This document shows positions 1-64,000 of a DNA stretch of 64,000 nt, piece after piece. Source of the stretch: Pseudodesulfovibrio sediminis (GTDB lineage: Bacteria > Desulfobacterota > Desulfovibrionia > Desulfovibrionales > Desulfovibrionaceae); the NCBI RefSeq assembly GCF_020886695.1, contig NZ_AP024485.1, positions 3,601,001 through 3,665,000 of the forward strand. The letters are read 5' to 3'. Position numbers and translations under genes: made by a program. Position 1 is the stretch's first letter. Each line of letters starts with the position of its first letter. The notes beneath the pieces were generated by a model. That model was given only the letters and a program-made list of their open reading frames with translations, did not search any database and was not told where the DNA came from.

Positions 1-349
1 GGTCGAAATGCTTCCAATAATGATCCAGCACCTGTGCATAGGTGACCTTGGTCGGATCAAAGTGGACCTGAACAGCCTCGCGATAGCCCGTACTACCGCT
101 GGATACCTGCTCGTAGGTCGGGTCCGGTTCTTCACCACCGGCATAGCCGGACACAACTTCGATCACGCCGGGGAGCTTCTCCAGATCAGACTCCACGCAC
201 CAGAAACAGCCGCCAGCCAATGTGGCGATTTCAACGTTACTGTTTTCAGCCATGGCCTTTCCTCCGAGCATGTTGGTCGTTGAAATGAACAGTCCGCCTA
301 TGAGAAGCAGTACTCCAATTGTAAGTGACAAGGTGAACGAGCGGGTCAT
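1..349 (-). CDS. msrA: Peptide-methionine (S)-S-oxide reductase, exported, truncated by window edge
   Basis: MsrA reduces methionine S-sulfoxide in oxidised proteins. Only about 116 N-terminal residues lie in the window; the gene runs off the left edge. The catalytic motif GGCFWC follows about 14 residues after an internal ATG at 253, and VSGYAGG, typical of MsrA, follows it. An in-frame ATG at 349 preceded by GGAGG (minus strand, around 359) adds 32 residues: a short basic start (MTR), a hydrophobic stretch of about 19 residues and a plausible cleavage region near GKAMA. I therefore chose 349 and infer export to the periplasm or a membrane anchor. A cytoplasmic form starting at 253 is possible, but no good ribosome binding site stands there. 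Family assignment is firm; location is inferred. Confidence 0.9.
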   Translation of the reverse strand, partial: MTRSFTLSLTIGVLLLIGGLFISTTNMLGGKAMAENSNVEIATLAGGCFWCVESDLEKLPGVIEVVSGYAGGEEPDPTYEQVSSGSTGYREAVQVHFDPTKVTYAQVLDHYWKHFD

Positions 350-621
350 AGTGACCACCTCCGTTAATGAAAATGATTTTCTTTTTCATCATAGAATAAA
401 ATAGGTACCAAACGCATTGGTGTCAATGGGCGTAATCAGAATGTGTAAAAAGCAGTTTTTGGAAGCAGTTGGGTAGACACAGCCCGATATTTTTGCAAAA
501 AAAGAGTGGATTTTTGAAAATTTTTAATGCAGATGGCAGCTTCGGTCCTGCAGACGGGATAAAAATCTGCTATCTAATCCTGACCGAGTATACATTTCGT
601 ACACACTAAGAAGGAGTTATC

Positions 622-1170
622 ATGCCCAACCAGAATTTCACACTTTTCAGCGGTGGCGCTCAGGGCGCAGAAAACCAGTTCGGCAAACTGGCCGAGTACT
701 ACGGAATGTCCGAGGTGAACTATACGTTTGATGGTCATAAAATCGAACGCACTCGCGGCGTCCGTGTACTGACAGACGAAGAACTGACCCAGAAAGATGT
801 CAGCCTGACATATGTCGCCAAGCTCCTGGGCCGCAAATTTACCAACGCTGAAAAGATGCGCAAGGTCTTGCAGACCATCATGTGGCAGGTTGAATCCAGC
901 CATCAGATTTTTGTTGTCGGTACCATTCAGGAAGATGGAACCGTCAAGGGCGGTACCGGTTGGGGCGCAGAGTTCGCCAAGATCTGCAACAAGGAACTCT
1001 ACGTTTTCGGTCAGGTGAAAAACGGCTGGTTCAAATGGGAAAAGGGCGAATGGATCACCGTGGAAGCTCCGGTCATCACCAATGCGCATTTCACCGGCAC
1101 CGGCACCCGCTTCCTTGAAGACAACGGCAAGAAGGCGCTCGAAGAGTTGTTTTCCCGTTCCTTCAAATAG
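622..1170 (+). CDS. SLOG/YpsA-like Rossmann-fold protein of unknown function
   Basis: A 182-residue cytoplasmic protein with no signal peptide or membrane segment. Near the N-terminus it has FSGGAQGAE (about residues 9-17), which resembles the glycine-rich GGxxGAD loop of the SLOG superfamily (YpsA, DprA, LOG and DUF2493 proteins). Near the middle, VKGGTGWGAEFAK resembles the second SLOG motif (GGTxxA...A). SLOG proteins bind nucleotides or nucleotide-derived ligands, but the ligand here cannot be read from sequence. The start has a good AAGGAG site 6 bases upstream. It is a single-gene unit, ending in a strong palindromic terminator. The fold assignment rests on motif recognition only; no specific function is claimed. 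Confidence 0.75.
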   Translation: MPNQNFTLFSGGAQGAENQFGKLAEYYGMSEVNYTFDGHKIERTRGVRVLTDEELTQKDVSLTYVAKLLGRKFTNAEKMRKVLQTIMWQVESSHQIFVVGTIQEDGTVKGGTGWGAEFAKICNKELYVFGQVKNGWFKWEKGEWITVEAPVITNAHFTGTGTRFLEDNGKKALEELFSRSFK

Positions 1171-1175
1171 GGGCG

Positions 1176-1234
1176 GCTTCACGCATTAAAAAAGGGCGAC
1201 CTCAAAGAGGCCGCCCTTTTTTAATGCGTGAAGC
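1176..1234. terminator. Long palindromic terminator, 59 nt
   Basis: Arms beginning GCTTCACGCATTAAAAAAGG and their complement are separated by a short GACCTC-AAA-GAGGC apex. The pairing runs almost unbroken for about 28 bp, far beyond an ordinary intrinsic terminator. A and T tracts lie inside the stem, so it can terminate transcription in both directions. It lies immediately after the SLOG-like gene. Confidence 0.85.
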
Positions 1235-1527
1235 ACACGGCTTGTGATAGCGGCGCATCTGCACATTTTTCCGGCACCGTCCGATCCTCACGTCGTCGGG
1301 GAGCGAGAGCCGCTGTTGGGTGCCTTTGGCACCCAAGTCGCTCCAATTATTGGAGAGTATGAAAAGGTAGCCAGTGCATATAGTCTTTGAGCCTGTTGCC
1401 TCTTCGGCAAACCACACTCTCGCCGACAGGCGCGACAAAAAGTTTTGGAGAGTCCAGAGAACCTTTTTCAAAAGGTTCTCTGGTCCCGCTGAAGGCGACT
1501 CCCGATAGGGCCGCCGGAGGCACAAAA
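1235..1527. repeat. Hairpin-rich non-coding element, Desulfovibrionaceae-type intergenic repeat
   Basis: This 293-nt stretch between two terminators has no convincing gene but a dense run of inverted repeats: 1316-1336 (9-bp arms, TTT loop), 1341-1355 (CTCCAAT/ATTGGAG), 1396-1410 (TTGCC/GGCAA) and 1454-1483 (perfect 14-bp arms CCAGAGAACCTTTT, 2-nt loop). The block from about 1437 to 1522 (AAAAGTTTTGGAGAG, the 14-bp palindrome, then GCCGCCGGAGGCA) resembles an element I recall repeated between genes in Desulfovibrio genomes. That recollection is unverified, and only one copy lies in this window. A structured RNA cannot be excluded. Confidence 0.5.
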
Positions 1528-1557
1528 AAAAGCGACCTGATGTTTCAGGTCGCTTTT
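1528..1557. terminator. Bidirectional intrinsic terminator
   Basis: AAAAGCGACCTGA and TCAGGTCGCTTTT form a perfect 13-bp stem with a TGTT loop. It lies just past the stop of the minus-strand regulator gene ending at 1561 and has a run of A on its left, which reads as T on the minus strand. Confidence 0.9.
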
Positions 1558-1560
1558 GGA

Positions 1561-3141
1561 TTAGCCTTCCAGCTTGTTTTTCATTCTCTTTTTTGACTGC
1601 GAGTATTTTTTCACGTCGATGTTGTACTTCTTCACCTTGTAGTTGACGATTCGGTACGAGACGCGTAGATCGCGGGCGCTTTGCAGCATGTTGCCGCCGG
1701 TCTTCTTGAGCGAGTCAATGAGCAGCTCCTGCTCGAACTTGGCAACGGCCTCGCCAAAGGAGAGGTTGGTGCCGGTGGCGGAGCTTTCCGCCGACTGGAG
1801 TGTGGGCGGCAGGTGGTAGGTGCGGATAACCTTTTCTTCGCAGAGCAGGACCGCGCGCTCCAGGCAGTTTTTGAGTTCACGCACGTTTCCGGGCCAGTGA
1901 TACATGCTCAGCAGCTCGATGGCGGGCGTGGATATGCGTTTGACTTCCTTGCCGTATTCATCGGTGAAATCACTCAGGAAATGTTCTGCCAGGGGCAGGA
2001 TGTCCTCACGGCGTTCCTTGAGTGGCGGGATGAAGATGGGGAAGACGTTGATTCGATAGTAGAGATCCTCGCGGAACAACCCTTTTTCGAGCAGCTCTTC
2101 GAGCGGCTGATGGGTGGCGCAGATGAGGCGCACGTCAACCGTGATGGTCTGCTCGGAGCCGACTCGCTGGATTTCCTTTTCCTGAATGGCCCGCAGCACC
2201 TTGGCCTGGGCATCCATGGACAGCTCGCCGATTTCATCCAGGAACAGGGTGCCCTGGTCGGCCACCTCGAACAGTCCGCGTTTGGTCTGAAAGGCGCCGG
2301 TAAAGGCTCCCTTCTGGTGACCGAACAGTTCGGACTCGATGAGTTCGGACGGCAGGGCCGCGCAGTTGAGCTTGATGAGCGGTTTGTCGGCTCTGGGGCT
2401 GGAGGAATGAATAGCCTCGGCCAGTAGCTCCTTGCCTGTGCCGGATTCGCCGCGCAACAGGGCGGTTGCCCGGCTGGGCGCCACCTGACCGGACTGCCTG
2501 AGCACCAGACGCATGGCCTTGGATGCGGCCACAAAGTCCTTGGGGGTGGGCGTTTCGGTTCCACCGGACATCAGGCCCTGTGAAAGCAGGTGGTTCTGGG
2601 TGGCCATTTCCTCCTGCAACTGGGCAACGTGGCCTGCGATGATGCCCGCGACCACTTCCAGGAACTGGCGGTGGGCGGCCATGTCGTCGGCAGGGATGAG
2701 CGGAACGTCAACAGAGAGCGCGCCAATGACTTCAATATCGTCAGTGCGCAGGTTGATGACGGGCACGCATATGAATCCAAGCTTCTTGAGTTCGTCTTCG
2801 GACCGACCGAACGCCTTGTTCAGGAACTCGGGATCATCGGAGAGTCGCGTAATGGTGATGGATTCACCGGAGTCGAACACGCGGCCGATGATACCCCGGC
2901 CAGGTGAGTAGGTGACATCATCTGTCTGGGCAGGAGAATAGGTGAGCGAGAGTTTGAGGTTCTCGGTCTTGGGGTCCATGATGACCATGAACGCCCGGAC
3001 ATATCCCATGTCCCTGGCCAGCAGTTTCAGCAGTTCATTCAAAGACTCCTCAAAGGGGGTGTCCTGAGTCAGTGTGTCCTGAACCAGCTTGAGCGTGTTC
3101 AGGTAACTGAGGTCAGAGGTGTCTTGTGTTGTGGTAGACAT
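1561..3141 (-). CDS. Sigma-54-dependent Fis-family transcriptional activator with GAF sensor
   Basis: A 526-residue NifA-type enhancer-binding protein. An N-terminal GAF domain (about residues 20-180) is followed by an AAA+ domain with Walker A GESGTGKE, the sigma-54 contact loop GAFTGA, and Walker B LFLDEIGE. The C-terminus has a Fis-type helix-turn-helix (around GGNMLQSARDLRVS). It should remodel sigma-54 polymerase in response to a ligand or redox state sensed by GAF. The ATG at 3141 has AGAGAAAG upstream; a longer frame reaches 3177 inside iorB, but without a better site. It is the last gene of the iorAB operon, starting 10 bp after the iorB stop. Its target is unknown; I see no -24/-12 promoter upstream of this operon. 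Confidence 0.93.
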   Translation of the reverse strand: MSTTTQDTSDLSYLNTLKLVQDTLTQDTPFEESLNELLKLLARDMGYVRAFMVIMDPKTENLKLSLTYSPAQTDDVTYSPGRGIIGRVFDSGESITITRLSDDPEFLNKAFGRSEDELKKLGFICVPVINLRTDDIEVIGALSVDVPLIPADDMAAHRQFLEVVAGIIAGHVAQLQEEMATQNHLLSQGLMSGGTETPTPKDFVAASKAMRLVLRQSGQVAPSRATALLRGESGTGKELLAEAIHSSSPRADKPLIKLNCAALPSELIESELFGHQKGAFTGAFQTKRGLFEVADQGTLFLDEIGELSMDAQAKVLRAIQEKEIQRVGSEQTITVDVRLICATHQPLEELLEKGLFREDLYYRINVFPIFIPPLKERREDILPLAEHFLSDFTDEYGKEVKRISTPAIELLSMYHWPGNVRELKNCLERAVLLCEEKVIRTYHLPPTLQSAESSATGTNLSFGEAVAKFEQELLIDSLKKTGGNMLQSARDLRVSYRIVNYKVKKYNIDVKKYSQSKKRMKNKLEG

Positions 3142-3151
3142 ATAGCTTTCT

Positions 3152-3748
3152 CTAGGTGTTAAGGGCGTTAACACCAAGCTCCAGGGCTTTGAGGTTTACG
3201 GCCTGAATCTTTGCGGGAAGGTTTACCTTGATGGCTTCTTCCAATGCTTCAGGGCCAAAGGGCAGTTCGCCAGCGGCACAAAGCGCGCCGAGAATGGCGA
3301 TGTTACCGGCCTGTACGGCACCGGCTTCGAGGCCGATGGCCTGACTGGCCATGAAATAGACCTTGTCGGTACATCCGGCCACGGCAGCCTTGATATCTTC
3401 GATGGTCGGGCACTCTTCCTTGCCCATGGCCACGGAGAGCGGGGGCATGAACTCGGTTGAGGAGATGATCAAACCGCCCTTTTTCAAATACGGCAATGCG
3501 CGCATGGTCTCCATTGGCTCGAAACCGACCAGAATGTCAGCTTCGCCATGGCCGAGTTTGGGGGACTTGCAGCCGATAAGCACGGTGGATTCCACCACGC
3601 CGCCACGCTGGGCCATGCCATGAATCTCACCGGAAGTGACATCAAGCCCCTGAGCGAGCACGGTCTTGGCAAGCAGGGTCGTGGCGGTCAGGGTTCCCTG
3701 TCCACCGACACCTGTCAGGAATATACGGATTTTCGGGTTGGCACTCAT
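3152..3748 (-). CDS. iorB: Indolepyruvate:ferredoxin oxidoreductase, beta subunit
   Basis: A 198-residue gamma-type subunit of the 2-oxoacid:ferredoxin oxidoreductase family, recognised by GVGGQGTLTAT near the N-terminus, the EIHGMAQRGG motif, and length. With IorA it oxidatively decarboxylates arylpyruvates made from aromatic amino acids, yielding arylacetyl-CoA and reduced ferredoxin. In the reverse direction it can serve aromatic amino acid synthesis in anaerobes. I chose ATG 3748, which lies 2 nt after the iorA stop and has GAGAGG upstream; a longer in-frame start at 3787 lies inside iorA. Coupled translation with iorA is likely. No signal peptide is present, so it is cytoplasmic. Confidence 0.93.
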   Translation of the reverse strand: MSANPKIRIFLTGVGGQGTLTATTLLAKTVLAQGLDVTSGEIHGMAQRGGVVESTVLIGCKSPKLGHGEADILVGFEPMETMRALPYLKKGGLIISSTEFMPPLSVAMGKEECPTIEDIKAAVAGCTDKVYFMASQAIGLEAGAVQAGNIAILGALCAAGELPFGPEALEEAIKVNLPAKIQAVNLKALELGVNALNT

Positions 3749-3750
3749 GA

Positions 3751-5586
3751 TTAGCTGCCTCTCTTCTTGGCTTTGATGTGCCCGCATACCTGCAGGCAGA
3801 GCATGCAGCCGTTACACAGGATGGGGTTGACTGCTGCCTTGCCGCCTTCCTTGTACATGGCGGGACAGGCGAGACGGTCCAGACATTCAAACCGGCCGTC
3901 GCAGGTTTCGGAAACGTAGGCGACCTGCGGGGCGACTTTCTTGTACACCCTGCGGGTGTAGAGCGGGCAGGGCTCCTTGGCAATGAGGACGCGCACGCCG
4001 CTCATGTCCTTGAGTTCTTCAAAGGCGGCCAGGGTCTTCTTCTGGTTGAAGGGATTGACCGTGCGTATTTCGGTGACGCCGAGCCCTCGGACAGCGGTTT
4101 CGATGTCCAGCGGGTGGTCATTCTCTCCGATGACAGTTTTGTCCACGCCCGGGTTCGGCTGGTGGCCGGTCATGGCAGTGGTGCGATTGTCGAGGACAAC
4201 CAGCAGAATGTTATGCGAGTTGAAGACCGCGTTGGCCACACCGGACAGGCCGGAGTGGAAAAAGGTGGAGTCACCGATGAAGGCGACCACGGTCTGGCCG
4301 GATGCCTGGGCGACGCCGCCACCGGCAGAGATGGACGACCCCATGCAGATGAGGAAATCCGCTGCCTGAAGCGGGGGCAGAATGCCGAGCGTGTAGCAAC
4401 CGATGTCGGACGAGTAGACCGCATCGTCGCCAAAGACTTTCTTGGCGGCAAAGTATGTTCCGCGATGGGGGCAGCCCGCGCACAGGTTCGGCGGACGCAT
4501 GGGCAGGGTCGGCAGAGTGCAGTCGCACTCCACAACCGGCGGCTCGCCCAGCGTTGCGCGGATGGCGTTTTCCACCAAGGTGACGGAAAACTCGCCGTGT
4601 TGCGGCAGGGTGCCCTTGCCGAGAATCTCGATGGAGAGTTCGTTCTTTTGGGCCAGGACGCGCAGATCGTTTTCGACCACGGGTTCCAGTTCCTCGACCA
4701 CCAGCACCTTGGAAACGGACTTGAGGAAATCAAGACATTTGTTTTCAGGCAGAGGGTAGGGGAAACCGAGCTCCAGCACGGTGACCTTGTCGGTCAGGCC
4801 GGAATTTTCCAGTGCGTCGTTCACATAGGCGCGGGAGATGCCCGAGCAGACTATGCCGAGATCGCCGGAACCGGAGAGCGTGTTGTATTCGGATTTCTCG
4901 GCTTCAGCCTTCAGCGCTTCCATGCGCTCCATCAGAGCCAGATGCATGGGGCGGGCGAATGCCGGGATGGGCACGAATTTCGAGGGATTGCGTTTGAACC
5001 CTTCGGCCTTGCCCGGATCGGATGCTGGGCCGAATTCCACCGGTCCACGCAGATGGTTGACGCGGGTGGTGGTGCGAAGCAGGAGCGGCGCGCCGTGTTT
5101 TTTGGACAGCCGCAGACCGTCCCGGGCCATGTCCTTGGCTTCCTGTGCCGTGGCAGGCTCCAGGATAGGCATTCCGGCGAGACGTGCGTAAATACGGTTG
5201 TCCTGCTCGTTCTGGCTGGAGTGACAGCCGGGATCATCGGCGGAGAGCAGAACCAGACCACCGGGAGCGCCCACATAACAGAGGGTCATCAACGGATCGG
5301 CGGCCACGTTCACACCAACGTGTTTCATGGTGCACATGGACATGGCCCCGGCCAGGGTGGCGCCGGAAGCGACTTCCAGGGCGACCTTCTCGTTGACGGA
5401 ATACTCGAAGTAGTATTTGCCTTCGGGAGAAATGCGATAAAACGTGTCGGGCACCTCGGATGAGGGTGTTCCCGGATAGCAGGATACAACCTGAATGCCT
5501 GCCTCAATTGCACCGCGCACAATGGCTTCGTTGCCGAGAAGTAGGTGAGTGTCGCCGGACTTTTCAGTCAGAAGCGGATTCGCCAT
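3751..5586 (-). CDS. iorA: Indolepyruvate:ferredoxin oxidoreductase, alpha subunit
   Basis: A 611-residue large subunit that binds thiamine diphosphate and iron-sulfur clusters. Visible markers are the N-terminal pyrimidine-binding region (GNEAIVRGAIEAG, SCYPGTPSSE), the central CAGCPHRG motif, the ThDP/Mg motif region GDSTFFHSG...NA, and C-terminal ferredoxin-like cysteines (CDGRFECLDRLAC, then CNGCMLCLQVCG) suited to two 4Fe-4S clusters. Length matches IorA. The start has GGAG 8 nt upstream. It is followed 2 nt later by iorB and preceded by a YfgM-like gene, forming one minus-strand operon. Presence of both subunits points to ferredoxin-linked aromatic amino acid metabolism in an anaerobe. 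Confidence 0.95.
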   Translation of the reverse strand: MANPLLTEKSGDTHLLLGNEAIVRGAIEAGIQVVSCYPGTPSSEVPDTFYRISPEGKYYFEYSVNEKVALEVASGATLAGAMSMCTMKHVGVNVAADPLMTLCYVGAPGGLVLLSADDPGCHSSQNEQDNRIYARLAGMPILEPATAQEAKDMARDGLRLSKKHGAPLLLRTTTRVNHLRGPVEFGPASDPGKAEGFKRNPSKFVPIPAFARPMHLALMERMEALKAEAEKSEYNTLSGSGDLGIVCSGISRAYVNDALENSGLTDKVTVLELGFPYPLPENKCLDFLKSVSKVLVVEELEPVVENDLRVLAQKNELSIEILGKGTLPQHGEFSVTLVENAIRATLGEPPVVECDCTLPTLPMRPPNLCAGCPHRGTYFAAKKVFGDDAVYSSDIGCYTLGILPPLQAADFLICMGSSISAGGGVAQASGQTVVAFIGDSTFFHSGLSGVANAVFNSHNILLVVLDNRTTAMTGHQPNPGVDKTVIGENDHPLDIETAVRGLGVTEIRTVNPFNQKKTLAAFEELKDMSGVRVLIAKEPCPLYTRRVYKKVAPQVAYVSETCDGRFECLDRLACPAMYKEGGKAAVNPILCNGCMLCLQVCGHIKAKKRGS

Positions 5587-5615
5587 AGTAGAACTCCATA
5601 AATAATGATTGGCGG

Positions 5616-6266
5616 TTACTTGGATTCCAGCTGGGAGATCTTGTAGTCGACAAAGGGCTTGTCGTTGGTGTTCTTCTCGGCCAGTACTTTATATGCAGCC
5701 AGAGCCTGGGCATTGTCGCCTGCGGCTTCAGCGGCCAGCGCGAGCTGGCGATTGATCGGGATGGTGTATGCTTCGGAGGCACCATCGGCCAATGCCTTGA
5801 ATTCGGCCATGGCGTCAGCAGCCTTGCCGTCAAGGAGCAGGGACTTGCCTTTGCCCATGCGCGCGATGAAATTCATGTCGCTGGATTCGTTGGCGAGCAT
5901 TTCCCAGTAGGTGACAGCCTTGTCGTAGGCACCATCAGTCATGTTGGCCTGTGCCAGCTCTAGGACAACAGCGGGTTTCATTGATCCGGGGACAGAGGTC
6001 AGGAGCGTCTCCAGCTTGGCTGTGCGTTCCGGCCCGGGGTTGTCCACGAGTATGGCGCCGAGTTCTGCCTGTGCCGAGCTGATGACACTGTTGTTGTAGC
6101 CGGTGTATACGGCATAGATGGCAGCGAAACCGATAATGATGCAGACCGCAATAATGAGTTGTTTACTGTATTTGAATGCGGCTTCGATGATAGGGTGCAG
6201 GCTCGCAGGAGCGTGTGACTCGATATCTGTGAGTACATCCTGGTTGGGAGTTTGATTTTCAGCCAT
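5616..6266 (-). CDS. YfgM-like membrane-anchored TPR protein
   Basis: A 216-residue protein with a cytoplasmic N-terminus of about 30 residues, one membrane segment (around LIIAVCIIIGFAAIYAVYTGY) and a TPR-like C-terminal domain. This is the architecture of YfgM, which associates with the SecYEG translocon and periplasmic chaperones in enterobacteria. The helical repeat region covers about residues 65-210. ATG 6266 was chosen (GGAGG 12 nt upstream); a longer frame to 6335 would add an implausible Arg/Trp-rich leader. It is the first gene of the operon with iorA, iorB and the activator, a promoter being visible just upstream. A link between a translocon-type protein and IOR is not obvious. Confidence 0.8.
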   Translation of the reverse strand: MAENQTPNQDVLTDIESHAPASLHPIIEAAFKYSKQLIIAVCIIIGFAAIYAVYTGYNNSVISSAQAELGAILVDNPGPERTAKLETLLTSVPGSMKPAVVLELAQANMTDGAYDKAVTYWEMLANESSDMNFIARMGKGKSLLLDGKAADAMAEFKALADGASEAYTIPINRQLALAAEAAGDNAQALAAYKVLAEKNTNDKPFVDYKISQLESK

Positions 6267-6340
6267 TGTTTTTTTGTGCCTCCATGAAGGTATTTCGGTG
6301 GTGCGAAGGCCGGGAAGCAAGGCCCGCCAACGCAAATGGG

Positions 6341-6369
6341 GTGATAAGCAAAATTGTAAAAAAGGTCAA
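6341..6369 (-). promoter_or_regulatory. Candidate sigma-70 promoter of the yfgM-like/ior operon
   Basis: On the minus strand TTGACC (6364-6369) and TATCAC (6341-6346) are separated by 17 nt, about 75 nt upstream of ATG 6266. An imperfect inverted repeat CCTATTTTG / CAGAATAGG (6372-6400) lies just upstream of the -35 box and could bind a regulator. The rest of the 6267-6599 gap holds no gene. Confidence 0.45.
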
Positions 6370-6505
6370 AGCCTATTTTGTAAAACGGCTGCAGAATAGG
6401 GTAAAAAGGGTCATTTTTCAGGGGCTCTCCATAGAGTGTGACAAAAAACGTAAATCGAATCAAATGCGCTCACGTAAAGTGTATAAGGAGCCCGGACACA
6501 AGTAT

Positions 6506-6535
6506 TTGACTTTATCCCCTGGTGAGGGTTAGCAA
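6506..6535 (+). promoter_or_regulatory. Weak candidate promoter for proA
   Basis: TTGACT at 6506-6511 is followed after 17 nt by TTAGCA (6529-6534), about 65 nt before proA. The -10 match is poor, so this is tentative. Confidence 0.25.
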
Positions 6536-6599
6536 AATGGTTCCCTGCGAAACAAAATTTTATTCGGTCCCGGTGCCGATGTTTTTATAAGGAGTCGAA

Positions 6600-7859
6600 A
6601 TGGACATTCGTGAACAAATGGTGGAGATGGGGCAACGCGCCAAGGCTGCTGGACGTGGGCTGGCAAAGGCCTCCGGCAAGGCCAAACAGGACGCATTGCT
6701 TCTTCTGTCCGATCTGCTGGAATCCGAAGCAGACACCATTGCCAAAGCCAACCAGTTGGATTTGGATGCCGCGGCCGAACGCGGTCTGGACAAAGCGCGC
6801 GTACAGCGGTTGACCATCAGCGAGAAGGTCCTTGGATCAATGATTCAGGGCTGTCGGGAAGTGGCGGCCATGGCTGACCCCGTTGGAGAGATCGAATCCA
6901 TGATCAAACGCCCCAACGGCATGCTGGTCGGGCGTATGCGTGTGCCTCTCGGCGTGGTGGCCATGATTTATGAATCCCGTCCGAATGCCACGGTTGACGC
7001 CGGTATCCTTTGTCTCAAGGCAGGGAACGCGGTCATCCTGCGCGGCGGGTCGGAGGCCTTCCACTCGAACAAATGTCTTGCAGGGCTCATGCACCAGGCT
7101 CTTGAGAAGGCCGGTCTGCCCCGTGATGCCGTGCAGGTGCCTCCCACAACAGATCGCGAAGCCGTTGCTGAAATGCTCAAGCTGGACGAATACATCGACG
7201 TGGTTATTCCGCGGGGTGGCGAAGGGCTCATTCGCGCCGTGACCAGTCAGGCCACCATGCCTGTGCTCAAGCATTACAAAGGCGTGTGCCAGATTTTTGC
7301 GGATGCTTCCTGTGATATCGACAAGGCCGTGTCCATCATCGAGAATTCCAAAATGCAGTACCCCAGCGGATGTAACGCACTGGAGTGCCTGCTTGTTCAC
7401 AAAGATGTCGCCGATACGCTGCTTCCCCGGGTTGCTCAGTCCATCGGTCCCAAGGGAGTTCGTTTCAAGGCGTGCGAAAAGTCGCTGCCGCTTATGGACG
7501 AGTATGCCGAGGCCGCTACTGATGAGGATTGGGGATATGAATTTCTTGATCTGATTCTGGCTGTCAAAGTCGTGGACGACATGGATGAGGCCATTGACTA
7601 TATTGCCCGGTATGGCTCCAACCATACGGAATCCATTCTGTCCGAAGAATACGAACATTGCATGCGGTTCATTCGTGAAGTGGATGCGTCCCTTGTGGTG
7701 GCCAACGCTTCCACCCGGTTCAACGACGGCGGGCAACTGGGATTGGGCGCCGAGATCGGTATCTCCACTTCCAAACTGCACGCCTACGGTCCCATGGGGA
7801 TCAAGGAGCTGACCAGCGCCAAGTTCGTGCTCATGGGCGAAGGCCAGATTCGGGACTAG
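6600..7859 (+). CDS. proA: Glutamate-5-semialdehyde dehydrogenase (gamma-glutamyl phosphate reductase)
   Basis: A 419-residue NADPH-dependent enzyme of proline synthesis. It reduces gamma-glutamyl phosphate to glutamate-5-semialdehyde. The full-length family pattern is present: an N-terminal helical region, IYESRPNATVDA and LKAGNAVILRGGSEA of the nucleotide-binding domain, and the catalytic cysteine in PSGCNALE. The C-terminus ends in the family-typical TSAKFVLMGEGQIRD. A strong AAGGAG precedes the ATG by 6 nt. It stands divergent from the ior operon and ends in a terminator. The partner proB is not in the window. Confidence 0.97.
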   Translation: MDIREQMVEMGQRAKAAGRGLAKASGKAKQDALLLLSDLLESEADTIAKANQLDLDAAAERGLDKARVQRLTISEKVLGSMIQGCREVAAMADPVGEIESMIKRPNGMLVGRMRVPLGVVAMIYESRPNATVDAGILCLKAGNAVILRGGSEAFHSNKCLAGLMHQALEKAGLPRDAVQVPPTTDREAVAEMLKLDEYIDVVIPRGGEGLIRAVTSQATMPVLKHYKGVCQIFADASCDIDKAVSIIENSKMQYPSGCNALECLLVHKDVADTLLPRVAQSIGPKGVRFKACEKSLPLMDEYAEAATDEDWGYEFLDLILAVKVVDDMDEAIDYIARYGSNHTESILSEEYEHCMRFIREVDASLVVANASTRFNDGGQLGLGAEIGISTSKLHAYGPMGIKELTSAKFVLMGEGQIRD

Positions 7860-7944
7860 CCCGGTGCGTTTCCAGCAAGGCGTCTGGAGGAGACGGAATG
7901 CCGGTTTTGTAATAGCAGTGTCTCCTGTTGATAGAATGTAAGAG

Positions 7945-7972
7945 AAGGTCGTCCCTGGGGGCGGCCTTTTTT
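7945..7972 (+). terminator. Intrinsic terminator after proA
   Basis: AAGGTCG and CGGCCTT (one G-T wobble) with an inner GTCCC/GGGGG extension are followed by TTTTTT, about 85 nt after the proA stop. Confidence 0.8.
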
Positions 7973-8018
7973 GCTTGGGTGAGGGAAATCGGATAGGGGG
8001 TAAAGAAAGGGGCGGCGC

Positions 8019-8342
8019 ATGCTGAAAAAAATGATCATGATGATGAGTGTGCTTGCGATTACTGCAACGGCTTTTGCCGGAGACGGGCGTATCTTCGGTA
8101 CGGTGGCCGGAGCCGACGGGCAGCCAATGTCGGGAGCAAAGGTCGAACTCCTGCGCGACATCTCTCCGTATCGGTTGGTGGCGTTCACCACAGGGACCGG
8201 CGAATATGCTTTCAATGATGTGACGCCCGGCATGTTCCTGGTGCGGGCGCTGGCCCAGGGGGAGCTGGTCGGCGAGCTACGGGTTCCTTTCATGCGCTCG
8301 GGCAACAAGCAGGTCGACATCAAGGCAGAGGCCCAACGGTAG
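8019..8342 (+). CDS. Small secreted carboxypeptidase-regulatory-like (beta-sandwich) protein
   Basis: A 107-residue protein with a clear signal peptide (lysines, then a Met-rich hydrophobic stretch ending ATAFAG, cleavage near residue 20). The mature part GRIFGTVAGADGQPMSGAKVEL...GEYAFNDVTPGMFLVRA follows the pattern of the carboxypeptidase regulatory-like fold, a small beta-sandwich often seen in surface or periplasmic proteins. At about 85 mature residues it is a single domain with no partner domain. GGGGCGGCG before the ATG gives only a modest ribosome site. It lies between proA and nadD, 55 nt before the latter. The function is unknown. Confidence 0.75.
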   Translation: MLKKMIMMMSVLAITATAFAGDGRIFGTVAGADGQPMSGAKVELLRDISPYRLVAFTTGTGEYAFNDVTPGMFLVRALAQGELVGELRVPFMRSGNKQVDIKAEAQR

Positions 8343-8397
8343 TGCTTGCACAGGTGGTGCAAGCTGTTTATCATGCAGGCAATCAAGGAGATTCCCA

Positions 8398-9051
8398 GTG
8401 AAGATCGGCATTCTCGGCGGCAGTTTCAATCCGGTGCACACCGGACACGTGCGCATGGCGCTGGAGGTTTTGGAGCGGTGCTCGCTTGACCGGGTGGAGC
8501 TGATGCCCGCCAAAGTGCCGCCGCACAAGGTGAATAGCGATATATTGCCTTTCGAATTTCGTCTGGAGATGGTCGAACGGGCCATCGAGTCCATCCCCGG
8601 ATTACAGCCCAACGCTGTTGAGGGCGAGCGCGCAGGGCCTTCTTTTACCTGTGATACTCTGACCTGCTATCGTACTGAACAGCCGGAGATCGAGACCTAT
8701 TTTATCATGGGGGCATCCACGTTCCTTGAGTTGCCCAAATGGCGGCGTGGCGTGGATATTCCGGACCTGACCAATCTTGTTGTGGTGCACCGCTGGGAGG
8801 CGGCCGCCTCTGTTGCCGAATTTGTGGGCAGGAACTGGCCCCAGGCTCTGCAGGACGCAAATCTCTGGCGTCTGCCCGGTGGCACCACCATTGAGCTGGT
8901 CGATACGCCTCGGCTTGATATCAAGGGGAGATACCTCCGTCGTCGGTGGCGTGAGAGAAAGAGTCTGGCTCTGCTGGTGCCGCCCGGTGTCGAAGCGATG
9001 CTGGAGGAGCGGGCAGATGAGATCGAAACGCATTGGGGAAAACGGATTTAA
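8398..9051 (+). CDS. nadD: Nicotinate-nucleotide adenylyltransferase (NadD family, divergent C-terminal motif)
   Basis: A 217-residue nucleotidyltransferase that should join NaMN and ATP to make deamido-NAD. GTG 8398 is the start, with AAGGAG upstream, and gives the canonical GGSFNPVHTGH at residues 6-16; PPHK follows near residue 41. Two positions are unusual. The IGxDS loop reads MGASTF. The C-terminal ISSTxIR signature is replaced by DIKGRYLR, keeping only the final Arg, although LLVPPGVEAML after it aligns with the normal ending. Family is clear, but full catalytic competence is uncertain. A NadM-like protein encoded at 35,625-36,197 could share or take over the job. Confidence 0.88.
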   Translation: MKIGILGGSFNPVHTGHVRMALEVLERCSLDRVELMPAKVPPHKVNSDILPFEFRLEMVERAIESIPGLQPNAVEGERAGPSFTCDTLTCYRTEQPEIETYFIMGASTFLELPKWRRGVDIPDLTNLVVVHRWEAAASVAEFVGRNWPQALQDANLWRLPGGTTIELVDTPRLDIKGRYLRRRWRERKSLALLVPPGVEAMLEERADEIETHWGKRI

Positions 9052-9078
9052 ACAGCTGACAGCACCAGGCGAGGGAGA

Positions 9079-9104
9079 GGGAGACTGTTTAGTTGGAGTC
9101 TCCC
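9079..9104. other. Stem-loop between convergent genes
   Basis: GGGAGACT and AGTCTCCC form a perfect 8-bp stem between nadD (+) and the glycosyltransferase (-). There is no T tract on either side, so termination is possible but not typical. A second small stem (CCTGCCGCAAGGCGGG) follows near 9123-9138. Confidence 0.5.
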
Positions 9105-9148
9105 TGAGCTTGTGTTGAGCCGACCTGCCGCAAGGCGGGAGAGCTTTT

Positions 9149-10177
9149 CTATACCAATCCCATCTCGGAAACGAGAATACCTGTTGCCACCCGCATCATT
9201 TTTTCCGGCGTGATCGACGTCATGCATTCGAATCCCTTGTCGCACGCTTTGGCTCCATGCAGGGAGCAGGGACGGCAGGCAAGCTGCTGGTCAATGACCT
9301 GATCCTTGGGACCGGCCGGATAGAATCCCCAGGATTTGACCGTGGGGCCGAACAGGGCTGCCACAGGGGTTCCTACTCCACAGGCCAGATGCATGGGGCC
9401 GGAGTCGCCGGTGATCAACAGATCCGCACCGTCAAGCAGAGCGCAGGTTTCGCGCAGGTTGGTGGCATTGGTCAGGTCTCGCTGATCAAGCCCGTTCAGT
9501 GGGATTTTGCTTCTGCCTATCACGAACCAGCCAATGCCAGTCTCGTCCAGTAATTCGATGAGTTCGTGCCAATGCTCTTTGGGCCACTCCTTGGCCTGAT
9601 GCGTGGCATAGGGATGCAGGGCGACGCGGGGGTGAGCCGTGGCAATGGATGCCAGTTGGGCCGCGGCCGCTGTCTTTTCCTTGGAATTCAGATAAATCTG
9701 TGGCACCAGTTCGTCGGCCGGAGGCGGTGAGTCGTCCAGGGCCTGGGCATACCGCTGGGGAACGGTGGTGGCTTCCAGCTTTGCGCGGAACAGATTCCAG
9801 CGGGTGCGGTCGTAGAGCCTGCGGGTCAGGCCGAACTTCGGGTATCGTCTGACCGGTCCTTTCCAGCGCAGGGCGAGGATTCGCGAGCGCAGGGAGCCGT
9901 GCAGGTCGAGGAGTGCATGGTTTGAATAGGTGTCGGCCAGTTTGCCGGCCTTGACATACCACGCCTTGTTCTTGAGCTCGGCATCCGACAATCCGATAAC
10001 TTCGGAAACTGCCGGGTGATTGTCGAACAGGGGAGCGTTGCCCGCCTTGGTGACAATGGTGAAGGTGGTACCGCGTGTGTTGTGCCAATGGGTAAGCACG
10101 CCTGTGGTCAGCGCCACGTCTCCCATGTGACCGAGACGGATGGCGACACAATGACTGAATGTATCCAAAGTGCTCAT
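9149..10177 (-). CDS. Glycosyltransferase family 9 (heptosyltransferase-like)
   Basis: A 342-residue GT9 protein related to ADP-heptose:LPS heptosyltransferases. Marker regions are the N-terminal IRLGHMGDVALTTGVL (GxGDxxxxTP-type loop), VALHPYATHQAKEWP at the domain boundary, and the acceptor/donor signature TGDSGPMHLACGVGTPVAALFGPT. The C-terminal CRPCSLHGAKACDKGFECM is a Cys-rich tail common in GT9 proteins. It is expected to add heptose to the LPS inner core at the cytoplasmic face of the inner membrane. It faces nadD tail-to-tail and is divergent from the CNNM gene. Which heptosyltransferase (I, II or other) it is cannot be told here. Confidence 0.88.
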   Translation of the reverse strand: MSTLDTFSHCVAIRLGHMGDVALTTGVLTHWHNTRGTTFTIVTKAGNAPLFDNHPAVSEVIGLSDAELKNKAWYVKAGKLADTYSNHALLDLHGSLRSRILALRWKGPVRRYPKFGLTRRLYDRTRWNLFRAKLEATTVPQRYAQALDDSPPPADELVPQIYLNSKEKTAAAAQLASIATAHPRVALHPYATHQAKEWPKEHWHELIELLDETGIGWFVIGRSKIPLNGLDQRDLTNATNLRETCALLDGADLLITGDSGPMHLACGVGTPVAALFGPTVKSWGFYPAGPKDQVIDQQLACRPCSLHGAKACDKGFECMTSITPEKMMRVATGILVSEMGLV

Positions 10178-10307
10178 GTCCGTTCAGTTCGCCTCAATCC
10201 GGTAGGAAGTCAAGTGCGATGCATATTGCGTGGGTGAGTTCCATCTGATACATTCCATGCAGAATAAACCGTTTGGAATGGACTAGTTGAGGAAGTAAAT
10301 AAAACTC

Positions 10308-11363
10308 ATGATTGAACTCATTCTTGCTGTAGGTGTTGCCGTCTTTGTTTCAATGTTCTGCTCAGTGGCCGAAGCGGCCTTGTACTCGATGACATGGGCG
10401 GATATTGAAAAACTTAAGGATTCCGGTCGGAAATCTGCGTCTGTTCTGCATAAGCTGCGTTCCAATATTGATGAGCCCATCACCGCCATTCTGACGCTCA
10501 ATACCTGTGCGCACACGGCGGGCGCTGCTGTGGCTGGCTGGGCGTGGGCAAATTTATACGGTAAAGAGACCCTCTGGCTCTTTACAATGTGCTTTACAGT
10601 AATTATTCTCATTTTCACTGAAATTCTTCCAAAGACCGTTGGCGTGCTCTATTCCGATAGCATCGCGCCCCCTTTGGCCCGTCCGCTCAAAGGGATGGTC
10701 TGGCTGTTCAGGCCGGTCATTGCGGTTATGGGTGTGCTTTCCCGTGCCGTGAATCGGAAGGATGGCAAGCCGGATCATACGGAGGATGACATCAGGGCCA
10801 TTGTCAGCCTGACCCGGAGGTCGGGTGTGATCAAACCGTATGAGGAGCAGTCCATACGCAACATCCTCTCCCTCGATTTGAAGACGGCGGAGGAGATCAT
10901 GACGCCGAGGACCGTGGTGTTCTCCATGTCGTCCGAGATGACCGTTGCCGAGGCTCGGGAAAAGCATCCTGATTGGCCGCACAGCCGGATTCCGGTGTTT
11001 GACGAGGACCCTGAAGACATCGTGGGAGTGATTTATCGGCGGCAGGTGCTCGAAGCCCTGGCAGACGATCGTGATGAGCTGAGGCTGTCCGATCTCATGT
11101 TGCCGGTGCAGTTTGTCCTTGAGACCATTACGCTGGACAAGCTTTTGGTGAAATTCCTGGGCAGCCGATTGCATCTCTGCGTGGTGCTTGACGAGTATGG
11201 TGGGGTGGCCGGGGTTGTCACATTGGAAGATGTGCTTGAAGAAATTTTAGGCAGTGAAATAGTTGACGAGACCGACCAAGTGGTTGATATGCGGGAACTC
11301 GCTCGATTGCAGCGGGATGAATTGACCGGCATGCGAAAGAAAGACACCGACTCGAAAGAGTAG
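10308..11363 (+). CDS. CNNM-domain/CBS-pair membrane protein (CorC/HlyC-related), short form
   Basis: A 351-residue protein with an N-terminal DUF21/CNNM domain (about residues 1-150, three to four membrane segments; SVAEAALYS and FTEILPKTVGV are family marks) and a cytoplasmic CBS pair (about 185-310, with MTPR and VLDEYGGVAGVVTLEDVLEEILG). CNNM proteins transport or sense Mg2+ and other divalent cations. The CorC_HlyC C-terminal domain of longer members is absent; the protein ends about 40 residues after the second CBS. The GAGGAAG site lies rather far (12 nt) from the ATG. It sits 30 nt before ccmE and may be co-transcribed with the ccm cluster. Confidence 0.9.
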   Translation: MIELILAVGVAVFVSMFCSVAEAALYSMTWADIEKLKDSGRKSASVLHKLRSNIDEPITAILTLNTCAHTAGAAVAGWAWANLYGKETLWLFTMCFTVIILIFTEILPKTVGVLYSDSIAPPLARPLKGMVWLFRPVIAVMGVLSRAVNRKDGKPDHTEDDIRAIVSLTRRSGVIKPYEEQSIRNILSLDLKTAEEIMTPRTVVFSMSSEMTVAEAREKHPDWPHSRIPVFDEDPEDIVGVIYRRQVLEALADDRDELRLSDLMLPVQFVLETITLDKLLVKFLGSRLHLCVVLDEYGGVAGVVTLEDVLEEILGSEIVDETDQVVDMRELARLQRDELTGMRKKDTDSKE

Positions 11364-11393
11364 CAAACGCGCTCTCATGCGCAGGGAAGCAGA

Positions 11394-11825
11394 ATGGCGA
11401 AAAGCTCCAGTAAATTCGTATATATCGTGGCGTTAACCCTTTTTCTTGGTGGCCTCGGTTATCTCATTTTTTCCGGCCTTTCCGAAGACTCCGTGTACTT
11501 CATGAATGTGTCCGAGGCCCTGGCCGAGGATCGCGGACAGGTTGGTCAGGCCCGCTTGTTCGGCAAAGTCTCACCGCAGAATCTGGAGATAGTGGATGGC
11601 AAGCTCGGAGCCAGCTTCGATCTTATAGATAAATTGGAACACGACAAGTCGTTGCGTGTTCAATACAAGGGTGCGCTGCCTGACACCTTCAAAGAGGACG
11701 TCGAGGTCATCGTCGAAGGCACGTTTACCCCGGACGGCGAAGTGTTTGTGGCCAGAACTCTGGTGACCAAATGTCCGTCCAAGTATGAAGAGCAGAGCAA
11801 GCAGATGGAGCAGAACAAGGGGTAG
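11394..11825 (+). CDS. ccmE: Cytochrome c maturation protein CcmE, Cys-type heme chaperone
   Basis: A 143-residue periplasmic heme chaperone anchored by one N-terminal membrane helix (residues 8-28) with the OB-fold-like CcmE domain behind it (YFMNVSEAL, VEVIVEGTF, FVARTLVTKCPSKYEE). The classical heme-binding HxxxY is replaced by CxxxY: Cys127 and Tyr131. This substitution is known from Desulfovibrio and some archaea, in a Ccm variant that also lacks CcmG and CcmH, and those genes are indeed missing from this cluster. It carries heme from CcmC to CcmF. A 139-nt gap with a small hairpin separates it from ccmF. Confidence 0.93.
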   Translation: MAKSSSKFVYIVALTLFLGGLGYLIFSGLSEDSVYFMNVSEALAEDRGQVGQARLFGKVSPQNLEIVDGKLGASFDLIDKLEHDKSLRVQYKGALPDTFKEDVEVIVEGTFTPDGEVFVARTLVTKCPSKYEEQSKQMEQNKG

Positions 11826-11964
11826 GTGTCATGGTGAAATCTTTTTCACATGATTGCCTCAGTCCATCTTCCACATTACCGCCTTGTAACTTTTCTCATG
11901 GATCAGCGATTTCCGGGTATGCTATGCCCGGAGAATCGAATGCACATCTTTTAAGGAGCTTCGA

Positions 11965-13863
11965 ATGCATCTGACCGGGTATGTCGGTTTACTCTTTTCC
12001 CTGCTCGCTTTTCTCTTTCTTGCTTGTTGGGCCGGTTTTTCGGCCTGGAGTAAAAAGGAAAACGTACTGATTTTCATCGAGCGCGGCCAGATGGTGGCGG
12101 CGGGCGGTGTCCTTTTTTCCTCGTTTGTTCTTCTGGTCGGTCTGACCACTCGGGACTACTCTTTCCAGTATGTTTATGAGAACGTGGATAATGCGCTTTC
12201 CTTTGTCTACACGCTCACGGCATTATGGGGCGGACGCGAAGGGTCGCTCCTTTTCTGGGAGTTGATCATCGCTATTTCCGGCATGATCTTCGTGGTGACG
12301 CCGGGGTACAAGTCGCTCTCTACCGAGACCAAGCTGTTCTTCTGGATGTTCTTCCTGACCATTCAGGGATTTTTCCTGCTCCTGCTTACCGGCTGGTCCA
12401 ATCCGTTCATCGAGATTATTCCGGCGCCCAGAGATGGTCGCGGCTTGAATCCCCTGTTGCGCAACCCCGGCATGATTTTCCATCCGCCGTTGCTCTTCCT
12501 TGGTTTCGCCCTGTATTCCATCCCGGCTGCCGCAGCTTTGGCTTCGTCCATTGCCGGTGAGGAGAAATCGTGGATTACCATTACCCGCAACTGGAATATC
12601 CTTTCCTGGGTTTTTCTGACCGGTGGCATCGTGCTTGGCGGATGGTGGTCCTATATGGAGCTGGGATGGGGCGGTTACTGGGCCTGGGATCCGGTTGAAA
12701 ACGCTTCCCTGATTCCCTGGTTTGCAGGCACTGCCGTGCTGCATACGTCCATCATCGAGGCCCGGCGCAACGCGCTGCAGCGCACCAACGTCTTTCTCAT
12801 GTCCCTGACCTTTCTGCTGTGTATCTTCTCTACCTATCTGACCCGTTCCGGCGTCATTGATTCCCTGCACAGCTTCGGCAAGTCACCGGTGGCCCAACCG
12901 CTGTTCTGGAGCATGATTCTCATGCTGGTCATTACGCTCATGGTTACGTTCCTTTCCAAGAGGACGGTCCACCGTACATTGTCGGACTTCCTCAGCCGTC
13001 AGGGCATGCTGGTCATTGCCGCATGGTTTTTGCTGGCGCTCGGTCTGGTCGTTTCCATGGGAACCCTCTGGCCGGTCATCAGCCAGATCTGGACGAACAA
13101 GCCGCTTGGCCTTGACGCCAACTTCTATAATCGTGTCTGTCTGCCGTTCATGTCCTTCCTTGTGCTGATTTTCTGCTACTGTCCGTGGCTCGGCTGGAAG
13201 GGCGGCGTCCGCAACATGAAGGGCCTGCTCATTGTCACCGGCGTGCTCGTGGTTTCCTTTGTGGGCTTGTATCTCAGCGGCATGACCAATGTGCTGGCCG
13301 CACTCACCGCCGCCGCATCCGTGGCCGCCATCGTGGGGATCGTGCTGTTGTTCGTTTTCTACCCGGCCATGCGCTCCATGCGTCAATCATGGGGGGCATA
13401 CGGTATCCATCTTGGTCTCGTGCTCATGGCGCTCGGCATAGCCTTCTCCGGTCCCTACAAGGTCGAAGAGGAATTCGTACTCGCCAAGGGTGAGTCCGCC
13501 ATGGTCGACACCTATCGCATCACGTTCACTGACCTGGTGCAGGATGGCAATGTCGGTGATATCAAGGTGCGCGCCACAGCCACGCTGGAAGTGCACGAAG
13601 GCGACAAGCTCATAGGCATCATGGTGCCGGACAAACGCATTTATCAAAACTTCGAGCGGCAGCAGTTTGCGGAAGTCTCCACAGTGCCGGGACTGGGCGA
13701 TGAAATCTATTCGACTCTGCTCGGACTGACCGACGATAACAAAGCGAGCTTCAAGGTCAGCGTCAACCCGCTGATCAACTGGATCTGGATCGGTGGCACG
13801 CTCATGTGCGTCGTCGCCTTCCTGCTGTTGCGCCGGATGCCCAAACCGGGTGAGGACCGCTAG
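11965..13863 (+). CDS. ccmF: Cytochrome c heme lyase subunit CcmF
   Basis: A 632-residue integral membrane protein with about 14 hydrophobic segments. It has the tryptophan-rich heme-handling signature WGGYWAWDPVENASL (about residues 233-247), a run of conserved region LNPLLRNPGMIFHPPLLFLG, and a large periplasmic domain before the last membrane helix (near 595-615). CcmF receives heme from CcmE and attaches it to apocytochrome c CXXCH cysteines. In systems lacking CcmH it must work without that partner. AAGGAG precedes the ATG by 7 nt. The stop codon abuts the ccmA start directly. Confidence 0.96.
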   Translation: MHLTGYVGLLFSLLAFLFLACWAGFSAWSKKENVLIFIERGQMVAAGGVLFSSFVLLVGLTTRDYSFQYVYENVDNALSFVYTLTALWGGREGSLLFWELIIAISGMIFVVTPGYKSLSTETKLFFWMFFLTIQGFFLLLLTGWSNPFIEIIPAPRDGRGLNPLLRNPGMIFHPPLLFLGFALYSIPAAAALASSIAGEEKSWITITRNWNILSWVFLTGGIVLGGWWSYMELGWGGYWAWDPVENASLIPWFAGTAVLHTSIIEARRNALQRTNVFLMSLTFLLCIFSTYLTRSGVIDSLHSFGKSPVAQPLFWSMILMLVITLMVTFLSKRTVHRTLSDFLSRQGMLVIAAWFLLALGLVVSMGTLWPVISQIWTNKPLGLDANFYNRVCLPFMSFLVLIFCYCPWLGWKGGVRNMKGLLIVTGVLVVSFVGLYLSGMTNVLAALTAAASVAAIVGIVLLFVFYPAMRSMRQSWGAYGIHLGLVLMALGIAFSGPYKVEEEFVLAKGESAMVDTYRITFTDLVQDGNVGDIKVRATATLEVHEGDKLIGIMVPDKRIYQNFERQQFAEVSTVPGLGDEIYSTLLGLTDDNKASFKVSVNPLINWIWIGGTLMCVVAFLLLRRMPKPGEDR

Positions 13864-14526
13864 ATGAGCGTGTCCGATGCGGTTCTGTCCGTGAAGCGGG
13901 CGGCCAAATTTTTTGGCAACAAGCTCGTCTTCAAAGAGGTCTCCTGTGAACTCGGCCCCGGCGAAATCATGCTGGTGGCCGGTCCCAATGGTGCAGGCAA
14001 GTCGACGCTCATGCGCATCATGGCCGGCCTGAGCATACCCTCGGCCGGGGATGTCTCACTGAATCTCGACCCCGAAGACGTGGCCTATCTCGGCCACGCC
14101 ACGTTCATCTATCCGGGATTGACCGCTTTGGAGAATCTCAAATTTTGGGGGGCCATGTACGGCCTCTTTCCCTCTCGCGATGAACTCATGACGTTGCTCA
14201 AGCGCGTCGGACTGGAGCGAGCTGCCGAGGAAAAGGCCGGATCATTTTCTCGCGGCATGGCCCAGCGGCTCAACCTTGCCCGCATCTATCAGGTGGAGCC
14301 AAAGCTCATCTTCCTCGATGAACCGGGAACCGGACTGGACCCCAAGTCTCTGGCTACACTCCGTGGTGAGATTACCGGGTTCCGGGACAAGGGTATTTCC
14401 GTCATCTGGATCAGCCACCATGTGGTGGAGGATACGGCGCTGGCCGACAAGGTCCTGGCTCTCGGCGGCAAGAAGGTCGCCTACTTCGGTCCCGCATCCG
14501 AGTTTACCCCGGAGGCCGCATGCTGA
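13864..14526 (+). CDS. ccmA: Heme exporter ATP-binding protein CcmA
   Basis: A 220-residue ABC ATPase. It shows Walker A GPNGAGKST, the signature FSRGMAQRLNLAR, Walker B LIFLDEPGTGLDP and the switch His in ISHHV. With CcmB it forms an ABC complex that uses ATP to release holo-CcmE from CcmC. The ATG follows the ccmF stop without a gap, and the 3' end overlaps ccmB by 7 nt, indicating translational coupling throughout the cluster. Length fits CcmA. Confidence 0.94.
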   Translation: MSVSDAVLSVKRAAKFFGNKLVFKEVSCELGPGEIMLVAGPNGAGKSTLMRIMAGLSIPSAGDVSLNLDPEDVAYLGHATFIYPGLTALENLKFWGAMYGLFPSRDELMTLLKRVGLERAAEEKAGSFSRGMAQRLNLARIYQVEPKLIFLDEPGTGLDPKSLATLRGEITGFRDKGISVIWISHHVVEDTALADKVLALGGKKVAYFGPASEFTPEAAC

Positions 14527-15197
14527 AGCGCTCCATTGTCATGGCTCGCAAGGACCTCAAGCTCTCCGTCTCCGGCGGTCAGGGGTTGGTGCAGGCTGTC
14601 CTGCTCGGGCTGTTGCTGATCTTTCTGTTTTCCCTGTCCAAACCGCTGGGCGGAACCATTTCCGCGCAGGCGGCAGGGGCCATTTTCTGGCTGGCGTCCG
14701 CATTCGGCCTGGTCTTGGTCTTTAACGATCTCTTCTCCATTGAAGAGGCTAACGGAGCGCGCATCGGCATATTGTCCTCACCAGCGCCTGTCCACTCGGT
14801 CTGGATCGGCAAGGGCGTGGCAGGGTTTACGCTGTTGTTGATTTCGCAGCTCGTGTTTCTTCCGGCAACCGCCGCATTTCTGGGGCAGACGATTAATGGT
14901 CCACTGTGGCTGCTTGGCGTCACGCTGATCGGCGCGGATATCGGGCTTGTGGTCATCGGCGCACTGCTAGGCGCACTTTCGCAGGGGCAGGCCGCTCGTG
15001 AATCCCTGTTGTCGGTCATTGTCTTTCCCCTGCTCCTGCCTGTGTTGCTGGCGGGTATCACCCTGTTCGGGTTTTGTTTTTCGTCAGAAGAGATTGAGGC
15101 CTATGACAAGTGGCTCGGTCTGATTTTCGCTTTTGACTGCCTGTTTGCCGGGGCGGGATTGTTCCTGTTCCCGTTTGTGTATAGCGGAGAAGAATAG
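14520..15197 (+). CDS. ccmB: Heme exporter permease CcmB
   Basis: A 225-residue membrane protein with six hydrophobic segments, typical of CcmB. The N-terminal region SIVMARKDLKL followed by the first helix and the SIEEANGARIGILSSP loop fit the family. It is the membrane half of the CcmAB transporter acting on the CcmC-CcmE complex. It overlaps ccmA by 7 nt and is separated from ccmC by 2 nt, so it has no independent promoter. Confidence 0.93.
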   Translation: MLKRSIVMARKDLKLSVSGGQGLVQAVLLGLLLIFLFSLSKPLGGTISAQAAGAIFWLASAFGLVLVFNDLFSIEEANGARIGILSSPAPVHSVWIGKGVAGFTLLLISQLVFLPATAAFLGQTINGPLWLLGVTLIGADIGLVVIGALLGALSQGQAARESLLSVIVFPLLLPVLLAGITLFGFCFSSEEIEAYDKWLGLIFAFDCLFAGAGLFLFPFVYSGEE

Positions 15198-15199
15198 AT

Positions 15200-15865
15200 A
15201 TGAAAGTGAAGATTCTCGCTGCCTTGGCAGGCATTGGCCTGCTGATTCATCAGTACATGATCTGGTTTTACGCACCCATTGCCCAGTCCGGGCCGGTGCA
15301 GAAGATTTTTTATTTGCACCTGCCGTGTTCCTGGTGGGCGCTCATAAGCTTTTTCGTGGTCTTTGTCTCATCCATTCTGTTCCTTTTCGGGCGCAAGGAT
15401 GTCTTTGACCGTGTGGCCGGTGCCGCTGCCGAACTCGGTATGCTGTTTGCCACGCTGGCACTTGTGACCGGCTCTGTTTGGGCCAGGGCCGAGTGGGGCC
15501 ACTGGTGGCTGTGGGACCCGAAGCTGACTACCGCGCTCATTATGTGGTATGTGTACGCCGGATATCTGGTGCTACGTTCCACGCCCATGGGTCGTGACCG
15601 GAAGGCGCTGGTCTGTGCCGTGCTGGGAATCGTGGCCTTCCTCGATGTGCCGTTGGTGTTCTTTTCGGCCAAACTGTGGGGTAGCGCACATCCGGACGGA
15701 TTGGCCCGCAAGGGATCCGGCATGGAGCTCTCCATGTGGAAGACCGTGTTTGCCGGATTGATTGCCTTTGGGTTCGTCTGGGGGGCCATGCTGCTCACCC
15801 GTGTCAAACAGCTCGGCCTGCTGGCCAGGCTCGAAGCCATGCTCGTCTGGGATGATCAGGAATAA
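15200..15865 (+). CDS. ccmC: Heme lyase/handling protein CcmC
   Basis: A 221-residue protein with six membrane helices. It has the WWD heme-binding signature WGHWWLWDPKLTTALIMW (about residues 101-118) and flanking histidines, including one in KIFYLHLPCSWWA. CcmC loads heme onto CcmE in the periplasm. It directly follows ccmB and is followed by a ccmD-like small gene. Loss of the usual CcmE His makes the CcmC-CcmE heme link chemistry different from the enterobacterial case (inference from the CcmE sequence). Confidence 0.95.
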   Translation: MKVKILAALAGIGLLIHQYMIWFYAPIAQSGPVQKIFYLHLPCSWWALISFFVVFVSSILFLFGRKDVFDRVAGAAAELGMLFATLALVTGSVWARAEWGHWWLWDPKLTTALIMWYVYAGYLVLRSTPMGRDRKALVCAVLGIVAFLDVPLVFFSAKLWGSAHPDGLARKGSGMELSMWKTVFAGLIAFGFVWGAMLLTRVKQLGLLARLEAMLVWDDQE

Positions 15866-15894
15866 GAATACCGCAACCAATAAGGATATATAAT

Positions 15895-16041
15895 ATGTCA
15901 GTAACCACGTATATTTTCATTGCCAATATCGCTGTCTGGCTGGGTGTGGCCGGGTATCTGGTCTTTTTGGCTTCCAAGTCCGCCGGGCTGGAAAAGCGCG
16001 TTCAGCAGCTTGAACTTCTGGGAGACGCCAATGACGGCTAG
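15895..16041 (+). CDS. ccmD: CcmD-like small membrane protein
   Basis: A 48-residue reading frame (MSVTTYIFIANIAVWLGVAG...GDANDG) with a single membrane helix at about residues 6-26 followed by a short charged helix (LEKRVQQLELL). This is the shape of CcmD, which stabilises CcmC-CcmE and helps release holo-CcmE. TAAGGA lies upstream of the ATG. The position between ccmC (29 nt) and the CcmI-like gene (overlap 11 nt) supports the call. It is easily missed because of its size. Confidence 0.85.
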   Translation: MSVTTYIFIANIAVWLGVAGYLVFLASKSAGLEKRVQQLELLGDANDG

Positions 16042-16672
16042 TACGGTATCGTTTGGAAGAAAGGCTGTCATACTGGTTGTGATCGGTACGGTGGCAGTCA
16101 TGTTTGTAACCAGTTTCCTCTATCGCATGAATCATCCGAATCTGTTTGTGAAAGGACAGGTGAGCAGCCAGCCGCAGGTTGAGGACCACGATCATGATGG
16201 CGACGGTACACAGGATCACGGTCCTGACAATCAAGCCATGGGAGAGGGCGGGGCCGCCATGGGGGGCGCCATGTCCCGCGTCAGAGAGTTCATGACTCGG
16301 GTTGAAACGAATCCCAATGACGTTGAAGCGCTCATTGGGCTGGGCAACTCCTTTCTCATGATGAAAGCCTGGGAGAGGGCGATTGAACCGTTGGAAAAGG
16401 CCCACGCATTGGAGCCGCAGAATGTCAATGTCCTCAAAGGGACAGGCATCGCGTATTTTAATACAGAAAAATATGAACAGGCCGCAGAGGCCTACGAAGC
16501 GATCCTGAAAATTGACGGTAACGATACTCTGGCTCTTTTCAATTTAGGCGTAATTAACAAACATTATTTCAAAAAATCAGCTGTTGCCAAAACTTATTTC
16601 GAGAAGGTCCTGGCTTTGGAAAAACAAGATGCGGAAATGATAAAGCTGGCACGTCAAGAGCTCGAAAAATAA
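16031..16672 (+). CDS. CcmI-like membrane-anchored TPR protein
   Basis: A 213-residue protein with one N-terminal membrane helix (residues 11-30), a His/Asp/Gly-rich linker (DHDHDGDGTQDHG) and about three TPR repeats (residues 85-205). The start at 16031 overlaps the ccmD stop and has GGGAG upstream; a longer frame from 15920 would be read out of ccmD. In Ccm systems the TPR protein CcmI (or the CcmH C-terminus) delivers apocytochromes. By position and fold this one likely does the same, although it lacks a CcmH domain. The metal-binding look of the linker is unexplained. Confidence 0.78.
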   Translation: MTASTVSFGRKAVILVVIGTVAVMFVTSFLYRMNHPNLFVKGQVSSQPQVEDHDHDGDGTQDHGPDNQAMGEGGAAMGGAMSRVREFMTRVETNPNDVEALIGLGNSFLMMKAWERAIEPLEKAHALEPQNVNVLKGTGIAYFNTEKYEQAAEAYEAILKIDGNDTLALFNLGVINKHYFKKSAVAKTYFEKVLALEKQDAEMIKLARQELEK

Positions 16673-16859
16673 ATTACATGGAAATACAGTTGGTTAATCC
16701 GTCAGAAGAACAGGCGGATATAATTGACAAGAAGAGTAAAATAAATACAATGGCTCATTCCGCAATGAAATCGTCAGGGAAGCGGTCTTTTGCGGGAGTG
16801 TCTGCTTTTTTTGCATACTCAAGTGTTAGTGAACCTTATACATTTTTAGGAGAGATAGT

Positions 16860-17978
16860 ATGAGAATCAAATTGACCCTGATCGCTCTGTGTTTTGCCAT
16901 GGTGGCCATGCTGGCCGGTTGTGGCGAACCCCAGGAAAAGAAACTTGTTCTTGGTGTTGCTGGCGCTCATTCCGGCGACCTGGCTTCGTATGGACTGCCC
17001 AGCGTCAACGCCGCCAAACTTGTGGCCGCCAAGATCAACGCTGCCGGCGGTGTCAATGGCATGATGGTCGAAGTTGTTGCACAGGACGACCAGTGCAAGC
17101 CCGAGCTGGCCACTAACGCTGCTACCAAGATGGTTTCCGACGACGTGAAGATTGTTCTCGGTCATATTTGTTCCGGTGCTACCAAATCCGCTCTGCCCAT
17201 CTATCTGGATGGCAAGATCGTTGTCATGTCTCCTTCCGCCACCAACCCGCCGCTGACACAGTCCGGCGAGTACCCGAACTTCTTCCGTACCATCGCTCCT
17301 GACGACGCTCAGGCTCTGCTGGAAGTAGAGTTCGCCAAAAAACTCGGCCTGACCAAGATCGCCGTCATTCACGACAAGGGCGACTATGGTAAGGGCTTTG
17401 CCTCTTTTTGCAAGCAGTTCATTGAAGCTGATCCCGCAGTCGAAGTCGTCTTGTTCGAAGGCGTGACTCCCGGCGCAGTGGATTACTCCGCTGTTGTCCA
17501 GAAAATCAAAGGTTCCGGCGCTGACGGCGTGATCTTCGGTGGATACCACCCCGAAGCTTCCAAGATCGTTACCGGCATGCGCAAGAAGGATCTCGTTATT
17601 CCTTTCCTGTCTGATGACGGCGTGAAGGACGATACGTTCATCAAGGTCGCAGGCAAGTACGCCGAAGGCGTCTACGCAACCGGTCCCAAGGATCTGTCCT
17701 CCCTGCCCATGAATCAGGAAGCTGTTAAGGCTCACAAGGACGAGTACGGCGAAGACCCGGGTCCGTTCTTCTCCCAGGCGTATGCTGCTGCCCAGGCTCT
17801 GCTGGCCGCAGTCGAAGCTGCCGATTCCACCGATTACGACAAGGTTGTTGACGCACTGCATAACAACTACGTTGAAACCGCTGTTGGCAAGATCAAGTTC
17901 GACTCCAAGGGCGATGCCGAAGGCGTTGGCTTCTCAGTTTATCAGGTCAAAGACGGCAAGTACACGGAAGTTAAGTAG
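16860..17978 (+). CDS. livK: Branched-chain amino acid ABC transporter, lipoprotein binding subunit
   Basis: A 372-residue periplasmic-binding protein of the Leu/Ile/Val type (two Rossmann-like lobes). A signal peptide ends in the lipobox LAGC (residues 18-21), so it should be anchored to the membrane by a lipid rather than free. Domain features such as GVAGAHSGDLASYG, VLGHICSGATKSA and FFRTIAPDD match the family. AGGAGAG precedes the ATG by about 6 nt, and TATACA (about 16,835) is a possible -10. It heads livKHMGF; the stem-loop after it probably makes livK mRNA more abundant than the rest. Exact substrate is not provable from sequence. Confidence 0.93.
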   Translation: MRIKLTLIALCFAMVAMLAGCGEPQEKKLVLGVAGAHSGDLASYGLPSVNAAKLVAAKINAAGGVNGMMVEVVAQDDQCKPELATNAATKMVSDDVKIVLGHICSGATKSALPIYLDGKIVVMSPSATNPPLTQSGEYPNFFRTIAPDDAQALLEVEFAKKLGLTKIAVIHDKGDYGKGFASFCKQFIEADPAVEVVLFEGVTPGAVDYSAVVQKIKGSGADGVIFGGYHPEASKIVTGMRKKDLVIPFLSDDGVKDDTFIKVAGKYAEGVYATGPKDLSSLPMNQEAVKAHKDEYGEDPGPFFSQAYAAAQALLAAVEAADSTDYDKVVDALHNNYVETAVGKIKFDSKGDAEGVGFSVYQVKDGKYTEVK

Positions 17979-18002
17979 TTATTGACTCTTAACCGCATTT
18001 AA

Positions 18003-18040
18003 CCAGGGGACGGGCGTTTGCCCGTCCCCTGGATTTATTT
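18003..18040 (+). terminator. Stem-loop between livK and livH (partial terminator / mRNA stabiliser)
   Basis: A perfect 13-bp stem, CCAGGGGACGGGC and its complement, with GTTT loop, is followed by ATTTATTT rather than a pure T run. Placed 25 nt after livK and before livH, it fits the known pattern of higher expression of binding protein than of permease genes. Confidence 0.75.
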
Positions 18041-18061
18041 AATGAACAGGATTTCATCATA

Positions 18062-18964
18062 ATGGAATATTTCCTCGAGCTGTTTTTGGGAGGCCTGACC
18101 CGCGGGAGCATCTATGCTCTCATCGCCCTTGGCTATACCATGGTCTACGGCATTATCGAGCTCATCAACTTCGCCCACGGCGAGATTTACATGATCGGTG
18201 CCTTTACCGGGTTGATTGTTGCTGGTTTGTTGACCATGTACGGTTTTCCCGGAATTTCCATTCTGGCCATAGCGCTTATCTGTGCCATCATCTGGTCTGC
18301 TGCATATGGTTTCACCATAGAAAAAGTCGCCTATAAGCCCCTGCGTGGTGCTCCGCGGCTTTCCCCGCTTATTTCCGCCATCGGCATGTCCATTTTTCTT
18401 CAGAACTACGTCATGCTCGCACAGACTTCTGACTTTCTGCCTTTCCCGGAACTTGTTCCCGAGTTCGAGTTCATGAAAGGGGCTGGCAGCATTATGAGTT
18501 CGTCGGAGCTGGTAATCATCGCGATGACCGTCCTGTCCTGTATCGGGCTGACGCTGTTCATCAAGTTCACCAAGCTCGGCAAGGCCATGCGTGCCACTGC
18601 ACAGAATCGCAAGATGGCCATGCTCGTCGGCATCAATGTCGATATGGTTATTTCGGCGACGTTCGTTATCGGTTCATCTCTGGCTGCCGTGGGTGGCGTG
18701 CTCATCGCTTCGCACATCGGTCAGATCAATTATTACATCGGCTTCATTGCAGGTATCAAGGCATTCACTGCTGCTGTTCTGGGTGGTATCGGCTCCATCC
18801 CGGGCGCCATGCTCGGTGCGCTTGTTCTTGGTCTGACCGAGGCATTCGCCACCGGCTATGTCTCTTCCGACTATGAAGACGTGTTCGCGTTCTGCTTGTT
18901 GGTGCTTATCCTGATTTTCAGGCCGTCGGGCATCATGGGCAAGGAAAAGACCCAAAAGGTCTAG
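18062..18964 (+). CDS. livH: Branched-chain amino acid ABC permease LivH
   Basis: A 300-residue inner-membrane permease with about eight helices. The N-terminal GLTRGSIYALIALGYTMVYG and INFAHGEIYMIGAF are highly characteristic of LivH. The C-terminal AAVLGGIGSIPGAMLGA is the EAA-like cytoplasmic loop that contacts the ATPase. It pairs with LivM to form the channel for substrate delivered by LivK. It is separated from livM by 46 nt. Confidence 0.95.
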   Translation: MEYFLELFLGGLTRGSIYALIALGYTMVYGIIELINFAHGEIYMIGAFTGLIVAGLLTMYGFPGISILAIALICAIIWSAAYGFTIEKVAYKPLRGAPRLSPLISAIGMSIFLQNYVMLAQTSDFLPFPELVPEFEFMKGAGSIMSSSELVIIAMTVLSCIGLTLFIKFTKLGKAMRATAQNRKMAMLVGINVDMVISATFVIGSSLAAVGGVLIASHIGQINYYIGFIAGIKAFTAAVLGGIGSIPGAMLGALVLGLTEAFATGYVSSDYEDVFAFCLLVLILIFRPSGIMGKEKTQKV

Positions 18965-19010
18965 CCCCGAATTTACCTATACAAGCATAAGGCTATGTAA
19001 GGAATGTATT

Positions 19011-20300
19011 GTGAGTGAAACAACAAAAAGTGAAAATCAGAGCTTCCTGAATTTCTTCCTGACCGCTGGGTGCGACAGTTTCGCCCATGCGATCAAGAAG
19101 TCATTCCTGGCTGCTGTCTGGTTCGCTTTCCTGACCTTTCCGATCCTGGTAATCAAGGTCAACACCATTCAGAACACCGTGGTGTGGCATTGGCAGAAGA
19201 TCGGCTATATGGCTCTGGCAATCTTTTTCGGTTCATTTGTCTGGCGTTGGCTCCTGGCTCGCAAGGAACTCAAGGAAGATGCAACCAAGAAGGAATCCAG
19301 AGGCGAAGCGTTGCTGACCAAGATACAGTCCAACAACACGCTGAAGTTCGGCGCTTTGGCTGTTCTCGGATTGATCGCCGTTCTTTTCCCGCAGGTTTCA
19401 AGCCTGTATCAGACAAATATCATGATCTCCTGTCTGGTCTATGTGGTGCTTGGACTGGGACTGAACATCGTTGTCGGCCTAGCCGGTCTGCTCGACCTGG
19501 GCTATGTGGCCTTCTACGCCATTGGAGCCTATGCCTACGCCTTGTGCAACATGCATTGGGGCATCGGTTTCTGGTTCATGCTGCCTGTTGGGGCATTGTT
19601 CGGCGCGCTCCTTGGTCTCCTGCTCGGTTTTCCTGTCCTGCGACTTCGTGGCGACTATCTGGCCATCGTCACATTGGGCTTTGGTGAGATAATCCGACTG
19701 GTGCTTGAAAACTGGGGCGACGTCACCATGGGCCCCTCCGGCATCTCTTCCATCGCTCGTCCCGATTTTTTTGGCATCAAGTTCAGCATTAGCGGTTCCA
19801 CTACGTATATGTACTATATAATGGTCGGCCTTATGGTTTTTACCATCTTCTGCGTCAACCGCCTGCAGAACTCCCGGATCGGACGAGCCTGGCTGGCTCT
19901 GCGTGAGGACGAAATAGCCTGTCAGGCCATGGGCATCGACAAGGTGAAGACCAAGCTCATGGCTTTTGCTCTGGGTGCCACATGGGCCGGTATGGCCGGT
20001 GTGATCTTTGCCGCCAAGACGACCTTCGTCAATCCGGCTTCTTTTACGTTCTGGGAATCGGCCATCATCCTGTCCATCGTCGTCATCGGCGGCATGGGCT
20101 CCATTCGCGGGGTTATCGCGGGAGCGGTCATCCTCATCCTGGTGCCTGAATACCTGCGTGACTTTGCCCAATTCAGGATGCTCCTGTTTGGTGCGATCAT
20201 GGTTCTGGTCATGGTTTTCAGGCCGCAGGGGCTGATCAGCGCCAAGCGCAAGATCTATGAATATACAGCATCAAAAACTGCGAGTGCAGCCAATGAATAA
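19011..20300 (+). CDS. livM: Branched-chain amino acid ABC permease LivM, N-terminally extended
   Basis: A 429-residue permease beginning at GTG 19011 (AAGGAATG upstream). The LivM core starts near residue 120 (LIAVLFPQVSS) with GLNIVVGLAGLLDLGYVAFYAIGAY; SIVVIGGMGSIRGVIAGA is the ATPase-contact loop. About 115 extra N-terminal residues precede it, containing two more hydrophobic segments (residues 28-48 and 60-80) and a charged linker (RKELKEDATKKESRGEA). Extended LivM proteins also occur in enterobacteria. The stop overlaps livG by 8 nt. Confidence 0.94.
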   Translation: MSETTKSENQSFLNFFLTAGCDSFAHAIKKSFLAAVWFAFLTFPILVIKVNTIQNTVVWHWQKIGYMALAIFFGSFVWRWLLARKELKEDATKKESRGEALLTKIQSNNTLKFGALAVLGLIAVLFPQVSSLYQTNIMISCLVYVVLGLGLNIVVGLAGLLDLGYVAFYAIGAYAYALCNMHWGIGFWFMLPVGALFGALLGLLLGFPVLRLRGDYLAIVTLGFGEIIRLVLENWGDVTMGPSGISSIARPDFFGIKFSISGSTTYMYYIMVGLMVFTIFCVNRLQNSRIGRAWLALREDEIACQAMGIDKVKTKLMAFALGATWAGMAGVIFAAKTTFVNPASFTFWESAIILSIVVIGGMGSIRGVIAGAVILILVPEYLRDFAQFRMLLFGAIMVLVMVFRPQGLISAKRKIYEYTASKTASAANE

Positions 20301-21079
20301 CCCAGTCTTGAACGTCAACTCCGTCTCCAAGGACTTCGGCGGCATCCGTGCTCTTGATGAAGTCAATCTGGTTGTGGGCGACAAGGAGATCGTGGCGCTT
20401 ATCGGTCCCAACGGAGCCGGAAAGACCACCTTTTTCAACTGCATTACCGGTATCTATACTCCCACGTCAGGGGACGTCTCCATCGACCCCAAGGCCGAGG
20501 GAAAAACTGTGCGTATCAACGGCAGAAAGCCCAACATCGTTACTGAGCTGGGCATGGCCCGCACCTTTCAGAATATCCGTCTTTTCCACTCCATGACCGC
20601 CCTGGAAAATGTCATGATCGGTACGCATTGCCGTACCAAGTCATCCATTTGGGGAGCCATTTCCCGCAACAAGGCAACGCGGCAGGAAGAGCAAGCCGTT
20701 ATTCAACGCGCCTATGAATTGCTGAAGTTGGTGGATCTGGAAGAGTACGTCAATGAGTTGGCGTCCAATATTCCCTATGGCAAGCAGCGGCGGCTTGAGA
20801 TCGCCCGCGCCCTGGCCACCGACCCCTTCCTGCTGTTGCTTGACGAACCCGCAGCAGGCATGAACCCGCAGGAAACATTGGAACTGGAACAGCTCATCAC
20901 GGATATTCGTCAGCAATTCAACATTTCCATCATGCTTATCGAGCACGACATGAAAATGGTCATGAGTATGTCAGACCGCATTTACGTTCTTGATTACGGG
21001 CGTATGATCGCAGATGGCACGCCTCAGGAAATCGCCGAGAACCCGGCTGTTATCAAAGCATATCTCGGGGAGGACGACG

Positions 21080-21087
<8 letters not shown>
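20293..21087 (+). CDS. livG: Branched-chain amino acid ABC transporter ATPase LivG
   Basis: A 264-residue ABC ATPase with Walker A GPNGAGKTT, the LivG-type loop ARTFQNIRLFHSMTALENVMIG, the signature IPYGKQRRLEIARAL (atypical of standard LSGGQ, as usual in LivG) and Walker B LLLLDEPAAGMNP. ATG 20293 overlaps the livM stop (ATGAATAA); an in-frame ATG at 20257 inside livM is less likely. It overlaps livF by 8 nt. It provides one of the two ATPase halves of the transporter. Confidence 0.95.
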
Positions 21088-23319
<2,232 letters not shown>

Positions 23320-23391
23320 CCATCTCGGTGCGGCACTGAGGGAAGTTAATTCATCTTTTCATTTCTTCCATTGTGAATTAGAGAGAAATAC

Positions 23392-24936
23392 ATGCACGAC
23401 AATAGAATTCTTATATTAGATTTTGGCAGTCAGTTCACCCAGCTTATTGCGCGCCGAGTGCGCGAGGCTGGCGTGTACTCCGAGATTCATCCCTGTAACG
23501 TCGATCCCGAACGAGTGAAGGCATTCAAGCCGTCCGCGCTGATTTTGTCAGGCGGGCCGTCTTCCGTACTGGAAGGCGGATGCCCGGCGCTGAACATGGA
23601 TTACCTTGAAATGGGTATCCCTGTCCTCGGCATCTGCTACGGCATGCAGCTGCTGGCACACAATATGGGCGGCAAGGTCGTGGCTTCCACGGACCGCGAA
23701 TATGGCCGAGCCCAGTTCACTCCTCAAAACGACTGCGTTCTGTTCGAAGGCATCGAAGAGAAGGACAACCTCACGGTCTGGATGTCGCATGGTGATCGTG
23801 TTGAAGGACTGCCGGAAGGCTTTGTCCCCATGGGCAAGACCGATTCCATCGAGTTCGGGGCCATGGGCAATGTCGACAAGAAAATTTATGCCCTCCAGTT
23901 TCACCCCGAAGTGGCGCACACCACTGGCGGCGCGACCATTATCCAGAACTTCCTGTTCAAGGTCGCCAACCTGGAGCCTTCCTGGTCCATGGAGTCTTTT
24001 GTCGAGACCTCCATCGAGGACCTCAAGAAGCAGGTGGGCGATGCCAAGGTCGTTCTTGGTCTGTCCGGTGGCATCGACTCCACCGTGGCGGCCGTGATGC
24101 TGCACCGGGCCATCGGTGCAAATCTGCACTGCATTTTTGTGGATAACGGCCTGCTTCGGATGGGCGAGAAGGAAGAGGTCATCGGGTTCCTTGCCGAACA
24201 CTTCGACCTGAACGTCAAACTGGTGGATGCCGCTGATGAATTCCTGAACGACCTGAAGGGCGTTGAGGACCCGGAGAAGAAGCGCAAGATCATCGGCTAC
24301 AAGTTCATCGAGGTCTTTGATCGTGAAGCCAAGGCCATTGAAGGCGTTGAGTTCCTTGGTCAGGGCACCCTGTACCCGGATGTCATCGAGTCCGAATCCT
24401 TCAAGGGGCCCTCGGCGGTGATCAAATCCCACCACAACGTGGGTGGATTGCCGGAGAAGATGAACCTCAAGCTGGTCGAACCCCTGCGTGAACTGTTCAA
24501 GGACGAAGTACGCCGCGCCGCCTACGAGCTGGGGCTGCCCGAGCATATCATCTGGCGTCAGCCGTTCCCCGGCCCGGGCCTGTCCATCCGTATCATCGGA
24601 GAGGTCACCGAAGAGCGTCTGGAAATTCTGCGTCTGGCTGATCGCATCGTGCAGAACGAGATGGTCGCCTCTGATTGGTATCGTAAGGTGTGGCAGGGTT
24701 TTGCCGTGCTGCTGCCGCTCAAGACCGTGGGTGTCATGGGTGATGATCGCACCTATGAGAACGTCATTGCCCTGCGCATTGTCGATTCTCTGGATGCCAT
24801 GACCGCTGACTGGTCCAGACTGCCGAGCGATATACTCGCACGCATGTCCAACCGGATCATCAACGAGGTCAAGGGTGTTAACCGCGTAGTTTTGGATATA
24901 TCCTCCAAGCCGCCGAGCACCATTGAGTGGGAATAG
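23392..24936 (+). CDS. guaA: GMP synthase (glutamine-hydrolysing)
   Basis: A 514-residue two-domain enzyme converting XMP to GMP. The N-terminal class I glutamine amidotransferase has the nucleophile in GICYGMQLL and the His-Glu pair in FHPEV. The ATP pyrophosphatase domain has the P-loop LSGGIDSTV (near residue 222), and the C-terminal dimerisation domain ends in KPPSTIEWE, typical of GuaA. AGAGAGAAA precedes the ATG. It forms an operon with guaB. Confidence 0.98.
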
Positions 24937-24967
24937 AGATTAAACTGCCTTTGAAGAGGACGCATAC

Positions 24968-25321
24968 ATGTTTGGAATTGGCGGACCTGAATTACTGATT
25001 ATCTGCCTTGTGGCACTTGTTGTCATCGGCCCCAAAAAATTGCCCGAGATGCTCAGATCCCTGGGTAAGGGGGTGGCAGAGTTTAAGCGCGTGGGCAATG
25101 ATGTGAAGTCTACCCTGGACGACGAGGTTACCAAGGCTGAAGCGGAAGCGCGCAAGCGAGAAGTGGAAGAAGAATTGGCCCGTCGCAAGGCGGAAAAAGC
25201 CGAAGCTGAAGCTGGGACCGCCACGGCGGAGACTGAAACGGCCGAAGCCGAGCCGGTCGAGACCCCGGTCGATGCAGCCGCTCAACCCGCGAATGGTGAT
25301 TCAGACGAGCAAAAGGCTTAA
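24968..25321 (+). CDS. tatB: Sec-independent protein translocase TatB
   Basis: A 117-residue TatA/B-family protein. The N-terminal membrane helix MFGIGGPELLIICLVALVVI carries the polar Glu at residue 8 that marks TatB, followed by the GP hinge (GPKKLPEMLRSLGKGVAEFKR) and a long amphipathic, Glu/Lys-rich helix. The tail is rich in Ala, Glu and Thr. TatB and the adjacent TatC form the receptor for twin-arginine signal peptides. TatA is not in this window. It lies 31 nt after guaA, so shared transcription is possible. Confidence 0.9.
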   Translation: MFGIGGPELLIICLVALVVIGPKKLPEMLRSLGKGVAEFKRVGNDVKSTLDDEVTKAEAEARKREVEEELARRKAEKAEAEAGTATAETETAEAEPVETPVDAAAQPANGDSDEQKA

Positions 25322-25327
25322 GATCGC

Positions 25328-26602
25328 ATGAGTTCCGAAAAAGACGATGTGAAAGTGACCCCGGATGAGGAACAGACCGTTGATTCCTCGTCCGCGTCAC
25401 AGATAGATCCTGACGACGATCCCTCTCTCATGGATGCGGATATTCCCGTTGTTTCTGAGGAGGAGTTGGCGCAGGCTGAAGAGAACATGGCCGAAGCCGG
25501 TTCCGGTGGCGGCGGTGGTGACACGCCTGTGGACGGGAGCGTACCCGTGCTCGACGATGACGATCCCCAAGAGGACGACGGAAGTAATGACGACGAAGAG
25601 GAGTCGGAAGATGAAGGCGAGGGCGCACAGATGTCCCTGCTTGATCATCTCGGCGAACTTCGGTCGCGTTTGATGCGCAGTTTCTTCGCCGTGGTTGTCG
25701 GTATGCTTGCTTGTTACAGTTACGCCGAGCAGATGTTTGACATCCTCATGGCGCCCATGATCGAGGTTTTCAAGGAACAGGCTGCTAACAATCCGTTGTT
25801 GACGCAGGCCTTTTATGATGATTTCGGTCGTGTCCTGACCGAGATGCTTGCCGATAAGGGGTTCCAGCACACGGAGCAGATCCAGGTGTTCATGGACGCT
25901 TTGCAGCAGGCGCTCATGCAGGTCGCGCAGTCGGGGCATTTTCAGTATACCTATCCGGCAGAAGCGTTCTTTTCGCATATCAAGATTGCGATCGTGGCAG
26001 GTATCTTCCTTGTCAGTCCGTATATATTCGCTCAGATATGGGGTTTCATCGCACCGGGACTGTATGCCCATGAGCGCAAATGGATGGTCCCCATGGCCAT
26101 CATTTCCGCCGTGTTCTTTACGTCTGGTGCCCTGTTCGGCTATTTTGTCGTTTTCCCCTTTGGGTTCGAGTTCTTTGCAGGCTTTTCTACAGCCGGTATC
26201 GCATTTACACCCAAGTTGAATGAATATCTGAGTTTTTGTCTGAAATTGCTGTTCGCGTTCGGGTTCGTCTTTGAACTTCCGTTATTCATATTCTTCCTGG
26301 CTCGCTTGGGCATAGTCTCCTCCAAGGGGCTCAGAAGGAAGCGCAAGTATGCCATCCTCACCGGGTTCATACTGGCTGCCATCCTGACACCGCCTGATCC
26401 CTTTACCCAGTGTCTCATGGCTGGACCGCTTATTCTCCTGTACGAGCTTGGAATCTGGCTGGCTTTCTTCTTCGGTAAAAAGGAGAAACGTCACCTCAAG
26501 AAGCAGGAAGAGGAAGAGGCCCGACTTCAAGCTGAAAGGGATGCCGTGGCTGAAGAAGCTGAGACGGATGACCAAGCGGAAAGCGAAAAAGAAAAAGCCT
26601 AA
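25328..26602 (+). CDS. tatC: Sec-independent protein translocase TatC, with long acidic N-terminal extension
   Basis: A 424-residue TatC, against about 250-260 in most bacteria. Residues 1-101 are a low-complexity acidic extension (Asp/Glu/Ser and a poly-Gly stretch). The core starts at SLLDHLGELRSRL, and PYIFAQIWGFIAPGLYAHERKW is the conserved cytoplasmic-loop region. The first periplasmic loop (about residues 134-214) is about 50 residues longer than in E. coli. The C-terminus after the sixth helix is a charged coiled-coil-like tail. TatC binds Tat signal peptides with TatB, encoded 6 nt upstream. In sulfate reducers the Tat path exports hydrogenases and other cofactor-bearing proteins. Confidence 0.94.
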   Translation: MSSEKDDVKVTPDEEQTVDSSSASQIDPDDDPSLMDADIPVVSEEELAQAEENMAEAGSGGGGGDTPVDGSVPVLDDDDPQEDDGSNDDEEESEDEGEGAQMSLLDHLGELRSRLMRSFFAVVVGMLACYSYAEQMFDILMAPMIEVFKEQAANNPLLTQAFYDDFGRVLTEMLADKGFQHTEQIQVFMDALQQALMQVAQSGHFQYTYPAEAFFSHIKIAIVAGIFLVSPYIFAQIWGFIAPGLYAHERKWMVPMAIISAVFFTSGALFGYFVVFPFGFEFFAGFSTAGIAFTPKLNEYLSFCLKLLFAFGFVFELPLFIFFLARLGIVSSKGLRRKRKYAILTGFILAAILTPPDPFTQCLMAGPLILLYELGIWLAFFFGKKEKRHLKKQEEEEARLQAERDAVAEEAETDDQAESEKEKA

Positions 26603-26609
26603 GAGTAGT

Positions 26610-26656
26610 ACCGGGCAGATGAGCCAAGTTGGCGACATCTGCCCGGTTTATTTTTC
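26610..26656 (+). terminator. Intrinsic terminator after tatC
   Basis: ACCGGGCAGATG and CATCTGCCCGGT form a 12-bp stem, followed by TTATTTTTC. It starts 8 nt after the tatC stop. Confidence 0.85.
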
Positions 26657-26714
26657 TAGAGAATTCCTATAGAGAAATGGGTGAAGGAATTTTACAGGTT
26701 GAAAGGAGTGCGTC

Positions 26715-27296
26715 ATGCGCCAGGCCAAGGTGGTTCGTACCACCAATGAAACGGATATTAGTTTGACCCTGACCCTGGAAGGCGAGGGCAAGGTGAATGT
26801 GGATACCGGCATCGGTTTTGCCGACCACATGCTCACCCTGTGCGCGTTCTGGGCCGGATTTGATCTCGACCTGACCTGCAAGGGCGATCTTGAGATCGAT
26901 ACTCACCATACTCTTGAAGATATCGGGCTGTGCCTGGGGCAGGCCCTGAGCGAAGCGCTTGGGGACAAGGCGGGTATCAATCGTGTAGCTTCGGCAAAGG
27001 TCCCCATGGATGAGGCTTTGTGTGAAGTTGTCATTGATATTTCCGGTCGTCCCTATATAGTGTATGACGATGCGCTTCTGCCGGATATCATTGCCGGAGA
27101 CGAGAAAGACGTCTGGCGCGAATTCCTCAAATCTTTCGCATTCAAGACGGGCATGAACCTGCACGTCAAATATGAGCATGGTCAAAACGGCCATCACCTT
27201 CTGGAAGGCGCTTTCAAAGCCTTGGGTCTGGCCTTGGCAAAGGCCGTGACCGTCGGCAGAAAGGGTGTTTCCAGCACCAAAGGGAGTCTCGACTAA
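26715..27296 (+). CDS. hisB: Imidazoleglycerol-phosphate dehydratase
   Basis: A 193-residue single-function HisB catalysing dehydration of imidazole-glycerol phosphate in histidine synthesis. Metal-binding motifs are seen in [13 protein letters not shown] (DHM), [16 protein letters not shown], and the C-terminal repeat [15 protein letters not shown]. The family's first motif R-x-T-x-E-T is present near the start. GAAAGGAG precedes the ATG. The stop overlaps the next gene's start (TAATG). Confidence 0.97.
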
Positions 27297-27949
27297 TGAA
27301 ACGTGGACCACTGTATTTCGGACTGATCGTTTTTTGTCTGGCACTTCTGTCTCTGGCCGGTTGCGGCAAGAGTACGCGGAATGCAGCCGTGCCGCGGCCT
27401 GAAGGCAAACTTGCAGTGGCCGGATTCACCAATCCGACCCGCAATTGGGAGCTGCTGGCAGGCTATCTCGATGAAGAGGGCAAGCCCGCTCCCGAAGGAA
27501 CCGTTGAAACTCTGGACATGATTCTGGCAGATACACTGCGGAAACATCAGGTCTTTGATTACATCACGCCTCCGGCAGTGGAGCATTGTGAAGACGTGGT
27601 GGTCTTTGAAGACGGTGGCTTGCCCAAGCTGTCGGCCTGGAAATATTGGCTCGGTGTGGCCAAGTGCATGGATGTCGACTATCTGTTGGTGCCGCAGCTC
27701 ACCACCTGGCGCGAGCGGGTGGGCAGTGCTGGCGGCGTTGAATCCCCTGCGTCCGTGGCCATTGATTTCTATCTCATCAGCGTGAAGGAAGAGCGGATGA
27801 TTCGCTCCCGCTATGAGGAGACTCAGCAGGCGCTGCTGGACAACCTGTTTGAAGCAGGTAAATTCGCTGATCGTGGCGGTAAATGGGTGACTGCAACCCG
27901 ACTCGCTTCCGATGGCATTGAAGAAAAACTCATGGAACTTGGATTATGA
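27296..27949 (+). CDS. Lipoprotein of unknown function translationally coupled between hisB and hisA
   Basis: A 217-residue protein with a signal peptide and lipobox LAGC (residues 20-23), predicted to be lipid-anchored on the periplasmic side. The rest ([45 protein letters not shown]) alternates strands and helices in a way that recalls the CsgG/TolB-N-like lipoprotein folds, but I recognise no family for certain. It overlaps hisB by 1 nt and hisA by 4 nt, so all three are probably translated together. Why an envelope lipoprotein sits inside histidine genes is unexplained. Confidence 0.82.
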
Positions 27950-28674
27950 TTCTTTTCCCCGCTGTTGATATCAAGAACGGTGAATGCGTTCGTCTTGCCC
28001 AGGGCAAGGAAGACCAGGTCACCGTCTTTGCCGCCGACCCTGTTGCCCAGGCCCGGAACTGGGCAGAGCTCGGCTCTCGTTTTCTCCATGTCGTTGATCT
28101 GGATGGCGCTTTCTCCGGGCTGCCGAAGAATTTTGACCTGATCAAATCCATCTGTTCCGAGATTGCGATTCCGGTGCAGCTTGGCGGTGGTATCCGTGAT
28201 ATCGCCACAGCCGAGAAATATATTGAAGCCGGTGTGAACAGGCTGATCATAGGTACCATGGCGCTGGAAGATCCCGATCTTTTTTCCGATCTGTGCAAGG
28301 CTTTGCCGGGCCGGATCGGTGTTTCTCTGGATGCCGTTGACGGCAAGCTCAAAACCAAGGGTTGGGTTGAGGACGCCGGGCTGACCATGGATGACGTATT
28401 GCCTCGTCTGGAGGCTGACGGTATCGCCTTTATCGTATACACGGATATTTCCCGTGACGGTATGCAGACCGGCGTCAACGTGGACGGACTGGCCTCCTTG
28501 TGTGCCAAAACGTCTGTGCCTGTCATCGCTGCCGGTGGTGTGCACACCTTGGATGACATCAAGAATCTCTACCCTCTGTCTAAAAATGGGTTGGAGGGCG
28601 CAATCTCGGGTCGGGCCATCTATGTCGGCACATTGGATGTCAAAGAGGCCAACGATTGGATTGACGCACAGTAG
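27946..28674 (+). CDS. hisA: Phosphoribosylformimino-5-aminoimidazole carboxamide ribotide isomerase
   Basis: A 242-residue TIM-barrel isomerase of histidine synthesis. N-terminal [14 protein letters not shown] carries the catalytic Asp; [10 protein letters not shown] and the C-terminal AAGGV are the phosphate-binding motifs; [13 protein letters not shown] holds the second catalytic Asp. It overlaps the preceding lipoprotein gene by ATGA and ends shortly before a strong terminator. Other his genes are elsewhere. Confidence 0.97.
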
Positions 28675-28725
28675 CGTGAACTAATTTAGGATGCTCCGGT
28701 ATACGGGGTGGACTTGGAATACAGC

Positions 28726-28763
28726 AAGTCCCCGGCAGTCGCTGACTGCCGGGGACTTTTTTT
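28726..28763 (+). terminator. Intrinsic terminator of the hisB-lipoprotein-hisA unit
   Basis: A perfect 15-bp stem, AAGTCCCCGGCAGTC and its complement, with a GCT loop, is followed by a run of seven T. Confidence 0.95.
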
Positions 28764-28930
28764 AGGCACCGATTTTCGTGGGCATGCAGACACTGGTGAA
28801 TGGCTGAATCAGGCCGTCTGTTCCTCAGGAACGTCTTTGGCTCTGGATGCCATGTTCATATTGAAATAGGTTGATGAGGCCTGCCGATTTCCGTGTCCCT
28901 TTATTGAGCTCGTGTGATCTCAGGGGGCCA
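28764..28930. other. Gap between convergent units; possible short frame or gene remnant
   Basis: No recognisable gene. On the minus strand a frame of about 35 codons with protein-like composition reads ...QASSTYFNMNMASRAK... and ends in TGA near 28817; its only ATG codons would give a peptide of about 16 residues. It may be the degraded end of a gene or chance. Confidence 0.3.
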
Positions 28931-28959
28931 ATTAAAAGGGGAGCCATGTGGCTCCCCTT
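28931..28959 (-). terminator. Intrinsic terminator of mscS
   Basis: AAGGGGAGCC and GGCTCCCCTT form a 10-bp stem with an ATGT loop; on the minus strand it is followed by TTTTAATT. Confidence 0.88.
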
Positions 28960-28965
28960 GTGTTG

Positions 28966-29802
28966 TTATTGCTTTTTCTCTTCGTACATGTGGACGTCCT
29001 GCTGCGGGTAGGGGATGGATATGCCTTCCGCATCAAAGGTCAGCTTGACCTGTTCTGTCACATCGAAAAAGACGCGCCAGTAGTCGCCTGTCTTACACCA
29101 GGGGCGGACCACGAAATTGACCGATGAGTCGGCCAGCTCGGAAAGTTCGACCTGAGGAGCGGGGTCTTTCAGGACCAGCGGATGCTCGTTGACGATCTTG
29201 ACCAGCAATGCCTTGGCCTTTTTGAGATCATCATCGTAGCCGATACCCATGACCAGATCCACGCGGCGAGTCGGTTCGGCCGAGAAGTTGGTGATGGCCC
29301 CGCCCAGAATAGCGGAGTTCGGGATGGAAATGAGTTTGTTGTCCGGGGTATTCAGATCGGTGTTGAATATTTTCACAGCCTTGACCGTGCCCATGACCCC
29401 GCCAGCTTCGATGAAGTCGCCCTTCTTGAAGAAGCGCATCATGATAAGCATGACGCCGCAGGCAAAGTTTGACAGGGAGTCCTTTAACGCCAGGCCGACG
29501 GCCAGACCGGCGGCACCGAGTACGGCCATGAACGAGGTTACATTGACACCGGCCTGATCAAGGGCGGCGATGACCACTGCAGCCAGCAGACCGAAGTAGG
29601 TGATATTGCCGATGAAGGTGCACAGCGTCTCTTCGGCATTGCTCTTGAGCATGATGCGTTTGAGACCGTTGGAGAGTTTCCTGGCAATCCATTTACCGAC
29701 AATGAATACAAGAATGGCTACCAGAAGCTGGATGCCATAGGTGGTCAAATAAAACATCAATTGGTCCAGTAACGCCTGAGAGTCAAAACTGCTGAAATCC
29801 AT
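28966..29802 (-). CDS. Small-conductance mechanosensitive channel, MscS family
   Basis: A 278-residue MscS-type channel with three membrane helices. The third carries the pore-lining Gly/Ala pattern GAAGLAVGLALKDSLSN, followed by the beta domain (FFKKGDFIEAGGVMGTVKAVKIFNTDLNTPDN) and the mixed C-terminal domain. It opens under membrane tension and releases solutes at hypo-osmotic shock. ATG 29802 (GGAGG 8 nt upstream) is preferred to an upstream in-frame start at 29850, which has no ribosome site. The length is close to that of E. coli MscS. It is a single-gene unit with its own terminator. Confidence 0.94.
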   Translation of the reverse strand: MDFSSFDSQALLDQLMFYLTTYGIQLLVAILVFIVGKWIARKLSNGLKRIMLKSNAEETLCTFIGNITYFGLLAAVVIAALDQAGVNVTSFMAVLGAAGLAVGLALKDSLSNFACGVMLIMMRFFKKGDFIEAGGVMGTVKAVKIFNTDLNTPDNKLISIPNSAILGGAITNFSAEPTRRVDLVMGIGYDDDLKKAKALLVKIVNEHPLVLKDPAPQVELSELADSSVNFVVRPWCKTGDYWRVFFDVTEQVKLTFDAEGISIPYPQQDVHMYEEKKQ

Positions 29803-30114
29803 AAAGCCTCCAGAAAATTGGTTTCGATTGTTTAAAGGAATGTTTATCACAAAGAGTGAGAGTACGGAATAGGATTATCGAATAATGTAAGTCGTGAATG
29901 GATAGTTGAACGCACTAGAGGGAAGATGTTCATAAATACGGTATATGGCGTTGAAGTCGTTCTCCATGCCGGGAAAAAACGTGGTCGTTGCAAAGATGCG
30001 GGCGTTCAGCAAAAGCGAAGGCCATATACTGACGTATTCGGAGCCTCATGAATGCCGCTGCGTCAGTGGGGTTACTGTGATTCGTGCCTGTCATGACTCC
30101 GAATATGCAGCCGA
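29803..30114. other. 312-nt gap without a gene; contains an interrupted inverted repeat
   Basis: I see no convincing coding frame or RNA gene. Arms ATTCGGAGCCTCATGA (30036-30051) and TCATGACTCCGAAT (30091-30104) are complementary apart from a two-base bulge, with a 39-nt loop. No T tract follows. On the minus strand this lies downstream of the glycosyltransferase gene and upstream of mscS. Confidence 0.4.
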
Positions 30115-30873
30115 CTACCTGCCACCCCATTTGCCTTTTTCTTCTACACGAATGTATTTTTGGAAGGTGTAGTACATTCCGGCTATGGCATTGTAGAACC
30201 CTGCCTTGCCATCCAGAAAGCCGAGCTTGAGCAGATAGAGTTTGATAAAGCGCATGACCGCATGGAGGAGACCTCGCGTCACGCCGCCCTTGCGGCCTTT
30301 TTCGCGCAGGGATTTGGCTCCCTCTTCGGCGTAGTAGTTGATCTTTTCCATATGCTGTTCAAATGATTCATATGGATAATGCAGGATATCGCCTTGCAGC
30401 TTGGTCGTATTGCCCTTGGGTTTGAAATGATAGTGTGCACCGGACGCGGAGACCTCCATCTTTCCGGCGCGAAAGACGCGGAACAGGTAGTCTGGATACC
30501 AGCCGGAGTGCTTCATGAATCGATTGAAATAGAAGGAGCTGCGCGGAGTAAAGTAGCCAGCCACATCTTCGCGCTTCTCCAGTTTGTCGATGATGCTGGC
30601 GCGTAATTCATCGGTCAGGAATTCATCCTGATCCAGCGAAACCACCCAGTCCGTGGTGATCTCGTTCAGGGCGAACTTGAACTGATCCACCGGGCCGGGC
30701 CATGGCCGGACAATGACCTTGGCTCCGCATTTCTCTGCAATCTCGCAGGTGGTGTCTGTAGACGCGGAGTCCACCACCAGCAGTTGGTCGCAGAAATCGA
30801 GCGACTGCAGACATTTTTCGAGCAAACGCTCGCCATTATATGTCAGGACCAATCCGGTCACTGTTTCACGCAT
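30115..30873 (-). CDS. Glycosyltransferase family 2, WaaE/KdtX-like
   Basis: A 252-residue GT2 enzyme with nucleotide-sugar binding features: GLVLTYNGERLLEKCLQSL at the N-terminus, DSASTDTT and VVSLDQDEFL (DxD-type metal site). The region HYPYESFEQHMEKINYYAEEGA and the basic C-terminus with a hydrophobic patch fit the WaaE-type beta-1,4-glucosyltransferases of the LPS core. It probably acts at the inner face of the cytoplasmic membrane. AAGGAG precedes the ATG by 8 nt. It is separated from uraA by a terminator, so it is transcribed on its own. The acceptor is unknown. Confidence 0.88.
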   Translation of the reverse strand: MRETVTGLVLTYNGERLLEKCLQSLDFCDQLLVVDSASTDTTCEIAEKCGAKVIVRPWPGPVDQFKFALNEITTDWVVSLDQDEFLTDELRASIIDKLEKREDVAGYFTPRSSFYFNRFMKHSGWYPDYLFRVFRAGKMEVSASGAHYHFKPKGNTTKLQGDILHYPYESFEQHMEKINYYAEEGAKSLREKGRKGGVTRGLLHAVMRFIKLYLLKLGFLDGKAGFYNAIAGMYYTFQKYIRVEEKGKWGGR

Positions 30874-30949
30874 GCATGTATCTCCTTGAAAGATTCGCGT
30901 ATCCTACCCATTTCTCCATTTTGGGTCCATGCGAAAGATGGGGCGGACG

Positions 30950-30985
30950 TGAAAAGGCCCCGATCATGTTCGTAATCGGGGCCTT
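30950..30985 (-). terminator. Intrinsic terminator of uraA
   Basis: AAGGCCCCGAT and ATCGGGGCCTT form an 11-bp stem with a CATGTTCGTA loop; on the minus strand TTTTC follows. Confidence 0.88.
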
Positions 30986-31004
30986 GTATGGGTACGGGAT
31001 GAGT

Positions 31005-32342
31005 TTACAGGATTTCGCTGGTTTCGTCGTTGCAATCCTTGCAGGGCAGAATGAGGTTCAGGACAACACCCACGATACCGGCCAGGCCGATGCCGCCGAG
31101 TTTGACGATGACGAGGTCAAAGGACATGCCGCCGATGCCGAATACGAGGATGATCGCGACGATGGCAAGGTTGCGCGGCAGCATGAGGTCGTTGCCTGCG
31201 CGGACCAGCGTATTGATGCCGATGACGGTGATGGCACCGAACAGCAGGATCATGATGCCGCCCATGACAGGAACCGGAATGGTGGCGAGGACGGCACCGA
31301 GTTTGCCCACAAAGGCGAGCAGAACGGCTGTGATGGCGGCCCAGGTCATGATGCCCGGATTGAAGGAGCGTGTCAGTGCAACCGCGCCGGAAACCTCGGA
31401 GTAGGTCGTGTTCGGAGGTCCGCCCAGAGCAGCGGCCAGAGAAGTGGCAAGGCCATCACCCAGAAGGGTGTTCTGGATGCCGGGGTCTTTGACGTAATCC
31501 TTGCCGGAGATGCCGCCGATGGCAAGGACGTCACCGAAGTGTTCGATGGCAGGAGCGATGGCGACAGGGACGATGAACAGGACAGCTTCAAGGTTCCAGG
31601 TTGGGAACACGAAGTTGGGGATCGCCAGGAGCGGTGCTTCCGCTATTTTGCCGAAGTTGATCAGCGCGGGGGCGGTCCAGTTCTGGAGAGTACCCGGATC
31701 GAACGCAGTCTGCTGTGCAGCGGAAAAGCCTGTGACATCAAGTATCAGTGAGGCCACATAACCGGCCAGAATGCCGAGCAGGATGGGGATCAGTTTGATC
31801 CAGCCCTTGCCGAGCAGAGAAGCGAAGACGGTGGTCAGCAACGAGATTCCGGCAATGATCATTGCCGTGGTGTTGGGCACCAGCCAGGCGCTACCGTCTC
31901 CGGTACGGCCCATGGCCATGTGTACGGCTACCGGAGCCAGGATCAGGCCGATGACCATGATGACCGGGCCGGTAACCACCGGGGGCAGGATGCGGTGCAG
32001 CATCTCGGAGCCGTAGATACGGACGAGAAAGCTGATGATTACATACATCAGACCGGCACCGAACAGGCCGCACATGGTGGCCGGAATGCCCCAGGTCTGG
32101 ACGCCGTAGATGATGGGAGCGATGAACGCAAAGGAGGAAGCCAGGAACACGGGAACCTTGCCTCGGGTGACCACCTGGAAGAGCAGGGTACCTGCGCCCG
32201 CGGTGAACAGCGCCACGTTGGGATCAAGTCCTGTCAGCAGCGGGACCAGAACCAACGCGCCGAAGGCCACGAAAAGCATTTGCGCGCCCAGGAGCGCGTC
32301 TTTGGGTTTGAAACTATACTCTGTCGAATGCATGTCACTCAT
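31005..32342 (-). CDS. uraA: Uracil permease (NCS2 family)
   Basis: A 445-residue transporter with about 12-14 hydrophobic segments, of the NCS2/UraA family. It takes up uracil by proton symport. Recognisable regions are LLTGLDPNVALFTAGAGTLLFQ near the N-terminus, the substrate-site stretch containing AIEHFGDVLAIG, and the NTTYSEVSGAVALTRS loop. GAGAGG precedes the ATG. It is the second gene after upp, with a terminator hairpin between them, and the pair covers uracil uptake and salvage. Confidence 0.95.
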   Translation of the reverse strand: MSDMHSTEYSFKPKDALLGAQMLFVAFGALVLVPLLTGLDPNVALFTAGAGTLLFQVVTRGKVPVFLASSFAFIAPIIYGVQTWGIPATMCGLFGAGLMYVIISFLVRIYGSEMLHRILPPVVTGPVIMVIGLILAPVAVHMAMGRTGDGSAWLVPNTTAMIIAGISLLTTVFASLLGKGWIKLIPILLGILAGYVASLILDVTGFSAAQQTAFDPGTLQNWTAPALINFGKIAEAPLLAIPNFVFPTWNLEAVLFIVPVAIAPAIEHFGDVLAIGGISGKDYVKDPGIQNTLLGDGLATSLAAALGGPPNTTYSEVSGAVALTRSFNPGIMTWAAITAVLLAFVGKLGAVLATIPVPVMGGIMILLFGAITVIGINTLVRAGNDLMLPRNLAIVAIILVFGIGGMSFDLVIVKLGGIGLAGIVGVVLNLILPCKDCNDETSEIL

Positions 32343-32410
32343 CTTTATTTCCTCTCCTCTGTTACGGAGCCGCCCAAGGCTCCAAATTCAAATGCCCCCA
32401 AAAACACTTC

Positions 32411-32438
32411 AAAAAAAGACACGCTGTGAAGCGTGTCT
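32411..32438 (-). terminator. Terminator/attenuator between upp and uraA
   Basis: On the minus strand AGACACGC-TTCACA-GCGTGTCT is followed by TTTTTT. It lies right after the upp stop and about 70 nt before uraA, so uraA is transcribed by readthrough or regulated antitermination. No PyrR-type partner hairpin was recognised. Confidence 0.85.
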
Positions 32439-32444
32439 CCTAAC

Positions 32445-33071
32445 CTATTTGGTGCCGAATATCTTGTCCCCTGCGTCACCAAGACCGGGTATGATATAGC
32501 CGATGTCGTTGAGTTTTTCATCGACGGCAGCGGTATATATGTCCACATCGGGGTGCGCGTCAAGAATACGTTTGATGCCTTCTGGAGCGGCACACAGGAA
32601 CAAACCGCGGATGGATTTGCAACCGGCGTCCTTGAGCAGTTTTATGGTGGCTTCCAACGTGCCGCCGGTGGCCAGCATGGGATCGAGAATGAGCGCGGTG
32701 CGTTCTTCGATGTTGTTTGCGAGTTTTACATAGTATTGGACGGGCTTCAGGGTTTCTTCATCGCGGTAGAAACCGACAACGGAAGCCTTGGCGCCGGGGA
32801 TCATGTCGAAGACGCCGTCCATCATGCCCAGACCTGCGCGCAGGATGGGCACCACGGTGACCATTTTGCCTCGGATACATTCGACTTCCACTTCACCGGC
32901 CCAGCCTTGAATGGTTTTTGTCTCTGTGGCGAAGTCCTTGGTGGCCTCGTAAGTCAGGAGGCGAGTGATTTCGTTGGCCAGGGTGCGGAAGCGGCTGGTG
33001 GAGATGCCGTCTTCACGGAGCAGGCCGACTTTGTGTTGAATAAGTGGATGGTCTACCATGTGTAAAGCCAT
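32445..33071 (-). CDS. upp: Uracil phosphoribosyltransferase
   Basis: A 208-residue type I phosphoribosyltransferase that makes UMP from uracil and PRPP. The PRPP-binding loop [12 protein letters not shown] and the uracil-binding [17 protein letters not shown] at the C-terminus are diagnostic. The ATG has GAGGGG upstream. It begins a minus-strand unit with uraA and is divergent from the RluD-CoaE gene across a 176-nt region with an inverted repeat. Confidence 0.97.
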
Positions 33072-33185
33072 AAAATACCCCTCGTTATGTACTGGGTTTT
33101 AAGATTATCTAAAGAAAGTTCACTTGCGCAAATTTCCTTTTTTTATGCTGATAGGATGCGCATGGTCAAGGTTGATTTTACCGTG

Positions 33186-33240
33186 TTGGAATATACGCAA
33201 ACAATTTGAATTTTACTTTCCAATGATTCTGCGTATATCC
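33186..33240. repeat. Inverted repeat in the upp / rluD-coaE divergent region
   Basis: ATATACGCA (33191-33199) and TGCGTATAT (33230-33238) are perfect 9-bp arms, with a 30-nt AT-rich centre. It ends 10 nt before the RluD-CoaE start codon and overlaps where a ribosome site would be expected; no Shine-Dalgarno sequence is visible there. It could be an operator or an mRNA stem. Confidence 0.5.
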
Positions 33241-33247
33241 CTAAATC

Positions 33248-34924
33248 ATGGACGACAAAAAAAATAATGATGTGTGGGAGAGGACCGCTTCAGTCTCTGA
33301 TGGAGGACTGCGCCTGGATAAATTCTGGGGGCGCGAACTCAGTGATGCCGGAGTGTCTCGGGGGCGGGTCAAATCGTGGATCGAGTCCGGGCTGGCGACT
33401 GTGGACGGCAAGGTGGTCACCAAGGGAAAGCACAAACTCATGGGACATGAGACGCTGCGTATAGGGGCCGCGGAAAATGAAGCCGGAGATGAAGCCCCGC
33501 AGCCCATGGCCGGTGATCTGACCGCGCTGTTCGAGGATGAGCATATGCTGGTGGTCTCCAAGCCTGCCGGGCTGACAACCCATCCTGCCCCCAGTGAGCA
33601 GGGGCCTACGCTCGTCAATTATCTGCTCAATCAGTGGCCGGACATTGCCACGGATATTTCAGGGATGGATGAGCAGCGCCCCGGCATCGTGCACCGGTTG
33701 GACAAGGATACTTCCGGGATCATGGCAGTGGCCCGAACCGAAGCGGCCCGACTGAAACTGGCCGCGGATTTTTCCGAGCGGCGTGTACACAAGGTCTATC
33801 TGGCCATCGTCCACGGGTGCCCGGCGCAGAAACAGGGGCTCATTGATGCCCCCATGGGCAGGCATCAGACGCAGAAGACCAAGATGGACGTTCTGGAAAA
33901 GGGCGGTCGCGAGGCGCGCAGCGAGTACCGTGTCCTGTGGACCGGCCCAGGCGGGCTGGCCAGTCTGGTGGCGGTGCGTATTCATACGGGGCGGACACAT
34001 CAGATTCGTGTCCACATGGCCCATATCGGTCACCCGCTGGTAGGAGACGGTGTTTATGGTGCGCACGAAAACACGCTCTGGCAGCGGCGGCCAGACTCAT
34101 TGGCAACCCTTGCCCCACGGCAGATGCTGCATGCCTGGTATCTCTCCATTGCCCATCCGGCAACCGGCGAACAGATCACACTCACCGAGAATCCGCCTGA
34201 CGATTTTTGCATGCTCCTGGCCGGGCTGACGCGGGAGTGCCTGCGCGTAGGGATCGTTGGCATGCCCGGGTGCGGCAAGTCCGCTTTGCTTTCCCTGTTG
34301 CGCGGCCTTGATCAGCCCTGTTTCAGCGCGGATGAATCCGTGGCCCGACTGTATGGTCCTGACGGCGATGGCGCGGCCATGATTCGACAACGGTTCGGTG
34401 GCGCCTATTCAAGAGAAGACGGTTCGGTGGACAAGTCCGCTTTGTTTACGGCCATGTGTGAGTCAGAGATACTTCGCCGGGAGGTCATGGATATGGTGCA
34501 TCCCATGGTGCGCCATGAGTGTGAGGAGTTTTTCAGCGCCCACCGGGACGCGGTGGTTGCCTATGCCGAGATTCCGCTTCTGCTGGAGGGGGGCTGGCAC
34601 ACGAAAGGGGATGTGGATTGCGTGGTCGGCGTGCAGTGTCCCGCGGACAAGCGTACCGGTGAATTACGCGAAAAGCGCGGGCTGGATATGGAGACGCTGG
34701 CCATATTCGACTCCTGGCAGTGGGCCGAAAAGGATAAACTTGAGGTCTGTGATCTGGTTTTGGACAACGACGGAGGGCTTGACGACCTGAAAGGGCAGGC
34801 CGAGAAATTGATGGACTGGGTCCAGAACCGGTTCGATGCCCGGAATACTGAATTTGATGATTGGCTGAACGGAGTCTGGGCTGATCTGGCAGACCGGATC
34901 GACCGGGAAAGGACAGGGGCATGA
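33248..34924 (+). CDS. Fusion protein: RluD-type pseudouridine synthase + dephospho-CoA kinase
   Basis: One 558-residue frame joins two enzymes. Residues 1-325 are a full RluA/RluD-family 23S rRNA pseudouridine synthase: S4-like domain (about 18-75), catalytic Asp152 in RPGIVHRLDKDTSG, and VRIHTGRTHQIRVHM. Residues 331-558 are a dephospho-CoA kinase (CoaE), the last step of CoA synthesis: P-loop GMPGCGKS (338-345), DMVHPMVR, AEIPLLLEGG, and a late DLVLDNDGG. The CoaE P-loop differs from the usual GGIGSGKS, and the normal DADxxxR stretch reads SADESVA. No stop or frameshift is seen at the junction. The gene overlaps the rhomboid gene by 4 nt. Confidence 0.92.
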   Translation: MDDKKNNDVWERTASVSDGGLRLDKFWGRELSDAGVSRGRVKSWIESGLATVDGKVVTKGKHKLMGHETLRIGAAENEAGDEAPQPMAGDLTALFEDEHMLVVSKPAGLTTHPAPSEQGPTLVNYLLNQWPDIATDISGMDEQRPGIVHRLDKDTSGIMAVARTEAARLKLAADFSERRVHKVYLAIVHGCPAQKQGLIDAPMGRHQTQKTKMDVLEKGGREARSEYRVLWTGPGGLASLVAVRIHTGRTHQIRVHMAHIGHPLVGDGVYGAHENTLWQRRPDSLATLAPRQMLHAWYLSIAHPATGEQITLTENPPDDFCMLLAGLTRECLRVGIVGMPGCGKSALLSLLRGLDQPCFSADESVARLYGPDGDGAAMIRQRFGGAYSREDGSVDKSALFTAMCESEILRREVMDMVHPMVRHECEEFFSAHRDAVVAYAEIPLLLEGGWHTKGDVDCVVGVQCPADKRTGELREKRGLDMETLAIFDSWQWAEKDKLEVCDLVLDNDGGLDDLKGQAEKLMDWVQNRFDARNTEFDDWLNGVWADLADRIDRERTGA

Positions 34925-35664
34925 TTCCCCTTCGGGACAATGTGCCGCGAGTGAACCGCCCCATAGCGGTGGTGTGCATCATCGCGGTCAATGTCCTGGT
35001 CTTTCTCTATCTTCGGACTGTGCCGCAATATGACCTGTTGCAGTTCTACCATCTGCATGGCGTGGTGCCGGCCCGTTTTTTCGAGCCGGACTGGGCAAAA
35101 TGGGTCGGCTATCCGGTGACCTTTGGTGGACCGCTCATAACCTATATGTTCCTTCACGGCGGGTGGCTGCATATCGTGTTCAATATGTGGATGCTCTGGA
35201 TCTTCGGCGACAATATCGAGGATGTCACCGGCCACGGCTGGTTCGTGGTCTTTTATGTTTTGTGCGGGCTGATGGCCGTCGCCGTGCACATGGTCTTTGA
35301 GCAGGCATCCAACGCGCCTGTGGTGGGTGCGTCCGGGGCGGTGGCCGGGGTCATGGGCGCGTATATCGTTCTCTATCCTCATGGGCGGGTGCTGACACTG
35401 GTGCCTATCGCTTTTGTCCCGCTGATTGTGCGTATCCCTTCGTCTTTGTTTTTGGGCCTGTGGTTTCTGATTCAGATCGTGTCAGGCATGACCTCTGCGG
35501 GAGAGGGAACCGGTCAGGTAGCCTGGTGGTCGCATGTCGGTGGCTTTATAGCCGGTGTTGTACTGATACAGATATTCAGGCGGCGTGGGCATTGTCGCTA
35601 CTGCTATAACCGGGACACGCGGGACTACGACCCGGAATCGGATACTTCCCTGAATCGTTTCTGA
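34921..35664 (+). CDS. Rhomboid-family intramembrane serine protease
   Basis: A 247-residue membrane protein with about six helices. The catalytic serine lies in GASGAVAGVMGAY and the histidine in WWSHVGGFIAGV; the conserved HGGWLHIVFNMWMLWIFG (H, N of the oxyanion region) comes before them. It cleaves membrane proteins within the lipid bilayer. A C-terminal cytoplasmic tail has two cysteines (GHCRYCYN) followed by a charged end. Its start overlaps the stop of the RluD-CoaE gene (ATGA). The 3' end overlaps the convergent NadM-like gene by 40 nt. Substrates are unknown. Confidence 0.93.
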   Translation: MIPLRDNVPRVNRPIAVVCIIAVNVLVFLYLRTVPQYDLLQFYHLHGVVPARFFEPDWAKWVGYPVTFGGPLITYMFLHGGWLHIVFNMWMLWIFGDNIEDVTGHGWFVVFYVLCGLMAVAVHMVFEQASNAPVVGASGAVAGVMGAYIVLYPHGRVLTLVPIAFVPLIVRIPSSLFLGLWFLIQIVSGMTSAGEGTGQVAWWSHVGGFIAGVVLIQIFRRRGHCRYCYNRDTRDYDPESDTSLNRF

Positions 35665-36197
35665 AGATCCAGTTCCTCGACAATCTGGGCCACGGCGGGT
35701 GGCACCAGTGTCTGCCAAGGGCCGTTTTCGAGGATACTTTGGCGCACATCCGTGCCGGAGATCCCCTTGTCTTTCTGTTGCCGCTCCCACATGACATGGG
35801 TTGTCAGACCGAGGGACTCCAGCCGCTGCTTTTTTTCCCGTCCCCATTCATCGTAGATTGTCAGATAGTAGACCGCATCTTCGGGGGCGGCTTGCAGGAT
35901 CATGTCCGGTTTGCAGATGGGGAAGGGGACCACGGAAAAGTCCTTCCGGGGTATGCCGGTTTCCACAAGCGCGGCTTCGATCATGCGTTTGCGTTCCATG
36001 TATGTAAGAGGATTGTTTGCCAGACTGGAGCGATCCGGATTGACGGGCTCGTGCGCAGTCAGATCGGTGTCGGGGTTGGTTATGCCGACGATCAGGTGTT
36101 CGCATAGTTTTTTGCCAGCCAGCAAATATTTCATGTGGTCGTTATGCAGCACCTGAAATCTGCCGTGAATGAAGCCGAGGGGGTGAAGCATCATCAT
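35625..36197 (-). CDS. NadM-like nicotinamide-nucleotide adenylyltransferase family protein
   Basis: A 190-residue nucleotidyltransferase close in pattern to archaeal NadM: GFIHGRFQVLHNDHM (HxGH equivalent HNDH), NNPLTYMERKRMI and the complete C-terminal motif GISGTDVRQSI...LVPPAV. It should adenylylate NMN (or NaMN) to give NAD or deamido-NAD. It follows apgM by 6 nt, so the two are co-transcribed, and its end overlaps the rhomboid gene. The start at ATGATGATG is not decided by a strong ribosome site. The window also holds a divergent NadD. Confidence 0.83.
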   Translation of the reverse strand: MMMLHPLGFIHGRFQVLHNDHMKYLLAGKKLCEHLIVGITNPDTDLTAHEPVNPDRSSLANNPLTYMERKRMIEAALVETGIPRKDFSVVPFPICKPDMILQAAPEDAVYYLTIYDEWGREKKQRLESLGLTTHVMWERQQKDKGISGTDVRQSILENGPWQTLVPPAVAQIVEELDLQKRFREVSDSGS

Positions 36198-36203
36198 CTC
36201 CCG

Positions 36204-37517
36204 CTATTCAAGTGTGAAGGGTTCATGGTCGCCGGGCCAGAATTCCTGAGGCAGGGGCGAATCATGAATGCCGCCGAGTCGGGCGCGATCCAGATAGTTG
36301 AGGATGAGGTGCATCAACTCATCGCCGCGCGCCATACCGAGCGCGCCGCCAGCCACCTGTATTTCATCAAATTGACGGACGGTATCGCGGCGTACTCCAT
36401 TGCCGATGAACATGAGGGGCACCGGTTCGCCTGAATGGATGAGGGTGCCGCAACTGGGGGTCGAGTGATCCGCGGTCACACAGATGAGCACGTCCTCGTT
36501 GGCGAGTAATGGTTCGATGGAGTCCGCCAGCCCCTGGTCCAGAGCTTCGATGACCTTGACCTTGTTTTCCGGGTTCTTGCTGTGGCCTGCCTGGTCCGGT
36601 GTTTTGGTGTGCACATGAATGAAATCATGGGTCTCCAGCATGCTGGAGGCAAAGGCCACACGGTGCGCATAATCCTTGCCGGGGGCATCGCTGTTGTCGA
36701 CCTTGTGAAAATCCATGCCCAGGTATTTCGCCAGCCCTTTGTACATGGTCCCGCTGGCAACGGACAGACCGCGTAGGCCGTATCTGTCGCGCATGGACAT
36801 GTGGGGGCGGAGCCGTCCGGCGCGTTGGGTTACCAGACCATTGATGGGAGGCTGACCGTTTTCGATCCTTGTTGCATTCAGGGGGGCTGCGTTCAATATG
36901 TGGTACGCCCGGCGCAGATACGCCGTCAGCACCTGTGCGGTGCGTATGGCGGCAGGGTCTGTTGCGTGGGTGTGCAGTGGCCTGACAGCCGAAAGAAACC
37001 GTCCATCCACCATGGGGTTGGAGTCCGTGATGTGGGGGGAGACATCGCCGCGCAGGGTGAGGACGCCGAACATTCCGGCGGTCTGCGTCACGGTGATGGT
37101 AATTCCGTCCTGCTCAAAATGGCGAATGGCATTGAAGAGCGAAGCCACCGCTTCAGGCGTCCCGCTGACGCGGTCCTGTGCGAGCCTGAGTGCGCCGGTT
37201 TCGGTTGCCCTGACATGGGCGAAATGAGTGAGAACGGCCACATCGTTTTCGTCGAGAGGGATATCCGCACCAAGAGCCTCCAGCGCGCCCCGTCCCGGAA
37301 ACTCATCCCTGGGGCTGCCGAACATGGCGAAGTGGGCGTCCTCGCTGGGCAGGGGCTGGCCGAGCTTGCCCGCATGGTACAACCCCGTGGCACCTCGTTG
37401 CGCCAGTCTGTCCAGACACGGCGTGTGGGCCACCTGGAGTGGGGTGCGGTTGCCCAGCTGTTCATGGGCGCGGTCTCCTAGACCATCAAGCAGAATGAGT
37501 ACACATGTGTGAGGCAC
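36204..37517 (-). CDS. 2,3-bisphosphoglycerate-independent phosphoglycerate mutase, archaeal-type (ApgM family)
   Basis: A 437-residue member of the alkaline phosphatase superfamily. VLILLDGLGDR starts the metal-binding core; SEDAHFAMFG carries the phospho-accepting Ser region; HVHTKTPDQAGHSKN and VTADHSTPSCG hold later metal ligands. ApgM interconverts 3- and 2-phosphoglycerate in glycolysis and gluconeogenesis. I chose GTG 37517, which has TTGGAG five bases upstream and leads straight into the conserved core; an in-frame GTG at 37553 has no ribosome site. The NadM-like gene follows 6 nt after the stop. Confidence 0.88.
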   Translation of the reverse strand: MPHTCVLILLDGLGDRAHEQLGNRTPLQVAHTPCLDRLAQRGATGLYHAGKLGQPLPSEDAHFAMFGSPRDEFPGRGALEALGADIPLDENDVAVLTHFAHVRATETGALRLAQDRVSGTPEAVASLFNAIRHFEQDGITITVTQTAGMFGVLTLRGDVSPHITDSNPMVDGRFLSAVRPLHTHATDPAAIRTAQVLTAYLRRAYHILNAAPLNATRIENGQPPINGLVTQRAGRLRPHMSMRDRYGLRGLSVASGTMYKGLAKYLGMDFHKVDNSDAPGKDYAHRVAFASSMLETHDFIHVHTKTPDQAGHSKNPENKVKVIEALDQGLADSIEPLLANEDVLICVTADHSTPSCGTLIHSGEPVPLMFIGNGVRRDTVRQFDEIQVAGGALGMARGDELMHLILNYLDRARLGGIHDSPLPQEFWPGDHEPFTLE

Positions 37518-37621
37518 GAAAACTCCAAGTGGTGTGACAGACCGGTAAGGCACTTTGTATAGATTGTGTCTATTGGTGCCAAAGAGAGTACAAGTATAAT
37601 CACATTGTCATGGGGGCCGGA

Positions 37622-38251
37622 ATGAAGCAAAATGAACGTATGTTAATCGATCTGCATGTCCATTCAAGCGTATCCCGTTGCAGTGCTCTTGCGCCGATTG
37701 AAATCATTGAGCTGAGCGTGGAGCAAGGGCTGGACGGGGTCTGTATTACAGACCATGACACTGTAGATATTCTGGCACATATCAAAGAAGGTTTCCAGCC
37801 CAATGGCCTCCTTGTGCTGGTGGGGATGGAGTACACGACGCCGCAGGGGGATTTCCTGGTGCATGGCCCTGTGGAATCCCTGCGAAAGGGTATGGACGCC
37901 AGTGAGCTGCTTCTTGAAGTCGAGCGTATTGGCGGAGCCGTAATCTCGGCCCACCCGTTCAGGGGATGGCGTCCCTGCGAGGTCGGGCTTCTGGATGCGC
38001 TGCCGTGTACGGCCATCGAAGTTCTCAATGGGCGGAACAGCGAGCATGAAAATTCCCTTGCCGGAGCACTTGCCAAAAAGCTTCAACTGCCTGGCGTGGC
38101 CGGTTCCGATGCCCACAATGTTGCCGAATTGGGGCGTTTCCCCACCCGGTTTGACGTACCCGTCAATAATCGGATGGATTTGGTCAATGCCTTGAAAGCA
38201 GGGCAGTGCACTCCAGCGGCATCGCCTTCATTCCTTTCCGCGGTCGGTTGA
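37622..38251 (+). CDS. PHP-domain phosphoesterase
   Basis: A 209-residue metal-dependent hydrolase of the PHP family (TrpH-like). The first motif is DLHVHSSVSRCSAL, then CITDHDTVD, the middle VISAHPFRGWR and the last GSDAHNVAELG, giving the expected His/Asp/Glu metal ligands. Such proteins hydrolyse phosphodiester or phosphomonoester bonds, for example in pAp or nucleoside phosphates; the substrate is not readable here. ATG 37622 with GGGGGCCGGA upstream is preferred over 37610. It is divergent from apgM and stands alone. Confidence 0.88.
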   Translation: MKQNERMLIDLHVHSSVSRCSALAPIEIIELSVEQGLDGVCITDHDTVDILAHIKEGFQPNGLLVLVGMEYTTPQGDFLVHGPVESLRKGMDASELLLEVERIGGAVISAHPFRGWRPCEVGLLDALPCTAIEVLNGRNSEHENSLAGALAKKLQLPGVAGSDAHNVAELGRFPTRFDVPVNNRMDLVNALKAGQCTPAASPSFLSAVG

Positions 38252-38369
38252 TCATTCGCGGCTATGTCTGGCCGCATCCCGCCTTTCTCTTCTCCCTTTG
38301 TTCCGTTTCAGGGCCGCTGAATTTTGTAAAGAAAAGCGGTCAAGACGTTTGCATTGCTGATTCTACTGC

Positions 38370-38397
38370 TTGACACGCGAGATAGACAGATTACTTT
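38370..38397 (+). promoter_or_regulatory. Candidate promoter of the dnaJ-cbpM-clpB operon
   Basis: TTGACA (38370-38375) and TACTTT (38392-38397) lie 16 nt apart, about 52 nt before the ATG at 38450. The same TTGACA with 16-nt spacing occurs before grpE. A sigma-32-type role is possible, but no clear CCCCAT -10 and no CIRCE operator is seen. Confidence 0.4.
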
Positions 38398-38449
38398 AGA
38401 ATCTCGAACCAATAAAAGCTGTTTCGGTATTCAAAGGAACGATTGATCA

Positions 38450-39445
38450 ATGGAATATAGAGATTATTACAAGCTACTCGGGGTATCCCGCACAGCCTCG
38501 AAGGATGAGATCAGCAAGGCCTTCAAAAAGTTGGCCCGCAAATATCATCCCGACCTCAATCCCAACAATCCTGAGGCCGAGGCAAAGTTCAAGGAAATTA
38601 ACGAGGCGTACGAAGTCCTCAAGGATCAGAAGAAGCGCAAGCTGTATGACCAGTTCGGGTCGAACTGGGAACACGGTCAGAACTTCCAGCCTCCGCCGGG
38701 TTATGAAAACATGAACTTCGGTGGCGGCGGTGGCGGTTTCGGCGGTGGAGCCGGTGGTTTCTCCGATTTCTTCGAGACCATCTTCGGCGGAGCAGGTGGC
38801 CCTGGCGGCCAGTTCCGTAGCGGTTTTTCTCAGGGCGGCTTTCAGCAGGGCGGTTTCGGCGGCGGTGGGTTCCAACAGCGCCCCCGGCGCGGCTCTGACT
38901 CCGAGGCATCCTATGAGCTGACTTTGGACGAAGCCTATCGCGGCGGCAAGAAATCCGTCACCCTGCAGGAACAAACCTCCGGCCCTGACGGCATCCCCCG
39001 CATGACCACCAAGACCTTGGAGATCAACGTGCCGGCCGGTGTCAAGGATGGGCAGAAAATCCGTCTGGCCGGTCAGGGCAACCCTGGCATGGGCGGCGGA
39101 AGCAAGGGCGATCTGTACCTCAAGATCAGGCTGATGCCCCACCATCTGTTCAAGGTGAAGGACGCGGATGTCGTGCTGGACCTGCCCCTGTCTCCATGGG
39201 AGGCGGCACTTGGTGCGACGGTGCGTATTCCGACCCTGGACGGGGCCGTGGAAATGCGGATTCCTCCGGGAATCGGCTCGGGCAAGAAGCTCAGGCTCAA
39301 GGGCAAGGGACTTGGCCCCGCATCCAAGAAGGGCGATCAGTTCGTGCGCATCATGATTCAGGTGCCGGAAATCCTGACTGATGAAGAACGCGACCTGCTG
39401 GAAAAATTGCAAGAAGCATCCGATTTCAAGCCAAGGACATTTTAG
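38450..39445 (+). CDS. DnaJ-family co-chaperone, CbpA type
   Basis: A 331-residue class B J-protein. The J-domain (about residues 1-70) has the HPD motif in KYHPDLNP. A Gly/Phe-rich linker (about 85-145) follows, then two C-terminal beta-sandwich substrate-binding domains, without the zinc finger of classical DnaJ. It stimulates DnaK ATPase and delivers unfolded clients. It is followed 9 nt later by cbpM and then clpB, so the operon makes a disaggregase set. AAAGGAAC precedes the ATG. Confidence 0.95.
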
Positions 39446-39454
39446 GGAATAGCT

Positions 39455-39790
39455 ATGACCACGAGAAAACTTCAGGAAATGTTGTTGCAGCTCCCCGGCC
39501 TCAATCTGCCGGAGCGGAGTGAATTCGTTGCGTGGGCAGAGCTGGTGGAATTGACCTCCATTGCCCCTGGCGAATTTGCCGAACTTGTCGAACTCGGATG
39601 GATCAATCCGACTCGGACCAGTGCGGAAGAATACCTGTTCCGACTGCGTGACGTGTATCGCATTCATAAGCTCATGCGTCTGGTCAAAGACCTGGACGTC
39701 TCGTTCAACTCCGGTTCCATCATCGTGGATCTGCTCGAAAGAGTAGAGGAACTGGAGACAGAGGTGGAGGAACTCAAACGACTCATATAA
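39455..39790 (+). CDS. CbpM-like chaperone modulator (MerR-type helix-turn-helix)
   Basis: A 111-residue protein with a MerR-like N-terminal region (FVAWAELVELTSIAPGEFAELVELGWINP), where CbpM in other bacteria binds the J-domain of CbpA and inhibits it. The C-terminus is a coiled coil (LLERVEELETEVEELKRLI). Its position directly after the CbpA-like gene supports the role as J-protein regulator. No DNA target is evident. It might otherwise be a MerR-type repressor such as HspR, but the pairing with a J-protein favours CbpM. Confidence 0.82.
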   Translation: MTTRKLQEMLLQLPGLNLPERSEFVAWAELVELTSIAPGEFAELVELGWINPTRTSAEEYLFRLRDVYRIHKLMRLVKDLDVSFNSGSIIVDLLERVEELETEVEELKRLI

Positions 39791-39824
39791 CCACGTTCCA
39801 TTCCATATCAAGGAGGTTCATTTA

Positions 39825-42422
39825 ATGGATCCCAATACCTTTACTCGTAAAACTCAGGACGCTGTTTCCGAGGCCCAGAATCTGGCCATTCGAAATGGCC
39901 ATCAGCAGATAGACTGCGAACACCTCATGCATGCCCTGGTCGCCCAGGAGCAGGGGCTTGTTCCGCAGATTCTGCGCAAACTCGGCGTGGCCCCGGATGT
40001 ATATCTGGGAGCTGTTGACGCCGAGATATCCAAGATGCCCCGTGTCACCGGTTCCGGTGCGCGCCCCGATCAGATCGTGGTCACCCAGCGCATGCAGAAG
40101 GTGCTGGTGGCGGCTGACGACATGAAGAAGTCCATGAAGGACGAGTTCGTGTCTGTCGAGCACGTCTTTGTGGCGCTCATGGACGAAGCCCCGTCCACAG
40201 GCATCGGTCGGGTGAACAAGCAGTTTGCTCTGAACAAGAACAAGGTGCTCGGCGCGCTTGAGGAAGTGCGCGGCAAACAGCGCGTGACCTCTGACAATCC
40301 CGAAGCAACCTATGAATCCTTGCAGAAATATGGCCGTGACCTTGTTGAAGAGGCCCGGTCCGGCAAGCTTGATCCGGTCATTGGCCGTGACGGTGAAATT
40401 CGTCGCGTCATCCGTATCCTGTCCCGTCGCACCAAGAATAACCCGGTGCTTATCGGTGAGGCCGGTGTGGGCAAGACCGCCATTGCCGAGGGCCTTGCCC
40501 AGCGCATTGTCAAAGGCGATGTGCCTGAAGGCCTCAAGGACAAGACCGTGTTTTCTCTGGATATGTCGGCACTCGTTGCCGGAGCCAAGTATCGTGGTGA
40601 GTTTGAGGAACGGCTCAAGGCCGTGCTCAAGGAAGTGCAGGAATCTGCTGGACAGATCATCATGTTCATCGATGAACTGCACACCATTGTGGGCGCGGGC
40701 AAGACCGACGGCGCCATGGACGCGGGCAACATACTCAAACCGTTGCTGGCGCGCGGCGAACTGCATTGTATTGGTGCCACCACAACGGATGAATACCGTA
40801 AATATATTGAAAAGGACCCGGCCCTGGAGCGCAGGTTTCAAACCATCGTCGTGGACGAACCCAGTGTCGAGGACACCATCTCCATTTTGCGTGGCCTCAA
40901 GGAGCGGTTCGAAGTGCATCATGGCGTGCGCATCGCCGACGGTGCCATTGTCGAGGCTGCCGTACTTTCCAGTCGGTATATCTCCGACCGTCAACTCCCG
41001 GATAAGGCCATTGACCTCATTGATGAGGCCGCGGCGCTGATCCGCACGGAGATCGACTCCCAGCCATATGAGTTGGACAAGGCGAATCGTCAGATCATGC
41101 AGCTTGAAATCGAGCGCGAAGCCTTGAAACGGGAGTCTGACAAGGCGTCTCGCGAACGGCTCGTTGAGCTTGAACGCAAGCTGGCCGAACTCAAGGAATT
41201 CCAAGCCACTCTCCAGACCCAGTGGGAGAACGAGAAGGGCGGCATCGAGCGGTTGCGGTCTCTCAAGGAAGAGATCGAAACCACTCGTCACCAGGTCGAA
41301 GAAGCAAAGCGTGTACACGATTACAACCGTGCCGCCGAGCTGGAATACGGCCGTCTTGGTTCGCTTGAAAAAGAGCTGGCTGATCGTAACGAGGCGCTGG
41401 AGTCCGGCGACGTGCCCCGCATGGTCAAGGAAGAGGTCGGCCCGGACGATGTCGCGCAGGTTATCGCCAAGTGGACCGGCATTCCTGTTTCCCGTCTGCT
41501 GGAAGGGGAGCGGGAGAAGCTGCTCAAGCTGGCGGACGTGCTTCACGAAAGAGTCATCGGACAGGATGGCGCGGTTCAGGCCGTGGCTGACGCGGTCTTG
41601 CGCGCCCGTGCCGGACTGAAGGATCCGTCCAAGCCCATCGGTTCGTTCATCTTCCTCGGCCCCACCGGCGTGGGCAAGACCGAGTTGTGCAAGACTCTGG
41701 CAGCCGCGCTGTTTGATTCCGAGTCGAACATGATTCGTATCGACATGTCCGAGTACATGGAGAAACATACCGTGGCCCGACTTATTGGAGCGCCTCCGGG
41801 CTACATCGGCTATGATGAAGGCGGACAGCTCACCGAGGCCGTGCGGCGCAAACCGTATTCGGTCATCCTCTTCGACGAGATTGAGAAGGCGCATCATGAC
41901 GTGTTCAACGTGCTCCTTCAGATCCTTGACGACGGGCGGTTGACTGATTCTCATGGCCGCACCGTGGACTTCAAGAACACCATTGTCATCATGACAAGCA
42001 ATCTCGGCGCCGAGTACATGCTCGACGGCATTGATGCGACAGGTGAGTTCAAGGAGGGCGTGCAGGAACAGGTCATGGAAGTGCTGCGGAGGCATTTCAG
42101 ACCGGAATTCCTGAACCGGGTGGATGAAAGCGTGCTGTTCAGGCCGCTGACGCCGCAACAGCTTGTGGGTATCATCGACCTGCTGATAGCCGGACTCAGG
42201 ATGCGCCTGGAAGATCGCAAGATCGGGTTGGACCTGACCGACAAGGCCAAAGCCTTTATTGCCCAGGCAGCCTATGATCCCAACTTCGGCGCCAGGCCGT
42301 TGCACCGGTATCTCCAGACTCATCTGGAAACTCCGTTGGCCAGGAAGCTTATCGGGGGAGAGCTGGGTGAGGGCACGACTGTCACCGTAGATGAAAAAGA
42401 TGGTGGTCTGGTCTTCGAATAA
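39825..42422 (+). CDS. clpB: ATP-dependent protein disaggregase ClpB
   Basis: An 865-residue Hsp100 protein with the full family architecture: an N-domain repeat (about 1-150), AAA1 with Walker [10 protein letters not shown] and [10 protein letters not shown], the long coiled-coil M domain (about 400-530), and AAA2 with Walker [11 protein letters not shown] and [12 protein letters not shown]-type sensor region. It pulls proteins out of aggregates together with the DnaK system (dnaK and grpE lie at 47-50 kb here). AAGGAGG precedes the ATG. It is third in the operon with cbpA-like and cbpM-like genes. Confidence 0.97.
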
Positions 42423-42444
42423 CCCGTTGTACGACTATTGATTC

Positions 42445-42477
42445 AAAGAGGCGGTCACTGCTGTGGCCGCCTCTTTT
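42445..42477 (+). terminator. Intrinsic terminator of the clpB operon
   Basis: AAAGAGGCGG and CCGCCTCTTT form a 10-bp stem with a 12-nt loop and a TTTT tail. Confidence 0.88.
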
Positions 42478-42585
42478 GGTATTGCTGCTCATACCTTTTT
42501 CGCTCTGTATGCTTTGTTGACTTTAGGGCTGTATTCATAAAACATCGCTGATTCATCTTTAACACTGACAACGCTGTCTTGATTC

Positions 42586-43743
42586 ATGCCCACTTTAATC
42601 CTGCTGTCATTGCTTGCCGCGTTTCCCCCCTTGTCAACTGACATGTATCTGCCAGCGCTCCCGCGTATTGTGGAGGCCTGGGGGATTACCCATGCCCAAG
42701 GCAATCTGTCGTTGGTCATTTTTTTTGTCGCCTTCAGTGTGTTTCTGCTCATTCACGGCCCATTATCAGACCGTGTCGGACGGAAGCCTGTGCTGGTTTT
42801 CGGACTTCTCCTTTTCATTCTAGGCAGCGGGCTGTGCGCTCTGGCCGCCAACATAACCATGTTGGTTCTTGCCCGTGCTATCCAGGGGGCTGGGGCTGCG
42901 GCTGCTGCAGCACTGTCTTTGGCGTTGACCAAGGATCTTTATGACGGATTAGAGCGTCAGAAAATTCTCGCTTCAATCGGCGTGATTATGGCGTTTTGTC
43001 CCATGCTCGCTCCAACTTTGGGTGGGTTGTTGCTCAAATTCGCTTCCTGGCAGTGGATCTTTGTCAGTCAGGTCGTGGTCGCATTTGTGGCACTGTACGG
43101 CGTGTCTCAGCTCAAGGAACCGCTGACAGAGTTTACTTCGGGTGGTGTGTTGTCTGTGGCAGGCCGGTATATTGCTGTTTTCAAAAACAGGCAATTCACG
43201 GTCATGGCTCTGTCGTTTGCACTTATGATACTGCCTCATTTCGGGTTTATCGGTGGTTCACCAGCTATTTACATTTCCGGTTTTGGCATGTCTGAGCAGG
43301 TCTTCGGTCTCTATTTCGGTGCCAATGCCCTAGGGTTCATGCTTGGTTCCATGGTCTGCACCCGTCTGGGCGGAGTGCTCTCCCAATTACGCATTCTCTA
43401 TATCTCCCTGATTGCAATCATTGGCGCGGGAGGGCTCATGCTCCTCCTTGGTGGTACCAGTCCGCTGACGGTGGCCATTCCCATGTTCTGCATCACATTC
43501 TCGGTTGGTCTCTCAAGGCCAGTCAGTAACTCTCTCATACTCGATCAGGTGGACAAGGATATTGGTGCGGCATCAGGTGTCATGACCTTTGAGATGTTCA
43601 TGGTCGGTGCGGTCTCCATGGAGCTCATTGCCCTGGATTGGCCCAGCAAAACCATGCTCCTTGGTGTGTTTGCCTTTTTTGGGGGGGGGATTCCTTTGAC
43701 AACCTTGCTGGTCATGCGATTATTGAAGAACAAAAGTAGATAA
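42586..43743 (+). CDS. MFS drug exporter, Bcr/CflA type
   Basis: A 385-residue major facilitator with 12 predicted helices. The STDMYLPALPRI near the first helix, GPLSDRVGRKPVL in loop 2-3 and ARAIQGAGAAAAAALSLAL in helix 4 are typical of the Bcr/CflA branch of proton-driven drug exporters. An in-frame stop just before the ATG fixes the start, although no strong ribosome site is present. The gene is A/T-richer than its neighbours in places. Substrate is unknown. Confidence 0.88.
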   Translation: MPTLILLSLLAAFPPLSTDMYLPALPRIVEAWGITHAQGNLSLVIFFVAFSVFLLIHGPLSDRVGRKPVLVFGLLLFILGSGLCALAANITMLVLARAIQGAGAAAAAALSLALTKDLYDGLERQKILASIGVIMAFCPMLAPTLGGLLLKFASWQWIFVSQVVVAFVALYGVSQLKEPLTEFTSGGVLSVAGRYIAVFKNRQFTVMALSFALMILPHFGFIGGSPAIYISGFGMSEQVFGLYFGANALGFMLGSMVCTRLGGVLSQLRILYISLIAIIGAGGLMLLLGGTSPLTVAIPMFCITFSVGLSRPVSNSLILDQVDKDIGAASGVMTFEMFMVGAVSMELIALDWPSKTMLLGVFAFFGGGIPLTTLLVMRLLKNKSR

Positions 43744-43787
43744 TACCCATATTGCTTTTTTATTTTCAGTCCCGTAACGATCAGAGC

Positions 43788-44687
43788 ATGTGTAAAGAAT
43801 GTCTGAATCGAAAACTGAAGCATTGTTTCTTCTCAGCGTATTGGATAGCGCTGTTCGCCGGTCTATTGTGTTTGCCGTTCAATGCATTGTCTCAGGATGA
43901 CCTCATTGCCAGGTATCGGATAGGTGGCATTGTTGTTGCCCATGAAGCTGATATGCCCCCCATGTCGTTTGTCGGCCATAGTGGCATGCCCAAGGGATAT
44001 CTCATTGATATGTGGCAAAAGTGGTCTGCCGAAACCGGGATTCCTGTGCGATTTCATCTGGTAGACTGGGCTGATACCATTAAAGAGGTGCAGGCGGGGA
44101 GGGCGGATGTCCATGGTGGACTGATATTAAATCAGGAACGGGACGCCATTCTCAGTTTTTCGAAACCACTCTTTCCCTCCCGGGGAGTATTCCTCGCTCG
44201 TAAGGGGTCCGGGGTGAATGATGCTGAGGATCTGAATGGGCATCTTGTGGGTGTTGTTGAAAACAGTTTTTATGACAATTACATTCGCTTGCATTATCCT
44301 GAAATGCGTCCATATCCCTTTGCTTCCGTCGTTAAACTGGCGGAGGCCGTTTCCAATGGCAAGGTCAATGCCGTGTTGGCCAATTACCCCACGCTTATGT
44401 TTCAGCTGGGCGCCAAGGGGATAGGCAAGCAGTTTGAGGTCGTTCAGTTTTACCCGCCTCAGATGCTTCGGGCTGCTGTGCTCAAAGGCAATGACGAACT
44501 TCTTGCCGTGGTTCAGGAAGGACTGGAGCGGATTGATCAGAGGGAACTGGATTCATTATACAATCGATGGGTTGTGGGCGAAGACGGGCGGTCGCAGAGT
44601 TGGCTGGTTCCGGCTGTCAGTATCTGTGTCATCAGTCTGATCCTGGCCCTGATCATCCCCCCGATTATGGTCAAGATTCGCCCTTAG
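43788..44687 (+). CDS. Periplasmic solute-binding domain with C-terminal membrane anchor (sensor-like stub)
   Basis: A 299-residue protein: signal peptide or first membrane helix (about residues 14-34), an SBP family 3 domain (about 50-265; ADMPPMSFVGHSGMPKGYLIDMW and VQAGRADVHGGLILNQERD) and a final hydrophobic helix (near 275-295), ending five residues later. In BvgS- or GGDEF-type receptors the same arrangement is followed by a kinase or cyclase domain; here nothing follows. It is either a truncated receptor or an anchored binding protein. The start ATG 43788 is a choice; a TTG frame reaches 43752. It meets the YheT-like gene tail to tail with a 4-nt overlap. Confidence 0.75.
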   Translation: MCKECLNRKLKHCFFSAYWIALFAGLLCLPFNALSQDDLIARYRIGGIVVAHEADMPPMSFVGHSGMPKGYLIDMWQKWSAETGIPVRFHLVDWADTIKEVQAGRADVHGGLILNQERDAILSFSKPLFPSRGVFLARKGSGVNDAEDLNGHLVGVVENSFYDNYIRLHYPEMRPYPFASVVKLAEAVSNGKVNAVLANYPTLMFQLGAKGIGKQFEVVQFYPPQMLRAAVLKGNDELLAVVQEGLERIDQRELDSLYNRWVVGEDGRSQSWLVPAVSICVISLILALIIPPIMVKIRP

Positions 44688-45664
44688 GGAATATCTCGGG
44701 CAAGGAATGCCTGAGCCCGTTTTTCCGACCAGTATACATTCTCTTTTCCCCCATCGACAAATCCGACGTGCCCGCCATAGTCCGGTGTCTCCAAGAAGAG
44801 ATTCGGATTGTCTGTTGCGTGCTGCACCGGGTAGCATTCATCTGACAGAAACGGGTCATCCATGGCGTTGACCAGCAGTGTGGGCACGGAGATGGCCGGG
44901 AGAAACTGCAGGCTGCTCGATCTGGTGTAATAGTCGTCGGCATTGTTGAATCCACTGAACGGCGCCGTATACCTGTCGTCAAACTCATGCAGGCTTCTGA
45001 TGCCTTTCAGGTGTGATGAATCCACGGTGCCGGGAAAGAGTTTCTCCTTTTTCCGAATCTTTTTTCGCAACCCTTTCATGAAATATTCAAAATAGATGCG
45101 TCGAGAAGGTAAGGCGATAATCCGGCTGCAGGCAGCCAGGTCGCATGGCACGGAAAAAGCGACTGCATGTGTGACCTGTGCAGGCACCTTGTCAGGGGCT
45201 TCTCCCAGATACTTGAGCGTTTGGTTGCCCCCCATGGAGAATCCGATAAGGGCTATCTCGTCATATCGGCCCGTGGACAGGCAGTGCGTGATTACCGCGT
45301 GGATATCGCCGGTCTCGCCGGAGTGGTAGGTGCGGGGCAGTCGGTTCATTTCGCCGCTGCATCCCCGTTGGGCCCAGCAGACCGCGTCATAGCCGTTTTC
45401 GGTTGCCATCCTGGCCATCCCCAGCACGTACTTTTTGCGTGCATGTCCTTCCAGACCGTGCGTGACGATGACCAGCTTGCGACTCTCGCCGGAACGACAG
45501 CGGTGCCAGTCGAAGTCGAGGAAATCACCATCTTCCAGCTCAATGCGTTCAGGCTCTGGAGCGGTTATGGGGGTGAGTCGGAACAGGGGCGGATAGAGGG
45601 TCGCTATGTTGCCGAAGCGAAAGGGGAGCGACGGCGTGTAGTCTGGAGGGGGCAGTATTGGCAT
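44684..45664 (-). CDS. Alpha/beta-hydrolase of the YheT family
   Basis: A 326-residue hydrolase. The nucleophile elbow GFSMGGN (near residue 140), the oxyanion stretch VIVTHGLEGHARKKYV, the acid region VNAMDDPFL and the late DYGGHVGF histidine give a complete catalytic triad. YheT-type proteins are esterases of poorly known substrate; family members include eukaryotic ABHD1/3. No signal peptide. It is divergent from the M29 aminopeptidase gene (48-nt gap) and convergent with the sensor-like stub. Confidence 0.88.
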   Translation of the reverse strand: MPILPPPDYTPSLPFRFGNIATLYPPLFRLTPITAPEPERIELEDGDFLDFDWHRCRSGESRKLVIVTHGLEGHARKKYVLGMARMATENGYDAVCWAQRGCSGEMNRLPRTYHSGETGDIHAVITHCLSTGRYDEIALIGFSMGGNQTLKYLGEAPDKVPAQVTHAVAFSVPCDLAACSRIIALPSRRIYFEYFMKGLRKKIRKKEKLFPGTVDSSHLKGIRSLHEFDDRYTAPFSGFNNADDYYTRSSSLQFLPAISVPTLLVNAMDDPFLSDECYPVQHATDNPNLFLETPDYGGHVGFVDGGKENVYWSEKRAQAFLARDIP

Positions 45665-45712
45665 GCATCAGGTGTACGACTCCATGATTTGGTTGTCAAA
45701 ACAATGTGATGG

Positions 45713-46996
45713 TTGAAAACGGTTGCCTCTCCCTCCCTCCATTCTGTACGCTTTGTGTCCGCACTTGAGCGGATCAACCAAGGAGAGAATGTGTCGCTGT
45801 TTACGTCCGTTGATATCGAGAATTATGCCGAGGTCCTGCTCTGGGCCTTGAATGAATCAAGGGAAAAGCCCCTCAGGAACAAGGACATCGTTCTTATTCG
45901 TTACGACACTCCGGGGCTGGCCCTGGTGGAGGCCGTCTATTCTCGACTCATGGACATGCACCTCAACCCTGTCTCTATGGCCATGCCCACTCCGTATATG
46001 GAGATGGAGCGGTACCTCAATTCAAGCTTCGGTCAACTGGTGTTCCAACAGCCCGGCCTGCCCGAGCTGTATTCCCAGGTCGCTGGCGTCATCAACATAC
46101 TTGCCCCGGAAGACCTGACCCATCTCCAGGCTGTCGATCCGCGAACCATTGGCGAGGCGCGCCGTGCGGACGCGCCCACCCGACGGATTCTGCAACGGCG
46201 CAGGCAGTCCGGCACGCTTGGCTGGACCACCTGCCTGTACCCGACCGAAGCTCTGGCCGAGGCTTCGGGCATGACACTGGAAGAGTATACCTATGCACTG
46301 CAACGGGCCTGTTGGCTGAACATGCCCGCTCCGGTCAAGGAGTGGCGACGACTCAAAAAGGAAGTGGGTGAAGTGTGCCAGTGGCTTGATGCCATGGATA
46401 TCAAGTCGCTGCGGGTGGAGTCGGAGGATGTGAATCTCAAGGTGCCTGTGGGGGAGAATCGGCGGTTTGTGGGCGTGAACGGAGCCAACATACCCGGATA
46501 CGAAATCTATTTCGCCCCTGATGCCAGAGGGGTGGAGGGAACGTATTATGCGGACCAGCCATCCTTGCGATACGGTCACCTCGTCGCTGGCGTGTCCCTT
46601 GATTTTTCCGATGGCATCGCTTCACGGGTGGAGTCGGAGCGGGGACAGCTCTTTTTGCAGAACCAAATGTATTTGGACGCTGGCGCGCGTCGGGTGGGGG
46701 AGTTCTCGCTCACGGATAAACGGTTCTCCAGAGTGGATCGGTTCATGGCTCACACCTTGCTCGACGAGAATTTTGGCGGCGAAAACGGCAACTGTCATAT
46801 CGCGCTCGGCGGGTCGACCCTGGAGAGTTTTTCCGGTCCGACGGAAATGCTGTCCGCTCAATTGGAATATGAGTTTGGGTTCAATTCTTCTGATATGCAC
46901 TGGGATCTGGTCAACACGCAGCCCAAGCGGGTTACGGCCTGGCTCAGGACCGGTGAACCGAAATTGATCTATGAGAACGGCGGGTTCAAGATATAA
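45713..46996 (+). CDS. M29-family metallo-aminopeptidase
   Basis: A 427-residue protein with the M29 ligand set: Glu in NIPGYEIYFAP, Glu in GARRVGEFSL, His in NCHIALGG, and the final MHWDL (His and Asp). The length and the order of motifs match AmpS/AmpT-type enzymes. TTG 45713 is the likely start, because no in-frame ATG occurs before residue 80; the ribosome site is weak (GTGATGG) and the start is uncertain by a few codons. It is a single-gene unit, ending before the grpE promoter. Confidence 0.85.
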   Translation: MKTVASPSLHSVRFVSALERINQGENVSLFTSVDIENYAEVLLWALNESREKPLRNKDIVLIRYDTPGLALVEAVYSRLMDMHLNPVSMAMPTPYMEMERYLNSSFGQLVFQQPGLPELYSQVAGVINILAPEDLTHLQAVDPRTIGEARRADAPTRRILQRRRQSGTLGWTTCLYPTEALAEASGMTLEEYTYALQRACWLNMPAPVKEWRRLKKEVGEVCQWLDAMDIKSLRVESEDVNLKVPVGENRRFVGVNGANIPGYEIYFAPDARGVEGTYYADQPSLRYGHLVAGVSLDFSDGIASRVESERGQLFLQNQMYLDAGARRVGEFSLTDKRFSRVDRFMAHTLLDENFGGENGNCHIALGGSTLESFSGPTEMLSAQLEYEFGFNSSDMHWDLVNTQPKRVTAWLRTGEPKLIYENGGFKI

Positions 46997-47082
46997 TCCG
47001 ATGCCTTCGACCGTGTGGATCAACGACGTTGCTTTGTTTCGCTTCATGAAAATCAAGCTGCATTTTCTTCACTTTTTCCCCA

Positions 47083-47110
47083 TTGACAACCCTTTGGGCA
47101 TGCTTATTTG
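47083..47110 (+). promoter_or_regulatory. Candidate promoter of grpE-dnaK
   Basis: TTGACA (47083-47088) and TATTTG (47105-47110), spacing 16 nt, lie about 66 nt before the grpE start. TTTTTCCCCAT sits just upstream of it. No CIRCE operator is seen. Confidence 0.35.
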
Positions 47111-47176
47111 TCCAACATACCTCGCTTTCGTCGAGGCTTTATCTTGATCAACCACGTTTTCAAGGATTGATATTTC

Positions 47177-47800
47177 ATGGCGAAAAACAAGAACACTGAC
47201 GTTCCCATCAACGGTCTGTACGACGAAGAAGGGAAGATTTTCACTGAAGATGCCGAAGGGACCCCGGAAGGAACCGAGGCGGAAGTTGTGGAAGAAGAGA
47301 CCGAAGTCTCACTGAGCCAGGAAGAACTCTACGCCCTGTGCCGCGAATCGGTTTGCCCCGAATGTGATGTGCACAAGGAAGCGGAAGGGATTCGTCTTCG
47401 CGCTCTGGCTGATGCCGAAAACCTCAAGAAACGCCTGTTGCGTGAGAATGAGGAGATGAAGAAGTACGCCGGAGAGTCCGTGCTCGCCGACCTGCTGCCC
47501 GTGCTGGACAATCTTGATCTCGCTTTGGCGCATACCGGCGGTCTGGACGATGCCTGCAAAAATTTCGTCATCGGTGTGGACATGACCCGCAAGATTTTCC
47601 TTGATGCCGTCAAGGGGCACGGGCTGGAGGCCGTACAGGCCGCTGTTGGTGCCGAATTCGACCCGGAAGTGCATGAAGCGGTCGGCACGGTTGATCAGAG
47701 TGAATTGGGTGACAACCAGATCGCTCAGGTCGTGCAGGGGGGCTATATCCTCAAGGGACGTCTGTTGCGGCCCGCAAAGGTCATGGTCAACAAGGCGTAA
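47177..47800 (+). CDS. grpE: Nucleotide exchange factor GrpE with Cys motif
   Basis: A 207-residue GrpE. The acidic N-terminus is followed by a long dimerisation helix and the C-terminal beta domain with VDQSELGDNQIAQVVQGGYILKGRLLRPAKVMV, diagnostic of GrpE. It exchanges ADP for ATP on DnaK. Odd: the helix start contains CRESVCPECD, that is Cys55, Cys60 and Cys63 in a CxxxxCxxC pattern, which is absent from the GrpE proteins I know. It might bind a metal or respond to redox state. dnaK follows 121 nt later. Confidence 0.95.
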   Translation: MAKNKNTDVPINGLYDEEGKIFTEDAEGTPEGTEAEVVEEETEVSLSQEELYALCRESVCPECDVHKEAEGIRLRALADAENLKKRLLRENEEMKKYAGESVLADLLPVLDNLDLALAHTGGLDDACKNFVIGVDMTRKIFLDAVKGHGLEAVQAAVGAEFDPEVHEAVGTVDQSELGDNQIAQVVQGGYILKGRLLRPAKVMVNKA

Positions 47801-47921
47801 ACGATTTTTTTTGATGCCACAGCCCTTTACAAGGGTGAACGCATGCTTATTGAACAAAGTAACGAATACTGAACGTCCATTGTGACATATTTCAATAGAA
47901 GAGTATTAGGAGGACATACAC

Positions 47922-49832
47922 ATGGGTAAGATCATAGGGATCGATCTCGGAACCACCAACTCCTGCGTCTACGTCATGGAGGGTAAAGACCCGAAATGCG
48001 TCACCAACCCCGAAGGCGGCCGTACTACGCCGTCCGTGGTTGCTTTTACCGACAAGGAACGCTTGGTGGGTGACATTGCTAAACGGCAGTCTGTCACCAA
48101 CCCTGAAAAGACTGTTTTCGCTATCAAGCGTATGATGGGCCGTGCTGCCAACGCGCCCGAGGTCAAGAAATGGCAGGCACACTGTCCTTACGACATCGTG
48201 GCCGGCAACGGTAACGACGCCTGGGTACAGATCGACGGCAAGAAATACTCGCCGCCAGAAGTCTCCGCCATGATTCTGCAGAAGCTGAAAAAGGACGCTG
48301 AGACCTACCTGGGCGAAACTGTAACCGAAGCAGTCATCACTGTTCCGGCATATTTCAACGACTCCCAGCGTCAGGCCACCAAGGACGCAGGCAAGATTGC
48401 CGGTCTTGAGGTCAAGCGCATCATCAACGAGCCGACCGCAGCCTCGCTGGCTTACGGCTTTGACAAGAAGGCCAACGAAAAGATCGCGGTTTTTGACCTC
48501 GGTGGCGGTACCTTTGATATCTCCATCCTCGAAGTCGGCGACAACGTTGTGGAAGTTCGTGCCACCAACGGTGACACGTTCCTCGGCGGTGAAGATTTCG
48601 ACCATCGTATCATTGAATACCTGGCCGATGAGTTCAAAAAGGAAAACGGCATCGATCTGTCCAAGGATCGTATGGCCCTGCAGCGTCTGAAAGAAGCTGC
48701 TGAAAAGGCCAAGCACGAGCTGTCCAGCTCCGTTGAGACCGAGGTCAATCTGCCGTTTATCACCGCAGATCAGAATGGTCCCAAGCACATGATGGTCAAG
48801 ATCAGCCGCAGCAAGCTGGAGAAGCTTGTCGAGGATCTGGTTGAGCGTACCGTTGCCCCGTGCAAGAAGGCGCTGAAAGACGCAGGTCTGTCCGCTTCCG
48901 ACATCGACGAAGTCATCCTCGTTGGTGGTATGACCCGTATGCCGATGGTTCAGGAGAAGGTGAAGTCCTTCTTCGGCAAGGAGCCCAACCGCTCCGTGAA
49001 CCCGGACGAAGTGGTCGCCATGGGTGCTGCCATTCAGGGTGGTATCCTGGCCGGTGACGTCAAGGACGTGCTCCTGCTGGATGTCACGCCTCTGTCTCTC
49101 GGTATCGAGACCATGGGCGGCGTGATGACGCACCTCATCGAGCGCAACACGACCATCCCCACAAAGAAGTCCCAGGTGTTCACCACCGCGGCTGACAATC
49201 AGCCCTCCGTGTCCATCCGTGTCTTCCAGGGGGAGCGTCCCATGTCTGCCGACAACAAATTGCTCGGCAACTTCGAACTGACCGGTATTCCGCCGGCACC
49301 GCGTGGCGTACCGCAGATCGAGGTCTCCTTTGACATCGATGCCAACGGTATCGTGCACGTCCACGCTAAGGATATGGGCACCGGTCATGAGCAGTCCATC
49401 CAGATCACCGCTTCCTCCGGTCTGTCCGATGAGGAAATCGATCAGATGGTCAAGGATGCCGAAGCCCACGCTGACGAGGATAAGGCCAAGCAGGAACTCA
49501 TTGAGGTCCGCAACCAGGCCGACACCCTCGTCTACACATCCGAGAAGTCTATCCGTGACCTCGGCGATAAGGTGGACAGCGAGCTCAAGGCTGACATCGA
49601 AGGCAAGATGGAGGCCCTGAAAAAGGCTCTGGAGACCGACGATGTGGATGAGATCAAAGCCAAGACCGAAGAGCTGGCACAGAGCTCCCACAAGCTGGCC
49701 GAGCAGCTCTACGCACAGCAGAACGCTGAGCAGGGCGGCCCTGATATGGGTGCTGAAGGCGCAGCAGAAGCTGGCGCAGCTCCCAAGGATGACGATGATG
49801 TGGTCGACGCAGACTACACCGAAGTCAAATAG
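47922..49832 (+). CDS. dnaK: Molecular chaperone DnaK (Hsp70)
   Basis: A 636-residue Hsp70. The nucleotide-binding domain shows [28 protein letters not shown] and [13 protein letters not shown]; the linker is [16 protein letters not shown]; the substrate-binding domain and lid follow to a [12 protein letters not shown] end close to the E. coli type. AGGAGGACA precedes the ATG by 7 nt. It follows grpE and works with the CbpA-like, CbpM-like and ClpB proteins encoded at 38.5-42.4 kb. Strong start context suggests high expression. Confidence 0.98.
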
Positions 49833-49853
49833 CCCAGCAGATAACGCAATGAC

Positions 49854-49887
49854 AAAGGGTGCCGGAGAAATCCGGCACCCTTTTTTT
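49854..49887 (+). terminator. Intrinsic terminator of dnaK
   Basis: AAAGGGTGCCGGA and TCCGGCACCCTTT form a 13-bp stem with a GAAA tetraloop and seven T after it. Confidence 0.93.
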
Positions 49888-50078
49888 ATTGCGGCACTCA
49901 GTGTGGAGGCCGTCTTTGTACGAGGCGGTTGAAAGACCAAAGGCGTCATTGCGGGCAGGAAAAAGCCCGCCGTTGTCCCGCTTGCAATAGCTGACCAAGC
50001 GAAGTATAGCAGTACCGGTCTGCATTCTTGCGACCAGACTGATTCTCTGGTTGCTTAAACCACTCAAATGGAACACTT

Positions 50079-52151
50079 ATGCGACGAATACATACAATGA
50101 TGACTTTCACCCGCGCCGCACGGCTGCTGATTCTCTTGATTCTTCTGGCACTGCTTGGTTTTGGTTGTGGTCCCATGAAATATGGGCCGATCAAGAGCAG
50201 TGATACCCTGTCCACACCGAACCTGTTGGTCGAGGCCGATGCGGCCTGGCAGGCCAAACGGTACGAGGTGGCCGAACTCTATTATGCCGATGCGCTGGAA
50301 CGCAGCGATCTGGTCCGCTCGGAGCTGCCCACCGTGTATTCACGGCTGGCCAAATCCGCCATTGAGAACGAGCACCCTCAACAGGCTCGTCTGGCGTTGG
50401 AAGCCTGGGGCAACATTGATACCAAGGTCCTGTACCGGCTCGATTGGGAGCTTCCCTATCTTGACGCCATGGCCGCGCTCGACAAGACCGAGCGGTTGCG
50501 CAACCACCTCAAGTGGGTGCTGGAGAGTGACGCCGTTCCCTGGGAAACCAAGTGGGAAGTGGGGCTGTGGTACAACAGCTACTTCATTGAGAAGCAGAAT
50601 GCGGAGCGCGCACTGGATGTGCTGGACGGGTTTTATAAGCAAGCGCCTGACGATGTTGCCCGGGCCGGTTTTGAACATGAATTCCTGACACGGCTGCAAG
50701 CCATGAGCGATGACGACGTGGAAGCGTTGTCCGTTGCGGTCAATTCCGCCAATCAGTGGCGGTTCCCCTATGCAATGACCGCGTTTGAACGCGGCGTGCG
50801 TTCCGTGGATTCCGAGGAGGCATGGCCTGCCAACTGGCGCACTCTGCGTAATATTTCCGTGAATGCCGAACTGGTGGATATGGACCCTCTGCGTTCCCGG
50901 TTGGCTGATCTGGAATCCAGGTATGGTCTGCCCACGGTTGGGCTTGCATTGGCACTGCCCGTCACTGGCCCGTATGCCAAGGTGGGGATCAAAATCCTGC
51001 GTGGAACCGGATTGGCTCAATGGCGTCTGGCCCAGGATGGAGTGAACGTTGACATCAAGGTCATCAATACTCAGATACCTGGCTGGGAAGCGCGGCTTGA
51101 CGCGTTGCCGGATCACTATTCCGTGGTGGGCGGCCCCTTGAGAGTCAATGCCTTCAAGCGGTTGTATGAGGCCGGTTCTCCAGGCAAGAATATTCTTAAG
51201 GAACGTGCTGTCTTCTCCTTCATGGGGTCCCTTGGCGACAAGATTGAAGGTGAGGATGCATGGCGGTTCTTTACCAGCCGTAATGATGAAGTGCGCAGCC
51301 TGGTTTCCCTGACCGTGGACCAGCTTGGCATCAGGGATCTGGCGGTGTTGTATCCTGAAGAAAAATTCGGGCGTACCATGTCCGAGACCTTTTATCGCGA
51401 AGCCGCACCTCTGGGGGGACGTATCAAGGGCATGCAGTCCTATCCGTCAAGAGAGCTCAAACAGTGGAGCAAGCGTGTGAGCAAGCTGCTCAAGGTGCCT
51501 GCCAACTTTAGTGAAAACAAGGATATTCCGTTGGAAATGCCCGATTTTGGGGCTGTGTTCATCCCGGATGGATGGAGTCAGGCGCAGACGCTGCTGCCTA
51601 ATTTCTTCTTTTATGAAGGCGACCAGCTTGTCTTTCTCGGGCCTGGCCTGTGGAGTCGCGCATTGGATTCCACCAAGGGTATCGATGAGCATTACTATCG
51701 ACTGGCAATCTGTCCCGGTGCATGGTGGGCGGATTCGGATGGCGGGCGCAACCTTCAGAACGCGCTCACTGAAGAAGGACTCGGCAAGGCCGATTTCTGG
51801 GTGGCGTTAGGCTATGACTTTATTCGCTTTGCCGGTCAGTTCGGCGTTCTGCCGTCAAACTGGGATGCCGATGATGTGAATACGCGCATCCAGTCGGCGC
51901 AGGGAATGGATTTCAGCATGGCTCCCATAACCTGGACCAAGTCCGGTGTGGCCAGCCAGGAGCTGTTCCTGTTCAGTCCCGTGAGAAACGGCAAACAGCT
52001 TGTTGATGTCGAGAAACTCAAGGTGCGTATCGCCAAGGCCAAGGCGCGTCGTGAAAGACGCATGAAAGCCTACGAAAAGCGTATTGATGCGAAAATGAAG
52101 AAATCCAGGCGCTCCTCGGCAACCAACCCGGATATTCCGCCGACACACTAG
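50079..52151 (+). CDS. LppC/LpoA-like penicillin-binding-protein activator lipoprotein
   Basis: A 690-residue predicted lipoprotein. A signal peptide ends near Cys30 (GFGC, an atypical lipobox because position -3 is Gly). Residues about 35-270 are helical TPR-like repeats ([20 protein letters not shown]), and from about 285 a periplasmic-binding-protein fold follows ([30 protein letters not shown]-type central region). This two-part architecture is that of LpoA (LppC/YraM), an outer-membrane activator of PBP1A. The C-terminus is very basic ([16 protein letters not shown]). Role in peptidoglycan synthesis is inferred. It is followed 26 nt later by gatC. Confidence 0.83.
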
Positions 52152-52177
52152 TCGGCGTATTACATAAGGAGAATAGA

Positions 52178-52462
52178 ATGAAAATCAGTCCCGAAGAAGT
52201 GGCAAAGGTCGCCAAGCTTTCCCGGCTTGATCTGCCACAGGACAAACTCGAACTCTTCGCCGGTCAGCTCGGCGATATACTGGACTATATGGATAAGCTC
52301 GGTGAACTCGATACTGAGAGTGTCGAGCCCATGTACAGTCCGGTCAAACACACCACTGTCCTGCGTAAGGACGAGGTGAAAAAAGAATACACCCGTGATG
52401 ACGTGCTTTCCAACGCTCCCGAGCAGGATGGCCAGTTCTTCATTGTTCCCCGTATCGTATAA
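52178..52462 (+). CDS. gatC: Glutamyl/aspartyl-tRNA amidotransferase subunit C
   Basis: A 94-residue GatC that wraps and stabilises GatA. The N-terminal pattern [16 protein letters not shown] and the central [13 protein letters not shown] fit the family; the typical C-terminal ending PRIV is present. It is followed 27 nt later by gatA. AAGGAG precedes the ATG. GatCAB amidates misacylated Glu-tRNA(Gln) or Asp-tRNA(Asn). Confidence 0.95.
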
Positions 52463-52489
52463 TTTACCGATAATATTCAGGATTGATTA

Positions 52490-53947
52490 ATGTCTGAACT
52501 CTATACAAAGACTCTCACAGAGATAGCCGAACAGCTCCAGAGTGGTGCCGTGACCTCTGCCGAGGCCGTAAAAAACTGCCTGGGCCGCATCGAAACCACT
52601 GAGCCGCAGGTCAAGGCGCTTATCACCGTTTTGGGTGAAGATGCGTTGAAGCAGGCCGAGGCCATGGACGCTGACGGACCAGATGCATCCAGGCCGCTGT
52701 GGGGTGTCCCCATCGTCTTGAAGGATCTGTTGGCCGCAAAGGGCACAAAGACCACCTGTGCTTCGAAGATTCTTGAAAATTTCGTTCCCTTTTATGATGC
52801 GACAGCGGTTGTCAAACTCAAGGAAGCGGGAGCCATCATAATCGGCAAGGCCAACATGGACGAATTCGCCATGGGGTCCACCACCGAAAACAGCGCCTTT
52901 ATGACGACCCGCAACCCCTGGGACAACGAACGTGTGCCGGGTGGCTCTTCCGGTGGCTCCGGGGCCACGGTTGCCGCAGGTCAGTGCTTTGGCGCGCTTG
53001 GTACCGACACAGGTGGGTCAATCCGCACCCCGGCTTCATTTTGCGGCATTGTCGGTCTCAAACCGACCTATGGCCGTATCTCCCGTTTCGGCCTTATCGC
53101 CTACGGGTCTTCCCTTGACCAGATCGGTCCCATGGCCCGCAGTGTCGAGGATGCCGCCCGTATGTTACAGGTCATGGCCGGATACGATCCCAAAGACTCC
53201 ACCTCGGTGGATGTTGATGTTCCTGATTATCTGGCCGCCCTTGGCCGTGAGAATCTCGACGGCGTGAAGATCGGTTTGCCCAAGGAGTACTGGGGCGAAG
53301 GGCTGGACGAGGAAGTCGAAGTCGCTCTCAAGGCAGCCATTGCCAAGGCTGAGCAGCTTGGTGCCACCATGGTTCCCCTGTCCCTGAGCCTGACCGATTA
53401 CGCTATCGCGACCTACTATATTATCGCCATGGCTGAGGCGTCTTCCAACCTGTCCCGTTTTGACGGTGTCCGTTTCGGTCATCGCAACAAGGATGCCGAA
53501 GAACTGATCGACATGTATACGTCCAGCCGTACCGAAGGGTTTGGCGACGAGGTACAGCGCCGCATTATCATGGGTACTTACGTCCTCTCCAGCGGATATT
53601 ATGATGCCTACTATAACAAGGCCGCCAAGGTTCGTCGTCTCCTGCGGGAGGATTTTGAAAAGGCGTTCGAGCAGTGTGATCTCATCGCCGGTCCGGTGCT
53701 GCCCACCGTTGCGCCCAAGGTTGAGGACGAGATGACGCCGTTGCAGATGTATCTCATCGATATCTTTACGGTCTCCGCCAACCTGGCCGGTATTCCCGGT
53801 ATGAGCCTGCCCGTGGGGCTCGGTAAGGACTCCGGCATGCCTGTGGGCCTTCAGCTCATGGGGCCGGCTTTCTCGGAAGCGGATATGCTTTCCGTGGCCG
53901 AGTGTCTGGAGAAGAATCTGGAGCCCATGCCGCTGGCACAGCTGTAG
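52490..53947 (+). CDS. gatA: Glutamyl/aspartyl-tRNA amidotransferase subunit A
   Basis: A 485-residue amidase-signature enzyme that releases ammonia from glutamine for tRNA-dependent amidation. The Ser-cisSer-Lys triad is visible: Lys in VPIVLKDLL, the cis-Ser in [14 protein letters not shown] and the nucleophile Ser in [16 protein letters not shown]. It is normal in length. gatB, the tRNA-binding kinase subunit, is not adjacent and must be elsewhere. The gene ends in a long perfect terminator. Confidence 0.97.
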
Positions 53948-53965
53948 GGATTGATTGAAAAAGAA

Positions 53966-54000
53966 AAGCCGGTTGCATCTGTTTTGGATGCAACCGGCTT
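53966..54000. terminator. Bidirectional terminator after gatA
   Basis: AAGCCGGTTGCATC and GATGCAACCGGCTT form a 14-bp stem with a TGTTTTG loop. The + side has ATTTCGTTT after it and the - side TTTTCTTTTT, so it also serves the minus-strand gene ending at 54018. Confidence 0.9.
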
Positions 54001-54017
54001 ATTTCGTTTGAAAGAAA

Positions 54018-54386
54018 TTATTTGTTTTTGTTTTCAGTCCACCGTTTCCGATTGGATTTGTTGACTGCACTATCTCTTTTGATCCAATTGAAATATGGGG
54101 CATACTTTCCCATTCCCCCGTTGTTCACAAAAATGATATCTTGATTGGAAGCGTGTCTGCCTGCCCATACAAGTGGAATAATGATTGCTCCGCAAGCGCT
54201 GGCGACCAGACCGGTTCCCAATCCGACATAGATATCATGAAATTGACCAACAAAGATATTGGCTAAAGGGACAAGCAGGGTACCGACTGTCACTCCGAGG
54301 AGTATGCGGAATCGGCCCAGGTAGCCAGCAAGAAAGAAGACGGCGAAGTGAAAGAACAATCCAACGCCTGTGTATTCAATGTCCAT
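54018..54386 (-). CDS. Small membrane protein of unknown function
   Basis: A 122-residue protein with three or four hydrophobic segments in residues 1-75 (GVGLFFHFAVFFLAGYLG, ILLGVTVGTLLVPLANIFVG, LGTGLVASACGAIIIPLVWAG) and a soluble, basic C-terminus ending KRWTENKNK. I recognise no family. It lies between the gatA terminator and the divergent mnmA promoter region. Base composition is more A/T-rich than that of the neighbours, which could mean recent arrival or weak selection. The ATG at 54386 has only a weak ribosome site. Confidence 0.6.
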   Translation of the reverse strand: MDIEYTGVGLFFHFAVFFLAGYLGRFRILLGVTVGTLLVPLANIFVGQFHDIYVGLGTGLVASACGAIIIPLVWAGRHASNQDIIFVNNGGMGKYAPYFNWIKRDSAVNKSNRKRWTENKNK

Positions 54387-54490
54387 GGAATATTGTATGC
54401 TGGTTTAGGCATAAAGGTCAATCGATTGCTGGAAATGCCGGGCCAAGTCCTATACCATCATCCAAATATTTTTATAGAGAGGAACAGTTT

Positions 54491-55534
54491 ATGATAATCG
54501 CCGTGGCCGTATCAGGTGGCATGGACAGCCTGCTCTCACTGGCTCTGCTCAAGGAGCAGGGGCATGATTTGATTGCTGTGCACGGTCATTTCCTGCCGCC
54601 CAATCCTGCCTGGCAGTCGGTGATCGAGGGATTGACCAAAGCGTGCGACATCCTTGGTGTGCCATTTCATGCTCTTGATTTACATAAGGAATTTGATTGT
54701 CGGGTGGTGGCCCCATTTGTGAAGGACTATCGTGCCGGACTGACACCCAATCCGTGCGCCATGTGTAATCCACGCATGAAATTCGGGGTGCTCTTTGACG
54801 CCGCTCGCCAACTCGGTGCAGACAGGCTGGCAACCGGACATTACGTCAGCATGGTGGCGCGGGAGCAGGGGCGTATGTTGGTGCGCGGGGCGGATATGAC
54901 CAAGGATCAAAGCTATTTCCTTTCCCTGGTTCCCATCGAAAACCTGCGGCAGGCAGAATTCCCTCTGGCTGAAACCTTGAAGAAGGATGTCCTCGAAATT
55001 TTGGCCAAGCATGGTTTGACGCCGCCTATTCCCAGCGAGAGTCAGGAGATATGTTTTGTGCCGGATGACGATTATCAGGCCTTTCTGTTGGAGCGAGGTC
55101 CCATGCCTGAAGGCGGCCCGGCGATCCTGCCGGATGGGACGATCGTCGGTGAACACAAGGGATTGTGGCGGCACACGCAGGGGCAACGGCGCGGGCTTGG
55201 CATTGCGTGGACAGAGGCGCTTTATGTCCTGGACAAGGATGTGCACTCCAATACGCTCATTGTTGGCCCCAAATCAGCATTGCAGTCCGGCGGGTGTGTG
55301 GCCGGGCAGGTGAACCTCATGTCTCCCATGGATGCATGGCCGGAAATCGTCATGGTGCAGACGCGGTACAGGCAAAAGGCCAAGCCGAGCCAGGTGAAAC
55401 TGGTTGGCGGCTCGTTGCGGTTTGAATTTCTGGAATCACACACGCGTCCCACACCCGGGCAGGTTGCAGCGGTCTATACCGAGGACGGCATGGTGCTGGG
55501 AGGCGGGATCATAGAGAAGCCCCTGCCGTTATAG
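54491..55534 (+). CDS. mnmA: tRNA-specific 2-thiouridylase MnmA family
   Basis: A 347-residue PP-loop enzyme that puts sulfur at position 2 of the wobble uridine of tRNAs for Glu, Gln and Lys. The PP-loop is AVSGGMDSLL; NPCAMCNPRMKF carries the first catalytic Cys and SESQEICFVPDDDY the second; RRGLGIAWTEALYVL marks the C-terminal barrel. ATG 54491 has AGAGGAAC upstream and begins exactly at the PP-loop strand. It is convergent with the following lipoprotein gene (6-nt overlap). Confidence 0.94.
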   Translation: MIIAVAVSGGMDSLLSLALLKEQGHDLIAVHGHFLPPNPAWQSVIEGLTKACDILGVPFHALDLHKEFDCRVVAPFVKDYRAGLTPNPCAMCNPRMKFGVLFDAARQLGADRLATGHYVSMVAREQGRMLVRGADMTKDQSYFLSLVPIENLRQAEFPLAETLKKDVLEILAKHGLTPPIPSESQEICFVPDDDYQAFLLERGPMPEGGPAILPDGTIVGEHKGLWRHTQGQRRGLGIAWTEALYVLDKDVHSNTLIVGPKSALQSGGCVAGQVNLMSPMDAWPEIVMVQTRYRQKAKPSQVKLVGGSLRFEFLESHTRPTPGQVAAVYTEDGMVLGGGIIEKPLPL

Positions 55535-56134
55535 GTCGCCGGAGCGCAGCTCCCAGCGTTGTTCCTGGTCGGCCTTGTAACCGTCAGAGCGGTTTTTGTT
55601 CAGCACCCTGTGAATTTTTTCAGGCGTCAGCTCCGGTTTTTTTTCAAGGTACGCTGCGGATTTCTGTACTTCCGTATACATGCGGTAGTTGTTTGAATCC
55701 TTGTATTGTTTGAGCAGGGAGAAGCCTGCTTCCCGTTCCTCGAGATAGATGAGGGTGATGCCGAGGTAATAGGTCGCGTCAGGGTGGTTGGGGTAGTTCT
55801 CCAGCGTGATCTCAAACAGTTCGCGAGCCGCCTGATATTTGCTCTCGTTGAGGGCTTTTACGCCGAGCTTGTTGGTGTCGTATGCCTCGTTCGGCCCGTT
55901 GCGCAGAAAGTCTCCATAGGAGTTTAAGGACACGCCAAAGCCACCGGTGGCTATGCCCACGCCGGACCGACCGTTGCCGACACCGACGCCCACACGCGTT
56001 CCGCTGCTCCCCATGCCGACGCCCACGGTGCTGTTGCACGCGGACAGCATGAGCATCACGGTCAGGAGTGTGACGGCCACAAGAGCGGGCAGGGCTACTT
56101 TTCGTTTTTTACATATGGTATTCGTTTGCGTCAT
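55529..56134 (-). CDS. Gly-rich TPR lipoprotein of unknown function
   Basis: A 201-residue predicted lipoprotein. A signal peptide with lipobox LSAC (residues 30-33) is followed by a Gly/Val repeat zone (VGVGMGSSGTRVGVGVGNG, to about residue 75) and then TPR-like helices (about 90-170: YQAARELFEITLENYPNHPDATYYLGI). ATG 56134 was chosen because it begins right before the basic N-region; GAGAG lies upstream. I do not recognise a family. It is divergent from mtaB (53-nt gap). The glycine zone may be flexible or could assemble. Confidence 0.75.
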   Translation of the reverse strand: MTQTNTICKKRKVALPALVAVTLLTVMLMLSACNSTVGVGMGSSGTRVGVGVGNGRSGVGIATGGFGVSLNSYGDFLRNGPNEAYDTNKLGVKALNESKYQAARELFEITLENYPNHPDATYYLGITLIYLEEREAGFSLLKQYKDSNNYRMYTEVQKSAAYLEKKPELTPEKIHRVLNKNRSDGYKADQEQRWELRSGDL

Positions 56135-56187
56135 GGGTCGACTCTCGGCTAGACTAAATAAATTCATCAGGAGTACTGCATCGTATC

Positions 56188-57489
56188 ATGATTACCTTCT
56201 ACACCGCTACCCTGGGGTGCAAGATCAACCAGTATGAGTCTCAAGCTATAGGTGAGGCCTGGGCCGCCAATGCGTCCGAAGGGCGCGCCAGTGAGGTGTC
56301 CGATCCCACAAAGGCGAATCTTATTCTGGTCAACTCCTGTGCTGTCACCGCCAACGCCGTGGCCGACCTGCGTCAGACCGTGCGCCGTTTTCATAGAGAC
56401 AATCCGCAGGCCGAGATCATCATCACCGGCTGCGCGGCGCAGGTGATGCCCGACGAATTGGCCCAACTGCCTGGAGTTGTCCGGGTGGTGCGTCAGGAAG
56501 ATAAACCCCAGCTGCTGAGCGGCCCGCAGGGCCAGGCCTCTGCCGGAGAAAAGCCCCGGTTCGCACCGTTTTCCATATCTGGATATGGCCGCGCCAGAGC
56601 CGTCGTCAAGGTGCAGGATGGCTGCTCCCATCACTGTACCTACTGCATCGTGCCGCTTACACGAGGCAAATCCGTCAGCCGTCCGGTCAATGAGGTGGTG
56701 GATGAAGTTGACAGATTGCTGGCTGCCGGGTTCCGTGAATTCATACTGAGCGGCATCAACCTCCGTCATTTTGGTCGTGACCTCGATGGCAAACCCGATT
56801 TTTGGGATCTGGTGGCCCGACTCGATACCGAATTCGGGCTGAACTGGGTTGGCAGGGCGCGTTTTCGTATTTCATCGGTTGAGCCGGGGCAGCTGAATGA
56901 CAAGGCGCTTGCCGTGCTTTCCAACGCCTCCATGGTCTGCCCCCAGCTCCATCTGTCTCTGCAAAGCGGTGATCCGGTGGTGCTCAAAGCCATGGGGCGC
57001 GGACATTACAGCCCGCAATCCGCACTACAGTTCATGGAGCGTTTGGCGGAATTCTGGCCGGTAATCGGTCTGGGAGCAGACCTTATTACCGGGTTTCCGG
57101 GCGAAACAGAGGAACAATTTGAGAATACCATGGCCTTGTGTCGTGCTTTGCCATTGACATACGGGCATGTTTTTCCCTATTCCGAGCGACCCGGAACGCG
57201 TGCGGTGGAGCTGCCCGATGCAGTGGATGTTCCGATACGCAAGGAGCGGGCGGCTCGATTGCGGAAACTGGTGAATGCCAAGAAGCAGGCCTTTTTGGAA
57301 AGCCTTCTTGCGATTCCGCACCTTGATGTTCTGGTTCAGGACGACAAGGGACGTGGCGTAAGCGAGTATTATGCCGCCTGCCGTTTCATTTCCCTGCCAG
57401 AGAACGCAGAGCCGCGTTCGCTGGTGCGGGCGCGACCGGTCAAGCTGGAGAAGCACGTCCTCCTCGTTGAACCGCTGGAGAATGCATGA
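56188..57489 (+). CDS. mtaB: tRNA (N6-L-threonylcarbamoyladenosine-37-C2)-methylthiotransferase MtaB
   Basis: A 433-residue radical-SAM methylthiotransferase. Three N-terminal cluster cysteines lie in TLGCKINQYE, VNSCAVTANA and ITGCAAQV; the radical-SAM cluster is CSHHCTYC. The C-terminal part carries the TRAM-like end. It adds a methylthio group to t6A37 of tRNAs, which improves decoding of ANN codons. It is followed by a DUF4416 gene with a 4-nt overlap (ATGA). The divergent lipoprotein gene is on its left. Confidence 0.94.
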   Translation: MITFYTATLGCKINQYESQAIGEAWAANASEGRASEVSDPTKANLILVNSCAVTANAVADLRQTVRRFHRDNPQAEIIITGCAAQVMPDELAQLPGVVRVVRQEDKPQLLSGPQGQASAGEKPRFAPFSISGYGRARAVVKVQDGCSHHCTYCIVPLTRGKSVSRPVNEVVDEVDRLLAAGFREFILSGINLRHFGRDLDGKPDFWDLVARLDTEFGLNWVGRARFRISSVEPGQLNDKALAVLSNASMVCPQLHLSLQSGDPVVLKAMGRGHYSPQSALQFMERLAEFWPVIGLGADLITGFPGETEEQFENTMALCRALPLTYGHVFPYSERPGTRAVELPDAVDVPIRKERAARLRKLVNAKKQAFLESLLAIPHLDVLVQDDKGRGVSEYYAACRFISLPENAEPRSLVRARPVKLEKHVLLVEPLENA

Positions 57490-58022
57490 GTACGCCGACG
57501 ATTCCTGATCCCGGACAACTGATCATATCGGTTCTGAGTTCGCAATGGGACGCTTTTTGGCCTGACCTGCTGCATGAGCTTGAAGAGGCGTATGGTCCGG
57601 CTGATACAGTGACAGAGCTCTTCGCCTTTGATCAGACCGCGTACTATGATGCTGAGTTGGGAACGCCCATCACTCGTCGGCTTGTCGGTTTCACAGGATT
57701 GCGTCCATTGGATGAGCTGGCAGACATCAAACAGTTTACCAACTCTCTGGAGGTCAGGCAGAGTGCTGAGGGAAACCGGCTTTTCAATCTTGATCCCGGT
57801 TTTATCACGCTACAAAGCCTGGTTTTGGCCACAGGAAAGAATTTTTCGCACCGGATATACCTTAAAGCGGGAATCTGGGCTGATCTGACATTGATTTGGC
57901 AGAAAAAACAGTGGGTTGATTTTCCCTGGACTTTCCCTGACTACGCGGGGGAAGAGATGAAATCCCGGCTGACAAAATTGCGTCAGTCGTATAGAAACAA
58001 GCTGAGCAAGCCGCAGACGTAA
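57486..58022 (+). CDS. DUF4416 family protein
   Basis: A 178-residue cytoplasmic protein recognised as DUF4416 from length and from pattern such as FAFDQTAYYDAELGTPITRRLVGF and NLDPGFITLQSLVLATGKNFSHRIYL. The family is uncharacterised. The start overlaps the mtaB stop. It is followed 46 nt later by yicC. A link to tRNA or RNA processing can be suspected from the neighbours (mtaB, yicC) but not shown. Confidence 0.85.
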   Translation: MSTPTIPDPGQLIISVLSSQWDAFWPDLLHELEEAYGPADTVTELFAFDQTAYYDAELGTPITRRLVGFTGLRPLDELADIKQFTNSLEVRQSAEGNRLFNLDPGFITLQSLVLATGKNFSHRIYLKAGIWADLTLIWQKKQWVDFPWTFPDYAGEEMKSRLTKLRQSYRNKLSKPQT

Positions 58023-58067
58023 ATCGATTGGAACACCACGCGGCTTCCAACAATAAGGAAGAAATAT

Positions 58068-58949
58068 ATGCCCGTTAGCATGACCGGTTTTGGCCGGTTC
58101 GAGACCAATGAAGACGCCTGGACTCATGTCTGGGAAGTAAAATCAGTCAATGGCCGCTACCTCGACGTCAAGTGGAGAATGCCCGGCTACCTTCGCTCCC
58201 TGGAGAATGGTTGGGAAAAAATCGTCCGCACCTACGCCTCGCGTGGTCGGGTGGATGTCTCCCTGAACCTTGAAGTGCTGGATTCCGGCATTCTCGGCAT
58301 GACCTTCAACGAGACCATGGCCAATGCCATGTTCGAGCAGATGGAGAAGTTGGCCACAAGTCGTGGAGAGTCTTTCAGCCCCGATTATAACCGAGTACTC
58401 GGTATGTCCGCGCTGTGGCGCGACAACGGCTCCGAGCCTGATCCCGGCCTGACGGAGAGCCTGACCAGCGGCCTTGAAGCCGCCCTCAAGGATTGGGTGG
58501 ATTCCCGTGGAGTGGAAGGGGACGCCATGGTGACTGATCTGACCAGCCGTCTGGAGACCCTGCGCGACCTTACGGAAAAGGTGAAGGTACGCATCCCTGA
58601 AATACTGGAGGCCAAGAAAACGGCGCTGCGTCAGCGTATCGTGGATATGCTGGATGCGGCCAATGCCGAATTTTCCGAAGACCGGATGTTGCAGGAAGTG
58701 GCCTACCTCACGGATAAGCTCGACGTCTCCGAAGAGTTGACCCGTCTGGATGCGCACCTGGACCGTCTGGACGAGGTGCTGGCTTCCGAAGGCAATGTGG
58801 GCAAGAAGCTCGACTTTTTGGTGCAGGAGACATTCCGCGAGATTAACACCTGCGGCAACAAGGCACAGGATACGGCAGTCAGTCGGTTGGTCGTGGATTT
58901 CAAGGCAGAGCTTGAGCGGTGCCGTGAACAGGTTCAAAACATCGAATAA
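58068..58949 (+). CDS. YicC-family endoribonuclease
   Basis: A 293-residue YicC/YloC protein. The N-terminal SMTGFGRFE motif and the C-terminal GKKLDFLVQETFREINTCGNKAQD are diagnostic. Members cleave single-stranded RNA, and in E. coli act on a small regulatory RNA. It opens a run of genes yicC-remA-gmk-pyrF, an order seen in many bacteria. The start has AAGGAAG upstream. Confidence 0.95.
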   Translation: MPVSMTGFGRFETNEDAWTHVWEVKSVNGRYLDVKWRMPGYLRSLENGWEKIVRTYASRGRVDVSLNLEVLDSGILGMTFNETMANAMFEQMEKLATSRGESFSPDYNRVLGMSALWRDNGSEPDPGLTESLTSGLEAALKDWVDSRGVEGDAMVTDLTSRLETLRDLTEKVKVRIPEILEAKKTALRQRIVDMLDAANAEFSEDRMLQEVAYLTDKLDVSEELTRLDAHLDRLDEVLASEGNVGKKLDFLVQETFREINTCGNKAQDTAVSRLVVDFKAELERCREQVQNIE

Positions 58950-58964
58950 AAGACAGGAGTAGCC

Positions 58965-59219
58965 ATGCAGAAACAGGGATTACTCAATGTCGGCTTTGGA
59001 AATTTCGTGGTCCTCGACAGGGTCGTGTCCATCGTCAACCCCTCAAGTGCGCCCATGCGTCGCCTGAGGGAGGACGCCCGCGCCGAGGGCAGGCTCATCG
59101 ACGCCACACAGGGGCGCAAGACCAGAGCGATCATTGTCACGGATTCAAATCATGTGGTCCTGTCCGCCATCCAGGCAGAGACTATCGGTCAAAGGTTCAG
59201 CGCAGATGAGGGGGAATAG
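58965..59219 (+). CDS. DUF370/RemA-family regulator
   Basis: An 84-residue protein of the RemA/DUF370 family: [27 protein letters not shown] and [19 protein letters not shown]. In Bacillus, RemA is a DNA-binding regulator of matrix and osmoregulatory genes. In Gram-negative bacteria it is unstudied. Its place between yicC and gmk is conserved across phyla. The stop codon abuts the GTG start of gmk, so translation is coupled. Confidence 0.92.
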
Positions 59220-59861
59220 GTGAGCCAGGACGATCATACATTCAGGCTGGGCGAGGTCCTCGTGGTCTGTGCGCCCAGTGGAACCGGCAAGAGCACGCTT
59301 ATCAACATGCTACGGGAAGAGTTTCCGGATTTCGGTTTTTCGGTGTCCTACACGACCCGTGCCCCGCGTGGCGAGGAGCAGAATGGGCGCGAGTACAATT
59401 TCGTGACCCGCGAACAGTTCGTTGCCATGCGTAGTCGCGGTGATTTCTGCGAATGGGCAGAAGTGCACGGCAATTTTTATGGAACGGCGACCAAGCCTGT
59501 GGAAGCCATGTTGGATGCCGGGCGAGACGTGCTTTTTGATATTGACGTGCAGGGCGCGAAGCAGCTCAAGAAGACATTTTACAAGGGAACATATGTGTTC
59601 CTGCTGCCTCCGTCCCGCGAGGAGCTGGTGGCCAGACTGGAAGGACGCGGCACGGATTCAGCCGAGTCCATCTCCAAACGGTTGACCAACGCATCCGGTG
59701 AACTTTCTCAGGCAAAATGGTTTGACTACTGGGTGGTCAACGACGATTTGGAGTTGGCGTATCAGGAATTGAGGGCCGTGTATCTGGCCGGGCGGTGCAA
59801 GCCGTCGCTGCGTCCTGGTATTCTTGGTAATATTATGAAGACATGGGAAGACGATGGCTGA
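59220..59861 (+). CDS. gmk: Guanylate kinase
   Basis: A 213-residue enzyme that phosphorylates GMP to GDP. P-loop APSGTGKST is near residue 17, then [13 protein letters not shown] and [16 protein letters not shown] for GMP binding. GTG 59220 is the start, immediately after the upstream stop, with GAGGGGGAA as ribosome site. It completes GMP synthesis with guaB and guaA (21.8-24.9 kb). The stop overlaps pyrF by 8 nt. Confidence 0.96.
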
Positions 59862-60558
59862 ACTGGTAGTTGCGCTTGATTTCAAGGACGCCGAGTCCGC
59901 ACTGGATATGGCCCGGACTCTTGCAGGATCTGCCCCGTGGATGAAGGTTGGTCTGGAGCTGTTCACAGCCGAAGGACCGATGGTTGTCAGGGAACTCAAG
60001 GGATTGGGATACAAGGTCTTTCTCGATCTGAAGTTTTTCGATATCCCCAATACCGTACAGGGTGCAGTCCGGTCTGCTGTCCGGTCCGGTGCAGACATGG
60101 TCAACATCCATGCTCTGGGTGGAGAACGCATGGCAAAGGCCGCCATGGAAGGGTGTGCTGAGGGCGTCGAGTCCGGGGCGCAACCGCCCATGGTGTTGGC
60201 CGTGACCATGTTGACCAGCATGGCTGCCGGAGACCTGCCGGTGGATAATGCGCCCGCTCCATCTGAAATGGCCCTTGACCTTGCTGTAAAAGCCAAGCAA
60301 TATGGACTAAATGGAGTGGTTTGTTCCGGGCTTGAAGTGCAGCGAATCAAGGCTGCATGCAGTAACGACTTCGTATGTCTTACTCCGGGAATCCGTCCTG
60401 CCGATTCCGAGGCCGGAGATCAGCGGCGGGTTGTAACGCCTGCACAGGCCGTGCGGAGTGGCTCGGATTTTCTGGTGGTGGGGCGTCCAATCACCCAGGC
60501 TGTATCACCCAAGGATGCCGCATTGGCGATTATGCTGGAGATGGAGCAGGCCGGATAG
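59854..60558 (+). CDS. pyrF: Orotidine-5'-phosphate decarboxylase
   Basis: A 234-residue TIM-barrel enzyme that makes UMP. The catalytic Lys-Asp cluster is seen in [13 protein letters not shown], with substrate-binding VALDFKD at the start and the phosphate-binding GRPITQA near the end. It overlaps gmk (ATGGCTGA). UMP is also supplied by upp at 32.4 kb. Length and motifs are normal. Confidence 0.96.
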
Positions 60559-60567
60559 GAGCAGTAG

Positions 60568-61464
60568 ATGTCCGATCAGGAACACGGCGAAGCAGAACAC
60601 GGAATCATCCGTGATGGTGCGGAAAAAATCAAAGGTGTTTTTTCCACTCAGACGGTTGCCAAGGTTGGCACCGGCACTACGCAGCGCAAAACGATCCAGA
60701 AGACATACTGGGACGCCGAAGAACTTGATAACGGCCAGATTTCCATCCAGCCTCTGAATAAGAACTATGTTCCGTCCGGTCCCAAGCGTAATATCGAGCG
60801 CGACGATTTCCTGACCAAATTCAATCCTGAACCCGAATTTTATGTCTCTACCGTGTTTCCGGCCATCAAGGAGATGGATGGCGCGATCGTGCGTGGCGAA
60901 AAGCACCGCGAACGTGGTGCGGCATACTCTGCTGAGTTCGAATATCAACAGGCCATGGACATCGACGAAGAGAACGTCCGTGCCAACTTCGGGTTGGGAT
61001 TGACCTACCTCGACCGTGGAGACCAGGTGAAGGCCAACGATATCTTTGAGCGGTTGGTCGATCTGGAAGCTGCCTTTGACGTGGAGCACAAGCACTTGTT
61101 CAATGATTTCGGCATTAATATGCGTAAGAACAAGATGTACGATCAAGCTCTGCAATATTATCTTCGAGCTGAGGGACTGGTACAGAACGATGAGCACCTC
61201 TTTCACAACATCGCCCGTTGCTACTATGAGAAAGGCAACGTGGAGGGATGCAAGGAATATCTGATTAAGAGTCTGGAAGTGAACCCCAAGCTTGAAGCGA
61301 GCTTGCAGTTCTGGGAGTTTCTCAAGGGACAGGGACTGGTGAAAGCGGACGAGGGGCCGAATCTCTCCTCTGAACCCGCGAATGAAACGCCGCCCGAAAC
61401 AGAAGAGGAAGAAAGTCCTCAAACCGACTCCGGTTCTTCTTCGGCCCCCATTAATCTGGACTAA
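60568..61464 (+). CDS. TPR-repeat protein of unknown function
   Basis: A 298-residue soluble protein without signal peptide. After a basic N-terminal region (about 1-95) there are three to four TPR repeats (about 110-260: AEFEYQQAMDIDEENVRANFGLGLTYL, YDQALQYYLRAEGLV, AEGCKEYLIKSLEVNP-like). The tail is acidic and Ser/Pro-rich. It lies 9 nt after pyrF, and 52 nt before an HDOD gene. A partner protein is likely but not identifiable; I cannot assign a role. Confidence 0.8.
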   Translation: MSDQEHGEAEHGIIRDGAEKIKGVFSTQTVAKVGTGTTQRKTIQKTYWDAEELDNGQISIQPLNKNYVPSGPKRNIERDDFLTKFNPEPEFYVSTVFPAIKEMDGAIVRGEKHRERGAAYSAEFEYQQAMDIDEENVRANFGLGLTYLDRGDQVKANDIFERLVDLEAAFDVEHKHLFNDFGINMRKNKMYDQALQYYLRAEGLVQNDEHLFHNIARCYYEKGNVEGCKEYLIKSLEVNPKLEASLQFWEFLKGQGLVKADEGPNLSSEPANETPPETEEEESPQTDSGSSSAPINLD

Positions 61465-61516
61465 CGGCTTTTTCCACCTTTGACAGGGTGACACCTTGGT
61501 GTGCGCAGGAGTTCCC

Positions 61517-62377
61517 ATGGACCAGAGCAAGATTCAGAATTTTCTCAAGGAATTGCCCCAGATGAGGGAGGACCTTCCCTTTTCCCCGGAAATACTCCAG
61601 CAATTGTTCGTGCAGACCAGTGGATACTCCTATGCTTCTCTGGAGGATGTCGGGGTGACTCTGAGCAGGGATCAGGGCTTGACCACGCGTATACTCAGTC
61701 TGGCCAACTCCGCCTATTACGGGCTTCAGGCCGAGGTGCAGTCTGTGCCGCGTGCGGCGGCAGTGCTTGGCATGTCGGAGATCCGCAATATTGTGCTGGC
61801 CCTGGGGGTCAATGGGCTGGCCAAGGCCTATGACATGCCGGAAGAGTTCACGTTGGAAGCATACTGGCTCCATCAGTTTAAAGTGGGCGCCGTTGCCAAA
61901 GAACTTTCCCGCATCACCGACATTGGCAAGCCGGATAATCTTTTTACCGCAGGGCTGCTGCACGACATCGGCAAGCTGATTACCGCCTTGAAGCGACCGT
62001 TTGATTGGGCTGCCATCCAGGATCTCGCAGAAACGGACGATATGCAGGATAATGAAGCCGAAGAAGCATACTGGGGCATGGACCATGCGGTGGTCGGTGC
62101 TCTGGTCCTCAATTCATGGGATCTGCCGGTCAATCTGGTGGAGCCGGTCAACTGGCATCATTCTCCGGCTCTGGCGCCGCAACATTCGGGTGAGGCAACG
62201 TTGGTCTCTCTTGCCAATGCGGTGGTTCATGTCATGGAAGACCCTGACAGTGCCTACATGGTGCGCGTTGAAGATCTGTGCCATGACATGGACGTTGAAT
62301 TTGATGATCTGATGGAATTTGCCGAAGAGCTGGTCGAGTCTGATGACATCGAGCAGTTCGTAAAAACACTCTCCTAA
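61517..62377 (+). CDS. HDOD-domain signalling protein
   Basis: A 286-residue protein with one HDOD domain (about residues 15-215), a variant of the HD phosphohydrolase fold. DVGVTLSRDQGLTTRILSLANSAYYG and RAAAVLGMSEIRNIVLALG are typical. It keeps HDIGKLI, a motif many HDOD proteins have lost, so hydrolase activity is conceivable. HDOD proteins usually take part in signalling around chemotaxis, biofilm or c-di-GMP. ATG 61517 with GGAG upstream is preferred over GTG 61496. Confidence 0.88.
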   Translation: MDQSKIQNFLKELPQMREDLPFSPEILQQLFVQTSGYSYASLEDVGVTLSRDQGLTTRILSLANSAYYGLQAEVQSVPRAAAVLGMSEIRNIVLALGVNGLAKAYDMPEEFTLEAYWLHQFKVGAVAKELSRITDIGKPDNLFTAGLLHDIGKLITALKRPFDWAAIQDLAETDDMQDNEAEEAYWGMDHAVVGALVLNSWDLPVNLVEPVNWHHSPALAPQHSGEATLVSLANAVVHVMEDPDSAYMVRVEDLCHDMDVEFDDLMEFAEELVESDDIEQFVKTLS

Positions 62378-62394
62378 CATATTGGAATACTAGA

Positions 62395-64000
62395 TTGCCT
62401 TGCATTTGGAAACCTCGCGGTGAAGAAACCGCGCCCGCTTGTGCCGCCGCCATGGCAGAAGAGTTGAACGTGTCTGAACTCATCGTGGAAATACTCTGGA
62501 ACCGGGGATTGACCGATGTTGAGGAGATGGACAAGTTCCTCAGCCCGCTCCTGCGGCATATGGCCAACCCTGTGGAAATACCCGGCCTTGCAGAGGCTGT
62601 TGAGGTCATCGCGAAAGGTGTGGCCGAAGGGCGCACGCTGGGCGTGTGGGGTGACTATGATGTGGACGGCATCACGGCCACGGCTGTGGTCAAGGAATTT
62701 TTCGGCAGTCGGGGTATCGATATCCCGCATCACCTGCCCAACCGCATGGAGGAAGGGTATGGCATGAACACGGAGGGCGTGGAGCAACTCAGAGAGCAAG
62801 GGGTCGATATGCTGCTCACCGTGGACTGCGGCATCTCCGATCTGGAGCCTGTGGCCCGCGCAAAGGAGTTGGGCATGATCGTGGTGGTTTCGGATCATCA
62901 CCTGCCTGGTGACGAGCTGCCCGAGGCCGATGCCATTTGCAATCCGCGACTCATTGAAGGCGGCTCCTGTGATGATCTGGCCGGAGTCGGGGTGGCGTTC
63001 ATGCTCATGGTCGCGCTCAATAAATTATTGCCCGGTGATCCGGTGGACGTACGACCGCTCCTTGATCTGGTGGCACTGGGCACTATCGCCGATATCGTCA
63101 AACTCACCGGACAGAATCGTATTCTGGTCAAGAACGGCCTGTTGATCATCAAGGAAGCCAAACGCCCGGGCATGGCCGCGCTCAAGGTGGTCAGCGACTA
63201 CGAGCGACAGGCGGAGCTTGGCGCCGGGCAGATCGGGTACAACCTCGCGCCCCGTATCAATGCGGCCGGCCGTATGGGTGACCCGACCAAGGCCCTCAAT
63301 TTGCTGCTGGCCGACAGCTTTGACGAGGCCATGCCCATTGCCGAAGAGTTGAATTCCATCAATATGGAGCGTCGTCGGCAGGAGCAGGAGATCGCCGAGC
63401 AGGCATTTGCCCAGGCCGAGTCCATGAAACACATGGCCGGATTTGTGCTTCACGGAGAGGACTGGCATCCCGGTATCATCGGTATTGTCGCTTCTCGTGT
63501 GGTGGAGAAATACTATCGGCCCACGCTTATCCTGTGCACCTCGGAGACGGGCGAAGGGCTGCTGAAAGGTTCTGGGCGCAGTGTGTCGGAGTACAACCTG
63601 TACGAGGGCTTGCAGGCTGTCAGCGGTGTGCTCGAAGGATTCGGCGGACATAAGCAGGCGGCAGGCTTGTCGCTCAAGCCGGAGAATCTCACGGCCCTGC
63701 GTGAACAGTTCAATAACCATGTGGTTGATACGCTTGGACCTGAACCGCTTACACCGACCCTCAAGCTTGATCACGAGCTGGGTTTCTCCAACATCAATCA
63801 CACGTTGCTCAAAGAGCTGGAACTGCTGCAACCCTTTGGCATGGGGAACCCGGAGCCGCTCTTTGCCACCAAAAAAGTGACCGTCGCCGAGCACCGCACG
63901 TTTGGCCGCGAACGCGAACACGTGAAAGTGGTCCTCAAGGACGAAGAGACCGGTACCAGATTGCCAGGCAAGGCATGGCGTATGGCCAGCACCCTGACGC
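62395..64000 (+). CDS. recJ: Single-stranded-DNA-specific exonuclease RecJ, truncated by window edge
   Basis: At least 535 residues; the C-terminus is beyond the right edge. The DHH phosphoesterase motifs are all visible: LGVWGDYDVDGITAT, TVDCGISDLEP, VVVSDHHLPGDELP and GVAFML, followed by the DHHA1 region DWHPGIIGIVASRV and GFGGHKQAAGL. RecJ degrades 5'-ended single strands in recombination and repair. The start is not fixed: TTG 62395 gives a family-like N-terminus (LPCIWKPRGEETAP) and follows GGAATACTAGA, whereas the first ATG (62452) would remove 19 residues. It lies 17 nt after the HDOD gene. Confidence 0.94.
   Translation, partial: MPCIWKPRGEETAPACAAAMAEELNVSELIVEILWNRGLTDVEEMDKFLSPLLRHMANPVEIPGLAEAVEVIAKGVAEGRTLGVWGDYDVDGITATAVVKEFFGSRGIDIPHHLPNRMEEGYGMNTEGVEQLREQGVDMLLTVDCGISDLEPVARAKELGMIVVVSDHHLPGDELPEADAICNPRLIEGGSCDDLAGVGVAFMLMVALNKLLPGDPVDVRPLLDLVALGTIADIVKLTGQNRILVKNGLLIIKEAKRPGMAALKVVSDYERQAELGAGQIGYNLAPRINAAGRMGDPTKALNLLLADSFDEAMPIAEELNSINMERRRQEQEIAEQAFAQAESMKHMAGFVLHGEDWHPGIIGIVASRVVEKYYRPTLILCTSETGEGLLKGSGRSVSEYNLYEGLQAVSGVLEGFGGHKQAAGLSLKPENLTALREQFNNHVVDTLGPEPLTPTLKLDHELGFSNINHTLLKELELLQPFGMGNPEPLFATKKVTVAEHRTFGREREHVKVVLKDEETGTRLPGKAWRMASTLT

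Follow-up and report, generated by a model that had tools for sequence, protein, structure and literature searches.

The block of hairpins that fills the gap between two converging genes of Pseudodesulfovibrio sediminis (positions 1171-1560, 390 nt; genes 622-1170 on the + strand and 1561-3177 on the - strand) is a mosaic of dispersed palindromic repeats, here called elements A, B and C, set between the terminators of the two genes. With a probability of roughly 0.6, we read these repeats as non-autonomous REP/BIME-like hairpin insertions. Four observations, made in the window (the whole 64,000-nucleotide stretch of DNA that was analysed) and in related genomes, carry this reading: A, B and C are all multi-copy; the gene pair has an empty site in relatives; A and C keep a fixed end at gene borders; and A has an antisense fold with covariation. 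The mosaic make-up and the nature of the left end, which is an extended terminator, go beyond an earlier note on this DNA, as do the strand-specific structure of A, its docking at stop codons and its clustering centred on dnaA2.

Layout of the hairpin block

The features of the block are collected in Table 1, where the boundaries of A, B and C are those set by homology.

Table 1. Features of the hairpin block and of the two genes beside it, in window coordinates.
Feature	Position	Strand	Basis or remark
Upstream convergent gene, 182 aa	622-1170	+	Without Pfam match; orthologue in 36/36 genus genomes
Intrinsic terminator of gene 622-1170, stem 12 bp beyond T-run	1176-1234	.	Inverted repeat
Element A, left half (model positions 1-56 of 121)	1238-1293	+	Homology
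Dispersed element B: hairpin, stem variable, flank GAGAGCCGCTGT conserved	1296-1348	+	Homology
Spacer	1349-1412	.	36 genus genomes searched
Dispersed element C	~1413-1522	+	Homology; 5' edge approximate
Intrinsic terminator of gene 1561-3177: 13-bp stem, T tract	1528-1557	-	Inverted repeat and terminator scan
Convergent gene, sigma-54 activator, Fis-type HTH, GAF-like domain	1561-3177	-	GAF slightly below cut-off

The earlier note had described a hairpin-dense block, and the hairpins that it named were all located. For the stretch 1235-1560, the + strand folds to -136.6 kcal/mol where its shuffles average -106.4 (sd 5.2; z -5.8), and the - strand to -135.9 kcal/mol (z -5.4); 0/100 shuffles equal it on either strand. 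The 14-nt arms around a 2-nt loop (1454-1467/1470-1483) and the 13-nt arms of the right-hand terminator (1528-1540/1545-1557) are each 100% complementary. The 59-nt palindrome that it placed at the left exists as an inverted repeat whose 28-nt arms (1176-1203 and 1207-1234) are 96% complementary and enclose a 3-nt loop, but it is not a separate palindrome: it is the terminator of gene 622-1170, its stem running past the A/T tracts and its left arm starting 5 nt past the stop codon of that gene. A GC stem followed by a T tract is found in 1528-1557 and, by inspection, in 1176-1234; the terminator scan reported 1528-1557 only, and it is by inspection that 1176-1234 was judged an intrinsic terminator.

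Between the terminators, the copy of A lacks its right half and is therefore a remnant, so that the function of A is not to be read from the window alone. The window's C holds, in order, a short 5' hairpin, AAAAAGTTTTGGAGA, a long hairpin (1454-1483) and the tail CCGCCGGAGGCA (1511-1522). Two small frames within the gap appear on the list of open reading frames (1202-1525, - strand; 1387-1596, + strand); a homemade codon-usage gene finder scored no gene there, and no sigma-70-like promoter was found in 1100-1700. With no promoter-like site in the block and no relatives of the spacer among the matches listed for the 36 genus genomes, an independent small RNA gene seems unlikely. Matches at the Rfam gathering score numbered 0 in the window and 0 in 13 loci carrying A or C copies; the best rows of the sub-threshold list are miRNA models, and the list resembles long-hairpin noise.

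Spread of the elements among genomes

With the whole block as query, matches were obtained in 36/36 Pseudodesulfovibrio genomes, the best among the matches listed being to the core, and in 0/24 genomes from other families of the order. Element C alone (E <= 0.001) occupies 8 distinct places in its own genome and occurs in 63/199 family genomes and 12/44 genera, 17 of the 63 genomes belonging to the genus. The core at 1437-1522 had been likened in the earlier note to an element scattered between genes in Desulfovibrio, which would make it a family-wide repeat; sequence searches found further copies in its own genome and in relatives, and the spread of C over genomes and genera makes the description as a family-wide repeat correct.

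The A/B region matches 29/36 genus genomes at E <= 1, seven of them by a single match (E 0.027 to 0.92) that is not relied on. A covariance model of full-length A (E <= 0.01) reaches 32/36 genus genomes, with at least 88-89 copies in the richest, copy numbers being lower bounds since scoring stopped at 99 candidates for any one genome. In the order sample (E <= 0.001), the same model finds A in 31/199 genomes: 22 belong to the genus, and the remaining 9 are spread over six further genera of the family. Dispersed intergenic palindromes in many copies per genome, as in REPs and BIMEs, are thus found for both A and C. Exact searches of viral contigs with two patterns gave 0 matches, on which ground a phage origin was rejected. 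As far as titles and the first part of abstracts tell, A, B and C are not described in the papers listed by literature searches.

Empty sites in relatives

The region 3' of the orthologue of gene 622-1170 was compared by eye in 16 relatives, those among 29 fetched loci in which the gene was recognised automatically. Seven of these (G022, G006, G033, G010, G013, G028, G002) have the same convergent neighbour with one short terminator between, three (G034, G025 and G035, closely related to each other) have a terminator, an inverted C, a spacer, a C and a terminator, G007 has a different insert at the site, and the remaining 5/16 have other neighbour genes. The convergent gap measures 55 nt in G022, 50 nt in G006 and 73 nt in G010, each with one terminator, and 390 nt in the window's own genome (G000), 355 nt in G034 and 250 nt in G026, where it holds A/B/C or C; in G026, the long C hairpins are absent near their bases, as though deleted. 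The short single-terminator gaps in near relatives argue that the block was gained, and the window's block and the C pair in G034 and G026 look like gains of differing content.

An empty site in relatives, familiar from MITEs, is therefore present at the block's own gene pair. Moreover, A, B and C are small, non-coding and multi-copy with empty sites, like MITEs (including Correia/NEMIS), from which they differ in that no target-site duplication or parent transposase was found here and in that the two arms of A differ at conserved positions. In the comparison of relatives no target-site duplication is shown, the flanks of the site being too diverged. Spacers were not seen travelling with the elements, so no composite unit was observed moving.

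Element C at gene borders

The general plan of C is a short hairpin, AAAAAGTTTTGGA, a long hairpin and the tail CCGCCGGAGGCA. Among 95 copies, some from orthologous or overlapping loci, the long hairpin is a clear inverted repeat in 87, with 59 different left arms and 1566/1670 arm positions paired. Mismatches (37 G-T vs 32 A-C) point to no strand preference, and the fold energies of the two strands are -55.2 and -54.6. In 61/95 copies the tail faces the end of the gene nearest to it. Of these 61, 39 have the tail at -8 to 20 nt from the stop codon, and 15 of the remaining 22 have it, by eye, directly past the T-run of a terminator. A gene begins on that side in 32/95, within 46 nt of its start in 25 of the 32; in 11, the predicted start lies -3 to 4 nt from the tail, whose GGAGG is positioned as a Shine-Dalgarno sequence. 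Three loci (L018, L019 and L021) have the tail as GGAGGCA before start codons, at the Shine-Dalgarno position of the next gene. Inverted pairs of C with tails outward are frequent. Elsewhere in the genus, L130 and stretches of G034 and G006 have other intergenic families of palindromes, whose tail (GCCGCCGGAGGCGAAATCATCCGAC or a variant of it) is related.

Structure and strand of element A

Element A, about 123 nt at full length, was studied on an alignment of 70 full copies, and it folds better on the antisense strand in 70/70 (mean -79.7 vs -59.7 kcal/mol on the sense strand). In a strand-symmetric alignment, the arms hold 369 A-C mismatches vs 55 G-T on the sense strand, and A-C mismatches there are G-U pairs on the antisense strand; a previous count with G.T over A.C on the sense strand (69 vs 23) had used a structure that omitted conserved mismatch columns, and was reversed and discarded. 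Depending on the column, U.G wobbles are retained in 45 to 67 of 70 copies on the antisense strand, the only strand on which U.G/G-C exchanges are seen. With the antisense structure mapped onto the sense alignment and its pairs scored in the sense, 19/32 pairs show double changes. Covariance analysis, which the earlier note had proposed, bears out the antisense structure: it scores 0.179, where shuffles give 0.065 and slid versions no more than 0.062, figures that are inflated by related copies. The arms pair yet differ at conserved positions.

Identity between copies is 0.776 within a genome (206 pairs), 0.768 at orthologous sites (24) and 0.724 across genomes (2182), and the near-equality of the first two fits spread or homogenisation equally with selection at fixed sites. 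In the best reading, A is a structurally constrained, strand-specific variant of REP/BIME-like elements.

The same data could describe a cis-acting structural RNA, in which A, transcribed in the antisense direction towards the 3' part of the gene before it, would form a barrier or processing signal against antisense transcription coming from the converging gene, together with an extended bidirectional terminator. The better antisense fold, the retained U.G columns, the exchanges confined to one strand and the covariation above both controls all suit this explanation, which we nevertheless consider rather doubtful: the block has no promoter-like site, B folds better on the opposite, sense strand (34/41), and the same strand bias is expected of single-stranded DNA. 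The strand favoured by B also led us to drop the idea of A and B as a single antisense RNA.

An element of ~55-60 nt with the core TTGTACGGCTCGA lies nested in one arm of A, at a similar place and in either orientation (G006, G000, G002 and G032; L156, L162, L165/L292, L174 and L277), and is apparently a site-specific insertion into A; its matches number 7, two of them at the same locus. It occurs also in L190, adjoining a terminator-like hairpin. In the window's own genome, L042:1862-2324 has three A-like copies in tandem with ~173-nt spacing, of a subtype with a TGCGTTGC-like stem.

Placement of element A at gene ends and on the chromosome

A same-strand gene lies upstream of A in 76/83 copies (opposite strand in 4, none in reach in 3), and the distances from its stop codon fall into 42 at -12 to 16 nt, 29 at 56-92 nt and 5 elsewhere; genes were called with the homemade finder, and copies are not independent. 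The downstream gene is convergent in 58/77, in line with a structural RNA acting against antisense transcription, against which stand the 19/77 where it is not convergent and the direct class, where no terminator lies between gene and A.

In 42/70 sampled loci the upstream gene family is shared with another sampled locus, one group being a single locus counted twice, one consisting of three near-identical species and one (L168 with L079) apparently joining two different genes. For glutamine synthetase III, represented by 16 of 30 loci, A lies past the stop in nine (G025, G035, G011, G020, G013, G002, G028, G010, G033) and is absent in seven (G008, G012, G000, G022, G006, G018, G027); G034, G032 and G007 also have it there, from other comparisons. 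At a flavoprotein gene (L225-L254), A is present in G006 only among the loci shown, and also in G000 from the shared-gene comparison, a pattern which argues that its presence is patchy. Several species thus share A at one and the same gene end, which speaks for a function in the host rather than for neutral insertion.

A bottom-strand hairpin adjoining a stop codon, fixed in orientation, is also a trait of attC sites, and it is found in A, as are a conserved lower stem and a variable upper, terminal stem. attC sites end in R'' (RYYYAAC) and R' (GTTRRRY) boxes. That A marks gene ends as attC sites mark integron cassettes is extremely unlikely, since the R-box pair occurs in 0/70 copies (first and last 25 nt, either strand) and the integron integrase TIGR02249 scores over cut-off in 0/36 genomes, findings for which A was rejected as a member of this class. 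Weaker TIGR02249 matches occur in 36/36 genus genomes and likewise in 14/14 control genomes; furthermore, no cassettes were seen, and A copies lie at resident genes, some of them common to several species.

Each of the 14 genus genomes searched has two dnaA-like genes (in the window's own genome, G000:C1:1226 and 2379928), and the name dnaA2 is used for the one scoring better against Pfam. A replication origin near dnaA2 agrees with both GC skew and gene direction, as read in the window and in the syntenic stretches of relatives; being syntenic, these stretches are not independent evidence. In seven closed genomes, 79/92 of the best-scoring A copies listed are within a quarter genome of dnaA2, a count that leaves aside one listed copy each in G010, G023 and G026, of which two lie inside that distance and one beyond it. 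Its binomial P, 1e-12, assumes independent copies, which those of the close relatives G025 and G034 are not. C shows no such concentration: 37/64 listed copies lie within the same distance (P = 0.26), four more that are listed for G026 and G032 not being counted.

Extended terminators before element A

From stop codon to A, the distance is 41-110 nt at 44/93 places. Of these 44, 34 have a terminator-like repeat with a measurable gapless stem, which runs at least 6 bp past the T-run in 19 of them, against 0/20 A-less orthologous gene ends under the same rule (Fisher P = 1.4e-5). Sorted by protein end, the 34 loci make up 17 groups, 9 of which contain one or more extended stems, and so are not independent. 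Among gene ends in six syntenic stretches, 1/42 is extended, and it is the window's own. Terminators of this kind would be expected with a structural RNA as well. Six loci have stems that are unextended by the rule and long but bulged by eye (L187, L199, L273, L275, L277, L280), five have truly short terminators despite A (L060, L171, L182, L186, L263), and four were left out as unmeasurable (L058, L190, L191, L204). The present measure supersedes an earlier gapless one (20/30 vs 0/12), in which a score threshold was applied to controls only and T-runs in loops were counted, and another (2/23) that likewise counted loop T-runs; fold-based terminator counts were too noisy for the control.

Of the 19 extended stems, 16 have a left arm starting at -2 to 5 nt from the stop codon; the remaining 3 have theirs at 9-12 nt. 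The sequence of the extended arms varies between loci and, at the glutamine synthetase gene, between species. The hairpins at 1176-1234 and 1528-1557 are terminators, like bidirectional intrinsic terminators at large, from which many A loci differ in a stem that exceeds the T-run and spans the spacer from stop codon to hairpin.

Arms lengthened by locus-specific sequence, together with the perfect C stems of many sequences (59 arms), are what a mutational process would give, in which palindromes are made perfect and longer by template switching at hairpins (quasipalindrome correction). As an account of the whole it is unlikely: it leaves unexplained why one conserved sequence recurs at many loci, why the site is empty in relatives, why A-C mismatches are retained in the lower stem of A, and why the extended left arms start so close to the stop codon.

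Mobilisation and comparison with known repeats

REPs and BIMEs of enterobacteria and pseudomonads are short dispersed intergenic palindromes at gene ends, often in inverted pairs, the REPs being hairpins of 20-40 nt with a conserved GTAG foot. A and C resemble them in being dispersed, intergenic, palindromic, often in inverted pairs and at gene ends. They differ in length (~95-125 nt instead of 20-40 nt) and in that no RAYT association was found; furthermore, the tail of C can be positioned as a Shine-Dalgarno sequence, and only one strand of A folds well. ERIC/IRU elements are imperfect intergenic palindromes of ~125 bp in tens of copies, to which A is similar in size and copy number, coming from a different clade; ERIC is not known to dock at stop codons in one orientation.

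Mobilisation of A or C, as REPs, by a transposase of the Y1 (RAYT) type is very unlikely; the earlier note had suggested a search for such a gene. The dispersed intergenic palindromes, the BIME-like inverted C pairs and the one Y1 gene in the window's own genome would agree with such mobilisation. Y1 genes, however, occur in 17/36 genomes only, 0/30 Y1 loci have A or C in their flanks (up to 1.5 kb), and the element-rich G002, G006, G025, G028, G032 and G034 have no Y1 match; the A-rich G013, G018, G019 and G022 do have one. Over the Y1 genes and the integron integrase in 36 genomes, no transposase or recombinase was found tied to the elements.

Proposed mechanism and significance

As non-autonomous REP/BIME-type hairpin elements, A, B and C would be copied in trans, probably via a single-stranded hairpin, by some enzyme. 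Their landing beside stop codons and terminators may reflect recombination guided by the hairpins found at these places, together with a tolerance of such borders for insertion, and they may be retained for the extra bidirectional transcription stops and the insulation that they give to convergent genes. The window's A is a truncated remnant, with B, C and the terminators remaining.

A further reading, which we offer tentatively, would make A a new gene-end class: an antisense hairpin of ~123 nt, docked within a few nt of the stop codon or behind a terminator extended to reach it, concentrated around the presumed origin, kept at the same genes genus-wide by structural selection and forming with the extended terminator a two-hairpin guard unit. 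A would then act on the antisense strand, as RNA or as single-stranded DNA, and guard gene ends against opposing traffic.

If this were true, a dispersed repeat would have become part of the way gene ends are constructed, folding on one strand at a set distance from the stop codon and partnered by a terminator, and it would bear on the insulation of convergent genes and on how REP-like repeats turn functional. If A is only mobile, its strict preference for gene borders and its dnaA2-centred distribution would still require some recombinase.
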